From an uncultured Flaviramulus sp. (GTDB lineage Bacteria > Bacteroidota > Bacteroidia > Flavobacteriales > Flavobacteriaceae): a stretch of DNA of 64,000 nucleotides. Made by a program: the position numbers and the translations under genes. Within the stretch, counting starts at the first letter, position 1. Each line of letters starts with the position of its first letter. Shown one piece after another: positions 1 through 64,000 of this stretch. Where the stretch lies: positions 1 through 64,000 of the forward strand of contig CANLXL010000014.1 of the NCBI GenBank assembly GCA_947495125.1, given 5' to 3'. The notes beneath the pieces were generated by a model. That model did no database searches and was not told where the DNA came from. It was given only the letters and a program-made list of their open reading frames with translations.

Positions 1-122
1 ATCGATCAAGAACGAAACCTAAAATAACTAAAAATCAAAAAGATAGCATTTGAAAATTGCTTAACTTAATGACATTGAACGAGCGCTAGCGGGGGGATTA
101 AAAGTTCAAGATTAAATTAAAG

Positions 123-869
123 ATGAAGAAAAAATATATTATCATATTTTGTGTATTACTTTTATTAAGCACTAGCTTTTTAGTTTCAAAATTTATTTGG
201 TTTAACATAAATGAAGATGCTTATTTTACGCAAGGGAGAACATATGATGGAGAGATAGAATACATAAAATACCAATCAGAGATAAGAAAAATCAATGAAG
301 ACCAAAATTATAATAATTATATAACTGAAAATTATTTGAAATTAAGCTTAATGCTTCCTTATAATTCTAAATCAGATAGTATTCTATCAAGAAAAGTAAA
401 AGGAGCTTTATTATCTGAAGTTGTTTCTAGCGAAACACCTAAAAGCCTCATTCTTAATTTAGATACTAATGAATTAAGTCAACAGATAAAAAAAGAGTTA
501 ATTGATATTGACCATAGTATAGATACTACGAATACATTTACTTCATATAAAACAATTTATAATTATATTCCTAGAAAGGATTTAATTATGGATAGTTATG
601 AGTCTATAAAAAAAGACATAAGATTATCATCTTTAAAAGCACTGAATCATATTAGTGGTGCAGAAAAAAAAATATATGAATTTGAAAATAAAATTTTTAG
701 AGGCTTTCAATTTTGTGTTCCTAATAAATGCAAGTATGTTTCTGTAAGATTGTTTGATATTAAAAATAATGAATGGACACTGTTGTTCAAAAACTTCACA
801 CAAGACGAGATAGATTTTGTATTAAACTCTATAAAATTGAAAGCTAAAGTAGATAATGTTCCAAATTAG
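123..869 (+). CDS. hypothetical protein with N-terminal membrane anchor
   Basis: 248-aa ORF, hydrophobic N-terminus, no family recognised; lies between GC-rich motifs at 82-96 and 942-974. Confidence 0.7.
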   Translation: MKKKYIIIFCVLLLLSTSFLVSKFIWFNINEDAYFTQGRTYDGEIEYIKYQSEIRKINEDQNYNNYITENYLKLSLMLPYNSKSDSILSRKVKGALLSEVVSSETPKSLILNLDTNELSQQIKKELIDIDHSIDTTNTFTSYKTIYNYIPRKDLIMDSYESIKKDIRLSSLKALNHISGAEKKIYEFENKIFRGFQFCVPNKCKYVSVRLFDIKNNEWTLLFKNFTQDEIDFVLNSIKLKAKVDNVPN

Positions 870-945
870 GACATAGGTGAAAAATAGAAATTAAATAATT
901 GAAAAACAGTGATTAATAAAAAAGTTGATTGCTGTTTTTCGCCCC

Positions 946-974
946 CCGCTGTCGCACGAATCCTTTCGTGTGGT
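946..974. repeat. REP-like hairpin, left of RAYT gene
   Basis: CCGCTGTCGCACGAAtcctTTCGTGTGG; inverted counterpart at 1672-1701. Confidence 0.75.
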
Positions 975-999
975 ACCATAAAAACAACTCAAAAAAGAA

Positions 1000-1033
1000 C
1001 AAAGCTATCTATATATAGGATAGCTTTGTTTTT
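1000..1033 (+). terminator. rho-independent terminator
   Basis: CAAAGCTATC-tatatatag-GATAGCTTTG then TTTTT; A-rich on the left, may be bidirectional. Confidence 0.75.
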
Positions 1034-1094
1034 AACGATAAGACCAATTATTACATTATAAAAGACCTTCCGTGCCATAGTTATATATTTAACT

Positions 1095-1658
1095 ATGAGC
1101 CGAAATTATAAGTTTGGTAACCCGGAAGGATTATACTTTGTTAGCTTCTCGATAGTCTATTGGTTGGACGTATTTACAAGAAATAGCTATAAAGACATTC
1201 TTTTAGAAAGTTTAACATTTTGCCAAGAGCAAAAAGGGATGGAAATAGTTGCTTGGTGTATCATGACCAGTCATGTCCATCTGGTTTTTAGGAGTGTCAA
1301 AGGACAAAAACCAGAATTACTTTTAGGGGATTTTAAGAGGTTTACAAGCAGGGCGTTAGTCAAAGCCATTAAAGAGAACACTAGAGAAAGCAGAAAAGAA
1401 TTTTTATTAGAGCAGTTTAAGAAAGCAGCAGCCAATTCGGCTAATGTCAAGCATCATCAATTTTGGAGGCATGATAATAAGCCTATTGAATTATGGAGTA
1501 ATCGGGTAATAGAGCAGAAAGTAAACTACATTCATCAAAATCCGGTTGAAGCCGGTTTAGTATATAAACCAGAAGATTATGTATATAGTAGTGCTATCGA
1601 CTATGCAGGAGAACAAGGGTTATTAGATAATATTATTGTTTTTAGGATGTATCATTAA
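1095..1658 (+). CDS. REP-associated tyrosine transposase (RAYT), Y1/IS200-like family
   Basis: WCIMTSHVHLVFRS (HxH motif), KVNYIHQNPVEAGLV motif typical of Y1_Tnp/RAYT; flanked by inverted REP hairpins. Confidence 0.9.
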   Translation: MSRNYKFGNPEGLYFVSFSIVYWLDVFTRNSYKDILLESLTFCQEQKGMEIVAWCIMTSHVHLVFRSVKGQKPELLLGDFKRFTSRALVKAIKENTRESRKEFLLEQFKKAAANSANVKHHQFWRHDNKPIELWSNRVIEQKVNYIHQNPVEAGLVYKPEDYVYSSAIDYAGEQGLLDNIIVFRMYH

Positions 1659-1671
1659 TTTAGTTAATTTA

Positions 1672-1701
1672 ACCACACGAAAGGATTCGTGCGGTAGCGG
1701 A
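1672..1701. repeat. REP-like hairpin, right of RAYT gene
   Basis: AACCACACGAAAGGATTCGTGCGGTAGCGG, near-exact reverse complement of 946-974. Confidence 0.75.
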
Positions 1702-1822
1702 GAAAATTAACTTCCACAATTCCAAAATTAGTTAGAGCTAAAGAGCTTATAAAAATACAGTAGTAATTATGAATGGTTTTAAGGTTATGACTGCTAAAGA
1801 ACGAGCAGAAGATTTATTCAGT

Positions 1823-2029
1823 TTAGTTACAGCCTGCCTCTATTTTCCTTGCATCAAATTGTTCATTAATACGGTCAATTGCAGCTTGATTTCCTCCAGT
1901 CGTAAACAATGCTTCTTTACGCTCAACTTCTATCAAAGCACATTCACCAGTATTGTCTCCTGAACATGATAGGATAGTAGCTAAACATAAGTATAGTAAT
2001 AAGTATTTCATATAATGTTTGAATTGCAT
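1823..2029 (-). CDS. small putative lipoprotein
   Basis: MKYLLLYLCLATILSCSGDN signal peptide with lipobox; preferred over the overlapping + ORF. Confidence 0.55.
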   Translation of the reverse strand: MQFKHYMKYLLLYLCLATILSCSGDNTGECALIEVERKEALFTTGGNQAAIDRINEQFDARKIEAGCN

Positions 2030-2247
2030 TCTTAAAAGCTAGTAAAAGTATAAATAATCTCTTACTTAAAGAAGTTACAAACATTAAAAGTTAGTTAGAA
2101 TAAAAACCCTAGAGGTTTTAAAAATAAAAATAGAGGAAGCTGAAAATCTAATCAAAGAGTTGGTAGTAACTCAAATTAGTGATTAGAGCTACAAATACTT
2201 TTAAGTCAATAATACCCCCCAGCTGGTCCTAGTTTGTTTTTAAAGTA

Positions 2248-2277
2248 ACGGCTAGCGCTAGTATCCACTAGTGCCGT
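2248..2277. repeat. bulged REP-like hairpin
   Basis: ACGGC-tagcg-CTAGT-atcc-ACTAG-t-GCCGT. Confidence 0.5.
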
Positions 2278-2483
2278 AAAAAAATGTCTTGTCCTGTCTC
2301 GTCCCAAAAAAAGTTTACAAATTTATACTTAATCCCAAAATAGATATACCCCACTCCCCACTCAAATCCAAATTTAACTAAAACATTAAAAATTTACTTA
2401 TAAATAAACTATATTTAATAATAATTAAATTTATATTTTAACACGACACCAACCCTTCATCCGGAAAACTAAAACAAGGGAAG

Positions 2484-3128
2484 TCATTGTAAGGCATCAT
2501 AATAATTCACAACCACGCCATGTCTGTCACGATCAATCGCATAATAGCCAATCGCCACACCCCTGCTCCGTTCGGTCATCATCGCTTGATAATGTCCACC
2601 CTCCGGGCCTTCCTGGTAAAAAAGTTTAGGCACCCACCAAATAGACTTCTCAACAGTGCCCTCAGACTCGTTACCACCGCGACCACCGCCGGCAGCACCT
2701 TGCGATCGCCAACCACAGTTATCGCTCCAGTGAAAGACATCATTTTCCGCAGCGAACCGTGCTTCACGTGCCGCACATAATTCGTATTCAATAGCCCGTA
2801 CAAATGGTGGTAGTCCGTGTTTTGCACGATAGATATTGATCTGATTCACACCATACTCCCCCACATCCACATAACCACAAAACGGATCATCAGACATCAA
2901 TTGCATTGCCCCAGCGCTACACACATTATCCGGGTTACCTTCACCATCGGGTAACTCACCAACTAAAGACGTGGTCAATCGGGTTTGTACTTCGGCATCA
3001 TCAATACCCAGATCTATTAAAGGGCTATGAGGAACGGTATCCTCCTTAGAACAGGAAAAACATAGTAGCAGGCAGAGAACAGCAAGTGTCCACACCCGCT
3101 TAAGACAGCTGTGTCGTGGATTTTTCAT
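2484..3128 (-). CDS. CAP/SCP-domain-like lipoprotein
   Basis: lipobox CLLLCFSCSKED; INIYRAKHGLPPFVRAIEYELCAAREARFAAENDVFHWSDNCG...GGHYQAMM resembles CAP superfamily motifs. Confidence 0.7.
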   Translation of the reverse strand: MKNPRHSCLKRVWTLAVLCLLLCFSCSKEDTVPHSPLIDLGIDDAEVQTRLTTSLVGELPDGEGNPDNVCSAGAMQLMSDDPFCGYVDVGEYGVNQINIYRAKHGLPPFVRAIEYELCAAREARFAAENDVFHWSDNCGWRSQGAAGGGRGGNESEGTVEKSIWWVPKLFYQEGPEGGHYQAMMTERSRGVAIGYYAIDRDRHGVVVNYYDALQ

Positions 3129-3226
3129 AGGTCAAACGTTTATAAGATTTGGGTCTTACATCCGAAATTATACTATTACTATGAAAATCAAAAATAAAAC
3201 AAGCGCAATTCGATGAACAACCTCAA

Positions 3227-3751
3227 CTACTTACTGCGTTGTCCGACAAACTGCTGATTCTTAGACTTAAACAAGACGTTAAAGCTCGTTAAACTCCCAT
3301 AGATCCTGGTAATATACTGTTGTAAGTCGATTTTACCCTGTTCATCCAGATCACTGGCATTTATGCGTTGCTCCATAACCCGCAACCGGTCTCTAACCAT
3401 AATGATTTTATGGAAAAACTTATCGATAGGCAGCTCATACGATTTCAAACTCGTATCCGCTGGTTCTAAAATGAGCTTCCCCCCTTTATATTTATCGGCA
3501 ATAGGTACCACTTCACTGGCATCGCTCCATTTTTTTAAGATCTCGACCAGGCTGGATTCCACATCAAAAAAACTAACTGTATCTACATCACCATCAGCCG
3601 CTTCAATGACCTCAAAATCACTATCAATGTCTATAGTTTCTAATCCACTTTCAATAAAGGTCACCCAATAATGCTTTGAGGTAACATTGGTAACCACGCC
3701 TTTACCATATTCGGCATGATCAATTCTCGAACTTATTCCTAATAATTTCAT
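3227..3751 (-). CDS. conserved hypothetical protein
   Basis: start moved from 3829 to internal Met (MKLLGISSRIDHAEYGKGVV); upstream part of the ORF lacks protein-like character. Confidence 0.6.
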   Translation of the reverse strand: MKLLGISSRIDHAEYGKGVVTNVTSKHYWVTFIESGLETIDIDSDFEVIEAADGDVDTVSFFDVESSLVEILKKWSDASEVVPIADKYKGGKLILEPADTSLKSYELPIDKFFHKIIMVRDRLRVMEQRINASDLDEQGKIDLQQYITRIYGSLTSFNVLFKSKNQQFVGQRSK

Positions 3752-4050
3752 CGTAGTAGTATTATTTATATTATTTTTCCATTTCCGCGTATTCCGATAA
3801 CTATCGGGAGGAAATCTGTTAAACACCAAACTTTAATTCTGTATCTATAAATCATACGATTCCCACAAGTGTAGGAATCGCATACAATAATAATAAATCT
3901 GAGACAAAACACTCAAACAAATTATCAACTAAAATTGTAACTTAGCTACCCGGAGTTTTTATAACCTGTTTTTTTAAACCCTGTATTCATTTCATATACC
4001 ATAGTAAGATCAGGTTATGTTTAACCGGCGAATTTATTAATCCGTAAAAG

Positions 4051-7000
4051 TTGTATCTCATGCATAAGTTAAGGCCTATTGCCGTGTTGCTTCTGTTTTT
4101 AATCGTGGCTTGCACGACCGAAAAAGATGAATTATTTATTAGTGCCGCGCCACAGGACACCGGAATTACTTTTAAGAATACCATTTCTGAAACTGATGAC
4201 CTGAATATCCTGGACTACATCTATTTTTATAACGGTGGCGGTGTGGCTCTGGGAGATATTAACAATGACGGCCTGCCCGATATTTTCTTTTCAGGAAACC
4301 AGGTAAGTAACAGGCTCTACATTAATAAAGGCAATTTAATTTTTGAAGATATTAGCGACAAAGCCAATATTGGTGGTAACAGCTCCTGGAATACCGGTGC
4401 TGTTATGGGTGATGTTAATGGCGACGGATTATTAGATATTTACGTCTGTGCCGTCGTTGGATTACACGGGTTTAACGGACACAACGAACTCTATATTAAT
4501 AATGGCGATGAGACCTTCACCGAAAGCGCTGCCGCATACCACCTGGATCACGATTCCTATAGCTCTTCGGCAGCCTTTTTAGATTACGATCTGGATGGCG
4601 ATCTGGATATGTACCTTTTAAATCATGCCGTACATACCGACGATTCTTATAAAGGCGTAGCCTTACGCCAACAAAGACATTATAAAACCGGTGATAAACT
4701 ACTTAGAAATGATGGAGGCCGCTTTACCGATGTTAGTGAAATCGCCGGAATCATTGGAAGTATCAGTGGTTATGGATTGGGTGTTGCTGTTGCTGATTAC
4801 AACCAGGATGGCTATCCGGATATTTATGTCAGTAACGATTTCTATGAAGACGATTATTATTATTTAAACAACGGCGATGGCACCTTTTCTGAAAAACTTC
4901 GGGACTACTTTGGACATGCCAGTCGGTTTTCCATGGGAAATGATGCCGCCGATATTAATAATGACGGGTGGCCGGATATTATGTCGCTCGATATGCTCCC
5001 CGAAGACGAGGTGGTTCTAAAATCTTCACAGGGTGACGATAACGTTCAAACCCAGAACATGAGAAAACTTATGTTTGGGTATCATTACCAGTTCACCAGA
5101 AATATGCTGCACATCAATCAGCAAAACGCAAACTATTTAGAAACCGGCTTATTGAGTGGCGTTGCAGCTACCGATTGGAGCTGGAGCTGTCTATTCGCAG
5201 ACTATGATCAGGATGGACAGCAGGATCTCTTCATTACTAATGGTATTCTAAAACGACCTAATGACCTGGATTTCACAAATTTCTACTCGAACGATAAAAT
5301 TCAAAGTAATAAGAACAACCCCAAATTAATGAATCAGAAAGCCCTGGATTCCATGCCCTCGGGTATGGTGTCTAATTTTATGTTTCAAGGTCAGGATAAC
5401 TTAGCCTTTAAAGACATGTCCGGGCAATGGATTCCGGATGACAAGCTGGTTTCCGGAGCGACCGCGCTGGGCGATCTGGATAACGACGGGGACCTGGATA
5501 TTGTCGTCAGTAACCTTAATGACACCCCATCCCTATATATCAACCAAACCAATGAGAAAGCCAGTTATCTCAAGCTAAAATTCGATTATACCAGTCCGAA
5601 TAAGGTTGGCATAGGTACCAAAGTTTTCGCCTATAATAACGGTAAACTTCAATATAAAGAACTCTATACGGCCCGTGGATTTCAGGCCGCTTCAGAACCC
5701 ATGATCCACTTTGGTTTTGACACCATACAACGCATAGATTCTCTTAAAGTGATATGGCCCGACAAAACCAGCCAAACCCTCACCAATGTCGCTTTAAACA
5801 AAACACTAAGCATCAAACCCGATAACCCAAAACCTTTTGACTATGCGTCTTTATTGAAAGGCCCGAAACCACTGTTTAAAAAATCGGAATACAATTTAGG
5901 TATTGATTTCAGACATATTGAAGACAAATACCTCGACTTCAACAGGCAAAAGCTTATCCCCTATCGCATTTCAGACCGCGGGCCCGCTGTGGCTATCGGT
6001 GATCTTAATGACGATGGTAAGGACGATATCTATTTTGGAGGATCTAAAGGCTATGCCGCTAAAACCTATTTTCAAACGGATACCGCTTATGTTGAACGGC
6101 GGATCGCTGCTTTGGCCAACGATTCCATAAAGGAAGACGTCGAAGCCATCATAGCCGATTTTAATAATGATAAGAAAAAAGACATGGTCATTGGCTCCGG
6201 CGGAGGGGATTATGCCAACCAAACCAAACCGCTGCTGGATGCCTATTATGTTCAGAATAATGGAGCCTTCAACCATAAAGCATTTCCCGAATTTTATGAA
6301 AATGCTTCCGTCATGATTGCCAATGATATTGATCAGGATGGTGATCTGGATCTTTTTATAGGCAGTAATGCCGTTTCCTACGACTTTGGAAACATCCCGA
6401 ACTCTTTTATTTTAAGAAATGATGATGGTGTTTTTTCAATAGTTCCCAATGAAGCACTGCAACATGCAGGTATGATTACCGATGCCATTTGGCATGATTT
6501 TGATGGTGACGGACAAGATGATCTTATTGTTGTCGGCGAATGGATGGCTCCGAAGTTTTTCAAAAACAATAAAGGAACTTTTGAAGAACAGCAGGTCATG
6601 GATTCCAGACTGAATGGTCTTTGGAGGCAAATAACACCTTTCGATATAGATCAGGATGGGGATACCGACTATCTTTTAGGGAATTGGGGAACCAACTCAA
6701 AATTCAAGGCTTCGGAAGATGGTCCAATGCGTATGTATTATGATGATTTTGATAATAACGGACGTACCGAAACCATCGTTTGTACAGAGCGTAATGGAGA
6801 CTACTACCCGTTACTGGGCTTAGACGATCTTGCCAGCCAGATGGTTAAACTACATAAAATATTCACCTCCTATAAGGCATTTGCAGGACAACCGATTGAA
6901 AAGATTCTAGGCAAAAACCTACTGCAAAAAGCCACGTTTTTAGAGGTCGATGAACTTCGTTCGGGGTATCTGAAAAACGACAACGGTCGCTTTACCTTTG

Positions 7001-7311
7001 TGCCCTTTAGGAATGAACTTCAGGTAGCCCCCATAACAACATTTTTGAACTATGATTTTGATGGCGACGGGCAAGACGACGTTCTGGCAGCCGGGAATTA
7101 TTTTGGAGTAACCCCCTTTCATGGCAGGTTCGATGCCTTTCCGGGAGCGCTTATAAAAAGTAAAAACACTATGATACTCGGCAATAAAATTGGCCTGGAT
7201 TTTAGCAACAAGGCCATCAAGAGTCTGAATATTATTCATTTGAATCAAAAACCATATCTTTTAACCACCATCAATAATGATAAAGCCCAGGTTTATGAGC
7301 TTTTAAAATAA
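4051..7311 (+). CDS. FG-GAP/VCBS repeat lipoprotein with central ASPIC/UnbV-like domain
   Basis: many DxNxDGxxD repeats; UnbV-like ARGFQAASEPMIHFGFD...IDSLKVIWPD; lipobox LIVACTTEKD. Confidence 0.9.
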   Translation: MYLMHKLRPIAVLLLFLIVACTTEKDELFISAAPQDTGITFKNTISETDDLNILDYIYFYNGGGVALGDINNDGLPDIFFSGNQVSNRLYINKGNLIFEDISDKANIGGNSSWNTGAVMGDVNGDGLLDIYVCAVVGLHGFNGHNELYINNGDETFTESAAAYHLDHDSYSSSAAFLDYDLDGDLDMYLLNHAVHTDDSYKGVALRQQRHYKTGDKLLRNDGGRFTDVSEIAGIIGSISGYGLGVAVADYNQDGYPDIYVSNDFYEDDYYYLNNGDGTFSEKLRDYFGHASRFSMGNDAADINNDGWPDIMSLDMLPEDEVVLKSSQGDDNVQTQNMRKLMFGYHYQFTRNMLHINQQNANYLETGLLSGVAATDWSWSCLFADYDQDGQQDLFITNGILKRPNDLDFTNFYSNDKIQSNKNNPKLMNQKALDSMPSGMVSNFMFQGQDNLAFKDMSGQWIPDDKLVSGATALGDLDNDGDLDIVVSNLNDTPSLYINQTNEKASYLKLKFDYTSPNKVGIGTKVFAYNNGKLQYKELYTARGFQAASEPMIHFGFDTIQRIDSLKVIWPDKTSQTLTNVALNKTLSIKPDNPKPFDYASLLKGPKPLFKKSEYNLGIDFRHIEDKYLDFNRQKLIPYRISDRGPAVAIGDLNDDGKDDIYFGGSKGYAAKTYFQTDTAYVERRIAALANDSIKEDVEAIIADFNNDKKKDMVIGSGGGDYANQTKPLLDAYYVQNNGAFNHKAFPEFYENASVMIANDIDQDGDLDLFIGSNAVSYDFGNIPNSFILRNDDGVFSIVPNEALQHAGMITDAIWHDFDGDGQDDLIVVGEWMAPKFFKNNKGTFEEQQVMDSRLNGLWRQITPFDIDQDGDTDYLLGNWGTNSKFKASEDGPMRMYYDDFDNNGRTETIVCTERNGDYYPLLGLDDLASQMVKLHKIFTSYKAFAGQPIEKILGKNLLQKATFLEVDELRSGYLKNDNGRFTFVPFRNELQVAPITTFLNYDFDGDGQDDVLAAGNYFGVTPFHGRFDAFPGALIKSKNTMILGNKIGLDFSNKAIKSLNIIHLNQKPYLLTTINNDKAQVYELLK

Positions 7312-7315
7312 TGTT

Positions 7316-8656
7316 ATGATTATGAAATTAAAGAATGTCTCTCTTTTACTGATTGCCGTAGTACTGATTGCCATGTCATGTAAGGATAATTCCGAAACCA
7401 TTGAGATCACACCTGAAGCGTTCCATGCTTCGGTAGATAAGACCGTCGAAGTCATGGTGCACGATATCTTCTCACCACCCGTTGCCAGTCGTGTCTTTGT
7501 ATACCCGAATATTGCAGCTTACGAGATTATCGCACAAAACGACAGTACCTTTCATTCCCTTCAAGGGCAAATAAGTCATTTGAAAGCCATTCCCAAAGCC
7601 GATGAAGCGAAAAACATCAACTACCCGTTAGCGGCGTTGATTGCCCATATTGACCTTAGTAAGCGCTTAATATTTTCAGAACAACGTATCGAAACTTTTC
7701 GCGATAGCCTGTACCAAATTTGGGAAGCGACAAATACCGCGCAATTTGAAGCTTCAAAAGCCTATGGCATACAGGTTGCAGATTTTATAGGCGACTGGAT
7801 GGATAAGGACAATTACAATCAAACACGAACCATGTCTAAATTCAGTATTGACCCGGAAAATGAAGAACGCTGGCAACCCACACCTCCGGCTTATATGGAT
7901 GGTTTGGAACCACATTGGGGCAAGATCAGACCCTTTGTAATCGACTCATCGGCACAATTTAAACCCTTACCGCCTCCCGTATTTTCAATGAATGAAAATT
8001 CAAGCTTCTATAAAGAACTTAAGGAGGTTTATGATATCAGCAACCAGATCACGAAGGAGGGCGATGCGTCGGAAGAAGTATTGATCGCGCAGTTCTGGGA
8101 TTGTAATCCCTATGTTTCGGTAACTCGGGGACACCTTATGTTTGCAGCAAAAAAGATAACCCCGGGAGCACATTGGATCGGAATTACAAAAATTGCCTGT
8201 AAAACCGAAGATGCCGATTTTAACCGAACGGTTTTTGCCTATACCAAAGCTTCAATTGCGATTGCCGATGCGTTTATAAGCTGTTGGGACGAAAAATACA
8301 GAAGTAATCTCGTGCGACCGGAAACCCTGATCAATAAGTACATGGACCATGAATGGAAACCTATTTTACAGACGCCACCCTTTCCCGAATACACCAGCGG
8401 ACACTCTGTCGTTTCCGGTGCTGCCGCCACCGTATTAACAAATATTTTCGGGGATAATTTTGGCTTTTTAGATGATACCGAAGTCCCTTATGGGTTGCCC
8501 ATACGTTCTTTTTCTTCATTTAATGCGGCCGCTCAGGAAGCTGCTATCAGTAGAATGTATGGCGGTATTCACTATCGGGCCGCTGTAGAAGTTGGCATTG
8601 GTCAGGGTAAAAATGTGGGGAATTTGGTTAATGGGCGTCTGCGCATGGTGAAGTAA
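7316..8656 (+). CDS. vanadium-dependent haloperoxidase-like / PAP2 superfamily lipoprotein
   Basis: KYRSNLVRP (Kx6RP), EYTSGHS, SRMYGGIHY (SRx5H); 4 nt after the FG-GAP gene. Confidence 0.85.
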   Translation: MIMKLKNVSLLLIAVVLIAMSCKDNSETIEITPEAFHASVDKTVEVMVHDIFSPPVASRVFVYPNIAAYEIIAQNDSTFHSLQGQISHLKAIPKADEAKNINYPLAALIAHIDLSKRLIFSEQRIETFRDSLYQIWEATNTAQFEASKAYGIQVADFIGDWMDKDNYNQTRTMSKFSIDPENEERWQPTPPAYMDGLEPHWGKIRPFVIDSSAQFKPLPPPVFSMNENSSFYKELKEVYDISNQITKEGDASEEVLIAQFWDCNPYVSVTRGHLMFAAKKITPGAHWIGITKIACKTEDADFNRTVFAYTKASIAIADAFISCWDEKYRSNLVRPETLINKYMDHEWKPILQTPPFPEYTSGHSVVSGAAATVLTNIFGDNFGFLDDTEVPYGLPIRSFSSFNAAAQEAAISRMYGGIHYRAAVEVGIGQGKNVGNLVNGRLRMVK

Positions 8657-8676
8657 TCTACACCCTAAACCCGGTG

Positions 8677-8895
8677 GTCCCCTCTAGGGGACATTTCTTT
8701 ACTTCAATTTTTCAGGTTCGCTTGTGGTCTGTGCTTGTTTTGACAAAAAACACCATTGCTATGACTAATAAATCCAGGCTTTCCCTGGTAATTGAGTAAT
8801 ATTCAAACTGAAATTTCTTATGAATGTCAAAATTTATTGCCTCATAAATCCAGAGTTATATACACTAATCAATGCCATTGTCCCCTAGAGGGGAG
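8677..8895. repeat. inverted pair of GTCCCCTCTAGGGGAC-type hairpins
   Basis: 8677-8692 gtcccctctaggggac; 8880-8895 gtcccctagaggggag in opposite orientation. Confidence 0.6.
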
Positions 8896-8966
8896 CACAG
8901 GGGTGTATACCTCAGAAACCACAAATTCCCAACGAACATTTCACTAAAATTTAACAACTAAAATTG

Positions 8967-8974
8967 TACCTTTG
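8967..8974 (+). promoter_or_regulatory. Bacteroidetes -7 element for uvrA
   Basis: TACCTTTG fits TAnnTTTG; implies uvrA start at 8990, not 8972. Confidence 0.5.
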
Positions 8975-8989
8975 CAACTTTGCGTTTCT

Positions 8990-11821
8990 ATGACTGATTT
9001 CGAAGAATTTATTGAAGTAAAAGGTGCCCGGGTACACAATCTAAAAAACATAGATGTGTCCATACCCCGCGAGAAGCTAGTTGTGATTACCGGGCTGTCC
9101 GGCAGTGGAAAATCATCTTTGGCTTTCGATACGATCTATGCGGAAGGACAGCGTCGTTACATCGAAACATTTTCGGCCTATGCCAGGCAGTTTTTAGGCG
9201 GGTTGGAACGACCGGATGTTGATAAAATCGACGGTCTCTCTCCGGTTATAGCCATCGAACAAAAAACCACCAGTAAATCACCGCGCTCCACGGTTGGAAC
9301 CATTACAGAGATTTACGATTTTATGCGCTTACTTTTTGCGCGTGCCAGTGATGCCTATAGCTATAATACAGGCGATAAGATGATCAGCTATAGCGATGCC
9401 CAGATTAAAGAACTCATCATAGAGAATTTTAATGGAAAACGCATTAATATTCTGGCGCCCGTAGTACGCTCGCGTAAAGGTCATTATAGAGAATTGTTCG
9501 AGCAAATTGGAAAACAAGGCTTTGTAAAGGTGAGAACCGATGGTGAAATTCGGGACATTACCAAAGGCATGAAACTCGATCGTTATAAAACCCACGATAT
9601 TGAGATCGTGATTGATCGTTTGGTGATTAACGACACGGTAGATAAGGACAAGCGCCTTACCGAAACCATTAACACGGCCATGTATCATGGTGACGATGTG
9701 CTGCTTGTTATTGATCAGGATACACAGGACGTTCGGTATTTTAGCAGGAACTTAATGTGTCCGTCATCAGGGATCTCATATCCCAATCCGGAGCCCAACA
9801 ATTTTTCATTTAATTCACCAAAAGGGGCTTGCCCTAATTGTAATGGGATTGGAGAATTGTATCAGGTGAATGAAAACAAAATCATTCCGGATGATACGCT
9901 ATCTATAAAAAATGGTGCTTTAGCGCCCCACGGTCCGAAAAAAAACAGCTGGATCTTTAAGCAATTTGAAACCATAGCACAGCGGTTTAATTTTAAATTA
10001 AGCGATGCCTATAAAGACATTCCTGAAGACGCCAAACACATGATCCTCTATGGTGGTAACGAAAAGTTTTCTGTTGAGAGCAAAACTTTGGGTGTTACAC
10101 GCGATTATAAGATCGATTTTGAAGGGGTGGCCAATTTTATTGAAAATCAATATAAGACGGCGGAGTCTACATCACTCAAGCGCTGGGCAAAAGATTATAT
10201 GGATAAAATTAAATGTCCGGAATGTCATGGTTCCAGATTACGACAAGAATCACTCTACTTTAAGATCAATAATAAAAATATTGCTGAACTCGCCAATACC
10301 GATATTGTTGAATTAGCCGATTGGTTCCGTAATTTACAGGAACACCTGTCTGAAAAACAATTAAAAATTGCCGAGGAAGTTATTAAAGAAATAAAAACCA
10401 GGCTCCAATTTCTGCTTGATGTGGGCTTGGATTATTTATCACTAAACCGAAGTTCTAAATCGCTATCCGGTGGGGAAGCCCAACGTATTCGCTTAGCCAC
10501 TCAGATAGGTTCACAACTGGTTGGTGTACTCTATATCCTGGACGAGCCTAGTATTGGATTACACCAACGCGATAATGAAAAATTAATCAATTCTTTAGCC
10601 TCGCTTAGAGATATTGGTAATTCCGTAATTGTCGTGGAACACGATAAGGATATGATAGAGCGTGCCGATTATGTGATTGATATCGGTCCAAAAGCCGGAA
10701 AACATGGTGGGGAGATCATCAGTATCGGGAATCCTGATGAATTAAAATCACATGACACCCTTACAGCAGACTATTTAAACGGTACTAAAGTTATTGAAGT
10801 ACCTAAAAAACGCCGAAAAGGCAACGGAAAGGTCTTAGAACTTAAAGGCTGTACCGGAAACAATTTAAAAAATGTGTCCGTAAAATTCCCTCTGGGAAAA
10901 ATGATCGGGGTCACCGGAGTTTCAGGCAGTGGCAAATCTACCTTAATTAATGAAACCTTATACCCCATTTTAAACGCTCACTATTTTAACGGCGTAAAAA
11001 GGCCTATGCCGTATAAAAGCATTAAAGGCCTGGAACATATCGATAAGGTTATCGACATTAACCAATCCCCTATAGGCCGGACACCTCGTAGTAATCCGGT
11101 AACCTATACCGGGACTTTTAGCGAGATCAGAGCGCTATATGCGAAAATTCCCGAAGCCATGATTCGTGGTTATAAAGCGGGACGTTTTAGCTTTAACGTC
11201 GCCGGGGGTCGCTGTGAAACCTGTAAAGGTGGTGGATTACGTGTCATTGAAATGAATTTCCTTCCGGATGTTTATGTCGAATGTGAGACCTGTCAGGGCA
11301 AAAGGTTCAACCGGGAAACTCTGGAAATTCGCTATAAAGGAAAGTCCATTAGCGATGTCCTGAATATGACCATTAATGAAGCTGTTTCATTTTTTGAGCA
11401 TATTCCAAAAATATTTAAAAAACTAAAAACCATTCAGGATGTCGGGTTGGGATATATCACACTCGGGCAGCAAAGTACAACGCTTTCCGGTGGTGAAGCA
11501 CAGCGTATTAAACTGGCAACAGAATTAAGCAAAAGAGATACCGGGAACACCTTTTATATTCTTGATGAACCCACTACAGGACTTCATTTTGAAGATATTC
11601 GTGTATTAATGGTCGTGCTGAATGAGTTGGCCAACAAAGGCAATACCGTGTTGATTATAGAACATAATCTCGATGTTATCAAAACCGTTGACCATATTAT
11701 TGATATTGGCTACGAAGGCGGCAAAGGTGGCGGACAAATTATTGTGGAAGGCGCACCGGAAGCTGTTATAAAACATAAAAAAAGCCATACGGCCAGATTT
11801 CTTAAAAAAGAACTAAATTAG
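8990..11821 (+). CDS. uvrA: excinuclease ABC subunit A
   Basis: two ABC modules, [23 protein letters not shown], Zn motifs CPNCNGIG and [17 protein letters not shown]. Confidence 0.98.
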
Positions 11822-11871
11822 CGAGCTAGTTATTAATCGATAGCCCGTAGTCTTTAGACCGGACTTGGAAA

Positions 11872-11906
11872 AACTAACGACTAATTACTATAGACTAAAG
11901 ACTAAA
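11872..11906. repeat. 7-bp-period degenerate tandem array (5 units)
   Basis: aactaac gactaat tactata gactaaa gactaaa. Confidence 0.6.
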
Positions 11907-11909
11907 AAA

Positions 11910-12599
11910 ATGCGAAAAGAACAACACCATAAAGGCTGGAATGCCATAAAGACAAACGACTCATGGGCTATTTTTAAGATCATGGGCGAGTTTGTTAATG
12001 GCTTTGAGAAAATGAGTAAAATTGGTCCCTGTGTGTCCATATTCGGTTCTGCAAGAACCAAACCGGATAATGAGTATTATCAGTTGGCCGTAAAAATAGC
12101 AAAACGTATTGTTGAATCCGGTTACGGGGTGATCACAGGTGGTGGCCCGGGAATTATGGAAGCCGGTAATAAAGGGGCACACTTAGGTGGTGGAACCTCG
12201 GTAGGTCTAAATATAGAACTTCCTTTTGAACAACATGACAATCCTTACATTGATTCCGATAAAAGTCTGGATTTCGATTATTTCTTTGTGAGAAAGGTGA
12301 TGTTCGTTAAATACTCGCAAGGCTTTGTTGTAATGCCCGGTGGCTTCGGGACCTTAGACGAATTGTTTGAAGCTATTACGTTAATTCAAACCCATAAAAT
12401 TGAAAAATTTCCTATCATTTTGGTCGGTACCGATTTTTGGGAAAGCCTCTTAGACTGGGTAAAAACAACACTTTTAGGTAAGTTCGAAAACATTAGCGAA
12501 AAAGATCTGGATCTTATTCATTTAGTGGATAATGAAGAAGAGGTGATAACCATTTTGGATACCTTTTATAAAGAATCAGGATTAAGCCCTAATTTTTAG
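11910..12599 (+). CDS. LOG family / TIGR00730 Rossmann-fold protein
   Basis: GGGPGIMEAGNKGA and PGGFGTLDE motifs. Confidence 0.92.
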   Translation: MRKEQHHKGWNAIKTNDSWAIFKIMGEFVNGFEKMSKIGPCVSIFGSARTKPDNEYYQLAVKIAKRIVESGYGVITGGGPGIMEAGNKGAHLGGGTSVGLNIELPFEQHDNPYIDSDKSLDFDYFFVRKVMFVKYSQGFVVMPGGFGTLDELFEAITLIQTHKIEKFPIILVGTDFWESLLDWVKTTLLGKFENISEKDLDLIHLVDNEEEVITILDTFYKESGLSPNF

Positions 12600-12999
12600 C
12601 TTTGACCTCAATACCACCAATAACATGCAACTCAAAACGGAATAAAAAACTGACCATCGGTTCAAGTGATCTCGATTCTTATCGGGATTGTATCGAGACT
12701 ATTTTAAGAATAACTTCTCGACACGCCTTCTCCTATGGTCGAAAACACCCAAAGAGATATTGTTAATAGTTTTATTTCCAATAAAATAATGATTAAACAA
12801 AGGTGTTTACTAAATGAAATCGAAGGTTACTAAAGGAGAAACCAATGTTAAAATACCTGTTAAAATTTGGACGGTGTTTTAAACTAAGAGCTCCGATTAA
12901 CCTGTTAACAAATTAACGGCTTATCGACTAATAACATCATATTTATTATATTGCAATGCCTTACATGAATTACTAACCTTAAATACTTATATAAAAAAA

Positions 13000-15831
13000 T
13001 TGAAATTATCTCTCTTAAGTTTCATCATATGCGTATTAATTTGGTGCTCCGGCTTTAGTCAAAATAACATTGATGTTAAGGCCTCTTTTGATATTGAAAA
13101 AAAACAGATCATAATTTCTCAAACCATTCAATATCAAAATACATCGCAAGATGAACTTGAGACCATATATTTAAACGATTGGAATAATAGTTATTCAACG
13201 AAAACCACGCCTTTAGCCGTGCGTATAGCCGACGAATATAAAAATGTTTTTCACTTCGCTAAAAATGAAGACAGAGGGTATTCGGTAATCACTTCCATAC
13301 GACAGGACAGTCAAAACCTAAGTTTTCAACATCTTAAAAACCAAATAGACATTGTTGAGGTTAAGCTCAAAGCACCTTTAAAGCCTGGGGATAGCTACAC
13401 CTTGAATTTGGATTATATCGTACAGATTCCAAGCGACAAATTCACCAGTTATGGGATTACGGATTCCGGAGACCTCAATTTAAGATATTGGTATATCACG
13501 CCCGCCGTTTATAACGGAGCGTGGCAATACTTTAGCAATAAGGATCTTGATGATCTGTATATTCCAAAATCGGATATTACGCTGGACTTAGATTTTCCTG
13601 AAGGTTATGTGCTAACCACAGAGTTAGATCCCGTAAGCACAGATACGATCGCGGGCAGGAAACGTGTCAAATTAGAAGGCAAAAACAGGACGGGTAATAA
13701 ACTGTTTTTAAACAAAGTAAAGAGGTTTAACACGATTAAGAGTCCGAATTTTGCTTTGGTTTCAGATATAGACGACGGAGGATTACAGGTACTTAATAAG
13801 GTTCTGATGACCGAAAGAGTTATGAAATTTATCATTGAAAACTTCGGTGACTATCCCCACGAGAAGCTTCTGATAAGTGACATTGATTATAGTAAGTCGC
13901 CTATTTACGGGTTGAATTTTCTACCGAAATTTATAAAACCATATCCCATCCATTTCAATTACGAAATAAAAATTCTGAAAATTGCAGTACAAAACTATTT
14001 AGAGAGTACACTGCTTATCAACCCCAGAAAAGAACAATGGCTTTTTGATGGTTTACAGGTTTATTATTTAATGCATTATGTAAATAAGTACTATCCGGAC
14101 ATGAAATTTTTGGGGTCCATAGCCAATTTTTGGGGCGTAAGATCCTTCCACGCCGCCGATATGCATTTTAATGATAAATACAATTTAGCCTTTATGCTAA
14201 TGGCAAGAACGAATCGCGATCAGCCCTTGACCATGCCTAAGGATTCCCTTTTAAAGTTCAATAAAAACATCGCCAACAAGTATAAGGCAGGCGTTGGTTT
14301 GAAGTATTTGGATGACTACATAAATTCAGATATTCTTGAAAACAGTATCACAACGTTTTTAAAAGACAAGCAACTCAAACAGACCTCTACTAAAGATTTT
14401 GAGAACTTTTTAAAATCCCGTACCACTAAAAATATTGATTGGTTTTTTGAGGATTATTTAAAGACGCGAAATAAAATAGATTATAAGATCAAAAAAGTTA
14501 GAAAAACTGAAGATTCCATAACACTTACCATTAAAAATAAGCGCAATACGAGCATGCCCATTTCCCTGTATACGCTGAATAATGACAGTGTGATCTCAAA
14601 AACCTGGATCGATAATGTTGTGGATACTAAAACGCTGACACTCCCAAGAAACGGAGCCAATAAACTCGTTTTAAACTACGAAAAGATGATTCCGGAAATT
14701 AATCTAAGAGACAACTGGAAATCACTAAAGGGGTTCTTCTTTAACAACAAACCCTTACAATTCAGAGCGTTTAAGGACATAGAAGATCCTCATTACAATC
14801 AGGTTTTCTTTTTACCCGTTGGTCAATTTAATAATATTTATGACGGGGTGACCCTAGGTATGCGCGTTTACAATACCACGGTGTTACGTAGACGTTTTAA
14901 CTACAAAATAGAACCGCAATACGCTTTTGGTTCCAAATCGCTCACCGGATCGGCTGCAGCTTCTGTGATCCATAACCTCGAAAACAGTGATCTTTACTAT
15001 ATCAATTATGGTATTAGAGCCGGCTATAAATCGTATGCCGAGGATCTATTTGTAAGGCAGATAACACCTTCTGTGACTATGTTTTTCAGAGAAAACGATG
15101 ATTTTCGCTCTAACAAAAGAAAGTTACTGAAATTCAGACATGTCAATATTCATAGAGATAAAGACGTTAACAATCCTCAAAATACCACAGACCCGAATTA
15201 TAGTGTTTTTAATGTGCGTTACATCAACTCGGATGACAATCTTATAAATTTCAGTAAGTGGTATACCGATTTTCAGGTTGCAAAGAATTTCAGTAAAGTC
15301 TCGTTCAATTATGAGTATCGCCGCTTATTTGAAAGTAACAGACAACTTAATTTACGGGTGTTTACAGGTTTCTTCTTAAAGAATAGTACCGATATCGATT
15401 CCGACTATTTCAGTTTTGCCTTAGACCGCCCCACCGATTATTTGTTTGACTATGCCTATTTAGGGCGTTCTGAGAATTCCGGTATTTTTAGTCAGCAATA
15501 TATCACAGCAGAAGGTGGTTTTAAATCAAAACTCGAAACCCCGTATGCCAACCAATGGCTATCTACAGTAAATGTAAGTACCACCCTTTGGAAGTACATA
15601 TTGGGCTATAGTGATTTCGGGTTGGTAAAGAACAAATTTGATCCTGCCCATTTTGTTTACGATTTTGGTGTAAGAATAAATTTAGTCACCGATTACTTTG
15701 AAATTTACCTCCCGGTATACTCCAATCTCGGTTGGGAAATCGGGCAACCGAATTACGATGAAAGAATAAGATTTAAGTTCACCGTAGACCCAAATTCTTT
15801 GCTTGGTTTATTTAGAAGACGCTGGTATTAG
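13000..15831 (+). CDS. M1-like (gluzincin-fold) secreted protein, HExxH not detected
   Basis: signal peptide, N-terminal M1-like beta domain, EQWLFDGLQVYYL where WLDEG is expected; TTG start. Confidence 0.65.
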   Translation: MKLSLLSFIICVLIWCSGFSQNNIDVKASFDIEKKQIIISQTIQYQNTSQDELETIYLNDWNNSYSTKTTPLAVRIADEYKNVFHFAKNEDRGYSVITSIRQDSQNLSFQHLKNQIDIVEVKLKAPLKPGDSYTLNLDYIVQIPSDKFTSYGITDSGDLNLRYWYITPAVYNGAWQYFSNKDLDDLYIPKSDITLDLDFPEGYVLTTELDPVSTDTIAGRKRVKLEGKNRTGNKLFLNKVKRFNTIKSPNFALVSDIDDGGLQVLNKVLMTERVMKFIIENFGDYPHEKLLISDIDYSKSPIYGLNFLPKFIKPYPIHFNYEIKILKIAVQNYLESTLLINPRKEQWLFDGLQVYYLMHYVNKYYPDMKFLGSIANFWGVRSFHAADMHFNDKYNLAFMLMARTNRDQPLTMPKDSLLKFNKNIANKYKAGVGLKYLDDYINSDILENSITTFLKDKQLKQTSTKDFENFLKSRTTKNIDWFFEDYLKTRNKIDYKIKKVRKTEDSITLTIKNKRNTSMPISLYTLNNDSVISKTWIDNVVDTKTLTLPRNGANKLVLNYEKMIPEINLRDNWKSLKGFFFNNKPLQFRAFKDIEDPHYNQVFFLPVGQFNNIYDGVTLGMRVYNTTVLRRRFNYKIEPQYAFGSKSLTGSAAASVIHNLENSDLYYINYGIRAGYKSYAEDLFVRQITPSVTMFFRENDDFRSNKRKLLKFRHVNIHRDKDVNNPQNTTDPNYSVFNVRYINSDDNLINFSKWYTDFQVAKNFSKVSFNYEYRRLFESNRQLNLRVFTGFFLKNSTDIDSDYFSFALDRPTDYLFDYAYLGRSENSGIFSQQYITAEGGFKSKLETPYANQWLSTVNVSTTLWKYILGYSDFGLVKNKFDPAHFVYDFGVRINLVTDYFEIYLPVYSNLGWEIGQPNYDERIRFKFTVDPNSLLGLFRRRWY

Positions 15832-15972
15832 TATGTTAATTTGTTGCATATTATTTAACAAATTATTGTTTTAGATATAAAATCATTAAAAACGATAATT
15901 TATTTAACTTTTTTTTGAGAATTACTCAAAGATTTATCCTGTAATTTAATTGCAAAAATCACTTAGTTTGCC

Positions 15973-15980
15973 TACTTTTG
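15973..15980 (+). promoter_or_regulatory. Bacteroidetes -7 element upstream of the E1 fusion gene
   Basis: TACTTTTG (TAnnTTTG) 24 nt before the ATG, TTTG upstream. Confidence 0.55.
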
Positions 15981-16004
15981 CAAACGTAAAAGCGCCATAC
16001 CAAT

Positions 16005-18416
16005 ATGCAAACCATTCCTGACTTAAAAGACAATTTATCATTCGAAGACTTTAAAACTGAAGTTTTGAATGATTATGAAATTGCCGTAAGAAGTCGTGAA
16101 TGCAGCCTGCTAGGTCGTAGAGAAGTATTGACCGGAAAAGCCAAATTTGGAATTTTCGGCGATGGTAAAGAAGTGCCACAGTTAGCCATGGCCAAAGCCT
16201 TTTTAAAAGGGGATTGGCGATCGGGTTATTATAGAGACCAAACCTTTATGATGGCCATTGGCGAACTTACAGTTGAACAGTTTTTTGCCGGATTATACGC
16301 GAATACAGATTTAAAGTTGGAGCCTATGTCTGCCGGACGTCAGATGGGAGGGCACTTTGTAACCCATAGTCTGGATGATAACGGCAACTGGAAGGATCTT
16401 ACCAAACAGTACAATTCAAGTGCAGACATCTCTCCTACTGCGGCTCAAATGCCGAGACTTTTAGGATTAGCACAGGCCTCAAAAATGTTCAGACACCTTG
16501 AAGGCATCAATGCTTCTAAGTTTTCAGTGAACGGTAATGAAGTAGCCTGGGGTACTATTGGAAATGCCAGTACCAGTGAAGGTTTGTTTTTTGAAACCAT
16601 AAATGCTGCCGGTGTTTTACAAGTCCCTATGGTGATCAGTGTTTGGGACGACGAATATGGTATTTCCGTTCATGCCAGGCATCAAACCACCAAAGAGAAT
16701 ATTTCTGAAATCCTAAAAGGCTTTCAGCGTGATAATGAACATCAGGGCTACGAAATTTTACGCGTAAAAGGTTGGGACTATGCCAATCTTGTCGCAACCT
16801 ATATGGAAGCCGGTGCTATTGCCAGAGAAGAACATGTTCCTGTGCTTATTCATGTTCTGGAGTTAACACAACCTCAGGGACACTCGACATCCGGTTCCCA
16901 TGAACGTTATAAAAATAAAGAGCGTTTAGATTGGGAGGCAGAACACGACTGCAATGCTAAAATGCGGGCATGGATCATTGAGAGTGGCATCTCAACCAAT
17001 GAAGATCTTACAGAGATTGAACGCGGCATTAAAAGAGAGGTTCGCGAGGCTAAGAAAAAAGCCTGGGGTACCTTTTTAGCACCTATTGAAATAGAACGAA
17101 AAGCACTTATTACGATTTTAGGCACCCTTGGTGAATCCAGTCCGAATGGTGTGTTTATTTCTAAAATTAAAGAAAGTTTAAGTGCGATCGAAGAGCCCAC
17201 ACGTAAGGAGATTTTATCCAGTGCTCGTAAAGCACTAAGACATGTTCTTGGAGAAAATACAGTTGAAAAAAAACAGTTAAACCATTGGATCGACACCTAT
17301 TTCGAAAATGTACAACCCAAGTTTAGCTCTCATTTATACTCTGAAACCGAAACATCAAATACGAATATAGAAGAAGTTAAACCACGTTACGATAAAGACG
17401 CTAAACAAGTGGACGGTCGTATTATCATCCGTGATAATTTTGATGCTATTTTCAATACTTATCCGGAAACCTTGGTCTTTGGTGAGGATTCAGGTAATAT
17501 TGGTGATGTTAATCAAGGTCTGGAAGGGCTTCAGGAAAAATATGGGGAGCTTCGGGTGGCGGATGCCGGTATTCGGGAGGCTACCATTCTTGGTCAGGGT
17601 ATCGGTATGGCTTTACGTGGCTTAAGACCTATTGCCGAAATTCAGTATTTGGACTATATCCTTTATGCTTTACAAATTATTAGTGATGATCTGGCTTCCT
17701 TACACTATAGAACAAAAGGGAAACAAAAAGCACCATTGATCATTAGAACCCGTGGGCACAGACTAGAAGGCATCTGGCATTCCGGTTCTCAAATGGGAGG
17801 TATTATACACTTGGTTCGAGGGGTGCATGTGCTGGTTCCTAGAAATATGACCAAAGCTGCCGGATTTTATAATACCCTACTCAAAGGAGACGATCCGGCT
17901 ATCGTTATCGAATGCCTAAACGGTTACAGGCTAAAAGAAAAGTTACCTAATAATCTGGGTGAATTACAAACACCAATAGGTGTGGTGGAAACGATCAAAG
18001 AAGGTAGCGATATTACACTGGTGTCTTATGGTTCTACGCTGCGTATTGTTAACCAAACGGCTAAAGAATTACTATCCGTAGGTATTGATGCTGAAGTCAT
18101 CGACGTACAATCCCTATTACCTTTCGATCTCAACCACGATATTGTAAAAAGTATTGCTAAGACCAATAGAGTTATGGTTATCGATGAGGATGTCCCCGGT
18201 GGTGCCTCGGCTTACATTTTAGATGAAATACTAAATAAACAAAACGCCTTTCAATATTTGGATAGTGCGCCAAAAACATTAACCGCCAAAGCACACAGAC
18301 CCGCCTATGGCAATGATGGTGACTATTTCTCTAAACCTTCAGCTGAAGATATTTTTGAAGCCGTTTACGCGGTGATGCACGAATCTGATCCCGAAACCTT
18401 TCCCAAGCTAAGGTAG
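16005..18416 (+). CDS. fused 2-oxoacid dehydrogenase E1 alpha/beta (2-oxoisovalerate dehydrogenase type)
   Basis: E1-alpha half followed by E1-beta half (VFGEDSGNIGDVNQGLEGL..., VIDVQSLLPFD). Confidence 0.93.
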   Translation: MQTIPDLKDNLSFEDFKTEVLNDYEIAVRSRECSLLGRREVLTGKAKFGIFGDGKEVPQLAMAKAFLKGDWRSGYYRDQTFMMAIGELTVEQFFAGLYANTDLKLEPMSAGRQMGGHFVTHSLDDNGNWKDLTKQYNSSADISPTAAQMPRLLGLAQASKMFRHLEGINASKFSVNGNEVAWGTIGNASTSEGLFFETINAAGVLQVPMVISVWDDEYGISVHARHQTTKENISEILKGFQRDNEHQGYEILRVKGWDYANLVATYMEAGAIAREEHVPVLIHVLELTQPQGHSTSGSHERYKNKERLDWEAEHDCNAKMRAWIIESGISTNEDLTEIERGIKREVREAKKKAWGTFLAPIEIERKALITILGTLGESSPNGVFISKIKESLSAIEEPTRKEILSSARKALRHVLGENTVEKKQLNHWIDTYFENVQPKFSSHLYSETETSNTNIEEVKPRYDKDAKQVDGRIIIRDNFDAIFNTYPETLVFGEDSGNIGDVNQGLEGLQEKYGELRVADAGIREATILGQGIGMALRGLRPIAEIQYLDYILYALQIISDDLASLHYRTKGKQKAPLIIRTRGHRLEGIWHSGSQMGGIIHLVRGVHVLVPRNMTKAAGFYNTLLKGDDPAIVIECLNGYRLKEKLPNNLGELQTPIGVVETIKEGSDITLVSYGSTLRIVNQTAKELLSVGIDAEVIDVQSLLPFDLNHDIVKSIAKTNRVMVIDEDVPGGASAYILDEILNKQNAFQYLDSAPKTLTAKAHRPAYGNDGDYFSKPSAEDIFEAVYAVMHESDPETFPKLR

Positions 18417-18522
18417 TTCCCAAAAGATCTTGCCCAGTGTTTGGCATGAGTTAACCCGTGTTCAACGAAAAATGTTGTGAAGCCCTCGGTTTTCTATTTC
18501 TTTTGATTTCAAATAATTAAAT

Positions 18523-19206
18523 TTGAATATCATGAAATCACGAATCACTATTGCCGTTTTAGCTTTACTCCTACTAAATTCCTGTATTGTAAAATCCCTA
18601 TTCCCCTTTTTTACTGAAGATACTATTCAGTTTGAACAAGCCCTCCTTGGAAACTGGACAGACTCTGAAAACAACCGATGGGAAATAACCTCCTTAAAAG
18701 AAAAGATTAAAAAAGAAAACAAAGGAGATCTCAAAGGTTTTTTTAAGGATATGGAAGAATTAAATAGCTTTTCCAAAGGATATTCCGAGGGCTATTATAT
18801 CCAAAGGCATGATAAGAAGCGTACCACATCTTATTTAGCGGTGCCTTTTAAATTAGATGGCCAGTTATTCATTGATTTCACACCCCTAACCATGGAACTC
18901 GAATTTAAAAACATTCCAAGCTTAGTGTCCTATCATTTTGTAACAGCGCATTCCCTGGTAAAAGTCGACATGACCGATGACAAATTAAGTCTAAAATGGC
19001 TGGATAGTGATAAATTGGAAAAACTCCTTGACGAAAAACGCATTAAGATCAAACATACCAAAACTCTGGATTTTCCGAGTTATCTGCTAACAGCCTCTTC
19101 AGAAGAGTTGCAAAAATTTATAAAAAAATATATGGCATCCAGCGACGACAGCAAATGGTCCACCGATGTACAATTCAATTTATTAAGAGCGTATGATAAA
19201 CCTTAA
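18523..19206 (+). CDS. hypothetical lipoprotein
   Basis: lipobox LLLLNSCIVKS; overlaps the next gene by 14 nt. Confidence 0.75.
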   Translation: MNIMKSRITIAVLALLLLNSCIVKSLFPFFTEDTIQFEQALLGNWTDSENNRWEITSLKEKIKKENKGDLKGFFKDMEELNSFSKGYSEGYYIQRHDKKRTTSYLAVPFKLDGQLFIDFTPLTMELEFKNIPSLVSYHFVTAHSLVKVDMTDDKLSLKWLDSDKLEKLLDEKRIKIKHTKTLDFPSYLLTASSEELQKFIKKYMASSDDSKWSTDVQFNLLRAYDKP

Positions 19207-20251
19207 TCCTTACTTCTTAAAGTTAAACCATCACAGTCCCATAGTATTTAACAGCATACTATGGGTTTTGGGCTATGCGATTCTCCTGTTTTCCTTTACC
19301 CTGCATACACCAACAACAATAGATTATATATATACAGGAAGCTTTTTAGTCACCATTATCATTCCGGTTACGATAAATATGTACATCCTGATTCCATACT
19401 TCTTAAAACAAGAACGATACGCCTTGTATATTCTGCTGTTCATTGTAAACCTCCTGCTGTTCACCCAACTCAACACCTGGTTCTTCAGTCATTTTATTGA
19501 TTATATTTTCCCTGACTATTATTTTATCTCTTACCATTCGAACACCAAGCTCATCAGTATATTCAGTATTTTCCTGATCAGTACCACACTAATCAAACTC
19601 TCTGAAGACTGGTTCTACTTTAACAGAAACGAAAACCGGGAATTAAAACAAAGAAATCAGCAAATACAATCGCAATTAGCTTCGTTGCGGTCGCAAATAA
19701 ATCCGCATTTTTTATTCAATTCACTCAATGTTATTTATGCCTTAGCGATTGAAAATAAAGACCATACTAAAGATGCCATTGTGCAATTATCAGATATTCT
19801 GCGCTATATTATCTACGATGCCAATACGGAAAAAATCTCCTTGAAAGACGAACTGGCCTTGCTCAAAAAATATATCGCATTTCAGAAACTAAGACAACAC
19901 GAGTCTCAGAATATCACCTTCGAGGAAGATGTTCAGGATGAAGACTTCAGTATTTACCCGATGCTACTTTTGCCTTTAATAGAAAACAGCTTTAAGCATG
20001 GTATTAAAGGTGACATTGAAAATACCTTTATAAACATCAGCATAAAACAACACAACAAGAATTTCCAGTTTTATATCGAAAATAATGCCTCAAAAGACAG
20101 TGTTAACAACAATCATACTTACTCGGGATTAGGCCTTGATAACATCAAAAAAAATCTGGAGATCGTTTATCCTGAAACCCATACTTTAGACATTCAAAAA
20201 ACTGAAGACAAGTTTATAGTAACCCTAAAATTGTTTGGTCATGAGGATTAA
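19193..20251 (+). CDS. LytS/YehU-type sensor histidine kinase
   Basis: multiple TM helices, LRSQINPHFLFNSLNVIYAL, LLLPLIENSFKHGI. Confidence 0.93.
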   Translation: MINLNPYFLKLNHHSPIVFNSILWVLGYAILLFSFTLHTPTTIDYIYTGSFLVTIIIPVTINMYILIPYFLKQERYALYILLFIVNLLLFTQLNTWFFSHFIDYIFPDYYFISYHSNTKLISIFSIFLISTTLIKLSEDWFYFNRNENRELKQRNQQIQSQLASLRSQINPHFLFNSLNVIYALAIENKDHTKDAIVQLSDILRYIIYDANTEKISLKDELALLKKYIAFQKLRQHESQNITFEEDVQDEDFSIYPMLLLPLIENSFKHGIKGDIENTFINISIKQHNKNFQFYIENNASKDSVNNNHTYSGLGLDNIKKNLEIVYPETHTLDIQKTEDKFIVTLKLFGHED

Positions 20252-20939
20252 GTGCCTGATCATTGACGACGAGCCTTCAGCGCAAAGGGTGTTGAAGCAT
20301 TTTATCTCGGAAGTTGCCTTTCTGGAACTCGTCTGCACCTGTAACAATGCAGTTGAAGCTATGGAATGGTTAAACACAAAATCCGAATTCGACCTCATGT
20401 TTCTAGATATTAACATGCCAAAAATATCAGGATTAACCTTTTACAAAGCCTTACAGAATCCGCTACAGGTGATCTTTACGACAGCCTACTCCCAATATGC
20501 TCTGGAAGGTTTTGAGGTGAATGCCGTTGATTATTTACTAAAACCATTTTCCTTCGAGCGTTTTTTAACGGCCGTAAATCGGGTTGTTGAAAGACAAGGC
20601 ACCAAAGGGAATCACCAACCTGAAGCACCTTTTTTACTTATAAAATCGAACAAAACCATTCATAAGGTCAATCCACAGCACATTCAATATATCGAAGCCT
20701 TTGGGGATTATGTCAAGCTGCATCTCAAAGACCAGGTGATTGTCACAAACAGCACCTTTGGTTCTATTTTAGAAAAACTGGAACCCCATAATGTCATTCG
20801 AATTCATAAATCCTTTGCGATTAATTTGACTCAAATGAATCGTATCGAGGGCAACCAGGTATTTCTTGAGGATCATAGGATTCCTATCGGACAAAAATAT
20901 AAACCCGAGTTCCTCAAGTTTCTAAATGAAAACCCCTAA
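20241..20939 (+). CDS. LytTR-family response regulator
   Basis: receiver domain (IIDDEPSAQRVL, FLDINMP) plus LytTR domain (YIEAFGDYVKLHL, IRIHKSFAINL). Confidence 0.93.
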   Translation: MRIKCLIIDDEPSAQRVLKHFISEVAFLELVCTCNNAVEAMEWLNTKSEFDLMFLDINMPKISGLTFYKALQNPLQVIFTTAYSQYALEGFEVNAVDYLLKPFSFERFLTAVNRVVERQGTKGNHQPEAPFLLIKSNKTIHKVNPQHIQYIEAFGDYVKLHLKDQVIVTNSTFGSILEKLEPHNVIRIHKSFAINLTQMNRIEGNQVFLEDHRIPIGQKYKPEFLKFLNENP

Positions 20940-20966
20940 CTTTAGTGCTTTAGAAACTTCCTATTC

Positions 20967-21446
20967 ATGAAAGCCGTATCGCTTAGAGAGATCAAACAAG
21001 AATTAAATACGCTGTCAACTTCTGAAATTCAAGAGCTTTGCTTGCGCTTATCCCGTTTTAAGAAAGAGAACAAAGAGCTACTCACCTATCTCTTATTTGA
21101 GTCCTCGGATGAAGCCGGGTATATCGCCAGTGTCAAGACCTATATTGACGATGAATTCGAACTTATAAACACCAAAAGTTATTTTTATATCCGAAAAAGT
21201 GTGCGTAAGATTTTGAAGAACATTAAAAAGTATGTGCGTTATTCTCAAAACAAAGAAACGGAGGTGGAGTTGTTGCTGTATTTTTGTCAGAAACTGAAAG
21301 GGTTTTCACCGAGTATTAAGTATAGTGTGCAATTGCAGAATACGTATAATCGGCAGTTGCTTTTGGCTAAGAAGATAATTTCTACACTTCATGAGGATTT
21401 GCAGTATGATTATATGGTGATTGTTGGGGAGTTGGAGTGCGGATGA
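20967..21446 (+). CDS. conserved hypothetical protein
   Basis: 159-aa charged ORF, co-directional. Confidence 0.7.
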   Translation: MKAVSLREIKQELNTLSTSEIQELCLRLSRFKKENKELLTYLLFESSDEAGYIASVKTYIDDEFELINTKSYFYIRKSVRKILKNIKKYVRYSQNKETEVELLLYFCQKLKGFSPSIKYSVQLQNTYNRQLLLAKKIISTLHEDLQYDYMVIVGELECG

Positions 21447-21476
21447 TAGATGTTAGACGATAGATTTTAGATAATT
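21442..21476. repeat. 7-bp-period degenerate tandem array (5 units)
   Basis: gatgata gatgtta gacgata gatttta gataatt. Confidence 0.6.
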
Positions 21477-21554
21477 AGGTAGGAATTTTATTTATATTTC
21501 CCGTTGTAATTATAGTTCTGACTATAATATATATATTTTCTTTACAATCGAAAA

Positions 21555-22076
21555 GTGAAAAGTAAGCAAGCAATATCAACCAAGGAGTTTCAAGATTTTT
21601 TAAGGTCTTGCCGAAACTTTTGCAAGCTCCTGGAAAGTAAACAAATCTCAGAAGGTCTCTTAAAACTTCAAAAATCTCTTCTTGAGCTTTACTCAAATGG
21701 ATTGAATCTTCAAACCATTGACCTAGAATCAAATAAAGATTTTGAAGAACAACTGGATGATAAAGAACTTGATAAAATAAAGAATTGGACAAGTGAACTT
21801 CTTGGAGAAAATCAGTGCTACTGGACGATTTTTGACCCGACTGAAAATGTTTTTGGAAATGAATCTCCCGTTATGGGTGATTTATTAGATGATGTAATGG
21901 ACATATATAAAGACATCAAGTATCAGCTTATGATTTTTGATTTGAACACAAAAGAAAGTATAGAGAATGCTGTTTGGGGAATGAAATTCGATTTTTGGCA
22001 TCATTGGAGCAATCACGGAGTTGACGCAATACGAACCATACATTGTGTGATTGAAAAGACTGAAAAATATAAATGA
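21555..22076 (+). CDS. hypothetical protein
   Basis: 173-aa ORF with GTG start, no recognised family. Confidence 0.6.
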   Translation: MKSKQAISTKEFQDFLRSCRNFCKLLESKQISEGLLKLQKSLLELYSNGLNLQTIDLESNKDFEEQLDDKELDKIKNWTSELLGENQCYWTIFDPTENVFGNESPVMGDLLDDVMDIYKDIKYQLMIFDLNTKESIENAVWGMKFDFWHHWSNHGVDAIRTIHCVIEKTEKYK

Positions 22077-22085
22077 AAAAAGTAG

Positions 22086-22148
22086 ATAACGCTGTATATA
22101 AAATCATAGCACCCTTCGGGATGCGACGTTTCATATACTAAAAGTTAT
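22086..22148. repeat. 63-nt imperfect palindrome (REP/attC-like)
   Basis: ATAAC..GTATAT....GCACCCttcGGGATGC....ATATAC..GTTAT. Confidence 0.55.
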
Positions 22149-22168
22149 GGAACATTAAAAACAATATT

Positions 22169-23077
22169 ATGATACGATTTTTTTTGTTAATGGTTCTTTC
22201 TTATTCATTCCTCCATGCTCAGGAAGGTAAGATGATTAAAACAATAAATGGAGATTTCTCAATTATAGATAAAGGTGTGGGAACACCAGTTTTACTTTTG
22301 CATGGATTTCCTGATTCAAAAGAACTTTGGGAATATCAAATTCCAGTATTATTGAAAGCTGGATTTAGGGTAATAGCTCCAGATTTAAGAGGTTACGAAA
22401 ATTCCCCAAGCCCATTAGAAAAAGAAAAGTATGCCATGCCAATTTTGATGAATGATGTAATAGGAATATTGGATGAACTTAAACTAGACAAAGTGCATCT
22501 AATTGGTCATGATTGGGGAGCAGCGCTATCATGGAATCTTGTTAAATTCTATGAGCAACGGTTTAACTCACTAACGGTTTTATCAGTAGGTTTTCCCGGT
22601 AATCCGGCATGGTTTTCCAAAGAGCAGCGTCAAAAATCATCATATATCCTTCTTTTTTTACAAGAAGGCATTGCAGAAAAGACTTTAGCCGAAAACAATT
22701 GGAAAATGACAAAAGAGGCATTTGGTAGACATAAACAGTTTAAAAAAATACTACAACGCTTTCAAGAATCGAATACCCTGACAACAGCATTGAACTGGTA
22801 TCGAGGAAACTTACAAGATTTTCCCAAACAATCTAATGTTGATTATCAGCCTTCAAATAAACAACCTGAAATCTCTCAAAAAAAAATCGAAATACCCGTG
22901 CTAGGTATTTGGAGCACTATGGATATAGCATTAACTGAAGATCAAATGACACAATCAACAGCTTATGCGACTAATTTTACCTATAAAAAAATTGAAGGAG
23001 CCGGACATTGGATGATGCTTGATAAACCTGATGTAGTAAATTCATTAATATTAAACTTTTTGAACAAATACAACTAA
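22169..23077 (+). CDS. secreted alpha/beta hydrolase
   Basis: LLLHGFPDSKELWEYQI, HLIGHDWGAALSW nucleophile region, GAGHWMMLDKP. Confidence 0.9.
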   Translation: MIRFFLLMVLSYSFLHAQEGKMIKTINGDFSIIDKGVGTPVLLLHGFPDSKELWEYQIPVLLKAGFRVIAPDLRGYENSPSPLEKEKYAMPILMNDVIGILDELKLDKVHLIGHDWGAALSWNLVKFYEQRFNSLTVLSVGFPGNPAWFSKEQRQKSSYILLFLQEGIAEKTLAENNWKMTKEAFGRHKQFKKILQRFQESNTLTTALNWYRGNLQDFPKQSNVDYQPSNKQPEISQKKIEIPVLGIWSTMDIALTEDQMTQSTAYATNFTYKKIEGAGHWMMLDKPDVVNSLILNFLNKYN

Positions 23078-23113
23078 ATAAACGCCTTACAGCATCGATT
23101 CCTATAAAAAGCA

Positions 23114-23308
23114 TTAGTCCAGTTTTTCAAAGTTAATATTACCACCTTTTTCTTTTTTATATAACTTGCTCGGCATCCTATTTGTGATCGATTCTTGACC
23201 ATCACCAGTATCTGTATGACTATAAATTTGTTTCAAGTGGCTAGGGCTTTGGATATGAATGTTCGGGATCTTTTGGTTTCTAATAAAAGGTGAAGATTTA
23301 AAAATCCA
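23114..23308 (-). pseudogene. 3' remnant of an unidentified gene
   Basis: open frame WIFKSSPFIRNQKIPNIHIQSPSHLKQIYSHTDTGDGQESITNRMPSKLYKKEKGGNINFEKLD*, no start codon, runs into the palindromic repeat. Confidence 0.5.
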
Positions 23309-23388
23309 GCGAGGTTTTAAAAACCTTGTAGGTTTATTTGGTTGAATTTTTAATACCTACAAGGTCAAAATAAGACCTTGCAGGATAT
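23303..23388. repeat. inverted pair of ACCTTGTAGGT hairpin units
   Basis: atccagcgaggttttaaaaaccttgtaggt ... acctacaaggtcaaaataagaccttgcaggat. Confidence 0.65.
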
Positions 23389-23501
23389 TAAATCCATTGC
23401 TCTCGTATTTTCCAGTTACTAGAGCTTACACAAAACCCTGGAACATAATTGTTAGATAAAAAAAATCGCCAAAAACTAAATTAACCATCTTTTTCCAAAA
23501 C

Positions 23502-23791
23502 TCAACCTTCCCGAACCAAGCCACCCAACTTCTCCACTAGCAGTTTTATATTAAACAAGTTGAATTTTTCATCTTCTTCAATAGGCTCATAAGAATGATA
23601 ACAAGTGGTGTCGTGCAACCATTCCAAAGACTTGATAAGCGCCGGGGCGTCCAGGAAATTAACAAATTCCAGCAATTCTAATTGCGCGGGGAGTAATTTA
23701 GTTTTGATTTTTTTTTGATACCTGTCTTGTATCACCCGATGTATGGCTCCGTTTGCATTTGGGGCATACGTTTTGACCATTCTGTGTTTGC
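23502..23791 (-). CDS. hypothetical protein with CPKC N-terminus, apparently split by a +1 frame change at A9
   Basis: MQTQNGQNVCPKCKRSHTSGDTRQVSKK reads into the frame KIKTKLLPAQLELLEFVNFLDAPALIKSLEWL... if A9 is read as A8. Confidence 0.6.
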
Positions 23792-24039
23792 ATTACAAAT
23801 AGTTTTAATAGGATTAATAAAAAGAGGAAAGGTCACCGCAAACACATTCCAAGCGATGCTCAGATTGGTCTAGGGACTTGCACCCGTTTGCCTTTCCAAT
23901 ATTTTTTTCTTAAGACTAATTTGAAGATTGAACATCTGGTTTTAAAATGTGTTTGCGTTAAAAATATACGACTTAAAATAAGATGAGATTGGTCGATGTA
24001 ATATCTGTTTTACGCTTTTTAAACCGGGTAGCGAAGTTT

Positions 24040-24059
24040 GATTTTCCTTTCGGAAAATC
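24040..24059. repeat. perfect 8-bp stem hairpin
   Basis: GATTTTCC-tttc-GGAAAATC; a weak T-tract follows, possible terminator. Confidence 0.55.
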
Positions 24060-24133
24060 CCTTCATTTTTTATATCTTGGTTCTTTAAGCTAAGAATTCT
24101 TAGAGATTTCATTTATAAGGTCGTTCCAATAAC

Positions 24134-25102
24134 ATGATCAAAACTAAAAGCATCATCTTTTTTTTAATATTATTGACCTCAATGATAGTTTCTGCTCATC
24201 AAGATTTTTGGGTAGTCAACCAATTTAGAAATATAAAGACCAGAATAAAAACAGGTTATAAATACGAAGAAATTAAAAAGGTTCAAATTATAGGTGAACT
24301 AGCTCAATTATTAGCAGAAAAACTAAACTATAACCAACCAATTCTCCTGGATTTTAACCATTTCTATGTCGGGGTATCAGAACCGATATATTTTTTAAGT
24401 TTTGATAAAGGAATTATCAAATATAATTATGATCCTATTCGGATTGGAAAACCTTTACTAACTAAAAAAGCCATTGTTGTTCGTCAAGTTAGTAACAAAT
24501 TTGACATTGTCAATACGTTGAAAATGTTGGAATATGCCATTTTGAATTGGAAAACAATTAAAAAAGAACAAATCAGAATAAAGTATGATGAAAACTATTG
24601 TGATTGGATAATAAACGCTATTGACCAAAGAACAGTTACCAACATTGAAACCAGTAAGGAATCTGATGTTATAACCGGAATCAAGCATTTTAAAATATAT
24701 AGACCTGAAAAAGATTTTAAAAAAGGAATGTCATACTTCTGGCAAAATGATAAATACCACATCATATTTAAAGAGAAAAACAAGGAAAGAATAATTACAA
24801 CACTAACAAGCATTTATGATATTCAAAAAGTAAGGAGTACAATTTTTATTTTCGAATCGCCATCTGAATTCGTGGTCTTTGACGAATACAAAGAAGAAAT
24901 CGTTTCAAAAAAATGGACCATTGAAAATGCTGACAAAAATTACCGCTTATATAATATAAATCAAATAGGAGGCGACAAATATTCAATTAGTTTTTACTAC
25001 TATTCCAAAGAACCGGGGTTACAACCTAAAAATCAAATCTTGATTTATTCTTTGTACGACGATAAGCTGGTTCAAGATTTAAATAGACTTATGAATGAAT
25101 AA
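24134..25102 (+). CDS. secreted hypothetical protein
   Basis: signal peptide, 322 aa, overlaps the next gene. Confidence 0.75.
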   Translation: MIKTKSIIFFLILLTSMIVSAHQDFWVVNQFRNIKTRIKTGYKYEEIKKVQIIGELAQLLAEKLNYNQPILLDFNHFYVGVSEPIYFLSFDKGIIKYNYDPIRIGKPLLTKKAIVVRQVSNKFDIVNTLKMLEYAILNWKTIKKEQIRIKYDENYCDWIINAIDQRTVTNIETSKESDVITGIKHFKIYRPEKDFKKGMSYFWQNDKYHIIFKEKNKERIITTLTSIYDIQKVRSTIFIFESPSEFVVFDEYKEEIVSKKWTIENADKNYRLYNINQIGGDKYSISFYYYSKEPGLQPKNQILIYSLYDDKLVQDLNRLMNE

Positions 25103-25871
25103 AATACTTTTAATTCTAATATCATTAATTAGTACCATTAGTTTTGGACAAAACCAAAGCGAGCCCAAAACCATCCACGTTTTTGTAGCCCTATGCGATA
25201 ATGAAAATCAAGGAATTGTTCCGGTACCCGACTTAATAGGAAATGGACAAGACCCTAAGAATAATTTATACTGGGGTGCTCTGTATGGGGTTAAAAACTT
25301 CTTAAAGAATAAGTCGAACACCTGGGTTTACCAATCTGAGATCACATCGAAAATACCGAAGATACTTGAAAGCGTTTTATTTAAACATAGAACAAAAAAC
25401 ATTTATCTATTAGCTGAAGCCTATGATGGTGCTAAAATCAAGACATGTACCGAGGACTTTTTATTAGCGTCGAACAATAACTTTATCAAGCATATTACAT
25501 ACAAAAATCAGGAATTGAAGTTTGGAGGCGAGTCGGAATTAGTGGCTTACATTGGACACGATGGCCTAATGGAATTTGAAGTCCATTTAAATTATAAGAC
25601 AACCCCCTCTAAAAAGATTGATGCCATTATATTGGCTTGTGCCAGTAAAAATTATTTTAAAAACGAAATATTAAAATCGAAAGCTACTCCCATTCTTTGG
25701 ACCACCAACCTTATGGCACCGGAAGCTTATACTCTGGAAGCGGCATTAAACTCCTGGTCAAGTAATGAGACGCCGGACGAAATTAAAGAAGAATCGGCTC
25801 AGGCATATCATAAATACCAGAAGTGCGGCATAAATGGGTCCAGAAGGTTATTTGCGACGGGATTTGAATAA
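25095..25871 (+). CDS. secreted conserved hypothetical protein
   Basis: signal peptide; TIHVFVALCDNENQGIVPVPDLIGNGQDPKNNLYWG, IILACASKNYF. Confidence 0.75.
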   Translation: MNKILLILISLISTISFGQNQSEPKTIHVFVALCDNENQGIVPVPDLIGNGQDPKNNLYWGALYGVKNFLKNKSNTWVYQSEITSKIPKILESVLFKHRTKNIYLLAEAYDGAKIKTCTEDFLLASNNNFIKHITYKNQELKFGGESELVAYIGHDGLMEFEVHLNYKTTPSKKIDAIILACASKNYFKNEILKSKATPILWTTNLMAPEAYTLEAALNSWSSNETPDEIKEESAQAYHKYQKCGINGSRRLFATGFE

Positions 25872-25876
25872 AACAT

Positions 25877-26368
25877 ATGAACATCAGTTTTGATTTAGAT
25901 AGCACCTTAATTCCAAACGGAAACGAATTCGAAACCGAAAAACGGAATCAAATTGCAAAACTGCTTGGCATAGAAGAAGTCCGTAAAGGTGCTCGAAAGA
26001 TAATTGACCATCTTCAAAGTCAAGGGCATAACATTCATATTTATACCACATCCTTTAGATCAAAAGGTAAAATACGACGTGTGTTGAAATATTATGGAAT
26101 ACGTGTCAACCATATTGTTAATCAAGTCGAAAACCAACGCGTTCTAAGGTCTCAAAATATGAACGCATCGAAATATCCTCCGGCATTTGGGTTTGATGTT
26201 CATATTGACGATTTAAAAGGTGTTGGTATAGAGAGTGAACGCTATAATTTTAAGGCAATCATTATAGAGCCTTCCGACGAAAATTGGGTCGAGAATATTA
26301 AAAACAACATTCAACGAATTATAAATGATTCTAATACGCAGGATAGGAAACACCGTAAGCAAGTTTAA
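25877..26368 (+). CDS. HAD-superfamily hydrolase-like protein
   Basis: ISFDLDSTLIPNG (DxD), IYTTSFRSK, FDVHIDDLKG. Confidence 0.75.
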   Translation: MNISFDLDSTLIPNGNEFETEKRNQIAKLLGIEEVRKGARKIIDHLQSQGHNIHIYTTSFRSKGKIRRVLKYYGIRVNHIVNQVENQRVLRSQNMNASKYPPAFGFDVHIDDLKGVGIESERYNFKAIIIEPSDENWVENIKNNIQRIINDSNTQDRKHRKQV

Positions 26369-26527
26369 AAATGATCAAAACATCAAGAAAACACTTATAT
26401 GCTTCTGTGAAAAGGAAAAACATGAACCGAATCAAGAACTTCGGGAACAGTAATAAAATTAATACCACTTATTAACTCACCAAATGGCTTACATCAAAAA
26501 ACCGCATAATAGATTAAAACAGTTGCA

Positions 26528-26746
26528 ATGGATATTCAAGCCTCGAAAATAGAATTGGTGAAAATGATTTTGAGCATCGAAAATGTTGAATTTATATCTA
26601 AGATTTCAGACTTTATAAAAAAAGAGAGTTCGAATTTTTGGGAAGATTTAGCATTGGAAGAAAAGAACGAGATTGAAAAAGGCATTGACCAACTAAATAA
26701 AGGAGAAAAAGTCGCTTTTAGTGATTTTATGAAGAAAATCTCTTAA
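26528..26746 (+). CDS. antitoxin-like protein (putative addiction module)
   Basis: 72 aa, FWEDLALEEKNEIEKGIDQLNKGEKVAFSDFMKKIS; stop overlaps the start of the decayed ParE-like frame. Confidence 0.7.
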   Translation: MDIQASKIELVKMILSIENVEFISKISDFIKKESSNFWEDLALEEKNEIEKGIDQLNKGEKVAFSDFMKKIS

Positions 26747-27051
26747 TGAAGGTTTGTTTATCCGAAATTGCCCAAAGCAAACTTCTTGACTTAAACGACT
26801 ATTTAATAACACATTGGAACCTCAAGGTTAGGAATGATTTTTAAAAAAAAACTTCGACAGAAAATTGATCTGATCACAAGGCACCCTTAAAGTTGCCCCG
26901 AATCAAAGGAATTCAAGGGCTTATTTAAATGTGTGTTTCCAAACACAATACCTTTTACTTTAGAATAAACACCAATCAAAATGAAATTGAAATTATTACA
27001 GTTTTCGATACAAGACAACATCCAAAAAAGATTAACAAAGATCTAAAATGA
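26746..27051 (+). pseudogene. decayed RelE/ParE-type toxin
   Basis: MKVCLSEIAQSKLLDLNDYLITHWNLKVRNDF*|KKKLRQKIDLITRHP*SCPESKEFKGLFKC|VSKHNTFYFRINTNQNEIEIITVFDTRQHPKKINKDLK*; two frameshifts and an in-frame stop. Confidence 0.75.
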
Positions 27052-27119
27052 ATTGTGGATTATTTGGTTTACCAAAATTTATTATAACTTCAACAATTCA
27101 AATATTGAAACTAGACATC

Positions 27120-27518
27120 ATGGAAAACAAATACGCCGGCCTCTTTACCCGTGTTAAAGCCGTAATTATTGATAATATTGCCATTATCATTTTAATGTAT
27201 AGCGCTACCGAAATTTTTAACCTGATCACCGATGTTCCGAACGCTGTCAGGGTTATCGTGTTTGTTCTTATTTTTTTACTATATGAACCAATTTTGGTGT
27301 CCACATTTGGAGCGACCATAGGTCATTTTTTTAACGATATTGTCGTTAAAAGAGAGGCTAATGAAGAAAAGAATATCAATTTCTTCTTTGCTATAGGACG
27401 ATTTATAACTAAAGTATTATTGGGATGGATATCCTTACTCACCATAAATGGTAATGATAAAAAGAAAGCCATTCATGATTATGTGGGACAATCTGTAGTA
27501 TTGCCGTATAAAAAATAA
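27120..27518 (+). CDS. RDD family membrane protein
   Basis: MENKYAGLFTRVKAVIIDNIAI, GATIGHFFNDIVV; start moved from 27048. Confidence 0.8.
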   Translation: MENKYAGLFTRVKAVIIDNIAIIILMYSATEIFNLITDVPNAVRVIVFVLIFLLYEPILVSTFGATIGHFFNDIVVKREANEEKNINFFFAIGRFITKVLLGWISLLTINGNDKKKAIHDYVGQSVVLPYKK

Positions 27519-27602
27519 CCTAATCCTCTAACACCGCTTCAAGCGTCTTCTGACGTTGAATTTTCCCGGACTCCGTTTCAACAAACTGACTACAGAGATA
27601 AA
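27486..27602. repeat. 117-bp direct repeat, copy 1
   Basis: identical to 29674-29790 (constant offset 2188). Confidence 0.9.
27520..27602 (-). pseudogene. duplicated 3' end of menE
   Basis: identical to the last 83 bp of the menE-like gene at 29708-30781. Confidence 0.85.
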
Positions 27603-27603
27603 A

Positions 27604-27645
27604 AATCCTGCAAGGTTTTAAAAACCTTGTAGGTTTATTTGGTTG
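27604..27645. repeat. ACCTTGTAGGT hairpin unit, second locus
   Basis: 40/42 identical to 23303-23344; hairpin CCTGCAAGGTTT/AAACCTTGTAGG. Confidence 0.7.
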
Positions 27646-27800
27646 TGAAAAAACAACTGTAACAATCATCAAATAATCGCATCTTTAATAATGAACTCTT
27701 ATATCAAAATAATGTGATTGACGGATTAAAACAGCTCATGGAATAATACCAACGGACAAACACATGTATAAAACATAACTATGCACAACAACTCAGTTTT

Positions 27801-29492
27801 ATGAAAAGCATCAGATTAATTCTCAAAATAGTGCTACTCTTGTCTGCAGCAAACGTACAGTCTCAAGATAATAAAGCGAAATTACAGCAAGTAGATACTT
27901 TTCTATCTGCAAAGTACACTAAAAACACTCCTGGTTGTGTCGTTGGCATAATAAAGGATGGAGAACTTATCTACAATAAAGGGTTTGGTATGGCTAACTT
28001 AGATTACGACATACCAATGACGCGTGGGTCTGTAATGAATGTAATGTCTGTTTCCAAACAGTTTACCGCAGCTGCTATTGCATTGCTAATTATCGATGGA
28101 AAATTAACGCTTAAGGAATCGATCAGGAATCATCTTCCTGAACTCCCCAATTATATGGATGAGGTAACTATTGGAACTCTTATCAGGCATACGAGCGGAG
28201 TAAAGGATTATCAAGACCTGACCAGATTGGCAGGTAACACCGCCGAAAATATAGCCTATCGTTCTGATGGATTAAAAGTTATACTTCAGCAAAACGGACT
28301 TAATTTCCCTCCGAATGAAAGTTTCTCGTATTCCAATTCAGGATACCTCCTTTTAAGTCTTGTAATCGAAAGAATAAGTGGGCAACCATTTCCTGAATTT
28401 GCAAAAGAAAGAATATTTGTCCCCCTCGAAATGAATAACTCCTTCTTTTCAGACAATCCGCGTGCCATAATAAAAAATCGAGTTGTTTCTTATGGAAAGA
28501 AAGAAAACGATAATTATTTTCGATACACATTAAACGACAATCGACTTGGTCCGGCTGGATTATTTACCACTGTTGGTGATCTATATAAATGGGATCAGAA
28601 CTTTTATCATGCTAAGGTAGGTGGTAAAGAATTTATTGAGCTTATGTTGAGTATTGATACATTGAATAATGGTGAGGAAAATGAGTACGCTTTTGGTAAT
28701 ATTATTGATCGCCATAAAGGATTTAAAGAAGTACTCCATTCTGGAGGATTATTGGGAATTACATGTAAGATATCAAGGTTTCCCTCCGAAGAGCTTACCA
28801 TTGTTTATCTCGGGAATGGTGGCCAAAATAAAAATGATGATGTGTATCCAATTGCCAATCTTTTTTTAATTGACGAACAACTTCAAACAACAAAGAATAC
28901 AAAAAAGGTGAAGACATTACGCCACCCTCTCCCAACTCCCCTTTTTAGCAGAGCTTATGAAGGTATTTACAGGATTGAAAACAGCGATTTACTAATTCAA
29001 CTGTACCGAGAGGAAGAAAGCGATGATTTAATATGGGAGATATTGGACTGGAACTACAAAAGAAGATTGTATAAACATAATGATACCACATTTCTTTTAG
29101 ATAATGGAGAATGGTTAGATATCGATTTAGAACAAGGAGAATTTAAAATAATATCGGTGGATGGGAATGAAACAAAGGGTACTAAGATGGCTACATTAGA
29201 TGTTAATAGTCTGAAGTGGTATACTGGAACTTATTATTCGGATGAACTCAATACTTCTTATGAAATCACTAGTCGAGGAAACAATCTCGTATTTCAAATT
29301 GGCGATATTAAAGTGAAAGCACCTATCTCTTTATCAAAAAAAGAGTTAATATTTTACGATGATTGGTTAGGGAAAGTGGTATTAACCTTTGAAATGAATA
29401 GCCTAGGAAATGTCAATTCATTTTTAATTTCTACCGATCGAACGAGCAATATTAAATTTAATAGGACTCTAGGTGGGCATAACAATAGATAA
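27801..29492 (+). CDS. serine hydrolase, beta-lactamase / penicillin-binding-protein family
   Basis: SVSKQFTAAAIALL (SxxK), YSNSGYLLLSLVIE (YxN), signal peptide. Confidence 0.9.
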   Translation: MKSIRLILKIVLLLSAANVQSQDNKAKLQQVDTFLSAKYTKNTPGCVVGIIKDGELIYNKGFGMANLDYDIPMTRGSVMNVMSVSKQFTAAAIALLIIDGKLTLKESIRNHLPELPNYMDEVTIGTLIRHTSGVKDYQDLTRLAGNTAENIAYRSDGLKVILQQNGLNFPPNESFSYSNSGYLLLSLVIERISGQPFPEFAKERIFVPLEMNNSFFSDNPRAIIKNRVVSYGKKENDNYFRYTLNDNRLGPAGLFTTVGDLYKWDQNFYHAKVGGKEFIELMLSIDTLNNGEENEYAFGNIIDRHKGFKEVLHSGGLLGITCKISRFPSEELTIVYLGNGGQNKNDDVYPIANLFLIDEQLQTTKNTKKVKTLRHPLPTPLFSRAYEGIYRIENSDLLIQLYREEESDDLIWEILDWNYKRRLYKHNDTTFLLDNGEWLDIDLEQGEFKIISVDGNETKGTKMATLDVNSLKWYTGTYYSDELNTSYEITSRGNNLVFQIGDIKVKAPISLSKKELIFYDDWLGKVVLTFEMNSLGNVNSFLISTDRTSNIKFNRTLGGHNNR

Positions 29493-29500
29493 AAGCTATT

Positions 29501-29704
29501 GACTTTACAAAAAAAAAGAGAGTTCGGATTTTTGGGAGGATTTAGCATTGGAAGAAAAGAATATCAATTTCTTCTTTGCCTTAGGACGATTCATCACAAT
29601 AGCATTATTGGGATGGATATCTTTGCTAGTCATTAATCGCAATGATAAAAAATAAGCCATTCATGATTATGTAGGACAATCTGTAGTATTGCCGTATAAA
29701 AAAT
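29501..29704 (+). pseudogene. chimeric antitoxin::RDD fragment
   Basis: 29501 onward matches 26609 onward, then switches at GAAGAAAAGAA to the RDD 3' end (27362-27518). Confidence 0.85.
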
Positions 29705-29790
29705 AACCTAATCCTCTAACACCGCTTCAAGCGTCTTCTGACGTTGAATTTTCCCGGACTCCGTTTCAACAAACTGACTACAGAGATAAA
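29674..29790. repeat. 117-bp direct repeat, copy 2
   Basis: identical to 27486-27602. Confidence 0.9.
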
Positions 29791-30781
29791 CATGCTTAGG
29801 TGTTTCATAAGCGGTCAACTCTGAAAAAACTGCCTTATCCAACGCCTTTGAATCCGTTTCAACCACCAAAACGACTTTTTCTCCAAGCGTCTCATCGGGT
29901 ACCGAACTTATAAAAAATCGGTCGGCAATCTTATTTTGAAGTTTGCTTTCAATCTGTTCAGGAAACAATTTAATACCTCCGGAATTGATCACATTATCAT
30001 AACGGCCCAGCCATTCGAATTCAGTTTCAGAATGTAATTTTACCATGTCGTTGGTAACAATGGGTTTATCAGAGAGTTGTGAGGCTTCAATAACTAAACA
30101 CCCTCTGTTATCTTGTGAAATCCCAACATTTGGAAGTGTTTGAAATAATGAATCGGCATTTTGATCAATGGTTTTATTTAACTGCTTAAGTGCAATATGG
30201 GTCACGGTTTCGGTCATCCCATAAGTTTCATAAACCGCAGTGTTCAGTTCCTGAAGATCTTGTTTGAGTCCATTGGATACCGGAGCGCCCCCAACAATAA
30301 TAGTTTTAATATTTCCACAATGTTTTAAGGAATTTTGGAGTTGCATGGGTACCATTGCTGCAAAATCATAATGCTTCCTTTTACTAAAAACGGGTTGCGA
30401 GGTCGGTTCTACAAGGTCTATTTCCAGGCCCAGAATAATGGCTCTGATCAGCATCATTTTACCCGCTATATAATGTGGCGGTAAACAGTGTAATGCCCTA
30501 TCCCCGGGTTTCAGTTTAAAGAAATCTCCGGTGGCAATGGCCGAATGCACCATGGCTTGCTTTTTAATCCTGATTCTTTTAGGTTGCCCGGTAGAACCCG
30601 AAGTATTTACTTGGATTGCATCATTATCATCGAGCCAATCCAATAAAAAATTGCCTATGCCCTGCTCATACGATAACCCTTCCTTAACAAAGCTATAAGC
30701 GACTTCCATAAGGTCTTCATAGGAATAATGAATGCCGTTTAACTTAAATCTTAAATGTACTTTGTTGTAATGTGGTGCCAT
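29708..30781 (-). CDS. menE: AMP-binding protein, o-succinylbenzoate-CoA ligase-like
   Basis: NTSGSTGQPKRIRI, YGMTETVTHIA, INSGGIKLFPEQIE; menC/menA/menB on the same strand further on. Confidence 0.82.
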   Translation of the reverse strand: MAPHYNKVHLRFKLNGIHYSYEDLMEVAYSFVKEGLSYEQGIGNFLLDWLDDNDAIQVNTSGSTGQPKRIRIKKQAMVHSAIATGDFFKLKPGDRALHCLPPHYIAGKMMLIRAIILGLEIDLVEPTSQPVFSKRKHYDFAAMVPMQLQNSLKHCGNIKTIIVGGAPVSNGLKQDLQELNTAVYETYGMTETVTHIALKQLNKTIDQNADSLFQTLPNVGISQDNRGCLVIEASQLSDKPIVTNDMVKLHSETEFEWLGRYDNVINSGGIKLFPEQIESKLQNKIADRFFISSVPDETLGEKVVLVVETDSKALDKAVFSELTAYETPKHVYLCSQFVETESGKIQRQKTLEAVLED

Positions 30782-30865
30782 ATGGGCAAAAATACAACTT
30801 GAAAACGATTCAATGTATTCTAATTATTAAAACAATGTGCACGTTATATTAAAAACCTTTAGTCG

Positions 30866-31846
30866 CTAGTTTTCAGTCCCCATATCTAACTGGAAATTGG
30901 TGACCACAATACCGTGATCTGACGGATAAGGAATCTCTTCGTTTTTTATGCTTAACACATCACCTAAAAATGCGTTAAATGATGTGGATTTAACGGCCTC
31001 CAATCCGCCTCCTTTATAAAAAATGTAGTCTATGCGATGTGAATCTTCTTTTCCTTTGGTGTTCCAGGTAATCCCGGGATGGGTTAAGGGGTTTGGGTTT
31101 AATGAGCGATACGAATCTTTTAAACCCAAATTTTCAAGCACTTTTGTCGTGTACCAGGGGACTACCAAACCGTTGTGAATAGCTTTAGTTTCCGCTCCCC
31201 AATCCAAATGAGAGGGAGCATTAAAGTCGCCTCCGATAATGATGGGTATTTTTTCGCTTTCGATATCCTCCGTATACGTTTTCAAATAGGGTAATACCTT
31301 TTGAATCATTTCATACTTTTTACCTGAACGTTCCCAAACGAGTAATTCCTCAACGGTTTTGCCTATCTTATGGGGTTCGTCATCCCATGGCAAATAATGA
31401 AACCAGTTCGATAAAAATCGGATACGCTGATTATTAATTATAATGTCCCGACCTCCAAGATAGAAAGGAAACTCCGTATCGATACGTTCTCCAAATGGAT
31501 ATTTCGACATGATGGACAGATTAATGTGTTTATTATCCGGAGCGGTACCTTCGGGGGCGATCAAATGAAAATGATAACCTAGTGCATCAGCAATATTCTT
31601 ACCGGATCCGTATGTTTCCACCATAAGAATGACATCCGGGTTTATAGCCCGAATAATATCTATCGCATGCCGTTGCCCATTAGGAATATCGTTGGCACCA
31701 TGTAAAATATTCCAGGCCATCACCTTAAAGGTATAAGGTGGTGCTTCGTTTTGGCAGTCCCCAAAAACAGGTGTCAGAACAAGCAGTAAGTAAAAGCGAA
31801 TATTAAAAAGCATACCAATAAATGGTATTTTAGAGATTAGCTTCAT
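30866..31846 (-). CDS. secreted endonuclease/exonuclease/phosphatase (EEP) family protein
   Basis: MAWNILHG, IPIIIGGDFNAPSHLDWG, RIDYIFYKGG, SDHGIVV; start moved from 31897. Confidence 0.88.
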   Translation of the reverse strand: MKLISKIPFIGMLFNIRFYLLLVLTPVFGDCQNEAPPYTFKVMAWNILHGANDIPNGQRHAIDIIRAINPDVILMVETYGSGKNIADALGYHFHLIAPEGTAPDNKHINLSIMSKYPFGERIDTEFPFYLGGRDIIINNQRIRFLSNWFHYLPWDDEPHKIGKTVEELLVWERSGKKYEMIQKVLPYLKTYTEDIESEKIPIIIGGDFNAPSHLDWGAETKAIHNGLVVPWYTTKVLENLGLKDSYRSLNPNPLTHPGITWNTKGKEDSHRIDYIFYKGGGLEAVKSTSFNAFLGDVLSIKNEEIPYPSDHGIVVTNFQLDMGTEN

Positions 31847-31850
31847 TAGA

Positions 31851-33077
31851 TTATTTTTTAACGACCCAGGTATTAACATGATTATACTTACCCTCAATTA
31901 CCAGTTTATAAAAATCTGAAGGTATATGACTCACATCTATTTTCAGGCTTCCATTCTTAACTTTGGTTTCTCCTAATACGATATAATTGTCATCCTTACC
32001 TTTTTTAAATTGATTTTCTGTGGCTGCCCATACCTTTACTTTTCCTTTTTTATGAATCACGTCCCAGGTCAGCTGTAAACTATTATTCTTTAAAACGGCC
32101 CGTGCATTTGCTAATGATAACTGTTCATTCAAGGGCACCCCATCAATCTCCCAAAGTTGTTCTTTTCGAGGTTTAATATCTAATGTGTGCAACATGCTTG
32201 GCATAATATCCACAATGCCCGGTTCATAACCTTTAAAATAGCCATTTAAATTTTTGGCGTTGGTAACGATCCATGTGAGGCGTTCTCTTTCACTTTGTCC
32301 GCCATGATGATGCCCCGATTTTTCATCTCTACCATGATCTGTTGTAATGTATATTTCCCAATCTTCATTAAACCGCTCTCGACGATATTCAATGGCGTCC
32401 CAGATACGACCGACTTGTTTATCGGCCACTTTTATAGCGTTAAAAAACTCATTGCTATCGCCATATTTATGTCCCATATCATCCGTATACTCCAAATATA
32501 CCCAGGACAAATCAGGTGCCTTGTCTTTAATACAGTCTACCGCTTTCGCAACAACATGCTCATCGATCTTATGAATGTACAGTCGATCGTCATCATGGGG
32601 AAATCTAATGGTATCAAGCTCATAACCATCAAAATGATAGTCTAATTTAATATTACCGGTTTCTGGGAGACCTTCACCAATAAGCTTTGTGCGGTTGTCC
32701 AACCATGTTGAGAAAATGGCTGTTTTTAATTCCGGACGTTGGGCTTTTGCCATTCTGAAAATCGTCCAATAGTTATAATTGGGTGCCTTAATATCATTTC
32801 CCCAAACATTATGCTTGTTCACCCAGGTTCCTGTAAGCAAGCTGTTATAGCCTACGGCTGAAATGGTCGGAGTCTGTGAATACCCGTCTTTTTCGCCACC
32901 AACATAGGCTCGGGTATACCCGCCTTCATTTGCGATTTGATCTAAATTTGGGGTTTCCACCTTTTCAATGACATCGGCAGAGATTCCATCAACAATGATA
33001 AAAAGGACTTTGGTGTTTTTGTTTTGACCGTAGCCTAAGTAACTTATCAATAAGAAACAATAAATAATGTATTTCAT
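31851..33077 (-). CDS. alkaline phosphatase / nucleotide pyrophosphatase-phosphodiesterase family protein
   Basis: LFIIVDGISADVIEKVETPNLDQIANEGG, TPTISAVGYNSLLTG, YLEYTDDMGHKYG, ITTDHGRD. Confidence 0.9.
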   Translation of the reverse strand: MKYIIYCFLLISYLGYGQNKNTKVLFIIVDGISADVIEKVETPNLDQIANEGGYTRAYVGGEKDGYSQTPTISAVGYNSLLTGTWVNKHNVWGNDIKAPNYNYWTIFRMAKAQRPELKTAIFSTWLDNRTKLIGEGLPETGNIKLDYHFDGYELDTIRFPHDDDRLYIHKIDEHVVAKAVDCIKDKAPDLSWVYLEYTDDMGHKYGDSNEFFNAIKVADKQVGRIWDAIEYRRERFNEDWEIYITTDHGRDEKSGHHHGGQSERERLTWIVTNAKNLNGYFKGYEPGIVDIMPSMLHTLDIKPRKEQLWEIDGVPLNEQLSLANARAVLKNNSLQLTWDVIHKKGKVKVWAATENQFKKGKDDNYIVLGETKVKNGSLKIDVSHIPSDFYKLVIEGKYNHVNTWVVKK

Positions 33078-33088
33078 GGGATATTTTT

Positions 33089-34177
33089 TTAGTCTATTTT
33101 AAATGTTGCCAGTAACCCTTTGTGGTCTGATGGCCATTTTCCCTGAGGTAACAAAAACTTATCTAGCAAGGTATTATCCTCAACACCCTGACCGTTTACA
33201 ATACTTCCTGAAGGCCCCACAATAATAATATCTTCTAAAGTTAAACGAAAATCCTTATTATAATAGATAAAATCGATACGATCCCGATCGTCGGCTTCCG
33301 GAGTCCAAACCAGTTTAGATAGTTCAACATCCTTGTTGTAGGCCGCCCAGGTATGCCCGGGGTACGATACCGGATCCGGATATTTTGTTCGATAGGCATC
33401 AACATAGTCATGGGCTTCTAAAATTTTACTGCAATGCCAGGGAACCACCATACCGTTATGATCAAATAGGTCTTTGGTCTCCAGAGTCCAATCCAAATGT
33501 GAAGGTTCATTAAAATCACCGGCTAAAAGGACCATGTTCCCTTTCTCCTTTTCAATAGCTGCATCTTTTACGAAGAGTTCAATGGCTTCATCCCTTGCAG
33601 AGGCTTTGTTTTGTGCCAAAATTGCAGATAAATCCGAAATCGGTTCAGGCAACTTCTCCCAGGTAATTCCATCGTAACCTCTAGGTAAATAACAAGCATA
33701 ATGGGTATAATCCAAATGGGATGAATACACCGCTAATTGCGCAGATTCATTTAATTTTATGATGCATTTGGTTAGTGAGGTCGAATGTATTGTCGGTCTT
33801 GAAACAATTGGATACTTAGACAGAATGATAGGCGACTTTCCCGAATTAAAGGAGTGGTAATCCCCGCCTCTTTTCTTCAATTCATTAGTAATTTTAGTAC
33901 TAAAAATGATATTGTTAGAATTGCGAATTTCACATAACATCACCACATCGGCTTCCGTTTGAAGAATAATATCAACTATGGCATCAAACCCACCATCAAC
34001 AGATTCTCCCTGATGCCAGGTATTTAAAGATAGTACCTTTAATATCCCTTTGAAAGTCACTTCTGAAGCCTCGGGATCTTCATTACCTGCTTCTTGGTTT
34101 TTATTATGTGCTGAAGTACAACCATAACTCATTCCAAGTGTTATAAAAAAGAGGCCTATTACTATATTTTTCATCAT
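33089..34177 (-). CDS. EEP family lipoprotein, paralog of 30866-31846
   Basis: LSLNTWHQGE, LLAGDFNEPSHLDWT, DRIDFIYYNKD, WPSDHKGLLATF; lipobox MSYGCTSA. Confidence 0.88.
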   Translation of the reverse strand: MMKNIVIGLFFITLGMSYGCTSAHNKNQEAGNEDPEASEVTFKGILKVLSLNTWHQGESVDGGFDAIVDIILQTEADVVMLCEIRNSNNIIFSTKITNELKKRGGDYHSFNSGKSPIILSKYPIVSRPTIHSTSLTKCIIKLNESAQLAVYSSHLDYTHYACYLPRGYDGITWEKLPEPISDLSAILAQNKASARDEAIELFVKDAAIEKEKGNMVLLAGDFNEPSHLDWTLETKDLFDHNGMVVPWHCSKILEAHDYVDAYRTKYPDPVSYPGHTWAAYNKDVELSKLVWTPEADDRDRIDFIYYNKDFRLTLEDIIIVGPSGSIVNGQGVEDNTLLDKFLLPQGKWPSDHKGLLATFKID

Positions 34178-34241
34178 GTATTTTTTAAAAAAGGGAGACT
34201 TTCATCTCCCCTAAACTAAACTCAAACTAATTAAAGCACGA

Positions 34242-35084
34242 CTATTGTGCAGTAAATGTCGTATTTGCGGTATACCAATAAATCCATGGACTTGTAGTAC
34301 CCAGATTTAAGTAATACACATCGATACCCACGGTGATTTTCCCGGTACATACATCGTAAGTGCCCTCGCCGTTTTGTCGGAACTGATACTCATAGCCTCC
34401 ATTATCGGTACCGGCCGCATAGTCATCGAAACTAGCTTCTCCGATAGTCGCTCCCGGAACCACCGGTGTTAAAGTAATTCCTAATTCTGCATTAGGAAAT
34501 GATCCGTAACCGATCAGATCACCGTTTAAGATCACCACATCTCCACTAACGCTTCCCGAAACGGTATTACCTCCGTATGATGCATTAATATTTGAAGAAT
34601 CAAATACATCTGCTATCGACTCGGTACATTCATTATCTACAATTTTTAAGGCAAAGGTTTTATTGGCTTGGAGAATTTTACCAACACCAATGTCAATATT
34701 CGGATTGCTTACACTTTCAATGCCAATCTCCAACATTTTATCCGTAACATCGTTCACTACCAAATTATCAATAATCGTGATCTCAAAGGGTTCAGATTTT
34801 ATCTCTCCGGCCTTAAAAGTAATCAGTTTATTAACCACGGAATAATCTGTTCCTTCCTGAGCATTACCGGCAATATTAAGATTTACCGAAAAATCTTCAC
34901 TTAACACACTGCCATCATATCTTAAAGCGATGGTATAGGTTTCTCCGTTTTCCAAAATTTCATCGCTTTCATCTATAAAGGAAACAAACTTGAATTCTTC
35001 GAAATTATAAAGCTGGGGTTCTTCTTCACAGCCCAAACTTATTAAGATGATGGCTGTATATAGTATTGTTTTTAAAATTTTCAT
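34242..35084 (-). CDS. surface lipoprotein with Calx-beta-like N-terminal region (SusE-position protein)
   Basis: lipobox LISLGCEEEP; directly downstream of susD. Confidence 0.7.
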   Translation of the reverse strand: MKILKTILYTAIILISLGCEEEPQLYNFEEFKFVSFIDESDEILENGETYTIALRYDGSVLSEDFSVNLNIAGNAQEGTDYSVVNKLITFKAGEIKSEPFEITIIDNLVVNDVTDKMLEIGIESVSNPNIDIGVGKILQANKTFALKIVDNECTESIADVFDSSNINASYGGNTVSGSVSGDVVILNGDLIGYGSFPNAELGITLTPVVPGATIGEASFDDYAAGTDNGGYEYQFRQNGEGTYDVCTGKITVGIDVYYLNLGTTSPWIYWYTANTTFTAQ

Positions 35085-35111
35085 TGATTTAAATTTTTGA
35101 TTTTAAACGAA

Positions 35112-36896
35112 TTACCATCCCATGATCTGTACAAGTTGTGGGTTTAAAGCGATCTGATGTGCCGGTATCGGACGATAATAATACTTTGGTTCTTCAAAAG
35201 TTCTTTCATCGACATTAGCGACCATATATCCCGAGGTTCCATCAGTCAAATAAATACTCGCTGCGGAGTCACCAAAAGCCCCTGCTTTATAGTATATGAG
35301 GTTGACACCCAAGGCATTTTGCTCTTTGGGAGAAGGAATATCCTCACTACTGGCAATAATGCTGATATCTTCGACGCCATCTCCTGTCATATCGTATTTG
35401 CCCAAACCTGGGAAGTACATCCCAACAGGGTTTTTCTCTAAGACTTTCCCGGCATACCAGCGATGAATGTCGTATAGGCGGAAAGATTCCAGGGCCAGCT
35501 CCGATCGACGTTCCCGTCGTATCTCGTAAATAACTCCTTTATTAGTTCCTGAAACATTAGGATAATTGCTTTCAATTACGGGATCGATGTCGGCATTAGC
35601 TGAAACCATGTTCAGATCCGGCATACCTACCCTGGCTCTTAATTTATTAATGCTAATATCAAGGTCACTTTGTGTTAGTACTCCCAATTCCGCCTGGGCT
35701 TCAGCATAAATTAATAAGGTTTCCGCATAGCGCATAACGATCAAATCGTTACCCTGATTGTCATTCGTACTGGAGTTATTATAACCTTTGGTTTGAAAGT
35801 AGCCGGTAAAATTCCTGTTAAACTCCGGAATGTAGGGAGCAGGCTCGTTTCGTCGTACCCAACCCGGGTAAACAAAGGTTTGAGACATTCGCGGATCCCT
35901 ATTCTGAAATTCCTGAACATAAGTATAGGTATCCGATCCCGGTTGATCGCTGAACCTGGTACCATCCTGCATCAGATAATTATTCATCAATGATTTGGTC
36001 GCACTTTGCTCGTAGTCTCCAAAAACGGTACTATTGCCACTGGTTTTTTCTTTTTCTACATCATAGATATTGACTAAAATCGCTTCCGGATTGCTTGTTT
36101 GATCATCAGCATGAAACAAGGTCGCATAATCTGAATTAGGACTACCCGTGTTGTATATACTAAAGTTTCCTGAATCGATGAGTTGCTTTGCGGCATTTGC
36201 CGACATTTGCAAAAAAGTATTGGCTGTACTTTCTAAGCCCAATTCAGGGTGATATTTCCGATAAGTCCCTTCGTGCAGAGCCATTCTGGCCAATAAATGT
36301 AATGCTGCCCATTTGCTAACTTTTTCAGTGCCGGCAGCTTCTTCATGTATATGTAGCGCCGCAAACTGAATGTCTTTAAAAACGCTGTCGACCACCATGG
36401 CTCGCGAATCCCTTGGTTTATAAAGGTCTTCATCATTGGCACCAAGAGTTCTTGAATAATATGGAACATCCGAATAGCGGCGTACCTTTCCATAGTAAAA
36501 ATTCGCTCTATGGAATCTGGCAATACCTTCATAATGCTTTTTAGTCGCATCATCGATACTGGCTTTATCGAAGTTTTCCAGAAAAAAATTAATCTGTCTT
36601 AAACGGCCCCAACTCCATCCGGAACCAATATTCTCAGCACTTGGAGAGCCAATCAGTATATTTTTAAGCTCCACGGCTCCTGTGGTAGCCACATCATCTG
36701 TGGCCTGATCGCCTAAAAATGTACCATACCCGGCAACGGAATGCAGTCCGTCGATATACAGTTGCAAATCACTTGCCGTATTAAAAAAGTTTTCTGCTGA
36801 AATCTCATCCTGAGGGACGGTATCCAAAAAATCATCATTACAAGCAGTAAACACTGTTAACGCTAATAATACTAGTATTTTATCTGTTATTTTCAT
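35112..36896 (-). CDS. RagB/SusD family lipoprotein
   Basis: lipobox TACNDDFLDTVPQDEIS, RYAETLLIYAEAQAELG, IRRERRSELALESFRLYDIHRW. Confidence 0.96.
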   Translation of the reverse strand: MKITDKILVLLALTVFTACNDDFLDTVPQDEISAENFFNTASDLQLYIDGLHSVAGYGTFLGDQATDDVATTGAVELKNILIGSPSAENIGSGWSWGRLRQINFFLENFDKASIDDATKKHYEGIARFHRANFYYGKVRRYSDVPYYSRTLGANDEDLYKPRDSRAMVVDSVFKDIQFAALHIHEEAAGTEKVSKWAALHLLARMALHEGTYRKYHPELGLESTANTFLQMSANAAKQLIDSGNFSIYNTGSPNSDYATLFHADDQTSNPEAILVNIYDVEKEKTSGNSTVFGDYEQSATKSLMNNYLMQDGTRFSDQPGSDTYTYVQEFQNRDPRMSQTFVYPGWVRRNEPAPYIPEFNRNFTGYFQTKGYNNSSTNDNQGNDLIVMRYAETLLIYAEAQAELGVLTQSDLDISINKLRARVGMPDLNMVSANADIDPVIESNYPNVSGTNKGVIYEIRRERRSELALESFRLYDIHRWYAGKVLEKNPVGMYFPGLGKYDMTGDGVEDISIIASSEDIPSPKEQNALGVNLIYYKAGAFGDSAASIYLTDGTSGYMVANVDERTFEEPKYYYRPIPAHQIALNPQLVQIMGW

Positions 36897-36917
36897 TGTG
36901 TTTTTCTTTAAATTAAT

Positions 36918-39900
36918 TTAGAACGTAACATTCATACCAACGGATAGTTTACGATGAAAAGGGTATGCAAAACCTCTGTTCGCCGTAGCTTCAGGATCGA
37001 GAAATTGTTTGATGGATGACCATTCGGCAACATTTTCACCGGTAACAAAAACACGTAAATTGGAAATTCTCATTTTATCCAATAACTTATCCGGTAAAGA
37101 ATAGCCTATTGAAATGTTCTTCAGTCTTAAATAAGCAGCGCTTTTCAAATATTTAGTTTGAGAAATGTCCAGGCCGGCTCCAAAATTATTGTCGGCTAAC
37201 CAGGACTGTAATACCGGGAATTCTGAGTCGGTGTTCGCATCGGCCAATCCGGCATCGATATAAGATTGCGAGTGCTGTGCTCTTAACGCATCACTATCTC
37301 CGGTAGCTCGATAAAAATCTAACAAGTGAGGATAAACATTCGCATAAGGTTGTTGATAAGGGCCCCAATATAAATAATACCTTGGGTAATAATCCCGTTT
37401 ACCAATACCTTGCACAAAACAGCTAACGTCAAAGCCTTTCCATGCCGCATTCATATTAAATCCGAATTGGTATCTCGGTTGACTATTACCTATTATTTTT
37501 AAATCTTTAGGGTCTAATGCCGATTGTCCGCGTTCTATTTTGGCATCACCATCCTGATCGATATATTTTGGCCACCCGGGAACCACCGCTATGGCGCCCC
37601 AGGGAACGATTGCAGACTGGTCCAGAGTTGCAATCTCGGCTTCATCTTTAAAGAACCCATCACTTTCAAGTCCCCATATTTCTCCGATGTCCTGGCCTTC
37701 TCTCCATTGTGAAAATAACTGGCCTTCATTATCAAAACGGGTGATCTTTGTTTTGTTATCCCATACTCTTGCGGCGAGTTCTAAATTAAATGGGCTTCCT
37801 CCCAGCTCGAACTGATCTTTATACCCTAGCGTGAACTCCCATCCTTTTGTTTGTAAATCGGCAGCATTCTGGATTGGAGGCGCTGTTCCCAATACGGCGG
37901 GAAGTTCTTTACTGGGCACTAACATATCCTTAGTGTCCCTGGTAAACATTTCAAAAGTAAGATTGAACATGCTATTAAAGAAACTCGCATCAACACCAAT
38001 ATTTGAAGAAATAACACGTTCCCATGTATAATTATTGGGGTCTACACCTAAGCCCGGTCCGTAAACAACTTTGGGATAATCACCATCAATTAAATAACCG
38101 GACTCGCCTTGTCCCAATGAATTGATATAGCCATAATTGCCAACACTTTGATTTCCTAGAGACCCATAAGAATATCGGAACTTTAGTTGATTCATAACAT
38201 TGGTAACCGATTCACCTAAATCCTTGCTGACCAACCATGCAACGGACATGCCCGGGAAAAAACCATAACGATCTTGTTGCGGAAACCTTGATGAACCATC
38301 GTACCGTGTGTTCACTTCAAAAATGTAGCGCTCATTATAAATATAATTAAGCCTGTTAAACAGTCCTGTAACCGCCCAATCGGAATAGTTATACCCTACT
38401 TCCTGATCTCCGGTAGCCAAAGATAAGTAAGGTAAATCTCGTGATATGAGTCCGTTTCTTTGGGCTGAAAACCAGTTGAACTCATTGGTTTCCTTATTAA
38501 AACCTGTGATCGCGCTGATATAATGCTTACCTATGGTCTTGGTATAAGTTCCGTAGATATTAAAGACATTATAGGTGTTTATAGATTGAGTTTCATAGGC
38601 CCAGTCATTAACGTTGATATCTCTGAATGAGTTCGGTCCATCACTTACCCGATAACTGGTGCGATCGGAATGATAGCGGTTAAAATCCTTTTTGAAGGTG
38701 TGCTCTGCTGTAATCGTTAAATCTTTATTCAATAAATAAAAATGCAAACGGTTTGTGGTTTGAATCCCCGTTTGTTTATTACGTTGCTTTCCGCCATCCA
38801 ACATTTCTGCCGCAGCCAGTCCGGCGGGATTATCGGCCCAGGAACCATCCGGGTTTTTAACCACTTCTGTTGGTCGTAAATTATAGACATTGGTTATGCT
38901 ATACCTCGGATTCTTTCGACTTGATAATGTCAAGAAGGTATTATTTTCAAAATCGAACCAGGAACTGGGTTCTATGGTGATTTTGGATCTTAAAGTGTTA
39001 CGTTCCCAGTTGTCGGTAACCAGTCTGTTCAATCCGTTTTCCAAGGTATGACTTGCTGAAATGAAATAACTAATTCCCTGATCGACAATGGTTTCATCAC
39101 CAGCTTTTATAGCGCCAAACGCTCGTTTCCCGCTAAAGGAAATATTATGATTTTGAGAAAATGAATATTTATTAAAGAAGTACTCATTCCAATTGGTATC
39201 ACCCATATATTGGTACTTATTTGGGTTATTGGGGTCCAATCGCACGCTGGGAACAGAAGGATCTTCCGATCTTGCACGTGCCCAGGCATACCAGTCGTCA
39301 TCATAGCTGACATAATTCCAGGGGGTGTTGCTCGTGGCAATATCCAACAATCTTGAAAAGATATACGGGTCTGTTATAGGTTCGGGCGTTACGGTAGGTG
39401 TTCCCCAAATAAAGGTATTCGAATATTGAATTTTATTTCTACCGCCTGTTTTTGTGGTTACCAGTACAACACCAAAAGCGGCTCTTGCGCCATAGATTGC
39501 GGCGGAAGATGCGTCTTTTAATATGGATATGGACGCTATATCGTTAGGATTCATGCGGGTCAGGTCTCCGGAAGATGATGGGACCCCATCTATCAATATT
39601 AATGGAGATCCTCCGTTTAAAGAGGTTATCCCGCGAATATTAACATTGGCTGTACCTCCGGGAGCACCATTTCCAAACGTTATGTTTAAATTTGAAACGG
39701 CGCCTTGAAGGCCCTGAGATACATTGGCGATAGGGCGGTCTTCGATGATATCCATATCAACGACCTCCACGGCACCACTTAGGTTTACCTTCTTCTGTGT
39801 ACCATAACCTACCACCACGACTTCATCCAGGGTACTTGAATCGACTTCCAGATAAATAGTCAGTTCGTCCTTGTTACCTGCTTGTACTTCTTTAGTCTGA

Positions 39901-40202
39901 TAGCCAACGTACGATACAACCAAGATGTCGTTTCCCGATATTATCTTCATAGAAAATCTACCATCAAAGTCGGATGACGCTCCGGTAGTTGTCCCTTTTA
40001 ACAATATGGTGGCTCCGGGAAGTGGTTGTTCCGTCTCGGCATCTAAGACAGTTCCCGTAATTATTTTTTCTTGAGCAAACGCTTGATGATTCATAGCAAA
40101 TAGTAGTATAAACACCAATAAGCAACCTGCATATTGATTTTTACTTACTACGCAACCTCTCACCTTTTTGCTTACAAGAATCAAAAAGTTTAATGTTTTC
40201 AT
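36918..40202 (-). CDS. SusC/RagA family TonB-linked outer membrane protein
   Basis: carboxypeptidase-like repeat (ITGTVLDAETEQPLPGATILLKGT), VVVGYGTQKK plug, beta-barrel. Confidence 0.96.
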   Translation of the reverse strand: MKTLNFLILVSKKVRGCVVSKNQYAGCLLVFILLFAMNHQAFAQEKIITGTVLDAETEQPLPGATILLKGTTTGASSDFDGRFSMKIISGNDILVVSYVGYQTKEVQAGNKDELTIYLEVDSSTLDEVVVVGYGTQKKVNLSGAVEVVDMDIIEDRPIANVSQGLQGAVSNLNITFGNGAPGGTANVNIRGITSLNGGSPLILIDGVPSSSGDLTRMNPNDIASISILKDASSAAIYGARAAFGVVLVTTKTGGRNKIQYSNTFIWGTPTVTPEPITDPYIFSRLLDIATSNTPWNYVSYDDDWYAWARARSEDPSVPSVRLDPNNPNKYQYMGDTNWNEYFFNKYSFSQNHNISFSGKRAFGAIKAGDETIVDQGISYFISASHTLENGLNRLVTDNWERNTLRSKITIEPSSWFDFENNTFLTLSSRKNPRYSITNVYNLRPTEVVKNPDGSWADNPAGLAAAEMLDGGKQRNKQTGIQTTNRLHFYLLNKDLTITAEHTFKKDFNRYHSDRTSYRVSDGPNSFRDINVNDWAYETQSINTYNVFNIYGTYTKTIGKHYISAITGFNKETNEFNWFSAQRNGLISRDLPYLSLATGDQEVGYNYSDWAVTGLFNRLNYIYNERYIFEVNTRYDGSSRFPQQDRYGFFPGMSVAWLVSKDLGESVTNVMNQLKFRYSYGSLGNQSVGNYGYINSLGQGESGYLIDGDYPKVVYGPGLGVDPNNYTWERVISSNIGVDASFFNSMFNLTFEMFTRDTKDMLVPSKELPAVLGTAPPIQNAADLQTKGWEFTLGYKDQFELGGSPFNLELAARVWDNKTKITRFDNEGQLFSQWREGQDIGEIWGLESDGFFKDEAEIATLDQSAIVPWGAIAVVPGWPKYIDQDGDAKIERGQSALDPKDLKIIGNSQPRYQFGFNMNAAWKGFDVSCFVQGIGKRDYYPRYYLYWGPYQQPYANVYPHLLDFYRATGDSDALRAQHSQSYIDAGLADANTDSEFPVLQSWLADNNFGAGLDISQTKYLKSAAYLRLKNISIGYSLPDKLLDKMRISNLRVFVTGENVAEWSSIKQFLDPEATANRGFAYPFHRKLSVGMNVTF

Positions 40203-40265
40203 AGGCTTTTGTTTAGTTATTAGTTTTTGATGATTTAAAATGTTGGGCTAAAGTAAAAAAATAAT

Positions 40266-40285
40266 TTGATTGAACAACCAATCAA
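40266..40285. promoter_or_regulatory. candidate TetR operator
   Basis: perfect palindrome TTGATTG-aacaac-CAATCAA between divergent susC and tetR-family genes. Confidence 0.65.
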
Positions 40286-40325
40286 TTTAAAATTAATATA
40301 GTATTTTCGTTAAATAATTATTAAC

Positions 40326-40333
40326 TATGTTTG
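40326..40333 (+). promoter_or_regulatory. Bacteroidetes -7 element of the TetR-family gene
   Basis: TATGTTTG, 4 nt before the ATG at 40338. Confidence 0.5.
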
Positions 40334-40337
40334 CAGT

Positions 40338-40934
40338 ATGGGTAGAAAAAGCTTAAAAACAGAAAGACAAAAAGAAATCATAAAAGGCTTCTATGAGGTA
40401 GCAAAGACTGAGGGTTTAGAGAATACCTCGGTTGCAAAAGTTGCCAAATACATGGGTATTAACACAAGCTTAATACTCCACTATTTCGACTCCAAAGACG
40501 AATTGATATTCGGTCTTATCAATTATATTTTGGAAAGTTACAAGTCGCTTTATACTACAAACAATATTGAAAACAGCCATGTTAAATTAGAGATTACCAT
40601 GGATAATTTATTCTCCAGAGATTGGAACAATCTTATTGACGATGGTGTATTCTATAGCTGTTTTACGCTCATATTCAGAGATAAAAATATTAAGGAAGCT
40701 TTTAAGGACCTCCATGATTCTTTAAGGGATTATTTAGCCGATGTTATTGCTGAAGCAAAAAAAGAAAACATCGTTGAGGTTGAAGACCCCAAAGAAACTG
40801 CAGAACTTATCTTCGTATTGGTGGAAGGTGCCTATTACTACCTATCACTTTTTGAAACCAACGATCCTACCTATGTCGATAAAGTAGAACGCTATAAAAA
40901 GGCTGCTATCGATATGTTAAACTTCAAAGTTTGA
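40338..40934 (+). CDS. TetR/AcrR family transcriptional regulator
   Basis: N-terminal HTH NTSVAKVAKYMGINTSLILHYFDSKDELIFGL. Confidence 0.92.
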   Translation: MGRKSLKTERQKEIIKGFYEVAKTEGLENTSVAKVAKYMGINTSLILHYFDSKDELIFGLINYILESYKSLYTTNNIENSHVKLEITMDNLFSRDWNNLIDDGVFYSCFTLIFRDKNIKEAFKDLHDSLRDYLADVIAEAKKENIVEVEDPKETAELIFVLVEGAYYYLSLFETNDPTYVDKVERYKKAAIDMLNFKV

Positions 40935-41085
40935 TAATTTATCTTTCCGTTTTTAATATAAAACTAAAAGGAGTTGCCCCGTTCAGAAATCTTTCGGAAA
41001 CCATTAGGATTATTAAGATAATCTGTCTAATGATGGAAAGGTCTCGTGAATCATTTTTTTCGAGCTTAAACCTGTTCTCGATATA

Positions 41086-41104
41086 TTCCGATGAAAAATC
41101 GGAA
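41086..41104. repeat. TTCCGAT-gaaaa-ATCGGAA hairpin
   Basis: perfect 7-bp stem in intergenic DNA. Confidence 0.5.
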
Positions 41105-41154
41105 CACTCGAACCGACATTTATCTAATGAAAAAAATCCAAGTTCAAAAAGGGC

Positions 41155-41403
41155 TTACTTTCTTTTTTTAAGGATTGCTATGATAGCCGTTATCCCAATA
41201 CACATCCAAACCAAATTGGTAAACAAATTAGGTCGGTCTTGAGAACTATAGGCACTGGCGATGAGGCATACGGCACCTATCACATTCATGAGTTGATAGG
41301 TGACGCTATTAGACTTTAGTTTATTAATACTTAACAAGAAATAGGAAATTAAATATGATGCAGACCCTACCCATCCAATAATTTCATAATAGCTCATTAG
41401 CAA
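41155..41403 (-). CDS. small membrane protein (CBU_0592-like)
   Basis: three TM segments, YEIIGWVGSASYLISYFLLS. Confidence 0.7.
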   Translation of the reverse strand: MLMSYYEIIGWVGSASYLISYFLLSINKLKSNSVTYQLMNVIGAVCLIASAYSSQDRPNLFTNLVWMCIGITAIIAILKKRK

Positions 41404-41410
41404 GAATTTA

Positions 41411-42367
41411 TTATTCTAAAATTTTATAATCTTCTTTTGGGGGCTCAACAACTTGTCCAAATAACTTATCCTTCCAATTGGTCCATTTATATTTTTTAGA
41501 TAGTATTAAAAGTAATATGGGAAAAACAACAAATACAGGAACAAAGATCTCAGTCAAGGCCATTTCCGAGGGGTCTGACATATCTTTTAAAACGGAGTGG
41601 GTTTGAAAAGCCGTCCAATCTGCAGTAACCAATAAAGCGGTAAATAAGTTGTTCGCCGCGTGAAAGCCCAGGGCCAATTCCATGCCTTCATCCATTAAGG
41701 TTAGTATCCCTAAGAACAACCCTGTACCTATATAATAAACCATGATGACGTATCCCAATTTATCCACTTCAGGATTTGCAATATGTAACAAACCGAAAAC
41801 TAAAGAGGTTATTATTAACGGAATCCATTTGTTTTTTACAACAACGCCTATCCCCTGCATTAAATATCCTCTGAACAAATACTCTTCAAAACTGGTTTGC
41901 AAGGGCACTAAAACAATAGCAATTACGCATAAAATGATAAAAGGTACCGGCTTAAAATTCCAAACATAATCTTCAGGAGTCAAATAGTAATCTAAAAGCA
42001 CAAAACTGCTTGATAATACCCCCCATAAAATAAACACAAACCAAAATCGTTTCCAATCAATATGCTTTCTGGTTGTTGTTAATTGGGTTAAAGATTGCTT
42101 ATGCAAAAATTTAATAACCAGTAATAAACCTACCAACCCAATGGCAAATGACAAGAGCATAAGAAAAAGGTTTAAGTTAGGCTCTAAGAGCGACATCATT
42201 TGAGTTTCATCTAAACCGGTTAACCCGTCTTCGGTATTAAAGGCTTTAATCATAACCGCAGCAGTAAAGGGTATTTGCCCAATAACTACAGCAATAATTA
42301 CTATTAAAAGTCCAACTAAATAGCGCCACCAATCGTGTAACACATTAAATGCCTGAGCTATATACAT
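41411..42367 (-). CDS. CPBP family intramembrane metalloprotease
   Basis: TSFEEYLFRGYLMQG, FHAANN, multi-TM. Confidence 0.9.
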   Translation of the reverse strand: MYIAQAFNVLHDWWRYLVGLLIVIIAVVIGQIPFTAAVMIKAFNTEDGLTGLDETQMMSLLEPNLNLFLMLLSFAIGLVGLLLVIKFLHKQSLTQLTTTRKHIDWKRFWFVFILWGVLSSSFVLLDYYLTPEDYVWNFKPVPFIILCVIAIVLVPLQTSFEEYLFRGYLMQGIGVVVKNKWIPLIITSLVFGLLHIANPEVDKLGYVIMVYYIGTGLFLGILTLMDEGMELALGFHAANNLFTALLVTADWTAFQTHSVLKDMSDPSEMALTEIFVPVFVVFPILLLILSKKYKWTNWKDKLFGQVVEPPKEDYKILE

Positions 42368-42371
42368 ATTT

Positions 42372-43406
42372 CTATAAATTAAATGTCCATGATTTTAAAT
42401 TATCGTATTGCAATGTACCATTTTTTACTTGTAACGGGCTGGCAAAATTATTAGTAAACAATGCACCGGTTCCCAAACCCTGTGGTAAATTGCTTTTTTT
42501 ACCATAGGTATATTGTGCAATAGCATTAAGTCCTACATTACTTTCTAAAGCACTTGTAATCCACCAGTCTACCTCAAGTTTTTCTGCAATATCAATCCAG
42601 AAATCACTACCCCTAAAACCGCCCACTAAACTCGGTTTTAAAATAATGTACTGTGGATTTATCATTTGTAGCAATTCCTTCTTTTTTGTTACAGAGAAAA
42701 CACCAATTAATTCTTCATCCAAAGCAATATCCAACGGGGTATTCTCACATAATTGAGCCATATCTTCAATGTGTCCCTGACGGATAGGCTGTTCTATAGA
42801 ATGTAGATCGAGCTCTGATAATCGTTTTAGTTTTTCTAAAGCTTCAGAAACCACAAAAGCGCCATTAGCATCAACACGTATTTCAATATCCTTTGAAGTG
42901 AATTCCTCACGGATGGATTTTATCAGATCTAATTCCGTTTGAAAATCAATGGCTCCAATCTTCATTTTGATACAATCAAACCCTTTAGCGATCTTATCTT
43001 TTATCTGCCGATTCATAAATGCCTTATCCCCCATCCATATCAATCCGTTTATAGGAATTGAATCTAAGCTTTGAGTAAATTTTGAAGGAAATAATTCAAA
43101 CGTACTTTCGGATGCTATCGATTTGAAAGCCATTTCCAGACCAAATTGAATACTAGGAAATTCTATCAACGCTTCCAATAAGACGTCCATGCCTAAATAT
43201 ATGTTACTGCAAACCCATTTGAGCTTTTCTTCATAATCAGGTCGGTCATCTATAGATAATCCTCTAAAAAGTCCGCATTCACCAACACCTCTTTTAGCTT
43301 CGGTCTCTAAAACCAAAAACCAGGTTTCTTTGGTTTTTAGAACCCCTCGTGATGTCCCACTGGCCTGCTTAAAATTCAGAATGTACTTACGATACGTTGC
43401 CGTCAT
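42372..43406 (-). CDS. menC: o-succinylbenzoate synthase
   Basis: enolase superfamily: CIKMKIG, RVDANGAF, PQYIILKPSLVGG; next to menA and menB. Confidence 0.88.
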   Translation of the reverse strand: MTATYRKYILNFKQASGTSRGVLKTKETWFLVLETEAKRGVGECGLFRGLSIDDRPDYEEKLKWVCSNIYLGMDVLLEALIEFPSIQFGLEMAFKSIASESTFELFPSKFTQSLDSIPINGLIWMGDKAFMNRQIKDKIAKGFDCIKMKIGAIDFQTELDLIKSIREEFTSKDIEIRVDANGAFVVSEALEKLKRLSELDLHSIEQPIRQGHIEDMAQLCENTPLDIALDEELIGVFSVTKKKELLQMINPQYIILKPSLVGGFRGSDFWIDIAEKLEVDWWITSALESNVGLNAIAQYTYGKKSNLPQGLGTGALFTNNFASPLQVKNGTLQYDNLKSWTFNL

Positions 43407-43541
43407 AGTTGTGTCTCAGAAATGCTTAATCGACTAAACCGTCTTAATGGAAAATATAATGCAAAGGAATAAATGTCGAATGATTCTTGTAAAGTTTGGC
43501 TAATTTCTTTTAGCAACAAACAGTCTTATAAATACGCTAAG

Positions 43542-44219
43542 TTATAACTCTAAACTCTCACCAATTTCCAACAGCATTAGGTCTTTGCCCTTTTCAAAGA
43601 ATTTGCGCTTTGCTTCTTCATGGTCAATTTCAATATAACCAAAAGTATCGAAATGATACCCCAGAACCTTTTCACATTCTACAAAATCGCTTGCCAAAAT
43701 AGCATCATCAACGCCCATGGTAAAATTGTCACCAATAGGTAAAATAGCGAGATCCAATTTGGTTTGCAATGGAATCAATTTCATATCGAAGGTTAGCGCC
43801 GTATCACCGGCAATATAAACGTTTTTGTGTTCGCCTTCAATGATAAATCCGCCAGGCTGGCCGCCATAGCTTCCATCGGGAAACGACGAGGTGTGAATCG
43901 CATTTACATATTTTATAGTCCCAAACTCAAAATCCCATTGACCACCATGATTCATAGGATGCCCTTCAAAACCAAGGTTTCCATAATACGTTACAATTTC
44001 ATAATTCGAAATAATTACAGCACCCGTCCGTTTTGCAATAGCCTCAACATCCAAGATATGATCTTGATGGGCGTGCGTAACCAATATATAATCAGCCTTA
44101 AGGGTTTCAATATCAATACCTGCAGCCTTGGGGTTTCCTGAAATGAAGGGGTCTACAAGAATATTCGTGTCTCCTATTTGTAACCCCAAACTAGCATGAC
44201 CATAAAATGTGATTTTCAT
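43542..44219 (-). CDS. metal-dependent hydrolase, UPF0173 / metallo-beta-lactamase fold
   Basis: THAHQDHILD, IAGDTALTFD, MGVDDA. Confidence 0.92.
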   Translation of the reverse strand: MKITFYGHASLGLQIGDTNILVDPFISGNPKAAGIDIETLKADYILVTHAHQDHILDVEAIAKRTGAVIISNYEIVTYYGNLGFEGHPMNHGGQWDFEFGTIKYVNAIHTSSFPDGSYGGQPGGFIIEGEHKNVYIAGDTALTFDMKLIPLQTKLDLAILPIGDNFTMGVDDAILASDFVECEKVLGYHFDTFGYIEIDHEEAKRKFFEKGKDLMLLEIGESLEL

Positions 44220-44263
44220 TTTTTTTAAAATTGAATTTATTCAACAGAAAAATACAAAAAATT

Positions 44264-45166
44264 CTATAACAAATGTCCTACCCCCATAAGGATTGCTAAA
44301 AGTACTGTGGTTAAGGCTAATTTTTTTAATTCCGGATCTAACTGTTCAGACTCCGTATTTTTATTAACTCTAGACAAGTGCAAACCCAATGGTATATAGG
44401 TAATCGTATATATCAAATTGTAAGGTGATGTATAATAGAGCACACCAAATAGCGCAGATAAAACGATAGCTAAGCCTATTAGGACATTATGATATATTTT
44501 GGCATTGCCTTTTCCCAATCTCACTGCTAAGGTTATTTTATCTGATTTCGCGTCTGATAAGATATCCCGCATATTATTCAAGTTGAGCACACCTGCGCTT
44601 AATAACCCTATAGTAAAAGCCGGTAAGAATACAACGTGATCAATTGTTTTTGCATAAAGGACATAACAGCCCGCTACACTTATTAAACCAAAAAAAACAA
44701 ATACGAAGACATCCCCTAAACCGCGATAGCCATAAGCATTATTACCCATCGTGTAGCGCAGAGCCGCAACAACGCATACAATACCCAAGAAAAAGAAAAG
44801 CAAGGTCAATAAAAAATGTCGCACTCCAAATGCAGAGAATATGAGTAGAAATGCTAAAGCTATCGAAATTAAAATATTAATACGAATCGCATTGAACATC
44901 TCTTCAGGTAAAATACTCCCGCTTTGTATCGCTCTTTCGGGACCAATTCTATCGTTATTATCGGTGCCTTTAACGCCATCACCATAATCATTGGCGAGGT
45001 TAGAAAGAATCTGCAAACTTAAGGTTGTCAAAATGGCCAGAACAAATATTTTCCATTGAAAGCAGCCATTGTATTCTGCTAAAAATGAGGCTAAAATAAT
45101 CCCGGAAACGGATAAAGGCAAGGTGCGTAAACGCATGGTGGAAATCCAAAGAGATACTTTTTTCAT
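44264..45166 (-). CDS. menA: 1,4-dihydroxy-2-naphthoate polyprenyltransferase
   Basis: LANDYGDGVKGTDNNDRIGPERAIQSG, NNMRDILSDAKSDKITLAVRLG. Confidence 0.94.
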   Translation of the reverse strand: MKKVSLWISTMRLRTLPLSVSGIILASFLAEYNGCFQWKIFVLAILTTLSLQILSNLANDYGDGVKGTDNNDRIGPERAIQSGSILPEEMFNAIRINILISIALAFLLIFSAFGVRHFLLTLLFFFLGIVCVVAALRYTMGNNAYGYRGLGDVFVFVFFGLISVAGCYVLYAKTIDHVVFLPAFTIGLLSAGVLNLNNMRDILSDAKSDKITLAVRLGKGNAKIYHNVLIGLAIVLSALFGVLYYTSPYNLIYTITYIPLGLHLSRVNKNTESEQLDPELKKLALTTVLLAILMGVGHLL

Positions 45167-45257
45167 GTACGGATTTTTAAGGACTTTTGAATTGTCACAT
45201 ATAACATCTATATATTATTTTCAATAACTATTAAAATCATTAGCAATAGATGCTTCA

Positions 45258-46115
45258 TCAAGGAATCCATTTTTTATCAAAGTTAGGCTTACGTTTTTCA
45301 AGAAATGCATTTCTACCTTCAACAGCTTCATCGGTCATATAAGCCAAACGCGTTGCTTCTCCTGCAAAAACCTGTTGCCCTACCATACCATCATCGGTTA
45401 AATTCATGGCGAACTTAAGCATTTTAATAGAGGTGGGAGATTTTTCTAATATCTCCTGAGCCCATTGATAAGCTGTAGCTTCTAATTTATCATGAGGAAT
45501 AACCGCATTGACCATACCCATTTCAAAAGCTTCCTGAGCGGAATAATTTCGTCCTAAAAAGAATATTTCCCGCGCTCTTTTTTGTCCTACCATTTTTGCT
45601 AAATAAGCCGACCCATAACCGCCGTCAAAACTTGTCACATCGGCATCCGTCTGCTTGAATATGGCATGTTCTTTACTCGCTAAAGTTAAATCACATACCA
45701 CATGTAAACTATGTCCGCCTCCAACAGCCCAACCCGGTACCACGGCAATAACCGCTTTTGGCATAAAGCGAATAAGCCGCTGTACTTCTAAAATATTTAA
45801 GCGATGATACCCATCTTCTCCAACATAACCCTGATGTCCTCGAGCTTTTTGGTCACCCCCGGAGCAAAAACTCCAAATACCATCTTTTGTTGATGGTCCT
45901 TCAGCTGATAATAACACCACACCAATATTTACATCTTCATTAGCATCATAGAAGGCATCATATAATTCGCTGGTAGTTTTTGGTCTGAATGCATTTCGTA
46001 CGTTTGGTCTATTAAACGCTATTCTTGCAACACCGTTGCATTTTTTATAAGTAATGTCTTGATATTCTTTAGCAGTTACCCAATTAACTTGCTCCATTTT
46101 CTTTATTTTAGTCAA
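45258..46115 (-). CDS. menB: 1,4-dihydroxy-2-naphthoyl-CoA synthase
   Basis: crotonase family: FCSGGDQKARGHQGYVGEDGYHRLNILEVQRLIR, FDGGYGSAYLA. Confidence 0.95.
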   Translation of the reverse strand: MTKIKKMEQVNWVTAKEYQDITYKKCNGVARIAFNRPNVRNAFRPKTTSELYDAFYDANEDVNIGVVLLSAEGPSTKDGIWSFCSGGDQKARGHQGYVGEDGYHRLNILEVQRLIRFMPKAVIAVVPGWAVGGGHSLHVVCDLTLASKEHAIFKQTDADVTSFDGGYGSAYLAKMVGQKRAREIFFLGRNYSAQEAFEMGMVNAVIPHDKLEATAYQWAQEILEKSPTSIKMLKFAMNLTDDGMVGQQVFAGEATRLAYMTDEAVEGRNAFLEKRKPNFDKKWIP

Positions 46116-46151
46116 AAATAAATTTTATTTCATTAATATGCTTACTTCATC

Positions 46152-47270
46152 ATGAAAAATACATTGTCGTTAATCATTTTATTTTTGCTTTCGCTGTTCT
46201 CTAATTCTCAAACTCGTGAATTTGAAACCATTATTGATCTTAATGCCACGGAAGTTATCAGTCAGGGCAAAACAGGAACCTGTTGGAGTTTTTCAACATC
46301 GTCTTTTCTGGAAAGTGAAATTATGCGCCTTACGGGCAAGACCATTGATCTATCTGAAATGTATAATGTACGTCATACTTACCCTAAAAAAGCATGGAAC
46401 TATGTGATGCGTCAGGGCAAAGCACAGTTCGGCGAAGGAGGTTTAGCACACGACGTTATAAACAGCGTATCAGATTTTGGATTGGTTCCAAATCAAGTAT
46501 ATACAGGGCTCAACAACGGTCAAAACCAACATAATCATTCAAAAATGATAGAGGCTTTGAAGCATACGTTAAATACCTATATTAAGAATCCAAAAAACTA
46601 TGCATCCAACTGGGAAACTGAAGTAGAAAACATTTTGGACACTTATTTAGGTCAGGATATATCTACATTTAACTACAACGGCGTAACCTATACTCCGAAG
46701 TCATTTTTAGAGATGACCAAAATAAATCCTAAGGATTATATAACCATCACGTCGTTTACACATAAACCATATTACACTAATTTTATTCTGAATATTCCTG
46801 ATAACTTTTCAAATGGTCTATTTTTTAATGTCCCATTGAATGATATGGTAGACATTGTAAACCACGCCTTGAAAGAAGGATTTACCGTTGAACTGGATTG
46901 TGATGTCAGTGAGAAAACATTTTCATCAAAATATGGAATAGCTATTATACCGGAAGATAACAACAAAACACTTAAGGCTTTAACATCTGTTGTTACGGAA
47001 AAAGTAATTACACCCGAGTTCAGACAGCAAGAGTTTGAAAATTATAATACCACCGATGACCATTTAATGCACATTACCGGGATGCTTCAAGATCAAAACG
47101 GAACGTCATATTATATGGTAAAAAACTCTTGGGGGGAAAATTCAGAACGGGTAAGTAACGGAGGCTATATTTATATGAGTGTGCCCTATTTTAGATTAAA
47201 AACCATATCAATTATGGTGCATAAAGATGCGCTAACGAAAAAAGTGAATAAAAAACTTAAATCGATGTAA
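46152..47270 (+). CDS. C1 family peptidase (PepC/bleomycin hydrolase-like), secreted
   Basis: QGKTGTCWSFSTSSFLESE, HITGMLQDQNG, VKNSWGEN. Confidence 0.92.
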   Translation: MKNTLSLIILFLLSLFSNSQTREFETIIDLNATEVISQGKTGTCWSFSTSSFLESEIMRLTGKTIDLSEMYNVRHTYPKKAWNYVMRQGKAQFGEGGLAHDVINSVSDFGLVPNQVYTGLNNGQNQHNHSKMIEALKHTLNTYIKNPKNYASNWETEVENILDTYLGQDISTFNYNGVTYTPKSFLEMTKINPKDYITITSFTHKPYYTNFILNIPDNFSNGLFFNVPLNDMVDIVNHALKEGFTVELDCDVSEKTFSSKYGIAIIPEDNNKTLKALTSVVTEKVITPEFRQQEFENYNTTDDHLMHITGMLQDQNGTSYYMVKNSWGENSERVSNGGYIYMSVPYFRLKTISIMVHKDALTKKVNKKLKSM

Positions 47271-47333
47271 ACGGCATAATTATTGTAAGTAAGAAAAAGC
47301 TACTCCATTAAATTATAATGGATTTAAAAAATA

Positions 47334-47343
47334 AGTACTAGTA
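47334..47343. promoter_or_regulatory. candidate operator palindrome
   Basis: GTACTAGTAC within the near-palindrome AATAAGTACTAGTACCTATT. Confidence 0.4.
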
Positions 47344-47461
47344 CCTATTTTTTTGTAGTAAAATTTTTAATAAATTTGCATTAATAATTAATTAAACTGA
47401 CACAGCTTTGCATTTAACCGTATTTTATTGTATCTTGTCGGAGTTTTAAATCCCAAAATCT

Positions 47462-47638
47462 ATGTTATTTACAATTACTATTTCTCTCACGGTATTAGTA
47501 ATTATTAATTTACTTCTACTGAAATTCAGTTGTAACCAAACAACTAAGAGAAACAAGGTTGACAAAAAACCTGTAGTATTCACTCCACAAATCACCATTT
47601 TACAGGATGATGAGAGACTTGCTCCAACAGGGAGTTAG
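47462..47638 (+). CDS. 58-aa small membrane protein
   Basis: MLFTITISLTVLVIINLLLLKFSCNQTTKRNKVDKKPVVFTPQITILQDDERLAPTGS*; below the ORF-track cutoff, one TM helix. Confidence 0.6.
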   Translation: MLFTITISLTVLVIINLLLLKFSCNQTTKRNKVDKKPVVFTPQITILQDDERLAPTGS

Positions 47639-48257
47639 TTTTACTGAAGTGTTTATTACCAAACCAATACCCTCTATTAGCACTTAACGGAGATGGATGG
47701 CCTGTGCTTAAAATATAGTGTTTATTCTTATCTATGAGTTTAGCTTTCTGCTTAGCAAATCCACCCCAAAGTAAAAAAACAACCTGCTCCTTTTTATCAT
47801 TTATGATTTTAATTATTGAATCCGTAAATAATTCCCAACCCTTTTTTTGGTGACTTCCAGCCTGATGTGACCTAACCGTTAGCGTAGCATTTAAAAGTAA
47901 AACCCCTTGATTTGCCCATCGTAATAGGTTTCCACTTTTTGGGTAAGGAATACCCAAATCTGTTTCAATTTCTTTAAAGATGTTAATTAGCGAGGGGGGA
48001 TGCGGAATATTATCATTGACCGAAAAGCACAATCCGTTGGCTTGCCCCTTACCATGGTATGGGTCCTGGCCTATTATCACAACTTTTACATCACTAAAAT
48101 GACAATGATTAAACGCGTTAAAGATTTGATTTCCCGGTGGAAAACAGATATGACTTCTATATTCCTCTTTAACAAAGCCAACCAAATTAGCGAAATAAGG
48201 TTTGGTAAATTCTTCTTGCAAATACGGTTTCCAACTATCGTGTATGTCTACATTCAT
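47592..48257 (-). CDS. ung: uracil-DNA glycosylase
   Basis: VVIIGQDPYHGKGQANGLCFSV, LLLNATLTVR, GHPSPLSANRG. Confidence 0.97.
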   Translation of the reverse strand: MNVDIHDSWKPYLQEEFTKPYFANLVGFVKEEYRSHICFPPGNQIFNAFNHCHFSDVKVVIIGQDPYHGKGQANGLCFSVNDNIPHPPSLINIFKEIETDLGIPYPKSGNLLRWANQGVLLLNATLTVRSHQAGSHQKKGWELFTDSIIKIINDKKEQVVFLLWGGFAKQKAKLIDKNKHYILSTGHPSPLSANRGYWFGNKHFSKTNSLLEQVSHHPVKW

Positions 48258-48319
48258 TTTTAAAAATCTAAAATCAAACTAAAATAATACTATCTTTATT
48301 CTAAATAAAATATTAAAGA

Positions 48320-49816
48320 TTGAAAAAACTAAAATTCCCAACCGCACAAACCATTCTATTAATTATTTCCGGCCTGGTAGCCCTTTTAACCTGGATTGTT
48401 CCTTCAGGTAAATATGATTCTTTAGCTTATAATAAAACGGAAAATACGTTTACTAAAACGCATTTAAATACTACACAAACCTTAGAAGCCACTCAGGAAA
48501 CTTTAACCGATCTGAACATCAAAATACCTCTGAAAAAATTCACTGGTGGCGATATTTGGAAGCCTATTAGCATTCCTAACACTTACCAAAAAGTAGACGC
48601 AAATCCGCAAGGTATAGTTGCGTTAATCAAATCACCAGTAAAGGGTATTATCGCTGCAGCAGATATCATTTTCCTTGTGTTAATTATTGGTGGACTTATT
48701 GGTATTATGAATTATACCAGTGCTTTCGATGCCGGAATTTCATGGCTGGCCAAAACTTTAAAGGGCAGGGAGTTTATTTTAATTATTATTGTTACTATAT
48801 TAGTTGCTGCTGGTGGCACCACCTTTGGATTAGCAGAAGAAACCATTGCCTTCTACCCTATTTTAATACCTATTTTTTTAGCCGCCAAATACGATGCCAT
48901 AGTAGCCCTAGCCTGTATTTACATAGGAACATCCATAGGCACCATGTGCTCTACCGTTAACCCCTTTAGCGTTATTATAGCCTCTGATGCGGCTGGTATA
49001 AATTGGACTACAGGTTTAGCAGAACGATTCGTAATGCTGTTTTTAGGGCTTATCATCTGTTTGTTGTATATCATCAGATATGCACAACGGGTAAAAAAAG
49101 ACCCGAGTAAATCTATAATTTTTGATCAAAAAGAAGACATTGAACAGTTATTTGGTAATACTACAGATTCTGCTATTGAACTCACTAACAGACTTCGACT
49201 CATCCTTTTCATTTTTGCCATGTGTTTTGTGATCATGATTATTGGAGTCTCCCAATTGGATTGGTGGTTTATTGAAATGACTTCGGTTTTTTTGGTTGGG
49301 GCGATTGTTATCGGACTTATTGCCAGAATTAAAGAGTACGCCTTTGTCGATACTTTTGTAAAAGGTGCCGGTGAATTACTTGGTGTTGCCATTATAATTG
49401 GAATTGCGCGTGGGGTAACTGTGCTTATGGATGACGGGCAAATAAGTGATACGCTATTGTATTATGCCAGTAATGTTACCAACGGAATGCATAAAGGTTT
49501 ATTTGTAAATGTGATGCTATATATTTACGCTGGATTATCCTTCTTTATTCCGTCCTCATCCGGAATGGCTGTTTTAACCATGCCTATTATGTCACCACTA
49601 GCTGATGGTGTTGGCATTGGCAGAGAAATGGTTGTAAATACTTACCAATATGGCATGGGATTGTTCGCCTTTATTAACCCAACCGGATTAATATTAGCAT
49701 CATTAGCGATCGTAAAAGTAGGCTATGATAAATGGTTGAAATTTGTAATGCCTCTGGTTATAATTCTGACCTTATTTACAATGCTCTTTTTAACGATAAC
49801 GGTTTATCTACCTTAG
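48320..49816 (+). CDS. YfcC/DcuC-like transporter
   Basis: multi-TM, GGTTFGLAEETIAFYPILIP, SSSGMAVLTMPIMSPLAD. Confidence 0.88.
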   Translation: MKKLKFPTAQTILLIISGLVALLTWIVPSGKYDSLAYNKTENTFTKTHLNTTQTLEATQETLTDLNIKIPLKKFTGGDIWKPISIPNTYQKVDANPQGIVALIKSPVKGIIAAADIIFLVLIIGGLIGIMNYTSAFDAGISWLAKTLKGREFILIIIVTILVAAGGTTFGLAEETIAFYPILIPIFLAAKYDAIVALACIYIGTSIGTMCSTVNPFSVIIASDAAGINWTTGLAERFVMLFLGLIICLLYIIRYAQRVKKDPSKSIIFDQKEDIEQLFGNTTDSAIELTNRLRLILFIFAMCFVIMIIGVSQLDWWFIEMTSVFLVGAIVIGLIARIKEYAFVDTFVKGAGELLGVAIIIGIARGVTVLMDDGQISDTLLYYASNVTNGMHKGLFVNVMLYIYAGLSFFIPSSSGMAVLTMPIMSPLADGVGIGREMVVNTYQYGMGLFAFINPTGLILASLAIVKVGYDKWLKFVMPLVIILTLFTMLFLTITVYLP

Positions 49817-50821
49817 TTAATTGAGAATTTTAACCAATAACTCCTTAAGTAAGTCTCCCTGCGGGACCGCATTAGAATCCACCCCTTTACTTTTAACATC
49901 AAACGTTCTCAAAACAGCAACAACGCTACTAACTTTTCGCATGGGATAATATTTCGCTGCTAGAATATATTCGTTAACAAAATAGGGGTTAATTCTTAAG
50001 GCCGAAGCCACATTTCGTGGAGACTTATCCGTTAAGCCATGAAAATGAAGTAACTGAGAAAAAAAATTAAACAACAAAGAAACCGTCACCACCATAGGGT
50101 TATCCTTGGGGTTTTCAGCAAAATAATGAGCTATTTGATGGGCCTTAACCGCATTTTTTTCACCGATCGCTTTGCGTAATTCGAAATTATTATAGTCTTT
50201 ACTAATTCCGATATTTTCTTCTATGACTACTGGGGTAATCTGACTGCCTTCGGGTAATATAATTTGTAATTTTTCCAGTTCATTATTAATCTTGCTCAAA
50301 TCGGTTCCTAAAAACTCCACCAACATTTGAGCCGCCTTTGGAGAGATTGTGTACTTTTTAGGAGCTAAGACACGACGGATCCAATCGGCCACCTGGTTTT
50401 CGTATAATTTTTTACTTTCATATACAACACCCGTTTTTTTAGCAGCTTTATAAAGCGCTTTTCGTTTATCAATTTTTTTATATTTATAATTGACCACCAA
50501 AACTGTTGTTGATTGCGGGTTTTCGACGTATGAAACCAATTTTTCAATGGTTCGCGATAAATCCTGAGCTTCTTTTACAATAACGACCTGATATTCAGCC
50601 ATCATAGGATAACGCTTAGCATTGCTAACAATGTCTTCAATAGATACATCTCTACCATAAAGTATCATTTGATTAAAACCTCTCTCGCCTTCACTTAAAA
50701 CATTGTCTTCGATAAAATCGGAAATCTTATCTATATAATAGGGCTCTTCTCCCATTAAAAAATAAATGGGCTTTAGATTTCTATTCTTAATATCTGTAAC
50801 TAATTGTTTTACTTCGTCCAA
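49817..50821 (-). CDS. holA: DNA polymerase III subunit delta
   Basis: PIYFLMGEEPYYIDKISDFIEDN..., LGTDLSKINNELEKL. Confidence 0.92.
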   Translation of the reverse strand: MDEVKQLVTDIKNRNLKPIYFLMGEEPYYIDKISDFIEDNVLSEGERGFNQMILYGRDVSIEDIVSNAKRYPMMAEYQVVIVKEAQDLSRTIEKLVSYVENPQSTTVLVVNYKYKKIDKRKALYKAAKKTGVVYESKKLYENQVADWIRRVLAPKKYTISPKAAQMLVEFLGTDLSKINNELEKLQIILPEGSQITPVVIEENIGISKDYNNFELRKAIGEKNAVKAHQIAHYFAENPKDNPMVVTVSLLFNFFSQLLHFHGLTDKSPRNVASALRINPYFVNEYILAAKYYPMRKVSSVVAVLRTFDVKSKGVDSNAVPQGDLLKELLVKILN

Positions 50822-50947
50822 AATCTATACACTTTGAAATTACAAGCATTAAATACCTCACTCGAATACATTGTTTTCGTATTTGGTATTTGGAGCTTGT
50901 AATATTTATTATAGTAGCTTAACTTTGGAAAACCAAAAGCATAAGCA

Positions 50948-51391
50948 TTGCAAGTACTTAATTTTCCAAAGTTTTCGTTTCGTTTCAAAAGTAGCGAAAA
51001 TAAAATTTCTATTTTCGATACCATCCGTAAAAAATTTGTGGTTCTGCAACCCGAAGAATGGGTGAGACAACATTGTGTTCAGTATTTAATTCAGATAAAG
51101 GGCTATCCGGAATCGCTCATAAATGTGGAAAAAGAATTGACCTTGAATACATTGAAAAAACGCTATGATATTGTTATATTTAACTCCGACGGAAGCATTC
51201 ATCTCATTGTAGAATGCAAAGCGCCCAAAATTACTATTGATCAAAAAACATTCGATCAAATTGCTCAATACAATTTAACTTTAAAAGCTTCTTTTTTAAT
51301 GGTCACTAATGGTTTAAATCACTATTATTGTCAGATGGATTTTAAAAATGAACGGTATCAGTTTTTAAATGATATTCCTAATTATAATTAA
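50948..51391 (+). CDS. type I restriction HsdR N-terminal-domain-like protein (orphan)
   Basis: RYDIVIFNSDGSIHLIVECKAPKITIDQKTFDQIAQYN (D...ExK nuclease-like motif). Confidence 0.82.
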   Translation: MQVLNFPKFSFRFKSSENKISIFDTIRKKFVVLQPEEWVRQHCVQYLIQIKGYPESLINVEKELTLNTLKKRYDIVIFNSDGSIHLIVECKAPKITIDQKTFDQIAQYNLTLKASFLMVTNGLNHYYCQMDFKNERYQFLNDIPNYN

Positions 51392-52380
51392 TGAATATTT
51401 CAATCGTCATATTAAACTGGAACGGAAAAAAACTATTAGAACAGTTTTTACCTTCTGTTATTTCTCATTCAAAAGAAGCTACAATCTATGTCGCTGATAA
51501 TGCCTCTACAGACGATTCTATTGATTTTGTAAGCACCAAATATCCCGCTGTGAAAATCATTCGGAATAAAGAAAATGGAGGCTACGCGAAAGGATATAAC
51601 GACGCCCTTAAAGATCTAAAGGAAGATGTTTTTTGCCTACTTAATAGCGATGTTGAAGTCTGTGAAGGCTGGCTTAATCCAGTCATCGAAACCTTTAACA
51701 CCTCAACTAATACAGCTATAGTACAGCCTAAATTACTGGATTATAAGCGTAAAAACTACTTTGAATATGCCGGAGGTGCCGGAGGGTTTATTGACAAGTA
51801 TGGCTATCCCTATTGCAGAGGCAGAATTTTTAATACCATTGAAGAAGACTTAGGCCAATATGACGATATCGCCGAAATATTTTGGGCCTCGGGAGCCTGT
51901 ATGTTTATTAGACGTGAGGTATTCTTTGATCTGAACGGATTTGATGAACGTTTCTTCGCGCATATGGAAGAAATAGATTTTTGTTGGCGCGCTAAAAATG
52001 CAAGCTATCACATCAAGTGTGTTCCAGAATCAAAAGTATACCATGTTGGCGGCGCAACACTAAGTAATACAAACCCAAAAAAAACTTTTTTAAATTTTAG
52101 AAACAGTTTATTTGCGCTCACAAAAAATGCGAAAGGGCAACTCTTTTTTATCTTACTCGTTCGCTTACTTCTTGATGGTGTCGCAGGTATAAAATTCTTA
52201 TTGAATTTTAAGCCAACACACACGTTTGCAGTAATAAACGCACATTTTAGCTTCTATAAGCACTTGGGCTATCTATTAAAATACCGCAAATCTAACCCCA
52301 ATAGAGTAAATTATTATCAAAGGAAGTCCATAGTTTTTGATTATTTCGTAAATAAAAAGACCATTTATAAAAGTTTATAA
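51391..52380 (+). CDS. family 2 glycosyltransferase
   Basis: ISIVILNWNGKKLLEQFL, YVADNASTDDS, LLNSDVEV. Confidence 0.94.
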   Translation: MNISIVILNWNGKKLLEQFLPSVISHSKEATIYVADNASTDDSIDFVSTKYPAVKIIRNKENGGYAKGYNDALKDLKEDVFCLLNSDVEVCEGWLNPVIETFNTSTNTAIVQPKLLDYKRKNYFEYAGGAGGFIDKYGYPYCRGRIFNTIEEDLGQYDDIAEIFWASGACMFIRREVFFDLNGFDERFFAHMEEIDFCWRAKNASYHIKCVPESKVYHVGGATLSNTNPKKTFLNFRNSLFALTKNAKGQLFFILLVRLLLDGVAGIKFLLNFKPTHTFAVINAHFSFYKHLGYLLKYRKSNPNRVNYYQRKSIVFDYFVNKKTIYKSL

Positions 52381-52430
52381 ATAGTTAGCAAAAGTTTTGT
52401 TAACAATGCCACAATAAAGGGTTTTTTGCA

Positions 52431-52438
52431 TACTTTTG
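52431..52438 (+). promoter_or_regulatory. Bacteroidetes -7 element of the ompA-like gene
   Basis: TACTTTTG; implies ompA-like start at 52480. Confidence 0.55.
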
Positions 52439-52479
52439 TTAAAATCAACAAAAACAGGAATTTTAATCCAATATTAATT

Positions 52480-53316
52480 ATGAAAAAAGTTTTATTACTT
52501 AGTTTATCCGCTATGTTTATACTAAGTTCATGTGTTTCTAAAAAAGAATTCACAGATCTTCAAGCCAAACAAAAAGAAACTCAAGATTTATTAAATTCTG
52601 CCACAGTTAAATTAAATTCCTGTATTGCAGATAAAGCATCGGCCACGGCCAGAGCAAATGCCTTAGAAGAACAGATTGCCGATTTAAGAAAAAGCAATGA
52701 CAATTTACAGGTTTTGTCGGCTAAAGGTGCTAGTAATATCGAAAAGACGCTTGAAAGTATGAAAGAGAAGGATCTTAAAATCACACGCCTTCAAGATGCC
52801 ATTACTAAAAAAGACAGTGTTACTTTAGCATTGGTTACAAGCTTAAAACGTGAGGTAGGCATAAATGATCCGGATATTGAAGTGAACGTAGAAAAAGGTG
52901 TTGTATTTATTTCTATTGCAGATAAACTTTTATTTAAAAGCGGTAGTTATATTGTAACGGCTGAAGCTAAAAATGTTCTTGCAAAAGTTGCTAAAGTAGT
53001 TAATAGCAAGCCAGATTTTGAATGTATGGTGGAAGGACATACCGATAGCAGATCTTACCAAAAAGGAGATTTATTAGACAACTGGGATTTAAGTGTTAAA
53101 CGCTCTACTTCTATCATTAGAGTTTTAGAAACTTTAGACGTAAACCCGAGCCAGTTAATTGCTGCAGGGCGTAGTTCTTATGTGCCGTTAGTTGATAATG
53201 ACACTGCTGAAAACAGAGCAAAAAACAGACGTACTCGTATTGTGGTACTTCCAAAAATCGATCAGTTCTATGACATGATTGAAAAAGAAATGAAGAACCT
53301 TGAAGCTAGTAATTAA
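52480..53316 (+). CDS. OmpA family lipoprotein
   Basis: lipobox FILSSCVSKKEF, coiled coil, OmpA C-terminal domain (VEGHTDSRSYQKG...NRRTRIVV). Confidence 0.93.
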   Translation: MKKVLLLSLSAMFILSSCVSKKEFTDLQAKQKETQDLLNSATVKLNSCIADKASATARANALEEQIADLRKSNDNLQVLSAKGASNIEKTLESMKEKDLKITRLQDAITKKDSVTLALVTSLKREVGINDPDIEVNVEKGVVFISIADKLLFKSGSYIVTAEAKNVLAKVAKVVNSKPDFECMVEGHTDSRSYQKGDLLDNWDLSVKRSTSIIRVLETLDVNPSQLIAAGRSSYVPLVDNDTAENRAKNRRTRIVVLPKIDQFYDMIEKEMKNLEASN

Positions 53317-53332
53317 TTAGATTTCAAATTCA

Positions 53333-53374
53333 TATACAAAAAAAACTCAGCCTTTCGGTTGAGTTTTTTTGTAT
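53333..53374. terminator. bidirectional rho-independent terminator
   Basis: AAAAACTCAGCC-tttc-GGTTGAGTTTTTTT between convergent genes. Confidence 0.9.
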
Positions 53375-53394
53375 ATAATATAAATTCGATAGGC

Positions 53395-54015
53395 TTAAAA
53401 AATCTCTAAACTCCCCTTCCCTTCACGAATAATCACCGGTTCCTCTTCAGATAAATCTATAACTGTCGAGGGTTCGTTATCACCATAACCACCATCTATA
53501 ACCAAATCAACCAAATCGTTCCATTTTTCTAAAATAAGTTCCGGATCCGTGGTGTATTCCAGAACCTCATCATCATCACGTATAGATGTAGAAACTATAG
53601 GGTTTCCAAGCTGATTTACAAGATCCAAAACGATGTTATTATCGGGAACACGTATCCCTACCGTTTTCTTTTTTTTGAAAGGATTGGGCAATGTTTTTGC
53701 TCCGGGAAGAATAAAGGTATAAGGTCCCGGCAATGCTCTTTTTAAAATTTTGAATGTCGACGTATCAATCTGCTTAACGTAATCACTTAAATTACTTAAA
53801 TCATAACATATAAAAGAAAAATTAGCCTTTTCCAGTTTGACCTGCTTAATTTTGGCGATACGCTCTAAAGCTTTTATATTCGTAATATCGCATCCCAAAC
53901 CATAAACGGTATCAGTCGGGTAAATAATAATCCCGCCGCGTTTAAGCACCGTTATCACCTTCTCAATCTCTCGTGGATTAGGATTTTCTTCATAAATTCT
54001 TAAATATTCAGCCAT
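53395..54015 (-). CDS. L-threonylcarbamoyladenylate synthase family (Sua5/YciO/YrdC)
   Basis: GGIIIYPTDTVYGLGCDI, KKKKTVGIRVPDN, STSIRDDDE. Confidence 0.93.
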   Translation of the reverse strand: MAEYLRIYEENPNPREIEKVITVLKRGGIIIYPTDTVYGLGCDITNIKALERIAKIKQVKLEKANFSFICYDLSNLSDYVKQIDTSTFKILKRALPGPYTFILPGAKTLPNPFKKKKTVGIRVPDNNIVLDLVNQLGNPIVSTSIRDDDEVLEYTTDPELILEKWNDLVDLVIDGGYGDNEPSTVIDLSEEEPVIIREGKGSLEIF

Positions 54016-54063
54016 AATATTTAAATTGCATTATCGTTTACAAAGTAAATACTATTTTTTATA

Positions 54064-54924
54064 ATGAGGCTATATAATACTTGTGGTTTGATTTTTCTTA
54101 TTGTGATGTTTTTCAATTGCTCCAATGAAAGTGCGATTGAAGACCCTAATACCGAAATTGACCCTTCCAAATATTATCAGGAATTGAATATCTCATATGG
54201 AAATGATACGAATCAAAAATTCGATTTGTATTTGCCGGCCAACCGAACAGAAAACACTAAAATTATGGTTTTAGTCCATGGAGGCGGCTGGTCTTCGGGT
54301 GATAAAAGTGATATGAATCTCATTAAAGATTTATTACGTCAAGATATTCCGAATATGGCGATTGCAAATATCAACTATAGACTGGCTGACGAAGACCATC
54401 AGCCATATCCCATGCAAATCGAAGACATCACCAGTGTTATTAACTACCTAAAAGACAACAAAGTAAAATACTCCATTTCTGAAACCTTAGGATTTATAGG
54501 CACCAGTGCCGGAGCTCACCTTTCACTACTTTGGAGTTATGCGTTCGACACCAACAGTAACACAAATATGGTTTGCAGTATTGTTGGCCCAACCAATTTT
54601 ACAGATCCTGCTTATTTGAATAATACTGATCCTGACTTACAAGCCCTTATTGATATTTACGGACTAAACCCCGCCATACCATTTTTAGAAGAGATAAGTC
54701 CTTTACACCAGGCGACGTCTGACGCTCCTCCTACGATCTTATTTTATGGAGGACAAGACCCGTTAATTCCAACCACCCAAGGCACAGGGATGCGAGATAA
54801 ACTTCAAAATCTTGGAGTTACTCATGAATTCACGTTATATCCGGATGCCGGACACGGATGGGTAGGCTTAGAATTGATAGACACCTGGACAAAGCTTAAA
54901 CTTTTCATAAATAATCATTTATGA
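54064..54924 (+). CDS. alpha/beta hydrolase (esterase) lipoprotein
   Basis: VLVHGGGWSSGDKSD, GTSAGAHLSLL, DAGHGW; lipobox MFFNCSNE. Confidence 0.9.
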   Translation: MRLYNTCGLIFLIVMFFNCSNESAIEDPNTEIDPSKYYQELNISYGNDTNQKFDLYLPANRTENTKIMVLVHGGGWSSGDKSDMNLIKDLLRQDIPNMAIANINYRLADEDHQPYPMQIEDITSVINYLKDNKVKYSISETLGFIGTSAGAHLSLLWSYAFDTNSNTNMVCSIVGPTNFTDPAYLNNTDPDLQALIDIYGLNPAIPFLEEISPLHQATSDAPPTILFYGGQDPLIPTTQGTGMRDKLQNLGVTHEFTLYPDAGHGWVGLELIDTWTKLKLFINNHL

Positions 54925-54967
54925 TGTAAATTTTGTAACATTTCATAATTATATTAGTCTTAATATT

Positions 54968-55933
54968 ATGCTAAGACGCTTTTCATTCATAACGCTTTGT
55001 ATTCTTAATATGCATTTGGTTTTCGCGATCGATGGTAATAGAAAAGCCATTCATTTTCCTGAGGCGGAAATTTTAAATGAATACACCACCAGAATTCCGT
55101 TTAAACTCATTGATCATTTAATTGTCGTTGAAGCCGAATTATTGAACAATAAGGGAAACTTCATCATCGATACCGGGTCTGAAACTTTAATATTGAATAG
55201 TGGTCATTTTCCAAAGATGTATGCGCATCAAAAAACGTTTAAGAAAACGTCAGGTGTATTGCAGTCTATTGAAAACACCTATGAAAAACGCGTAAAAGAA
55301 TTTGTCCTTCAAAGCTTCAGATTGGAAAATAAGAATTCCGATGTGATAGACCTATCGCATATTGAAAACAGCAAGAAAATAAAACTTCTGGGCATTATTG
55401 GCTACAGCATATTAAAAGATTATGAAATCTTTGTTGATATGCACTTGAATCAAATCACACTTACCAAGGTGGATGCCTTTGGCAATAAACTCGATAAGCA
55501 TGTGTATTTAGAAAAAATCACGGATAGTATTCATTTTACATTAAAGGAACATACTATCGTTCTACAGGGCTCCATAAATGGACAAAATGTAAAATTCGGC
55601 TTGGATACTGCTGCGGAATTTAACCAAATAAGCAAAAGTGTCAATAAAAAAGCTTTAAAATATTTTATTCCAAAAAAGCGATTAAAGTTAATTGGTGCGG
55701 GTAATAAGAAAATTGAGGTTTTGGCAGGGAAATTGCACCGTGTTAAGTTAAATGAGTCTGTTTATTTTGGCCCTATGCTCACCGTTTTAACAAATTTAAA
55801 CAAAATGAACGAGGCCTTTGGGACGGATTTAGATGGCATTCTGGGTTATGAATTCTTCGCTCAAAAAAGAACGATCATTAATTACCAAAAAGAACGCTTA
55901 TATTTTGTAGATTACCCCTTAAAAACACAGTGA
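54968..55933 (+). CDS. retropepsin-like aspartyl protease, secreted
   Basis: FIIDTGSETLIL and FGLDTAAEFNQIS. Confidence 0.8.
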   Translation: MLRRFSFITLCILNMHLVFAIDGNRKAIHFPEAEILNEYTTRIPFKLIDHLIVVEAELLNNKGNFIIDTGSETLILNSGHFPKMYAHQKTFKKTSGVLQSIENTYEKRVKEFVLQSFRLENKNSDVIDLSHIENSKKIKLLGIIGYSILKDYEIFVDMHLNQITLTKVDAFGNKLDKHVYLEKITDSIHFTLKEHTIVLQGSINGQNVKFGLDTAAEFNQISKSVNKKALKYFIPKKRLKLIGAGNKKIEVLAGKLHRVKLNESVYFGPMLTVLTNLNKMNEAFGTDLDGILGYEFFAQKRTIINYQKERLYFVDYPLKTQ

Positions 55934-56898
55934 AATCATTATTATCACATATCATCATTTTAGTCTTTGCCATGATAAGCTTAAATTCTAATGCCCAAAA
56001 AGACAACTTTAAGGGTTATAGAATTGAAGGTGATACCATTGTGTTTTCTTTTAACAAAAATGATTACAAAAAAGCTACAAACGATTATCGCGGAAACAAA
56101 CGTGATTTTGATGATCTGGATATCGAAAACGTTGTGGTTTCCGGTGAATTCAATAACTGGTCAAAGGATAAATGGTATATGACCAAAGTTGACGAAAACA
56201 ACTATGAATTAAGGAAAAGCATTCATGATTTTACCGATGAATTTTCCTGGGAGTTTAAGTTTGTTGTTAACAATGAATACTGGGCAGAACCCACAAAAAG
56301 AGACGGCAATATCGCCAAAGCGACAAAACATGGAAAAAGACTATACGGTGTCTATAATTTAAAAATGTATCTGGCACACCCTAATGAAAAAGGCAATGCT
56401 CATTTCAAACTAAACGGTTATAAAAATGCTAAAAAAGTCATTGTAGCAGGTTCTTTCAATAAATGGGATGAGCATCTCTTTAAAATGGATAAAGTTGATG
56501 ATGGCTGGGAACTCACTTTAAAAATAAAACCGGGGGTATACCAATATCGGTTTATAGTGGATGGGCAGTGGATGGAAGATCCCGATAATCCAAATAAAAC
56601 GAAAAACGAGTACCACGAATACAATTCATTAATAGACATTAAAGCCTATACCGCGTTTAAGCTTAGAGGATATACCAATGCTACCAAAGTAATTCTAGCG
56701 GGTTCTTTCAACAATTGGAATGAACACGATTTCGAAATGCGAAAAATGGATTATGGCTGGAAATATGTGGTTCCCCTTTCGGGTGGCAAACACCATTATA
56801 AGTTTATTGTCGACGGGAAATGGATTTTAGATCCTAATAACGCCGTAAAAGAATATGCTAATGACGGCCATATTAATTCGGTTTGCATGGTAAAATAA
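55930..56898 (+). CDS. secreted protein with three AMPK/CBM48-like E-set domains
   Basis: three repeats of VxxxGxFNxWxxxxxxMxKxDxxW...YxFxVxxxWxxDP; 4-nt overlap with the upstream gene. Confidence 0.88.
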   Translation: MKSLLSHIIILVFAMISLNSNAQKDNFKGYRIEGDTIVFSFNKNDYKKATNDYRGNKRDFDDLDIENVVVSGEFNNWSKDKWYMTKVDENNYELRKSIHDFTDEFSWEFKFVVNNEYWAEPTKRDGNIAKATKHGKRLYGVYNLKMYLAHPNEKGNAHFKLNGYKNAKKVIVAGSFNKWDEHLFKMDKVDDGWELTLKIKPGVYQYRFIVDGQWMEDPDNPNKTKNEYHEYNSLIDIKAYTAFKLRGYTNATKVILAGSFNNWNEHDFEMRKMDYGWKYVVPLSGGKHHYKFIVDGKWILDPNNAVKEYANDGHINSVCMVK

Positions 56899-56922
56899 CT
56901 CCCTTCTCGAACCCGTAAGGTC

Positions 56923-59289
56923 TTAACCCACTACTTCCAATTTAGCGAAACGCAACAATAACTTTTTAACACCACCATGCTGAAAATTAATTTCGGCCTT
57001 AACATCGGCACCTCCGCCTTCTATTTTAAGGACTTCACCGGTGCCAAAGCGGATATGCTTAACGATATTACCAACGGCCAATTTGCTATCAAATAAATTA
57101 GTTTTCGAACCATCAGTCTTAGAGACCGGCTTTAAGTTTTTTGGTGTTGTCACCTGAAATTTAGCAGGTTCAGACTTCGACGTACTTCCTTTTTTCAATA
57201 CGGCTTGTTTCGGTGGTTTAAATCTAATTTTACTAGGATCTGCGCGCTTACTTGTTACCGGAGGGGTATCTCCAAAAATATCCGCATCAAGCATAGGGTT
57301 GAATCGACGTTCTTCAACAGGCGTAAGCACTTCTAAATATTGATCGTCTATTTCTTCAATAAAGCGACTGGGTTCAGAATCTATAAGTTTCCCCCAGCGA
57401 TACCGCGATAAGGCATAGGTTAAATAGGCCTGTTTTTCGGCACGTGTCAAAGCCACATAAAAAAGCCTTCGCTCCTCCTCCAACTCGCTTCGTGTATTCA
57501 TACTCATGGCACTGGGAAACAAATCCTCCTCCAAACCTACAATAAACACATATGGAAATTCTAATCCTTTGGCCAAATGTATGGTCATTAAAGCAACGTG
57601 GTCTGCATCGCCTTTATCTGCATCCAAATCGGTCGCCAATGCCACATCTTCTAAAAATTCAGCTAAGGAACCCGTAGTATCAGCCAATTCTTTTTGCCCC
57701 TCTACAAAGTCTTTCATACCATTTAGAAGCTCCTCAATATTCTCCATTCTAGTAACTCCCTCCGGCGTGCCATCTTTGCCAAATTCCCGTATTAAACCAC
57801 TTGTTTTGGTAACGTGTTCTGCCAAGTCAAACACATCGGCAGTCTGATTTAATACCTGATAACTTTCGATAAGGGTCACAAAATTCTGCAGCTTTGTTTT
57901 AGTCCCCGAATTAACCTTTACATCCGTTTTTTCAATATGCTTCATCACCTCAAAAATGGTACGATTATACCCATTTGCTGAAACAATCAATTTATCAATG
58001 GTCGTTTGCCCTATACCTCGAGGCGGGAAATTAATGATCCGCTTCAGAGCTTCTTCGTCGGCGGGATTTATAATTAACCGCAAATAGGACAATACGTCCT
58101 TAATTTCCTTACGTTGATAAAACGATAAGCCCCCATAGATCCTATACTTAATATCCCGTTTACGCAGGGCATCTTCAATGGCTCTTGATTGTGCATTGGT
58201 TCGGTACAAAATGGCAAAATCACTGTTCTTCAGCTGGTGATTCATTTTGTTTTCAAAAATAGTGCTCGCAACATAGCGGCCTTCATCACCATCAGTTAAA
58301 GAACGATTTACTTTGATCTTAGCGCCCTCATCATTCGCTGTCCAAACCACCTTATCCAGTTTGGTTTGATTCTTATCTATAATCGAATTTGCTGCGTTTA
58401 CAATGTTTTTCGTAGATCGATAATTCTGCTCCAATCGAAATACTTTAACATCGTCATAATCCTTTTGAAAATTCAAAATATTATTAATATTGGCGCCACG
58501 AAATGCATAAATACTCTGTGCATCATCCCCCACTACACATATGTTTTGAAACTTATCGGACAATGCGCGAACAATTAAATATTGAGAATGGTTGGTATCC
58601 TGATACTCATCAACCAGAATATACTTAAATCGGTTCTGATATTTAGCCAATACTTCGGGAAACCTGGTAAGTAATTCGTTGGTCTTCAATAATAAATCAT
58701 CGAAATCCATCGCTCCGGCCTTAAAACAGCGTTCTACATAAGCCTTATAGATTTCACCCATACGAGGTCTTCTCGCCATAGCATCAGCTTCTATCAGCTC
58801 TGGATTACTAAAGTAGGCCTTAACTGTAATCAAACTATTTTTATAAGATGAAATTCGGGAACGTACTTGCTTGTATTTATAAATATCCTTATCAAGACCC
58901 ATTTCCTTGATAATAGACGCAATCAATCGATCGGAATCCTGAGTATCATAAATCGTAAAATTGCTTGGATAGCCTAAACGATCTGCCTCGATACGTAAAA
59001 TTTTTGCAAACACCGAGTGAAATGTTCCCATCCATAAATTCTTAGCTTCACTATCACCAACAATAGTTGCAATACGCTCTTTCATTTCACGCGCCGCTTT
59101 ATTAGTAAAGGTCAGCGACAAAATATTAAATGCATCAACACCCTGACTCATCAAATACGCGATTCTATAAGTCAGTACCCGTGTTTTCCCAGAACCTGCT
59201 CCGGCAATAATAATCATAGGCCCTTCCTTTTGTATGGTAGGCTCTAGCTGTGCGTCGTTTAGCTGACTTAAGTACTTCTCCAATTCCAT
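56923..59289 (-). CDS. UvrD/PcrA-type superfamily 1 helicase
   Basis: LNDAQLEPT, IIAGAGSGKTRVLTYRIAYL, DEYQDTNHSQ, LMTIHLAKGLEFPYVFIVGLEE. Confidence 0.96.
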   Translation of the reverse strand: MELEKYLSQLNDAQLEPTIQKEGPMIIIAGAGSGKTRVLTYRIAYLMSQGVDAFNILSLTFTNKAAREMKERIATIVGDSEAKNLWMGTFHSVFAKILRIEADRLGYPSNFTIYDTQDSDRLIASIIKEMGLDKDIYKYKQVRSRISSYKNSLITVKAYFSNPELIEADAMARRPRMGEIYKAYVERCFKAGAMDFDDLLLKTNELLTRFPEVLAKYQNRFKYILVDEYQDTNHSQYLIVRALSDKFQNICVVGDDAQSIYAFRGANINNILNFQKDYDDVKVFRLEQNYRSTKNIVNAANSIIDKNQTKLDKVVWTANDEGAKIKVNRSLTDGDEGRYVASTIFENKMNHQLKNSDFAILYRTNAQSRAIEDALRKRDIKYRIYGGLSFYQRKEIKDVLSYLRLIINPADEEALKRIINFPPRGIGQTTIDKLIVSANGYNRTIFEVMKHIEKTDVKVNSGTKTKLQNFVTLIESYQVLNQTADVFDLAEHVTKTSGLIREFGKDGTPEGVTRMENIEELLNGMKDFVEGQKELADTTGSLAEFLEDVALATDLDADKGDADHVALMTIHLAKGLEFPYVFIVGLEEDLFPSAMSMNTRSELEEERRLFYVALTRAEKQAYLTYALSRYRWGKLIDSEPSRFIEEIDDQYLEVLTPVEERRFNPMLDADIFGDTPPVTSKRADPSKIRFKPPKQAVLKKGSTSKSEPAKFQVTTPKNLKPVSKTDGSKTNLFDSKLAVGNIVKHIRFGTGEVLKIEGGGADVKAEINFQHGGVKKLLLRFAKLEVVG

Positions 59290-59423
59290 TTCATTTTAAG
59301 ATGTGAAAATAACCAATGTTCGGCTTTTAACTAGGCGGATTTATTAATAATTATAAACAATTCACAGATCACTCTTATTTTATTAAAATTTGAATATCTT
59401 TAAGCTTCAATTTTTAATTTATA

Positions 59424-60698
59424 ATGATGAAATACTATCTATTTCTTTTTGTTTCCTTAGCAATGATTAGTTCTTACGGACAAAACAATTTAGAACAACA
59501 GTTTATAGATATTGAGGCAAAAGTGATAGAATGGCGACGCTATTTTCATCAAAACCCCGAACTTTCAAATCGCGAATTTAAAACCGCTGAAAAGATTGCA
59601 GAACATTTAAAATCTTTAGGTCTGAAGGTACAAACCGGCATTGCAAAAACAGGAGTGGTAGCGATATTAAAAGGAAATACACCGGGTAAAGTTATTGCAT
59701 TAAGAGCCGATATTGATGCACTACCCGTCACTGAAAGAAATGAGCTCCCTTTTAAGTCGGAAGTCAAAACCACCTTTTTAAACACCGAAACCGGTGTTAT
59801 GCATGCTTGCGGGCATGATACACATACGGCCATTTTAATGGGTGCTGCCGAAATTCTTACAAAAAACAAAGATAAGATTAAAGGCACGGTGAAATTTATT
59901 TTTCAACCCGCAGAAGAAGGTCCGCCGCCCGGTGAAGAAGGTGGTGCCAAACTCATGATTAAAGAAGGTGTTCTAGAAAATCCGAAAGTCGACGCTATTT
60001 TTGGCCTGCACATTCGTTCCAATTACGATGTTGGTACGATACATTATAAAAAAGGAGGTATTATGGCTTCGGTTGAACGTTTTGTTATAAACGTGAAAGG
60101 TAAGCAAACGCATGGCGGAAGACCATGGCAAGGTGTTGATCCAATTTTAATATCAGCCAAAATTATTGATGGTTTACAGACCATTGTGAGTCGAGAATCC
60201 AAATTGGTAGATGAAGCAGCCGTTATAACCGTTGGAAAAATTACAGCGGGGACACGTTTTAACATCATCCCGGAAAGTGCTGAACTTATTGGCACGGTTA
60301 GAACATTGGATCCTAAAATGAAGGCTCATATTGAAAAACGCATGACTGAAATGGTAACCACTTTAGCCAAAGCCTATGGGGGTGAGGCGAGCATCAGCTT
60401 TCAAAATAATACAGCCATTACCTACAATGATTTTGATCTTGTTGATAAGATGCTCCCCTCTTTACAAAAAGTTGCCGGAGCTCAAAATGTACGATTAAGA
60501 AAAGCCACGACCGGAGGTGAAGACTTCTCATATTTCCAAGAGCTGGTACCCGGGTTTTATTTCTTTTTAGGCGGCATGACTCCGGGCAATAAAGAAGCGT
60601 TTCCTCATCATACACCCGACTTTCAAATTGATGAAAGCGGCATGCTTTTAGGCGTCAAAGCCTTAACTCAAATTACGTTTGACTACTTAAATAATTAA
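59424..60698 (+). CDS. M20 family amidohydrolase
   Basis: RRYFHQNPELSNREF, ALRADIDALPV, MHACGHDTHTAILMG, TGGEDFSYF; signal peptide. Confidence 0.94.
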   Translation: MMKYYLFLFVSLAMISSYGQNNLEQQFIDIEAKVIEWRRYFHQNPELSNREFKTAEKIAEHLKSLGLKVQTGIAKTGVVAILKGNTPGKVIALRADIDALPVTERNELPFKSEVKTTFLNTETGVMHACGHDTHTAILMGAAEILTKNKDKIKGTVKFIFQPAEEGPPPGEEGGAKLMIKEGVLENPKVDAIFGLHIRSNYDVGTIHYKKGGIMASVERFVINVKGKQTHGGRPWQGVDPILISAKIIDGLQTIVSRESKLVDEAAVITVGKITAGTRFNIIPESAELIGTVRTLDPKMKAHIEKRMTEMVTTLAKAYGGEASISFQNNTAITYNDFDLVDKMLPSLQKVAGAQNVRLRKATTGGEDFSYFQELVPGFYFFLGGMTPGNKEAFPHHTPDFQIDESGMLLGVKALTQITFDYLNN

Positions 60699-60699
60699 C

Positions 60700-62250
60700 A
60701 TGGATTCGGTATTAGATTTTTTATCAGGCATCCCCTGGTGGGCCTGGGTTTTAATTGCTTTGGCCTTAATTGCGATCCGGGATGTGTTTTTTCAAAAAAA
60801 CCACACCATTAGCCATAATTTTCCAATAATTGGTCATTTACGCTATTTATTGGAAAGCATAGGCCCTGAAATGAGACAATATTTTGTAGCCAATAACAGG
60901 GAAGAACTTCCTTTTAACAGGATAGAACGAAGTTGGATTTATGCGTCGGCAAAGCAGGAAAACAACTATGAAGGTTTTGGAACGGACAGAGATATTTATG
61001 CGCATCACCACATTTTTATCAATAACGCCATGATGCCGTTTAAAATTGACCAAAAACATCCCAACACCATTGATAAAACCTTTTTGCCTTGTGCTAAAGT
61101 TATGGGTGAATTCAATAAACGTAAAAAACCTTATCGCCCTGCATCGGTCATCAATGTTTCAGCCATGAGTTTCGGATCACTTTCCGCGAAAGCCATTGAG
61201 TCTTTGAACAAAGGGATTAAAATAGCAGGAGCTTATCATAATACGGGAGAGGGTGGTTTATCCCCACACCATAGCCATGGCGGAGATGTTGTGTTTCATT
61301 TTGGAACCGGATATTTTGGAGTCCGGGCGAATGATGGCGGATTCTCGATGGACAAAATGATCAAACTTGTCGAACACAACCCCTTTATTAAAGCCATTGA
61401 AATTAAGCTTTCTCAAGGTGCAAAACCCGGAAAAGGGGGTGTTTTACCCGGAGCAAAGATCACCAAGGAAATTGCAAGTATACGTGGTGTTGAAGTAGGT
61501 AAAGATGTGCTTTCTCCACCAAATCATAAGGCATTTTCAAATGTTCCTGAAATGGTAGATTTTATTGAACGTATCGCTGAAGCTACCGGATTACCTGTTG
61601 GCATTAAAGCCGCTATCGGAAAGTTAGAACAATGGGAAGAACTGGCAAACCTCATGCTGGAAACCGGAAAGGGTCCAGATTTTATTACCGTAGATGGTGG
61701 TGAAGGTGGTACAGGAGCTGCACCTCCCAGCTTTGCAGATCATGTATCCCTGCCTTGGGTTTACGGATTTAGCGATTTATATAGGTTATTTAAACACAAA
61801 GGACTCTCTGAACGTATTGTTTTTATAGGAAGCGGAAAATTAGGCTTTCCGGCTAAAGCCGCTATGGCTTTTGCTATGGGTGCCGATTGTATTAATGTGG
61901 CACGGGAGGCTATGATGAGTATCGGATGTATTCAAGCGCAAATATGCCACACCAACCGCTGTCCTAGTGGGGTAGCAACACAAAATAAATGGCTTCAAAA
62001 TGGTATCGATCCCACATTAAAATCGGAGCGTTTAGCGCAATATTTTAAAACATTTAGAAAGGAATTTATTGAAATTACACATGCTGCGGGTCACGAACAC
62101 CCTTGCCAGTTTAAAATGAGTGACATTGAAATAAACGTCGATGACCATAATCTTTCAAAGGAGTTAAACAGAACTTATAGATATGAAAAATCAGCCGTAC
62201 CTTTTTCAGGAATGCAAACTTTAAAAGATTGTGTATATTTGGGAGGCTAA
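60700..62250 (+). CDS. FMN-binding glutamate synthase family protein
   Basis: NVSAMSFGSLSAKAIESLN, TVDGGEGGTGAAPPSFADHVSLPW, CHTNRCPSGVATQ. Confidence 0.94.
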   Translation: MDSVLDFLSGIPWWAWVLIALALIAIRDVFFQKNHTISHNFPIIGHLRYLLESIGPEMRQYFVANNREELPFNRIERSWIYASAKQENNYEGFGTDRDIYAHHHIFINNAMMPFKIDQKHPNTIDKTFLPCAKVMGEFNKRKKPYRPASVINVSAMSFGSLSAKAIESLNKGIKIAGAYHNTGEGGLSPHHSHGGDVVFHFGTGYFGVRANDGGFSMDKMIKLVEHNPFIKAIEIKLSQGAKPGKGGVLPGAKITKEIASIRGVEVGKDVLSPPNHKAFSNVPEMVDFIERIAEATGLPVGIKAAIGKLEQWEELANLMLETGKGPDFITVDGGEGGTGAAPPSFADHVSLPWVYGFSDLYRLFKHKGLSERIVFIGSGKLGFPAKAAMAFAMGADCINVAREAMMSIGCIQAQICHTNRCPSGVATQNKWLQNGIDPTLKSERLAQYFKTFRKEFIEITHAAGHEHPCQFKMSDIEINVDDHNLSKELNRTYRYEKSAVPFSGMQTLKDCVYLGG

Positions 62251-62282
62251 AAAAATCTTGAAATCAAACCTATTGCTCTTAT

Positions 62283-62804
62283 ATGAACGCAGACAGAATC
62301 ATTGACTTAATTTTATTTACAATCCCGGCTTTAATTACAGGGTTGATTGCCTATCATTTTTTTAAGGAACACACAAAGAATGAAGATGGAAGAAGACGTT
62401 ATTTACTCAAGAAAGATTTGCAAACTAACGCCTTACCAATGCGCCTTCAGGCCTACGAGCGTCTAGCCTTATTTTTAGAGCGAATTTCACCAAACAAACT
62501 GCTTACAAGAGTACCCATAAACTCCTTAAATAAAAATAGTTATGAATCTCTACTTATACAAACCATTGAACAAGAGATAGAACATAATTTATCACAGCAA
62601 ATTTATGTTAGCAGCAAATGTTGGAGCATTGTTTCAGCAGCAAAAAATGCAACCATTCAACTCATAAGAAAAGCAAGTATGCTTGAAAAAACAGATACTG
62701 CTGATAAGTTAAGAGAAGTCATTTTAACCGAAATGATGGAACGCCGTGCGCCCAGCGATGCTGCCCTTGCTTTTATTAGAGAAGAAGTGTCTGATTTATG
62801 GTAA
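62283..62804 (+). CDS. conserved hypothetical membrane-anchored protein
   Basis: N-terminal TM helix, 173 aa, co-directional. Confidence 0.75.
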   Translation: MNADRIIDLILFTIPALITGLIAYHFFKEHTKNEDGRRRYLLKKDLQTNALPMRLQAYERLALFLERISPNKLLTRVPINSLNKNSYESLLIQTIEQEIEHNLSQQIYVSSKCWSIVSAAKNATIQLIRKASMLEKTDTADKLREVILTEMMERRAPSDAALAFIREEVSDLW

Positions 62805-62805
62805 G

Positions 62806-63717
62806 CTAGTCCATACGTAGCTCGTTAGATTTTGCCTGTTCACATTTTTCTTTGGCATGATCAAAACCTTGTTGCCACCAGGACACCATTAGTTTCTTAC
62901 TAAAAATCAATGAGTTTTCGGTTAGTTTTGAAGGCGTATAATACAGATTGAGTTTTACATCTTTATTTTTAGCTGCTAGCTTTCCTATAGTGATGTCGCT
63001 GCGCTCTACCTGATCCAACAAGTGACCAAACAAGTTAATCATTAAAGAAAAAGGGTTTTTCCCCAGCACTTTATTATACTCCATATTCTCCTTCTCCAGG
63101 ACGACTGCATCAATCTCTGTTGCTCCTCGGAGAATAGCCTCCCTTATAGGCACGACGCATCCCAATGCGCCATCAGCATACTCAAAGTTATTCTTTTCAA
63201 CCAAAGACATAAAAGGAATATAATTACAAGAAATCCAAATCCAGTCACAAAACTCCTCATAAGTAAAATCATTTATAGATTTATACTCCACCCGGTTTTT
63301 CGAGAGGTTGGACACCGTGACCACAACATCTTCTTTAGTGGCCTTGATCGCATCGTATTCTTCTCTTGTAAAGTGCTTTTTTATATGACGCCGTAGTGCT
63401 TTACTTTCACCAAACGTGCGCTTCATCTTAATAAACTGCCACAACGTATTAATAAAATCTATAGACACAAATTCGCGATTCCCCTTTTTACGGATAGCAA
63501 AAGGATTAACACTAAATATATGCCGTTGCGTAACGTTGGTAAAAACATTATAAATCTTCTCAATTTTACCTGCTGCTAAGTGCGGCACCAGCAAACTTCC
63601 TGTAGACGTCCCTAAATACATATCATAATCGTGCCCTTCTTCCTGTATTAAGTACTGCGCAACTCCTCCGGCATACGCCCCTTTACTTCCGCCCCCTGAT
63701 ATTACTAATGCCTTCAT
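62806..63717 (-). CDS. patatin-like phospholipase
   Basis: SGGGSKGAYAGGVAQYL, GTSTGSLL (GxSxG), DGALG. Confidence 0.93.
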   Translation of the reverse strand: MKALVISGGGSKGAYAGGVAQYLIQEEGHDYDMYLGTSTGSLLVPHLAAGKIEKIYNVFTNVTQRHIFSVNPFAIRKKGNREFVSIDFINTLWQFIKMKRTFGESKALRRHIKKHFTREEYDAIKATKEDVVVTVSNLSKNRVEYKSINDFTYEEFCDWIWISCNYIPFMSLVEKNNFEYADGALGCVVPIREAILRGATEIDAVVLEKENMEYNKVLGKNPFSLMINLFGHLLDQVERSDITIGKLAAKNKDVKLNLYYTPSKLTENSLIFSKKLMVSWWQQGFDHAKEKCEQAKSNELRMD

Positions 63718-64000
63718 TTAGTCTTTTTTATTTGTAAATATAAAATTAAGATATATTTACCGAGCAAACTAACATTAAAAACTTTAAAAGGGCAGGCTTC
63801 CTGATTGCAAATTGCAGCTCACCTTTATGAAAACAATCATTTCACGCCTCATTTTTTGTATTTCGTAGAAAACTCCTTAAATATCTCATTTTATGAGGTT
63901 CTGAATAAAAAAAAAGAATACTTTTACGTAGGAATTACCCCTAATCAATCTGCATGTTTAAGAATTCTTCCTTATCATTTTTATTTTATCTAACCATTGC

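Follow-up and report, generated by a model that had tools for sequence, protein, structure and literature searches.

The window, a stretch of 64,000 nucleotides from an uncultured Flaviramulus sp., carries a SusC/SusD locus that very probably serves the utilisation of phosphoesters in general. In the reading that we prefer, to which we give about an even chance, this is a locally repressed PusCD/PUL-like phosphodiester-utilisation locus, most likely for phosphodiesters that carry choline, for example glycerophosphocholine derived from phospholipids. Glycan import is the usual reading of SusCD pairs, and it is difficult to name a substrate for pairs that come without glycosidase genes. The cassette described here offers one such glycosidase-free class a testable substrate, regulator and operator.

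Gene content and boundaries of the locus

The locus comprises the following features.

40338..40934, plus strand: divergent TetR-family regulator, 198 aa, with a BetI-like helix-turn-helix and a TetR_C_37 ligand domain (PF18665, 142.6 bits)
40266..40285, no strand assigned: predicted palindromic operator TTGATTGGTTGTTCAATCAA (minus-strand reading) between tetR and susC
40248..40255, minus strand: predicted -7-like promoter element TACTTTAG of susC, next to the operator
36918..40202, minus strand: SusC/RagA TonB-linked outer-membrane transporter, 1094 aa (TIGR04056, 768 bits; TIGR04057 signature)
35112..36896, minus strand: SusD surface lipoprotein, 594 aa, lipobox TAC-NDD (PF07980, 168 bits; PF14322)
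34242..35084, minus strand: surface lipoprotein with a Calx-beta-like domain, 280 aa (PF03160, 27.5 bits, barely above the cut-off)
33089..34177, minus strand: EEP-A, lipoprotein of the endonuclease/exonuclease/phosphatase (EEP) superfamily, 362 aa (PF03372, E 5.5e-14; model pLDDT 82)
31851..33077, minus strand: NPP-type phosphodiesterase of the alkaline phosphatase superfamily, 408 aa, with signal peptide (PF01663, E 4.1e-20)
30866..31813, minus strand: EEP-B, second EEP-superfamily lipoprotein (PF03372, E 1.7e-19)

A sequence-only reading of this DNA had pointed to a co-directional block of SusC, SusD, a lipoprotein and three hydrolases at 30866–40202. The open frames were indeed found there, in the minus-strand order SusC, SusD, lipoprotein, EEP-A, NPP, EEP-B, and their families were matched by Pfam and NCBIfam; the divergent TetR gene and the operator had been overlooked. 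SusC scores well above the TIGR04056 cut-off of 368 bits and is 62–88% identical to its counterparts in Wocania, Aestuariivivens and Arenibacter loci. Inspection of the N-termini by eye marks SusD, the Calx-beta protein, EEP-A and EEP-B as lipoproteins and shows an ordinary signal peptide on the NPP. The start of EEP-B was moved from TTG 31897 to ATG ~31813, because both the alignment with relatives and the lipobox VFGDC point there. A 103-aa ORF at 40931–41242 has no Pfam match and was discarded as spurious. As the sequence-only reading had held, a domain scan of all six genes of the block identified no glycoside hydrolase, polysaccharide lyase or sulfatase, and it likewise revealed no hidden glycan-active domain.

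The borders of the locus can be read from a same-genus genome, in which the genes for MenA, a metallo-beta-lactamase-fold protein, MenC, a CPBP protease and MenE lie in one direction, with 9 bases between CPBP and MenE. These two genes are also direct neighbours in four further genomes (G018, G014, G010 and G015), and two other genes separate them in another (G006). In the window, ~10 kb with EEP-B at one end and the TetR gene at the other lie exactly between CPBP and MenE, and we therefore take the six-gene block plus its regulator gene to be one inserted cassette. A CPBP homologue is again found on the TetR side in Aestuariivivens (L006) and in genome G400 (L101), and in both a 378-aa gene that looks MenE-like by eye follows EEP-B. 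This clean insertion, together with the recurrence of the same parts across Bacteroidota families, argues for more than a chance grouping.

Catalytic residues of the exported hydrolases

All three exported hydrolases belong to phosphoesterase superfamilies (PF03372 twice, PF01663 once), as had been proposed, and their catalytic residues are intact. The two EEP enzymes show the hallmark residues of their superfamily (Asn, Glu, Asp-x-Asn, Asp, Asp-His), and the set N52, E83, D221, N223, D302, D351 and H352 is invariant in 18 of 18 aligned sequences. The EEP-A model is of fair quality and adopts the expected superfamily fold in a fold search; sequence searches of the PDB with EEP-A or EEP-B singly returned no match. 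The fold neighbours place the EEP at the superfamily level only, at which nuclease and sphingomyelinase-like enzymes are not told apart.

In the NPP, alignment to Xac NPP and residue conservation identify Ser73 as the nucleophile, along with Tyr77, Tyr194 and Glu196. Ser73 and Tyr77 are present in 97/97 NPP sequences, and Ala74 in 96 of them. The predicted metal ligands D30, D199, H203, D247, H248 and probably H258 would form a two-metal, phosphatase-type set. The model (pLDDT 91.5) has the expected superfamily fold. S1 sulfatases dominate its fold search; assignment as an S1 formylglycine sulfatase was rejected, the nucleophile context TISAVGYNSLLTG being devoid of the C/S-x-P-x-R motif.

Among ENPPs, a serine nucleophile has been reported only for the choline-specific ENPP6, where the tyrosine at +4 explains it (PMC4757880). 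The window NPP resembles ENPP6 in superfamily, in its serine nucleophile with tyrosine at +4, and in the tyrosine at -5 and glutamate at -3 relative to the zinc aspartate: Ser73, Tyr77, Tyr194 and Glu196 match ENPP6 Ser71, Tyr75, Tyr188 and Glu190, of which the Tyr188 and Glu190 equivalents are not ENPP6-specific. It differs in having Ala74 in place of ENPP6 Tyr72, directly after the nucleophile, in its low overall identity, in a shorter gap before the last invariant histidine and in its C-terminal beta-rich domain. We do not file it as an ENPP6, and hydrolysis of glycerophosphocholine by this enzyme is a putative activity.

Conservation, apparent local control and linkage to choline genes in relatives

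With the NPP as the search start, the collection came to 80 named loci plus 20 in genomes of the family (wider stretches for the latter), and the 97 with an NPP frame were analysed; sampling proceeded from the NPP or the TetR, so that the counts are biased towards loci with either. The same TetR is encoded in 32 of the 97 loci, each of which also harbors SusC and SusD, compared with only ~20 of the 65 loci without it. The SusDs of the 32 belong to two different families. Lipoproteins of the Calx-beta family occur in nine loci, every one with the TetR, and EEP enzymes accompany the TetR in 9 of 11 loci. As the NPP is a lone gene in many genomes, it does not define the system by itself. The notion that both enzyme types are conserved neighbours of SusCD thus held for the NPP, found in all 32 TetR-carrying loci, and only in part for EEP, which is confined to flavobacterial loci among those compared; cytophagal and chitinophagal loci contain calcineurin-like or e(P4)-type phosphoesterases, or the NPP alone, and no EEP. 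Calcineurin-like enzymes and e(P4)-family 5'-nucleotidases are the additional phosphoesterases that recur in relatives, and many of the TetR-carrying loci have such additions. The start of the calcineurin-like enzyme looks twin-arginine-like. A class-wide TetR search added three genomes with a TetR 49–51% identical and SusCD adjoining, plus the NPP, a calcineurin-like gene or both; among more distant TetRs (34–42% identity) it yielded no such SusCD/phosphoesterase neighbourhood.

The regulator is encoded by a single-copy gene in the window's genome. Its best NCBIfam match is BetI, at 45.5 bits against a cut-off of 201.3 (60.8 bits for a bet-linked relative), and it is accordingly not classified as BetI. 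A palindrome of the general form TTGAWTGNNNNTTCAATYWA is found with at most three mismatches in 32 of the 33 intergenic regions compared; for shuffled regions the number is mostly four to six. Next to the predicted operator, TACTTTAG at 40248–40255 resembles the TAnnTTTG box of Bacteroidota, and this position fits repression of susC; a sigma-70 promoter scan performed no better than the shuffled level. Control appears to be local, since a search of the window's genome detected no second clear palindrome of the kind, and hence no distant regulon. The conservation of this local operator points to a substrate or product as the inducer. With the bet regulon the system shares a TetR-family regulator with a BetI-like N-terminal part and half-sites of the ATTGA/TCAAT type; betB-betA adjoin the TetR gene in three relatives. 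The differences are an operator spacing unlike that of the R. pomeroyi BetI box (ATTGACG*CGTCAAT), the TetR_C_37 ligand domain family, the score far under the cut-off and the main target, susCD.

The link to choline comes from these relatives. The genes betB and betA, for betaine-aldehyde dehydrogenase and choline dehydrogenase, and a gene for an SSS symporter directly follow the same TetR in three genera of the family, and one bet-linked genome has a BCCT transporter at the end of the phosphoesterase operon. In one of the three (G248), the bet order and N-termini match the other two, and BetA exceeds the cut-off. Among 398 family genomes, BetA lies above the curated cut-off in exactly these three, all of which are among the 20 NPP-positive genomes, a coincidence with a chance of about 1 in 9,000 if their kinship is ignored. 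As the three bet-linked TetRs form one clade, the linkage may go back to a single evolutionary event. No BetA–TetR linkage was found in the wider class outside the family, where contigs are short. The window TetR itself has no adjoining bet genes, and the window's genome has no BetA (only a match at 4e-4) and no BCCT transporter; the SSS symporter has only weak relatives there (≤27%).

Proposed function, alternatives and known systems

Gene content, conserved association, the predicted operator, apparent insertion as a unit and catalytic residues are what the sequence offers; from these we infer cell location, order of steps, ligand and substrate. EEP lipoproteins at the cell envelope would start substrate breakdown, SusC and SusD would take the soluble phosphodiester across the outer membrane, energised by TonB, and the periplasmic NPP would split the diester. 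Phosphomonoesterases of the calcineurin-like or e(P4) type, encoded within the locus of some relatives but absent from the block in the window, could then free phosphate and headgroup. Bound to a single palindrome adjoining the susC promoter, the divergent TetR would repress both tetR and susC until a product, probably choline or a closely related compound, releases it.

Gene content and conservation lend good support to a phosphodiester SusCD locus and uphold the earlier general inference of a phosphodiester-containing substrate; the regulator and the bet genes narrow the list of substrates that had accompanied it, favouring choline headgroups over teichoic acid or phosphoglycan. That choline headgroups are the substrate is our preferred reading, and we regard it as evenly poised. 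Genomic linkage in relatives and the partial match of NPP residues speak for it. Against it stand the absence of BetA and BCCT from the window's genome, Ala74 at the position of ENPP6 Tyr72 with Tyr188/Glu190 equivalents that are not ENPP6-specific, a TetR under the BetI cut-off with operator spacing unlike the BetI box, and the annotation of e(P4) as a 5'-nucleotidase, a better fit to nucleotides.

That annotation counts in favour of the most serious alternative, the use of nucleic acids or nucleotides, which we consider rather unlikely. Surface EEP nucleases would cut DNA or RNA, SusCD would import oligonucleotides, and the NPP would act as an exophosphodiesterase, with e(P4) and calcineurin-like enzymes yielding nucleosides and phosphate. 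Exonuclease III and TDP2 are indeed the EEP relatives in the PDB, and snake-venom phosphodiesterase and nucleotide pyrophosphatases are among those of the NPP. However, the position after the nucleophile, which in the aligned Xac NPP is Phe91, a base-stacking position, is an almost invariant alanine here. Nucleoside transport or salvage genes were not recognised in the loci inspected, and the linkage to betBA and BCCT would be left unexplained.

Somewhat less probable still is a general scavenging role under low phosphate, in which the locus would take up a mixture of phosphodiesters, those with ethanolamine, glycerol or inositol headgroups among them, and the TetR would be tuned to another ligand. 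The architecture is that of the PUSI and PUSII loci, in which phosphodiesterases or phosphatases accompany SusCD and CAZymes are missing (PMC8115612), and the lack of choline oxidation genes in the window's genome suits such a role. PUS loci are, however, described as induced by Pi depletion, whereas a local TetR with a conserved operator at every complete locus here suggests control by substrate or product, and the bet genes of three genera also speak against this reading. A glycan, teichoic-acid or phosphoglycan locus whose phosphoesterases strip phosphate decorations is very improbable: SusCD systems mostly import glycans and many structural neighbours of the NPP are S1 carbohydrate sulfatases, but the block lacks carbohydrate-active genes, the NPP has a two-metal phosphatase-type ligand set and no sulfatase motif, and the additions recognised in relatives are phosphoesterases and choline genes.

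Beyond the window, we propose with slightly less than even confidence that the choline reading describes a widespread, previously undescribed Bacteroidota system, in which SusCD imports choline-bearing phosphodiesters under a choline-sensing TetR with its own operator, wired in some genera to the oxidation of choline to betaine. Within the set of papers searched, none was found to join SusD with choline phosphodiesters. If the choline reading is correct, Bacteroidota would gain a further route for recycling phosphorus as well as choline out of the headgroups of phospholipids.

The idea of a phosphorus-scavenging analogue of a PUL, raised in the sequence-only reading, is borne out as far as a phosphodiester SusCD locus goes, and it had already been published: the PusCD loci PUSI and PUSII of Flavobacterium johnsoniae combine SusCD with phosphodiesterases or phosphatases (pf00149 and pf16670 enzymes in PUSI, PhoA in PUSII), have no CAZymes and are induced by Pi depletion, and lipid headgroups and nucleic acids have been suggested as their substrates (PMC8115612). 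The window locus, with its SusC/SusD pair encoded alongside phosphoesterases and without CAZymes, is of the same kind as these Pi-regulated systems. It differs in its EEP and NPP enzymes, in the divergent TetR with a conserved operator and in the bet genes of its relatives; induction by Pi depletion is shown for PUSI and PUSII, whereas a substrate or product is the suggested inducer here. As in a Sus-type PUL, the locus groups SusC and SusD with a surface lipoprotein, a local regulator and exported hydrolases. Its hydrolases are, however, all of phosphoesterase superfamilies, with no carbohydrate-active enzyme among them, and gene content thus excludes it from the PULs proper. Relative to the known systems, our analysis suggests a substrate lead, a dedicated repressor with its operator and a link to choline, which, if true, would make the locus a lipid-headgroup counterpart of the polysaccharide utilisation locus.

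Insertion site of the cassette

The SusC/SusD cassette splits a run of menaquinone genes in the window:
29708-30781, MenE, on one flank of the cassette
41411-45166, CPBP protease, MenC, metallo-beta-lactamase-fold protein and UbiA-family MenA, on the opposite flank

In a same-genus genome, this run is uninterrupted, with MenE, the CPBP protease, MenC, the metallo-beta-lactamase-fold protein and MenA being contiguous.

Small membrane protein adjoining tetR

In several relatives, the TetR gene is adjoined by a small membrane protein of ~100 aa with a GWxGxxxxxxxYxLLS-like sequence, at the following loci:
L167:9447-9779
L168:10362-10649
L110:12153-12455

One copy was subjected to a Pfam scan and yielded no match; the window lacks this TetR-adjacent protein.

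The NPP-type phosphodiesterase and its relatives

The predicted model of the window NPP (31851-33077, minus strand) displays a beta-rich C-terminal domain (residues about 310-406) following the catalytic domain. An NPP relative at locus L119 (G235:C22, about 60.7-61.5 kb) contains three in-frame TAA stops, and this gene looks decayed. One clade of the Flavobacteriaceae (loci L110 and L112-L118) harbors the gene order TetR / NPP - SusC - SusD; besides NPP, none of the nearby genes at these loci is labelled a phosphoesterase, and NPP is the first gene under the operator.
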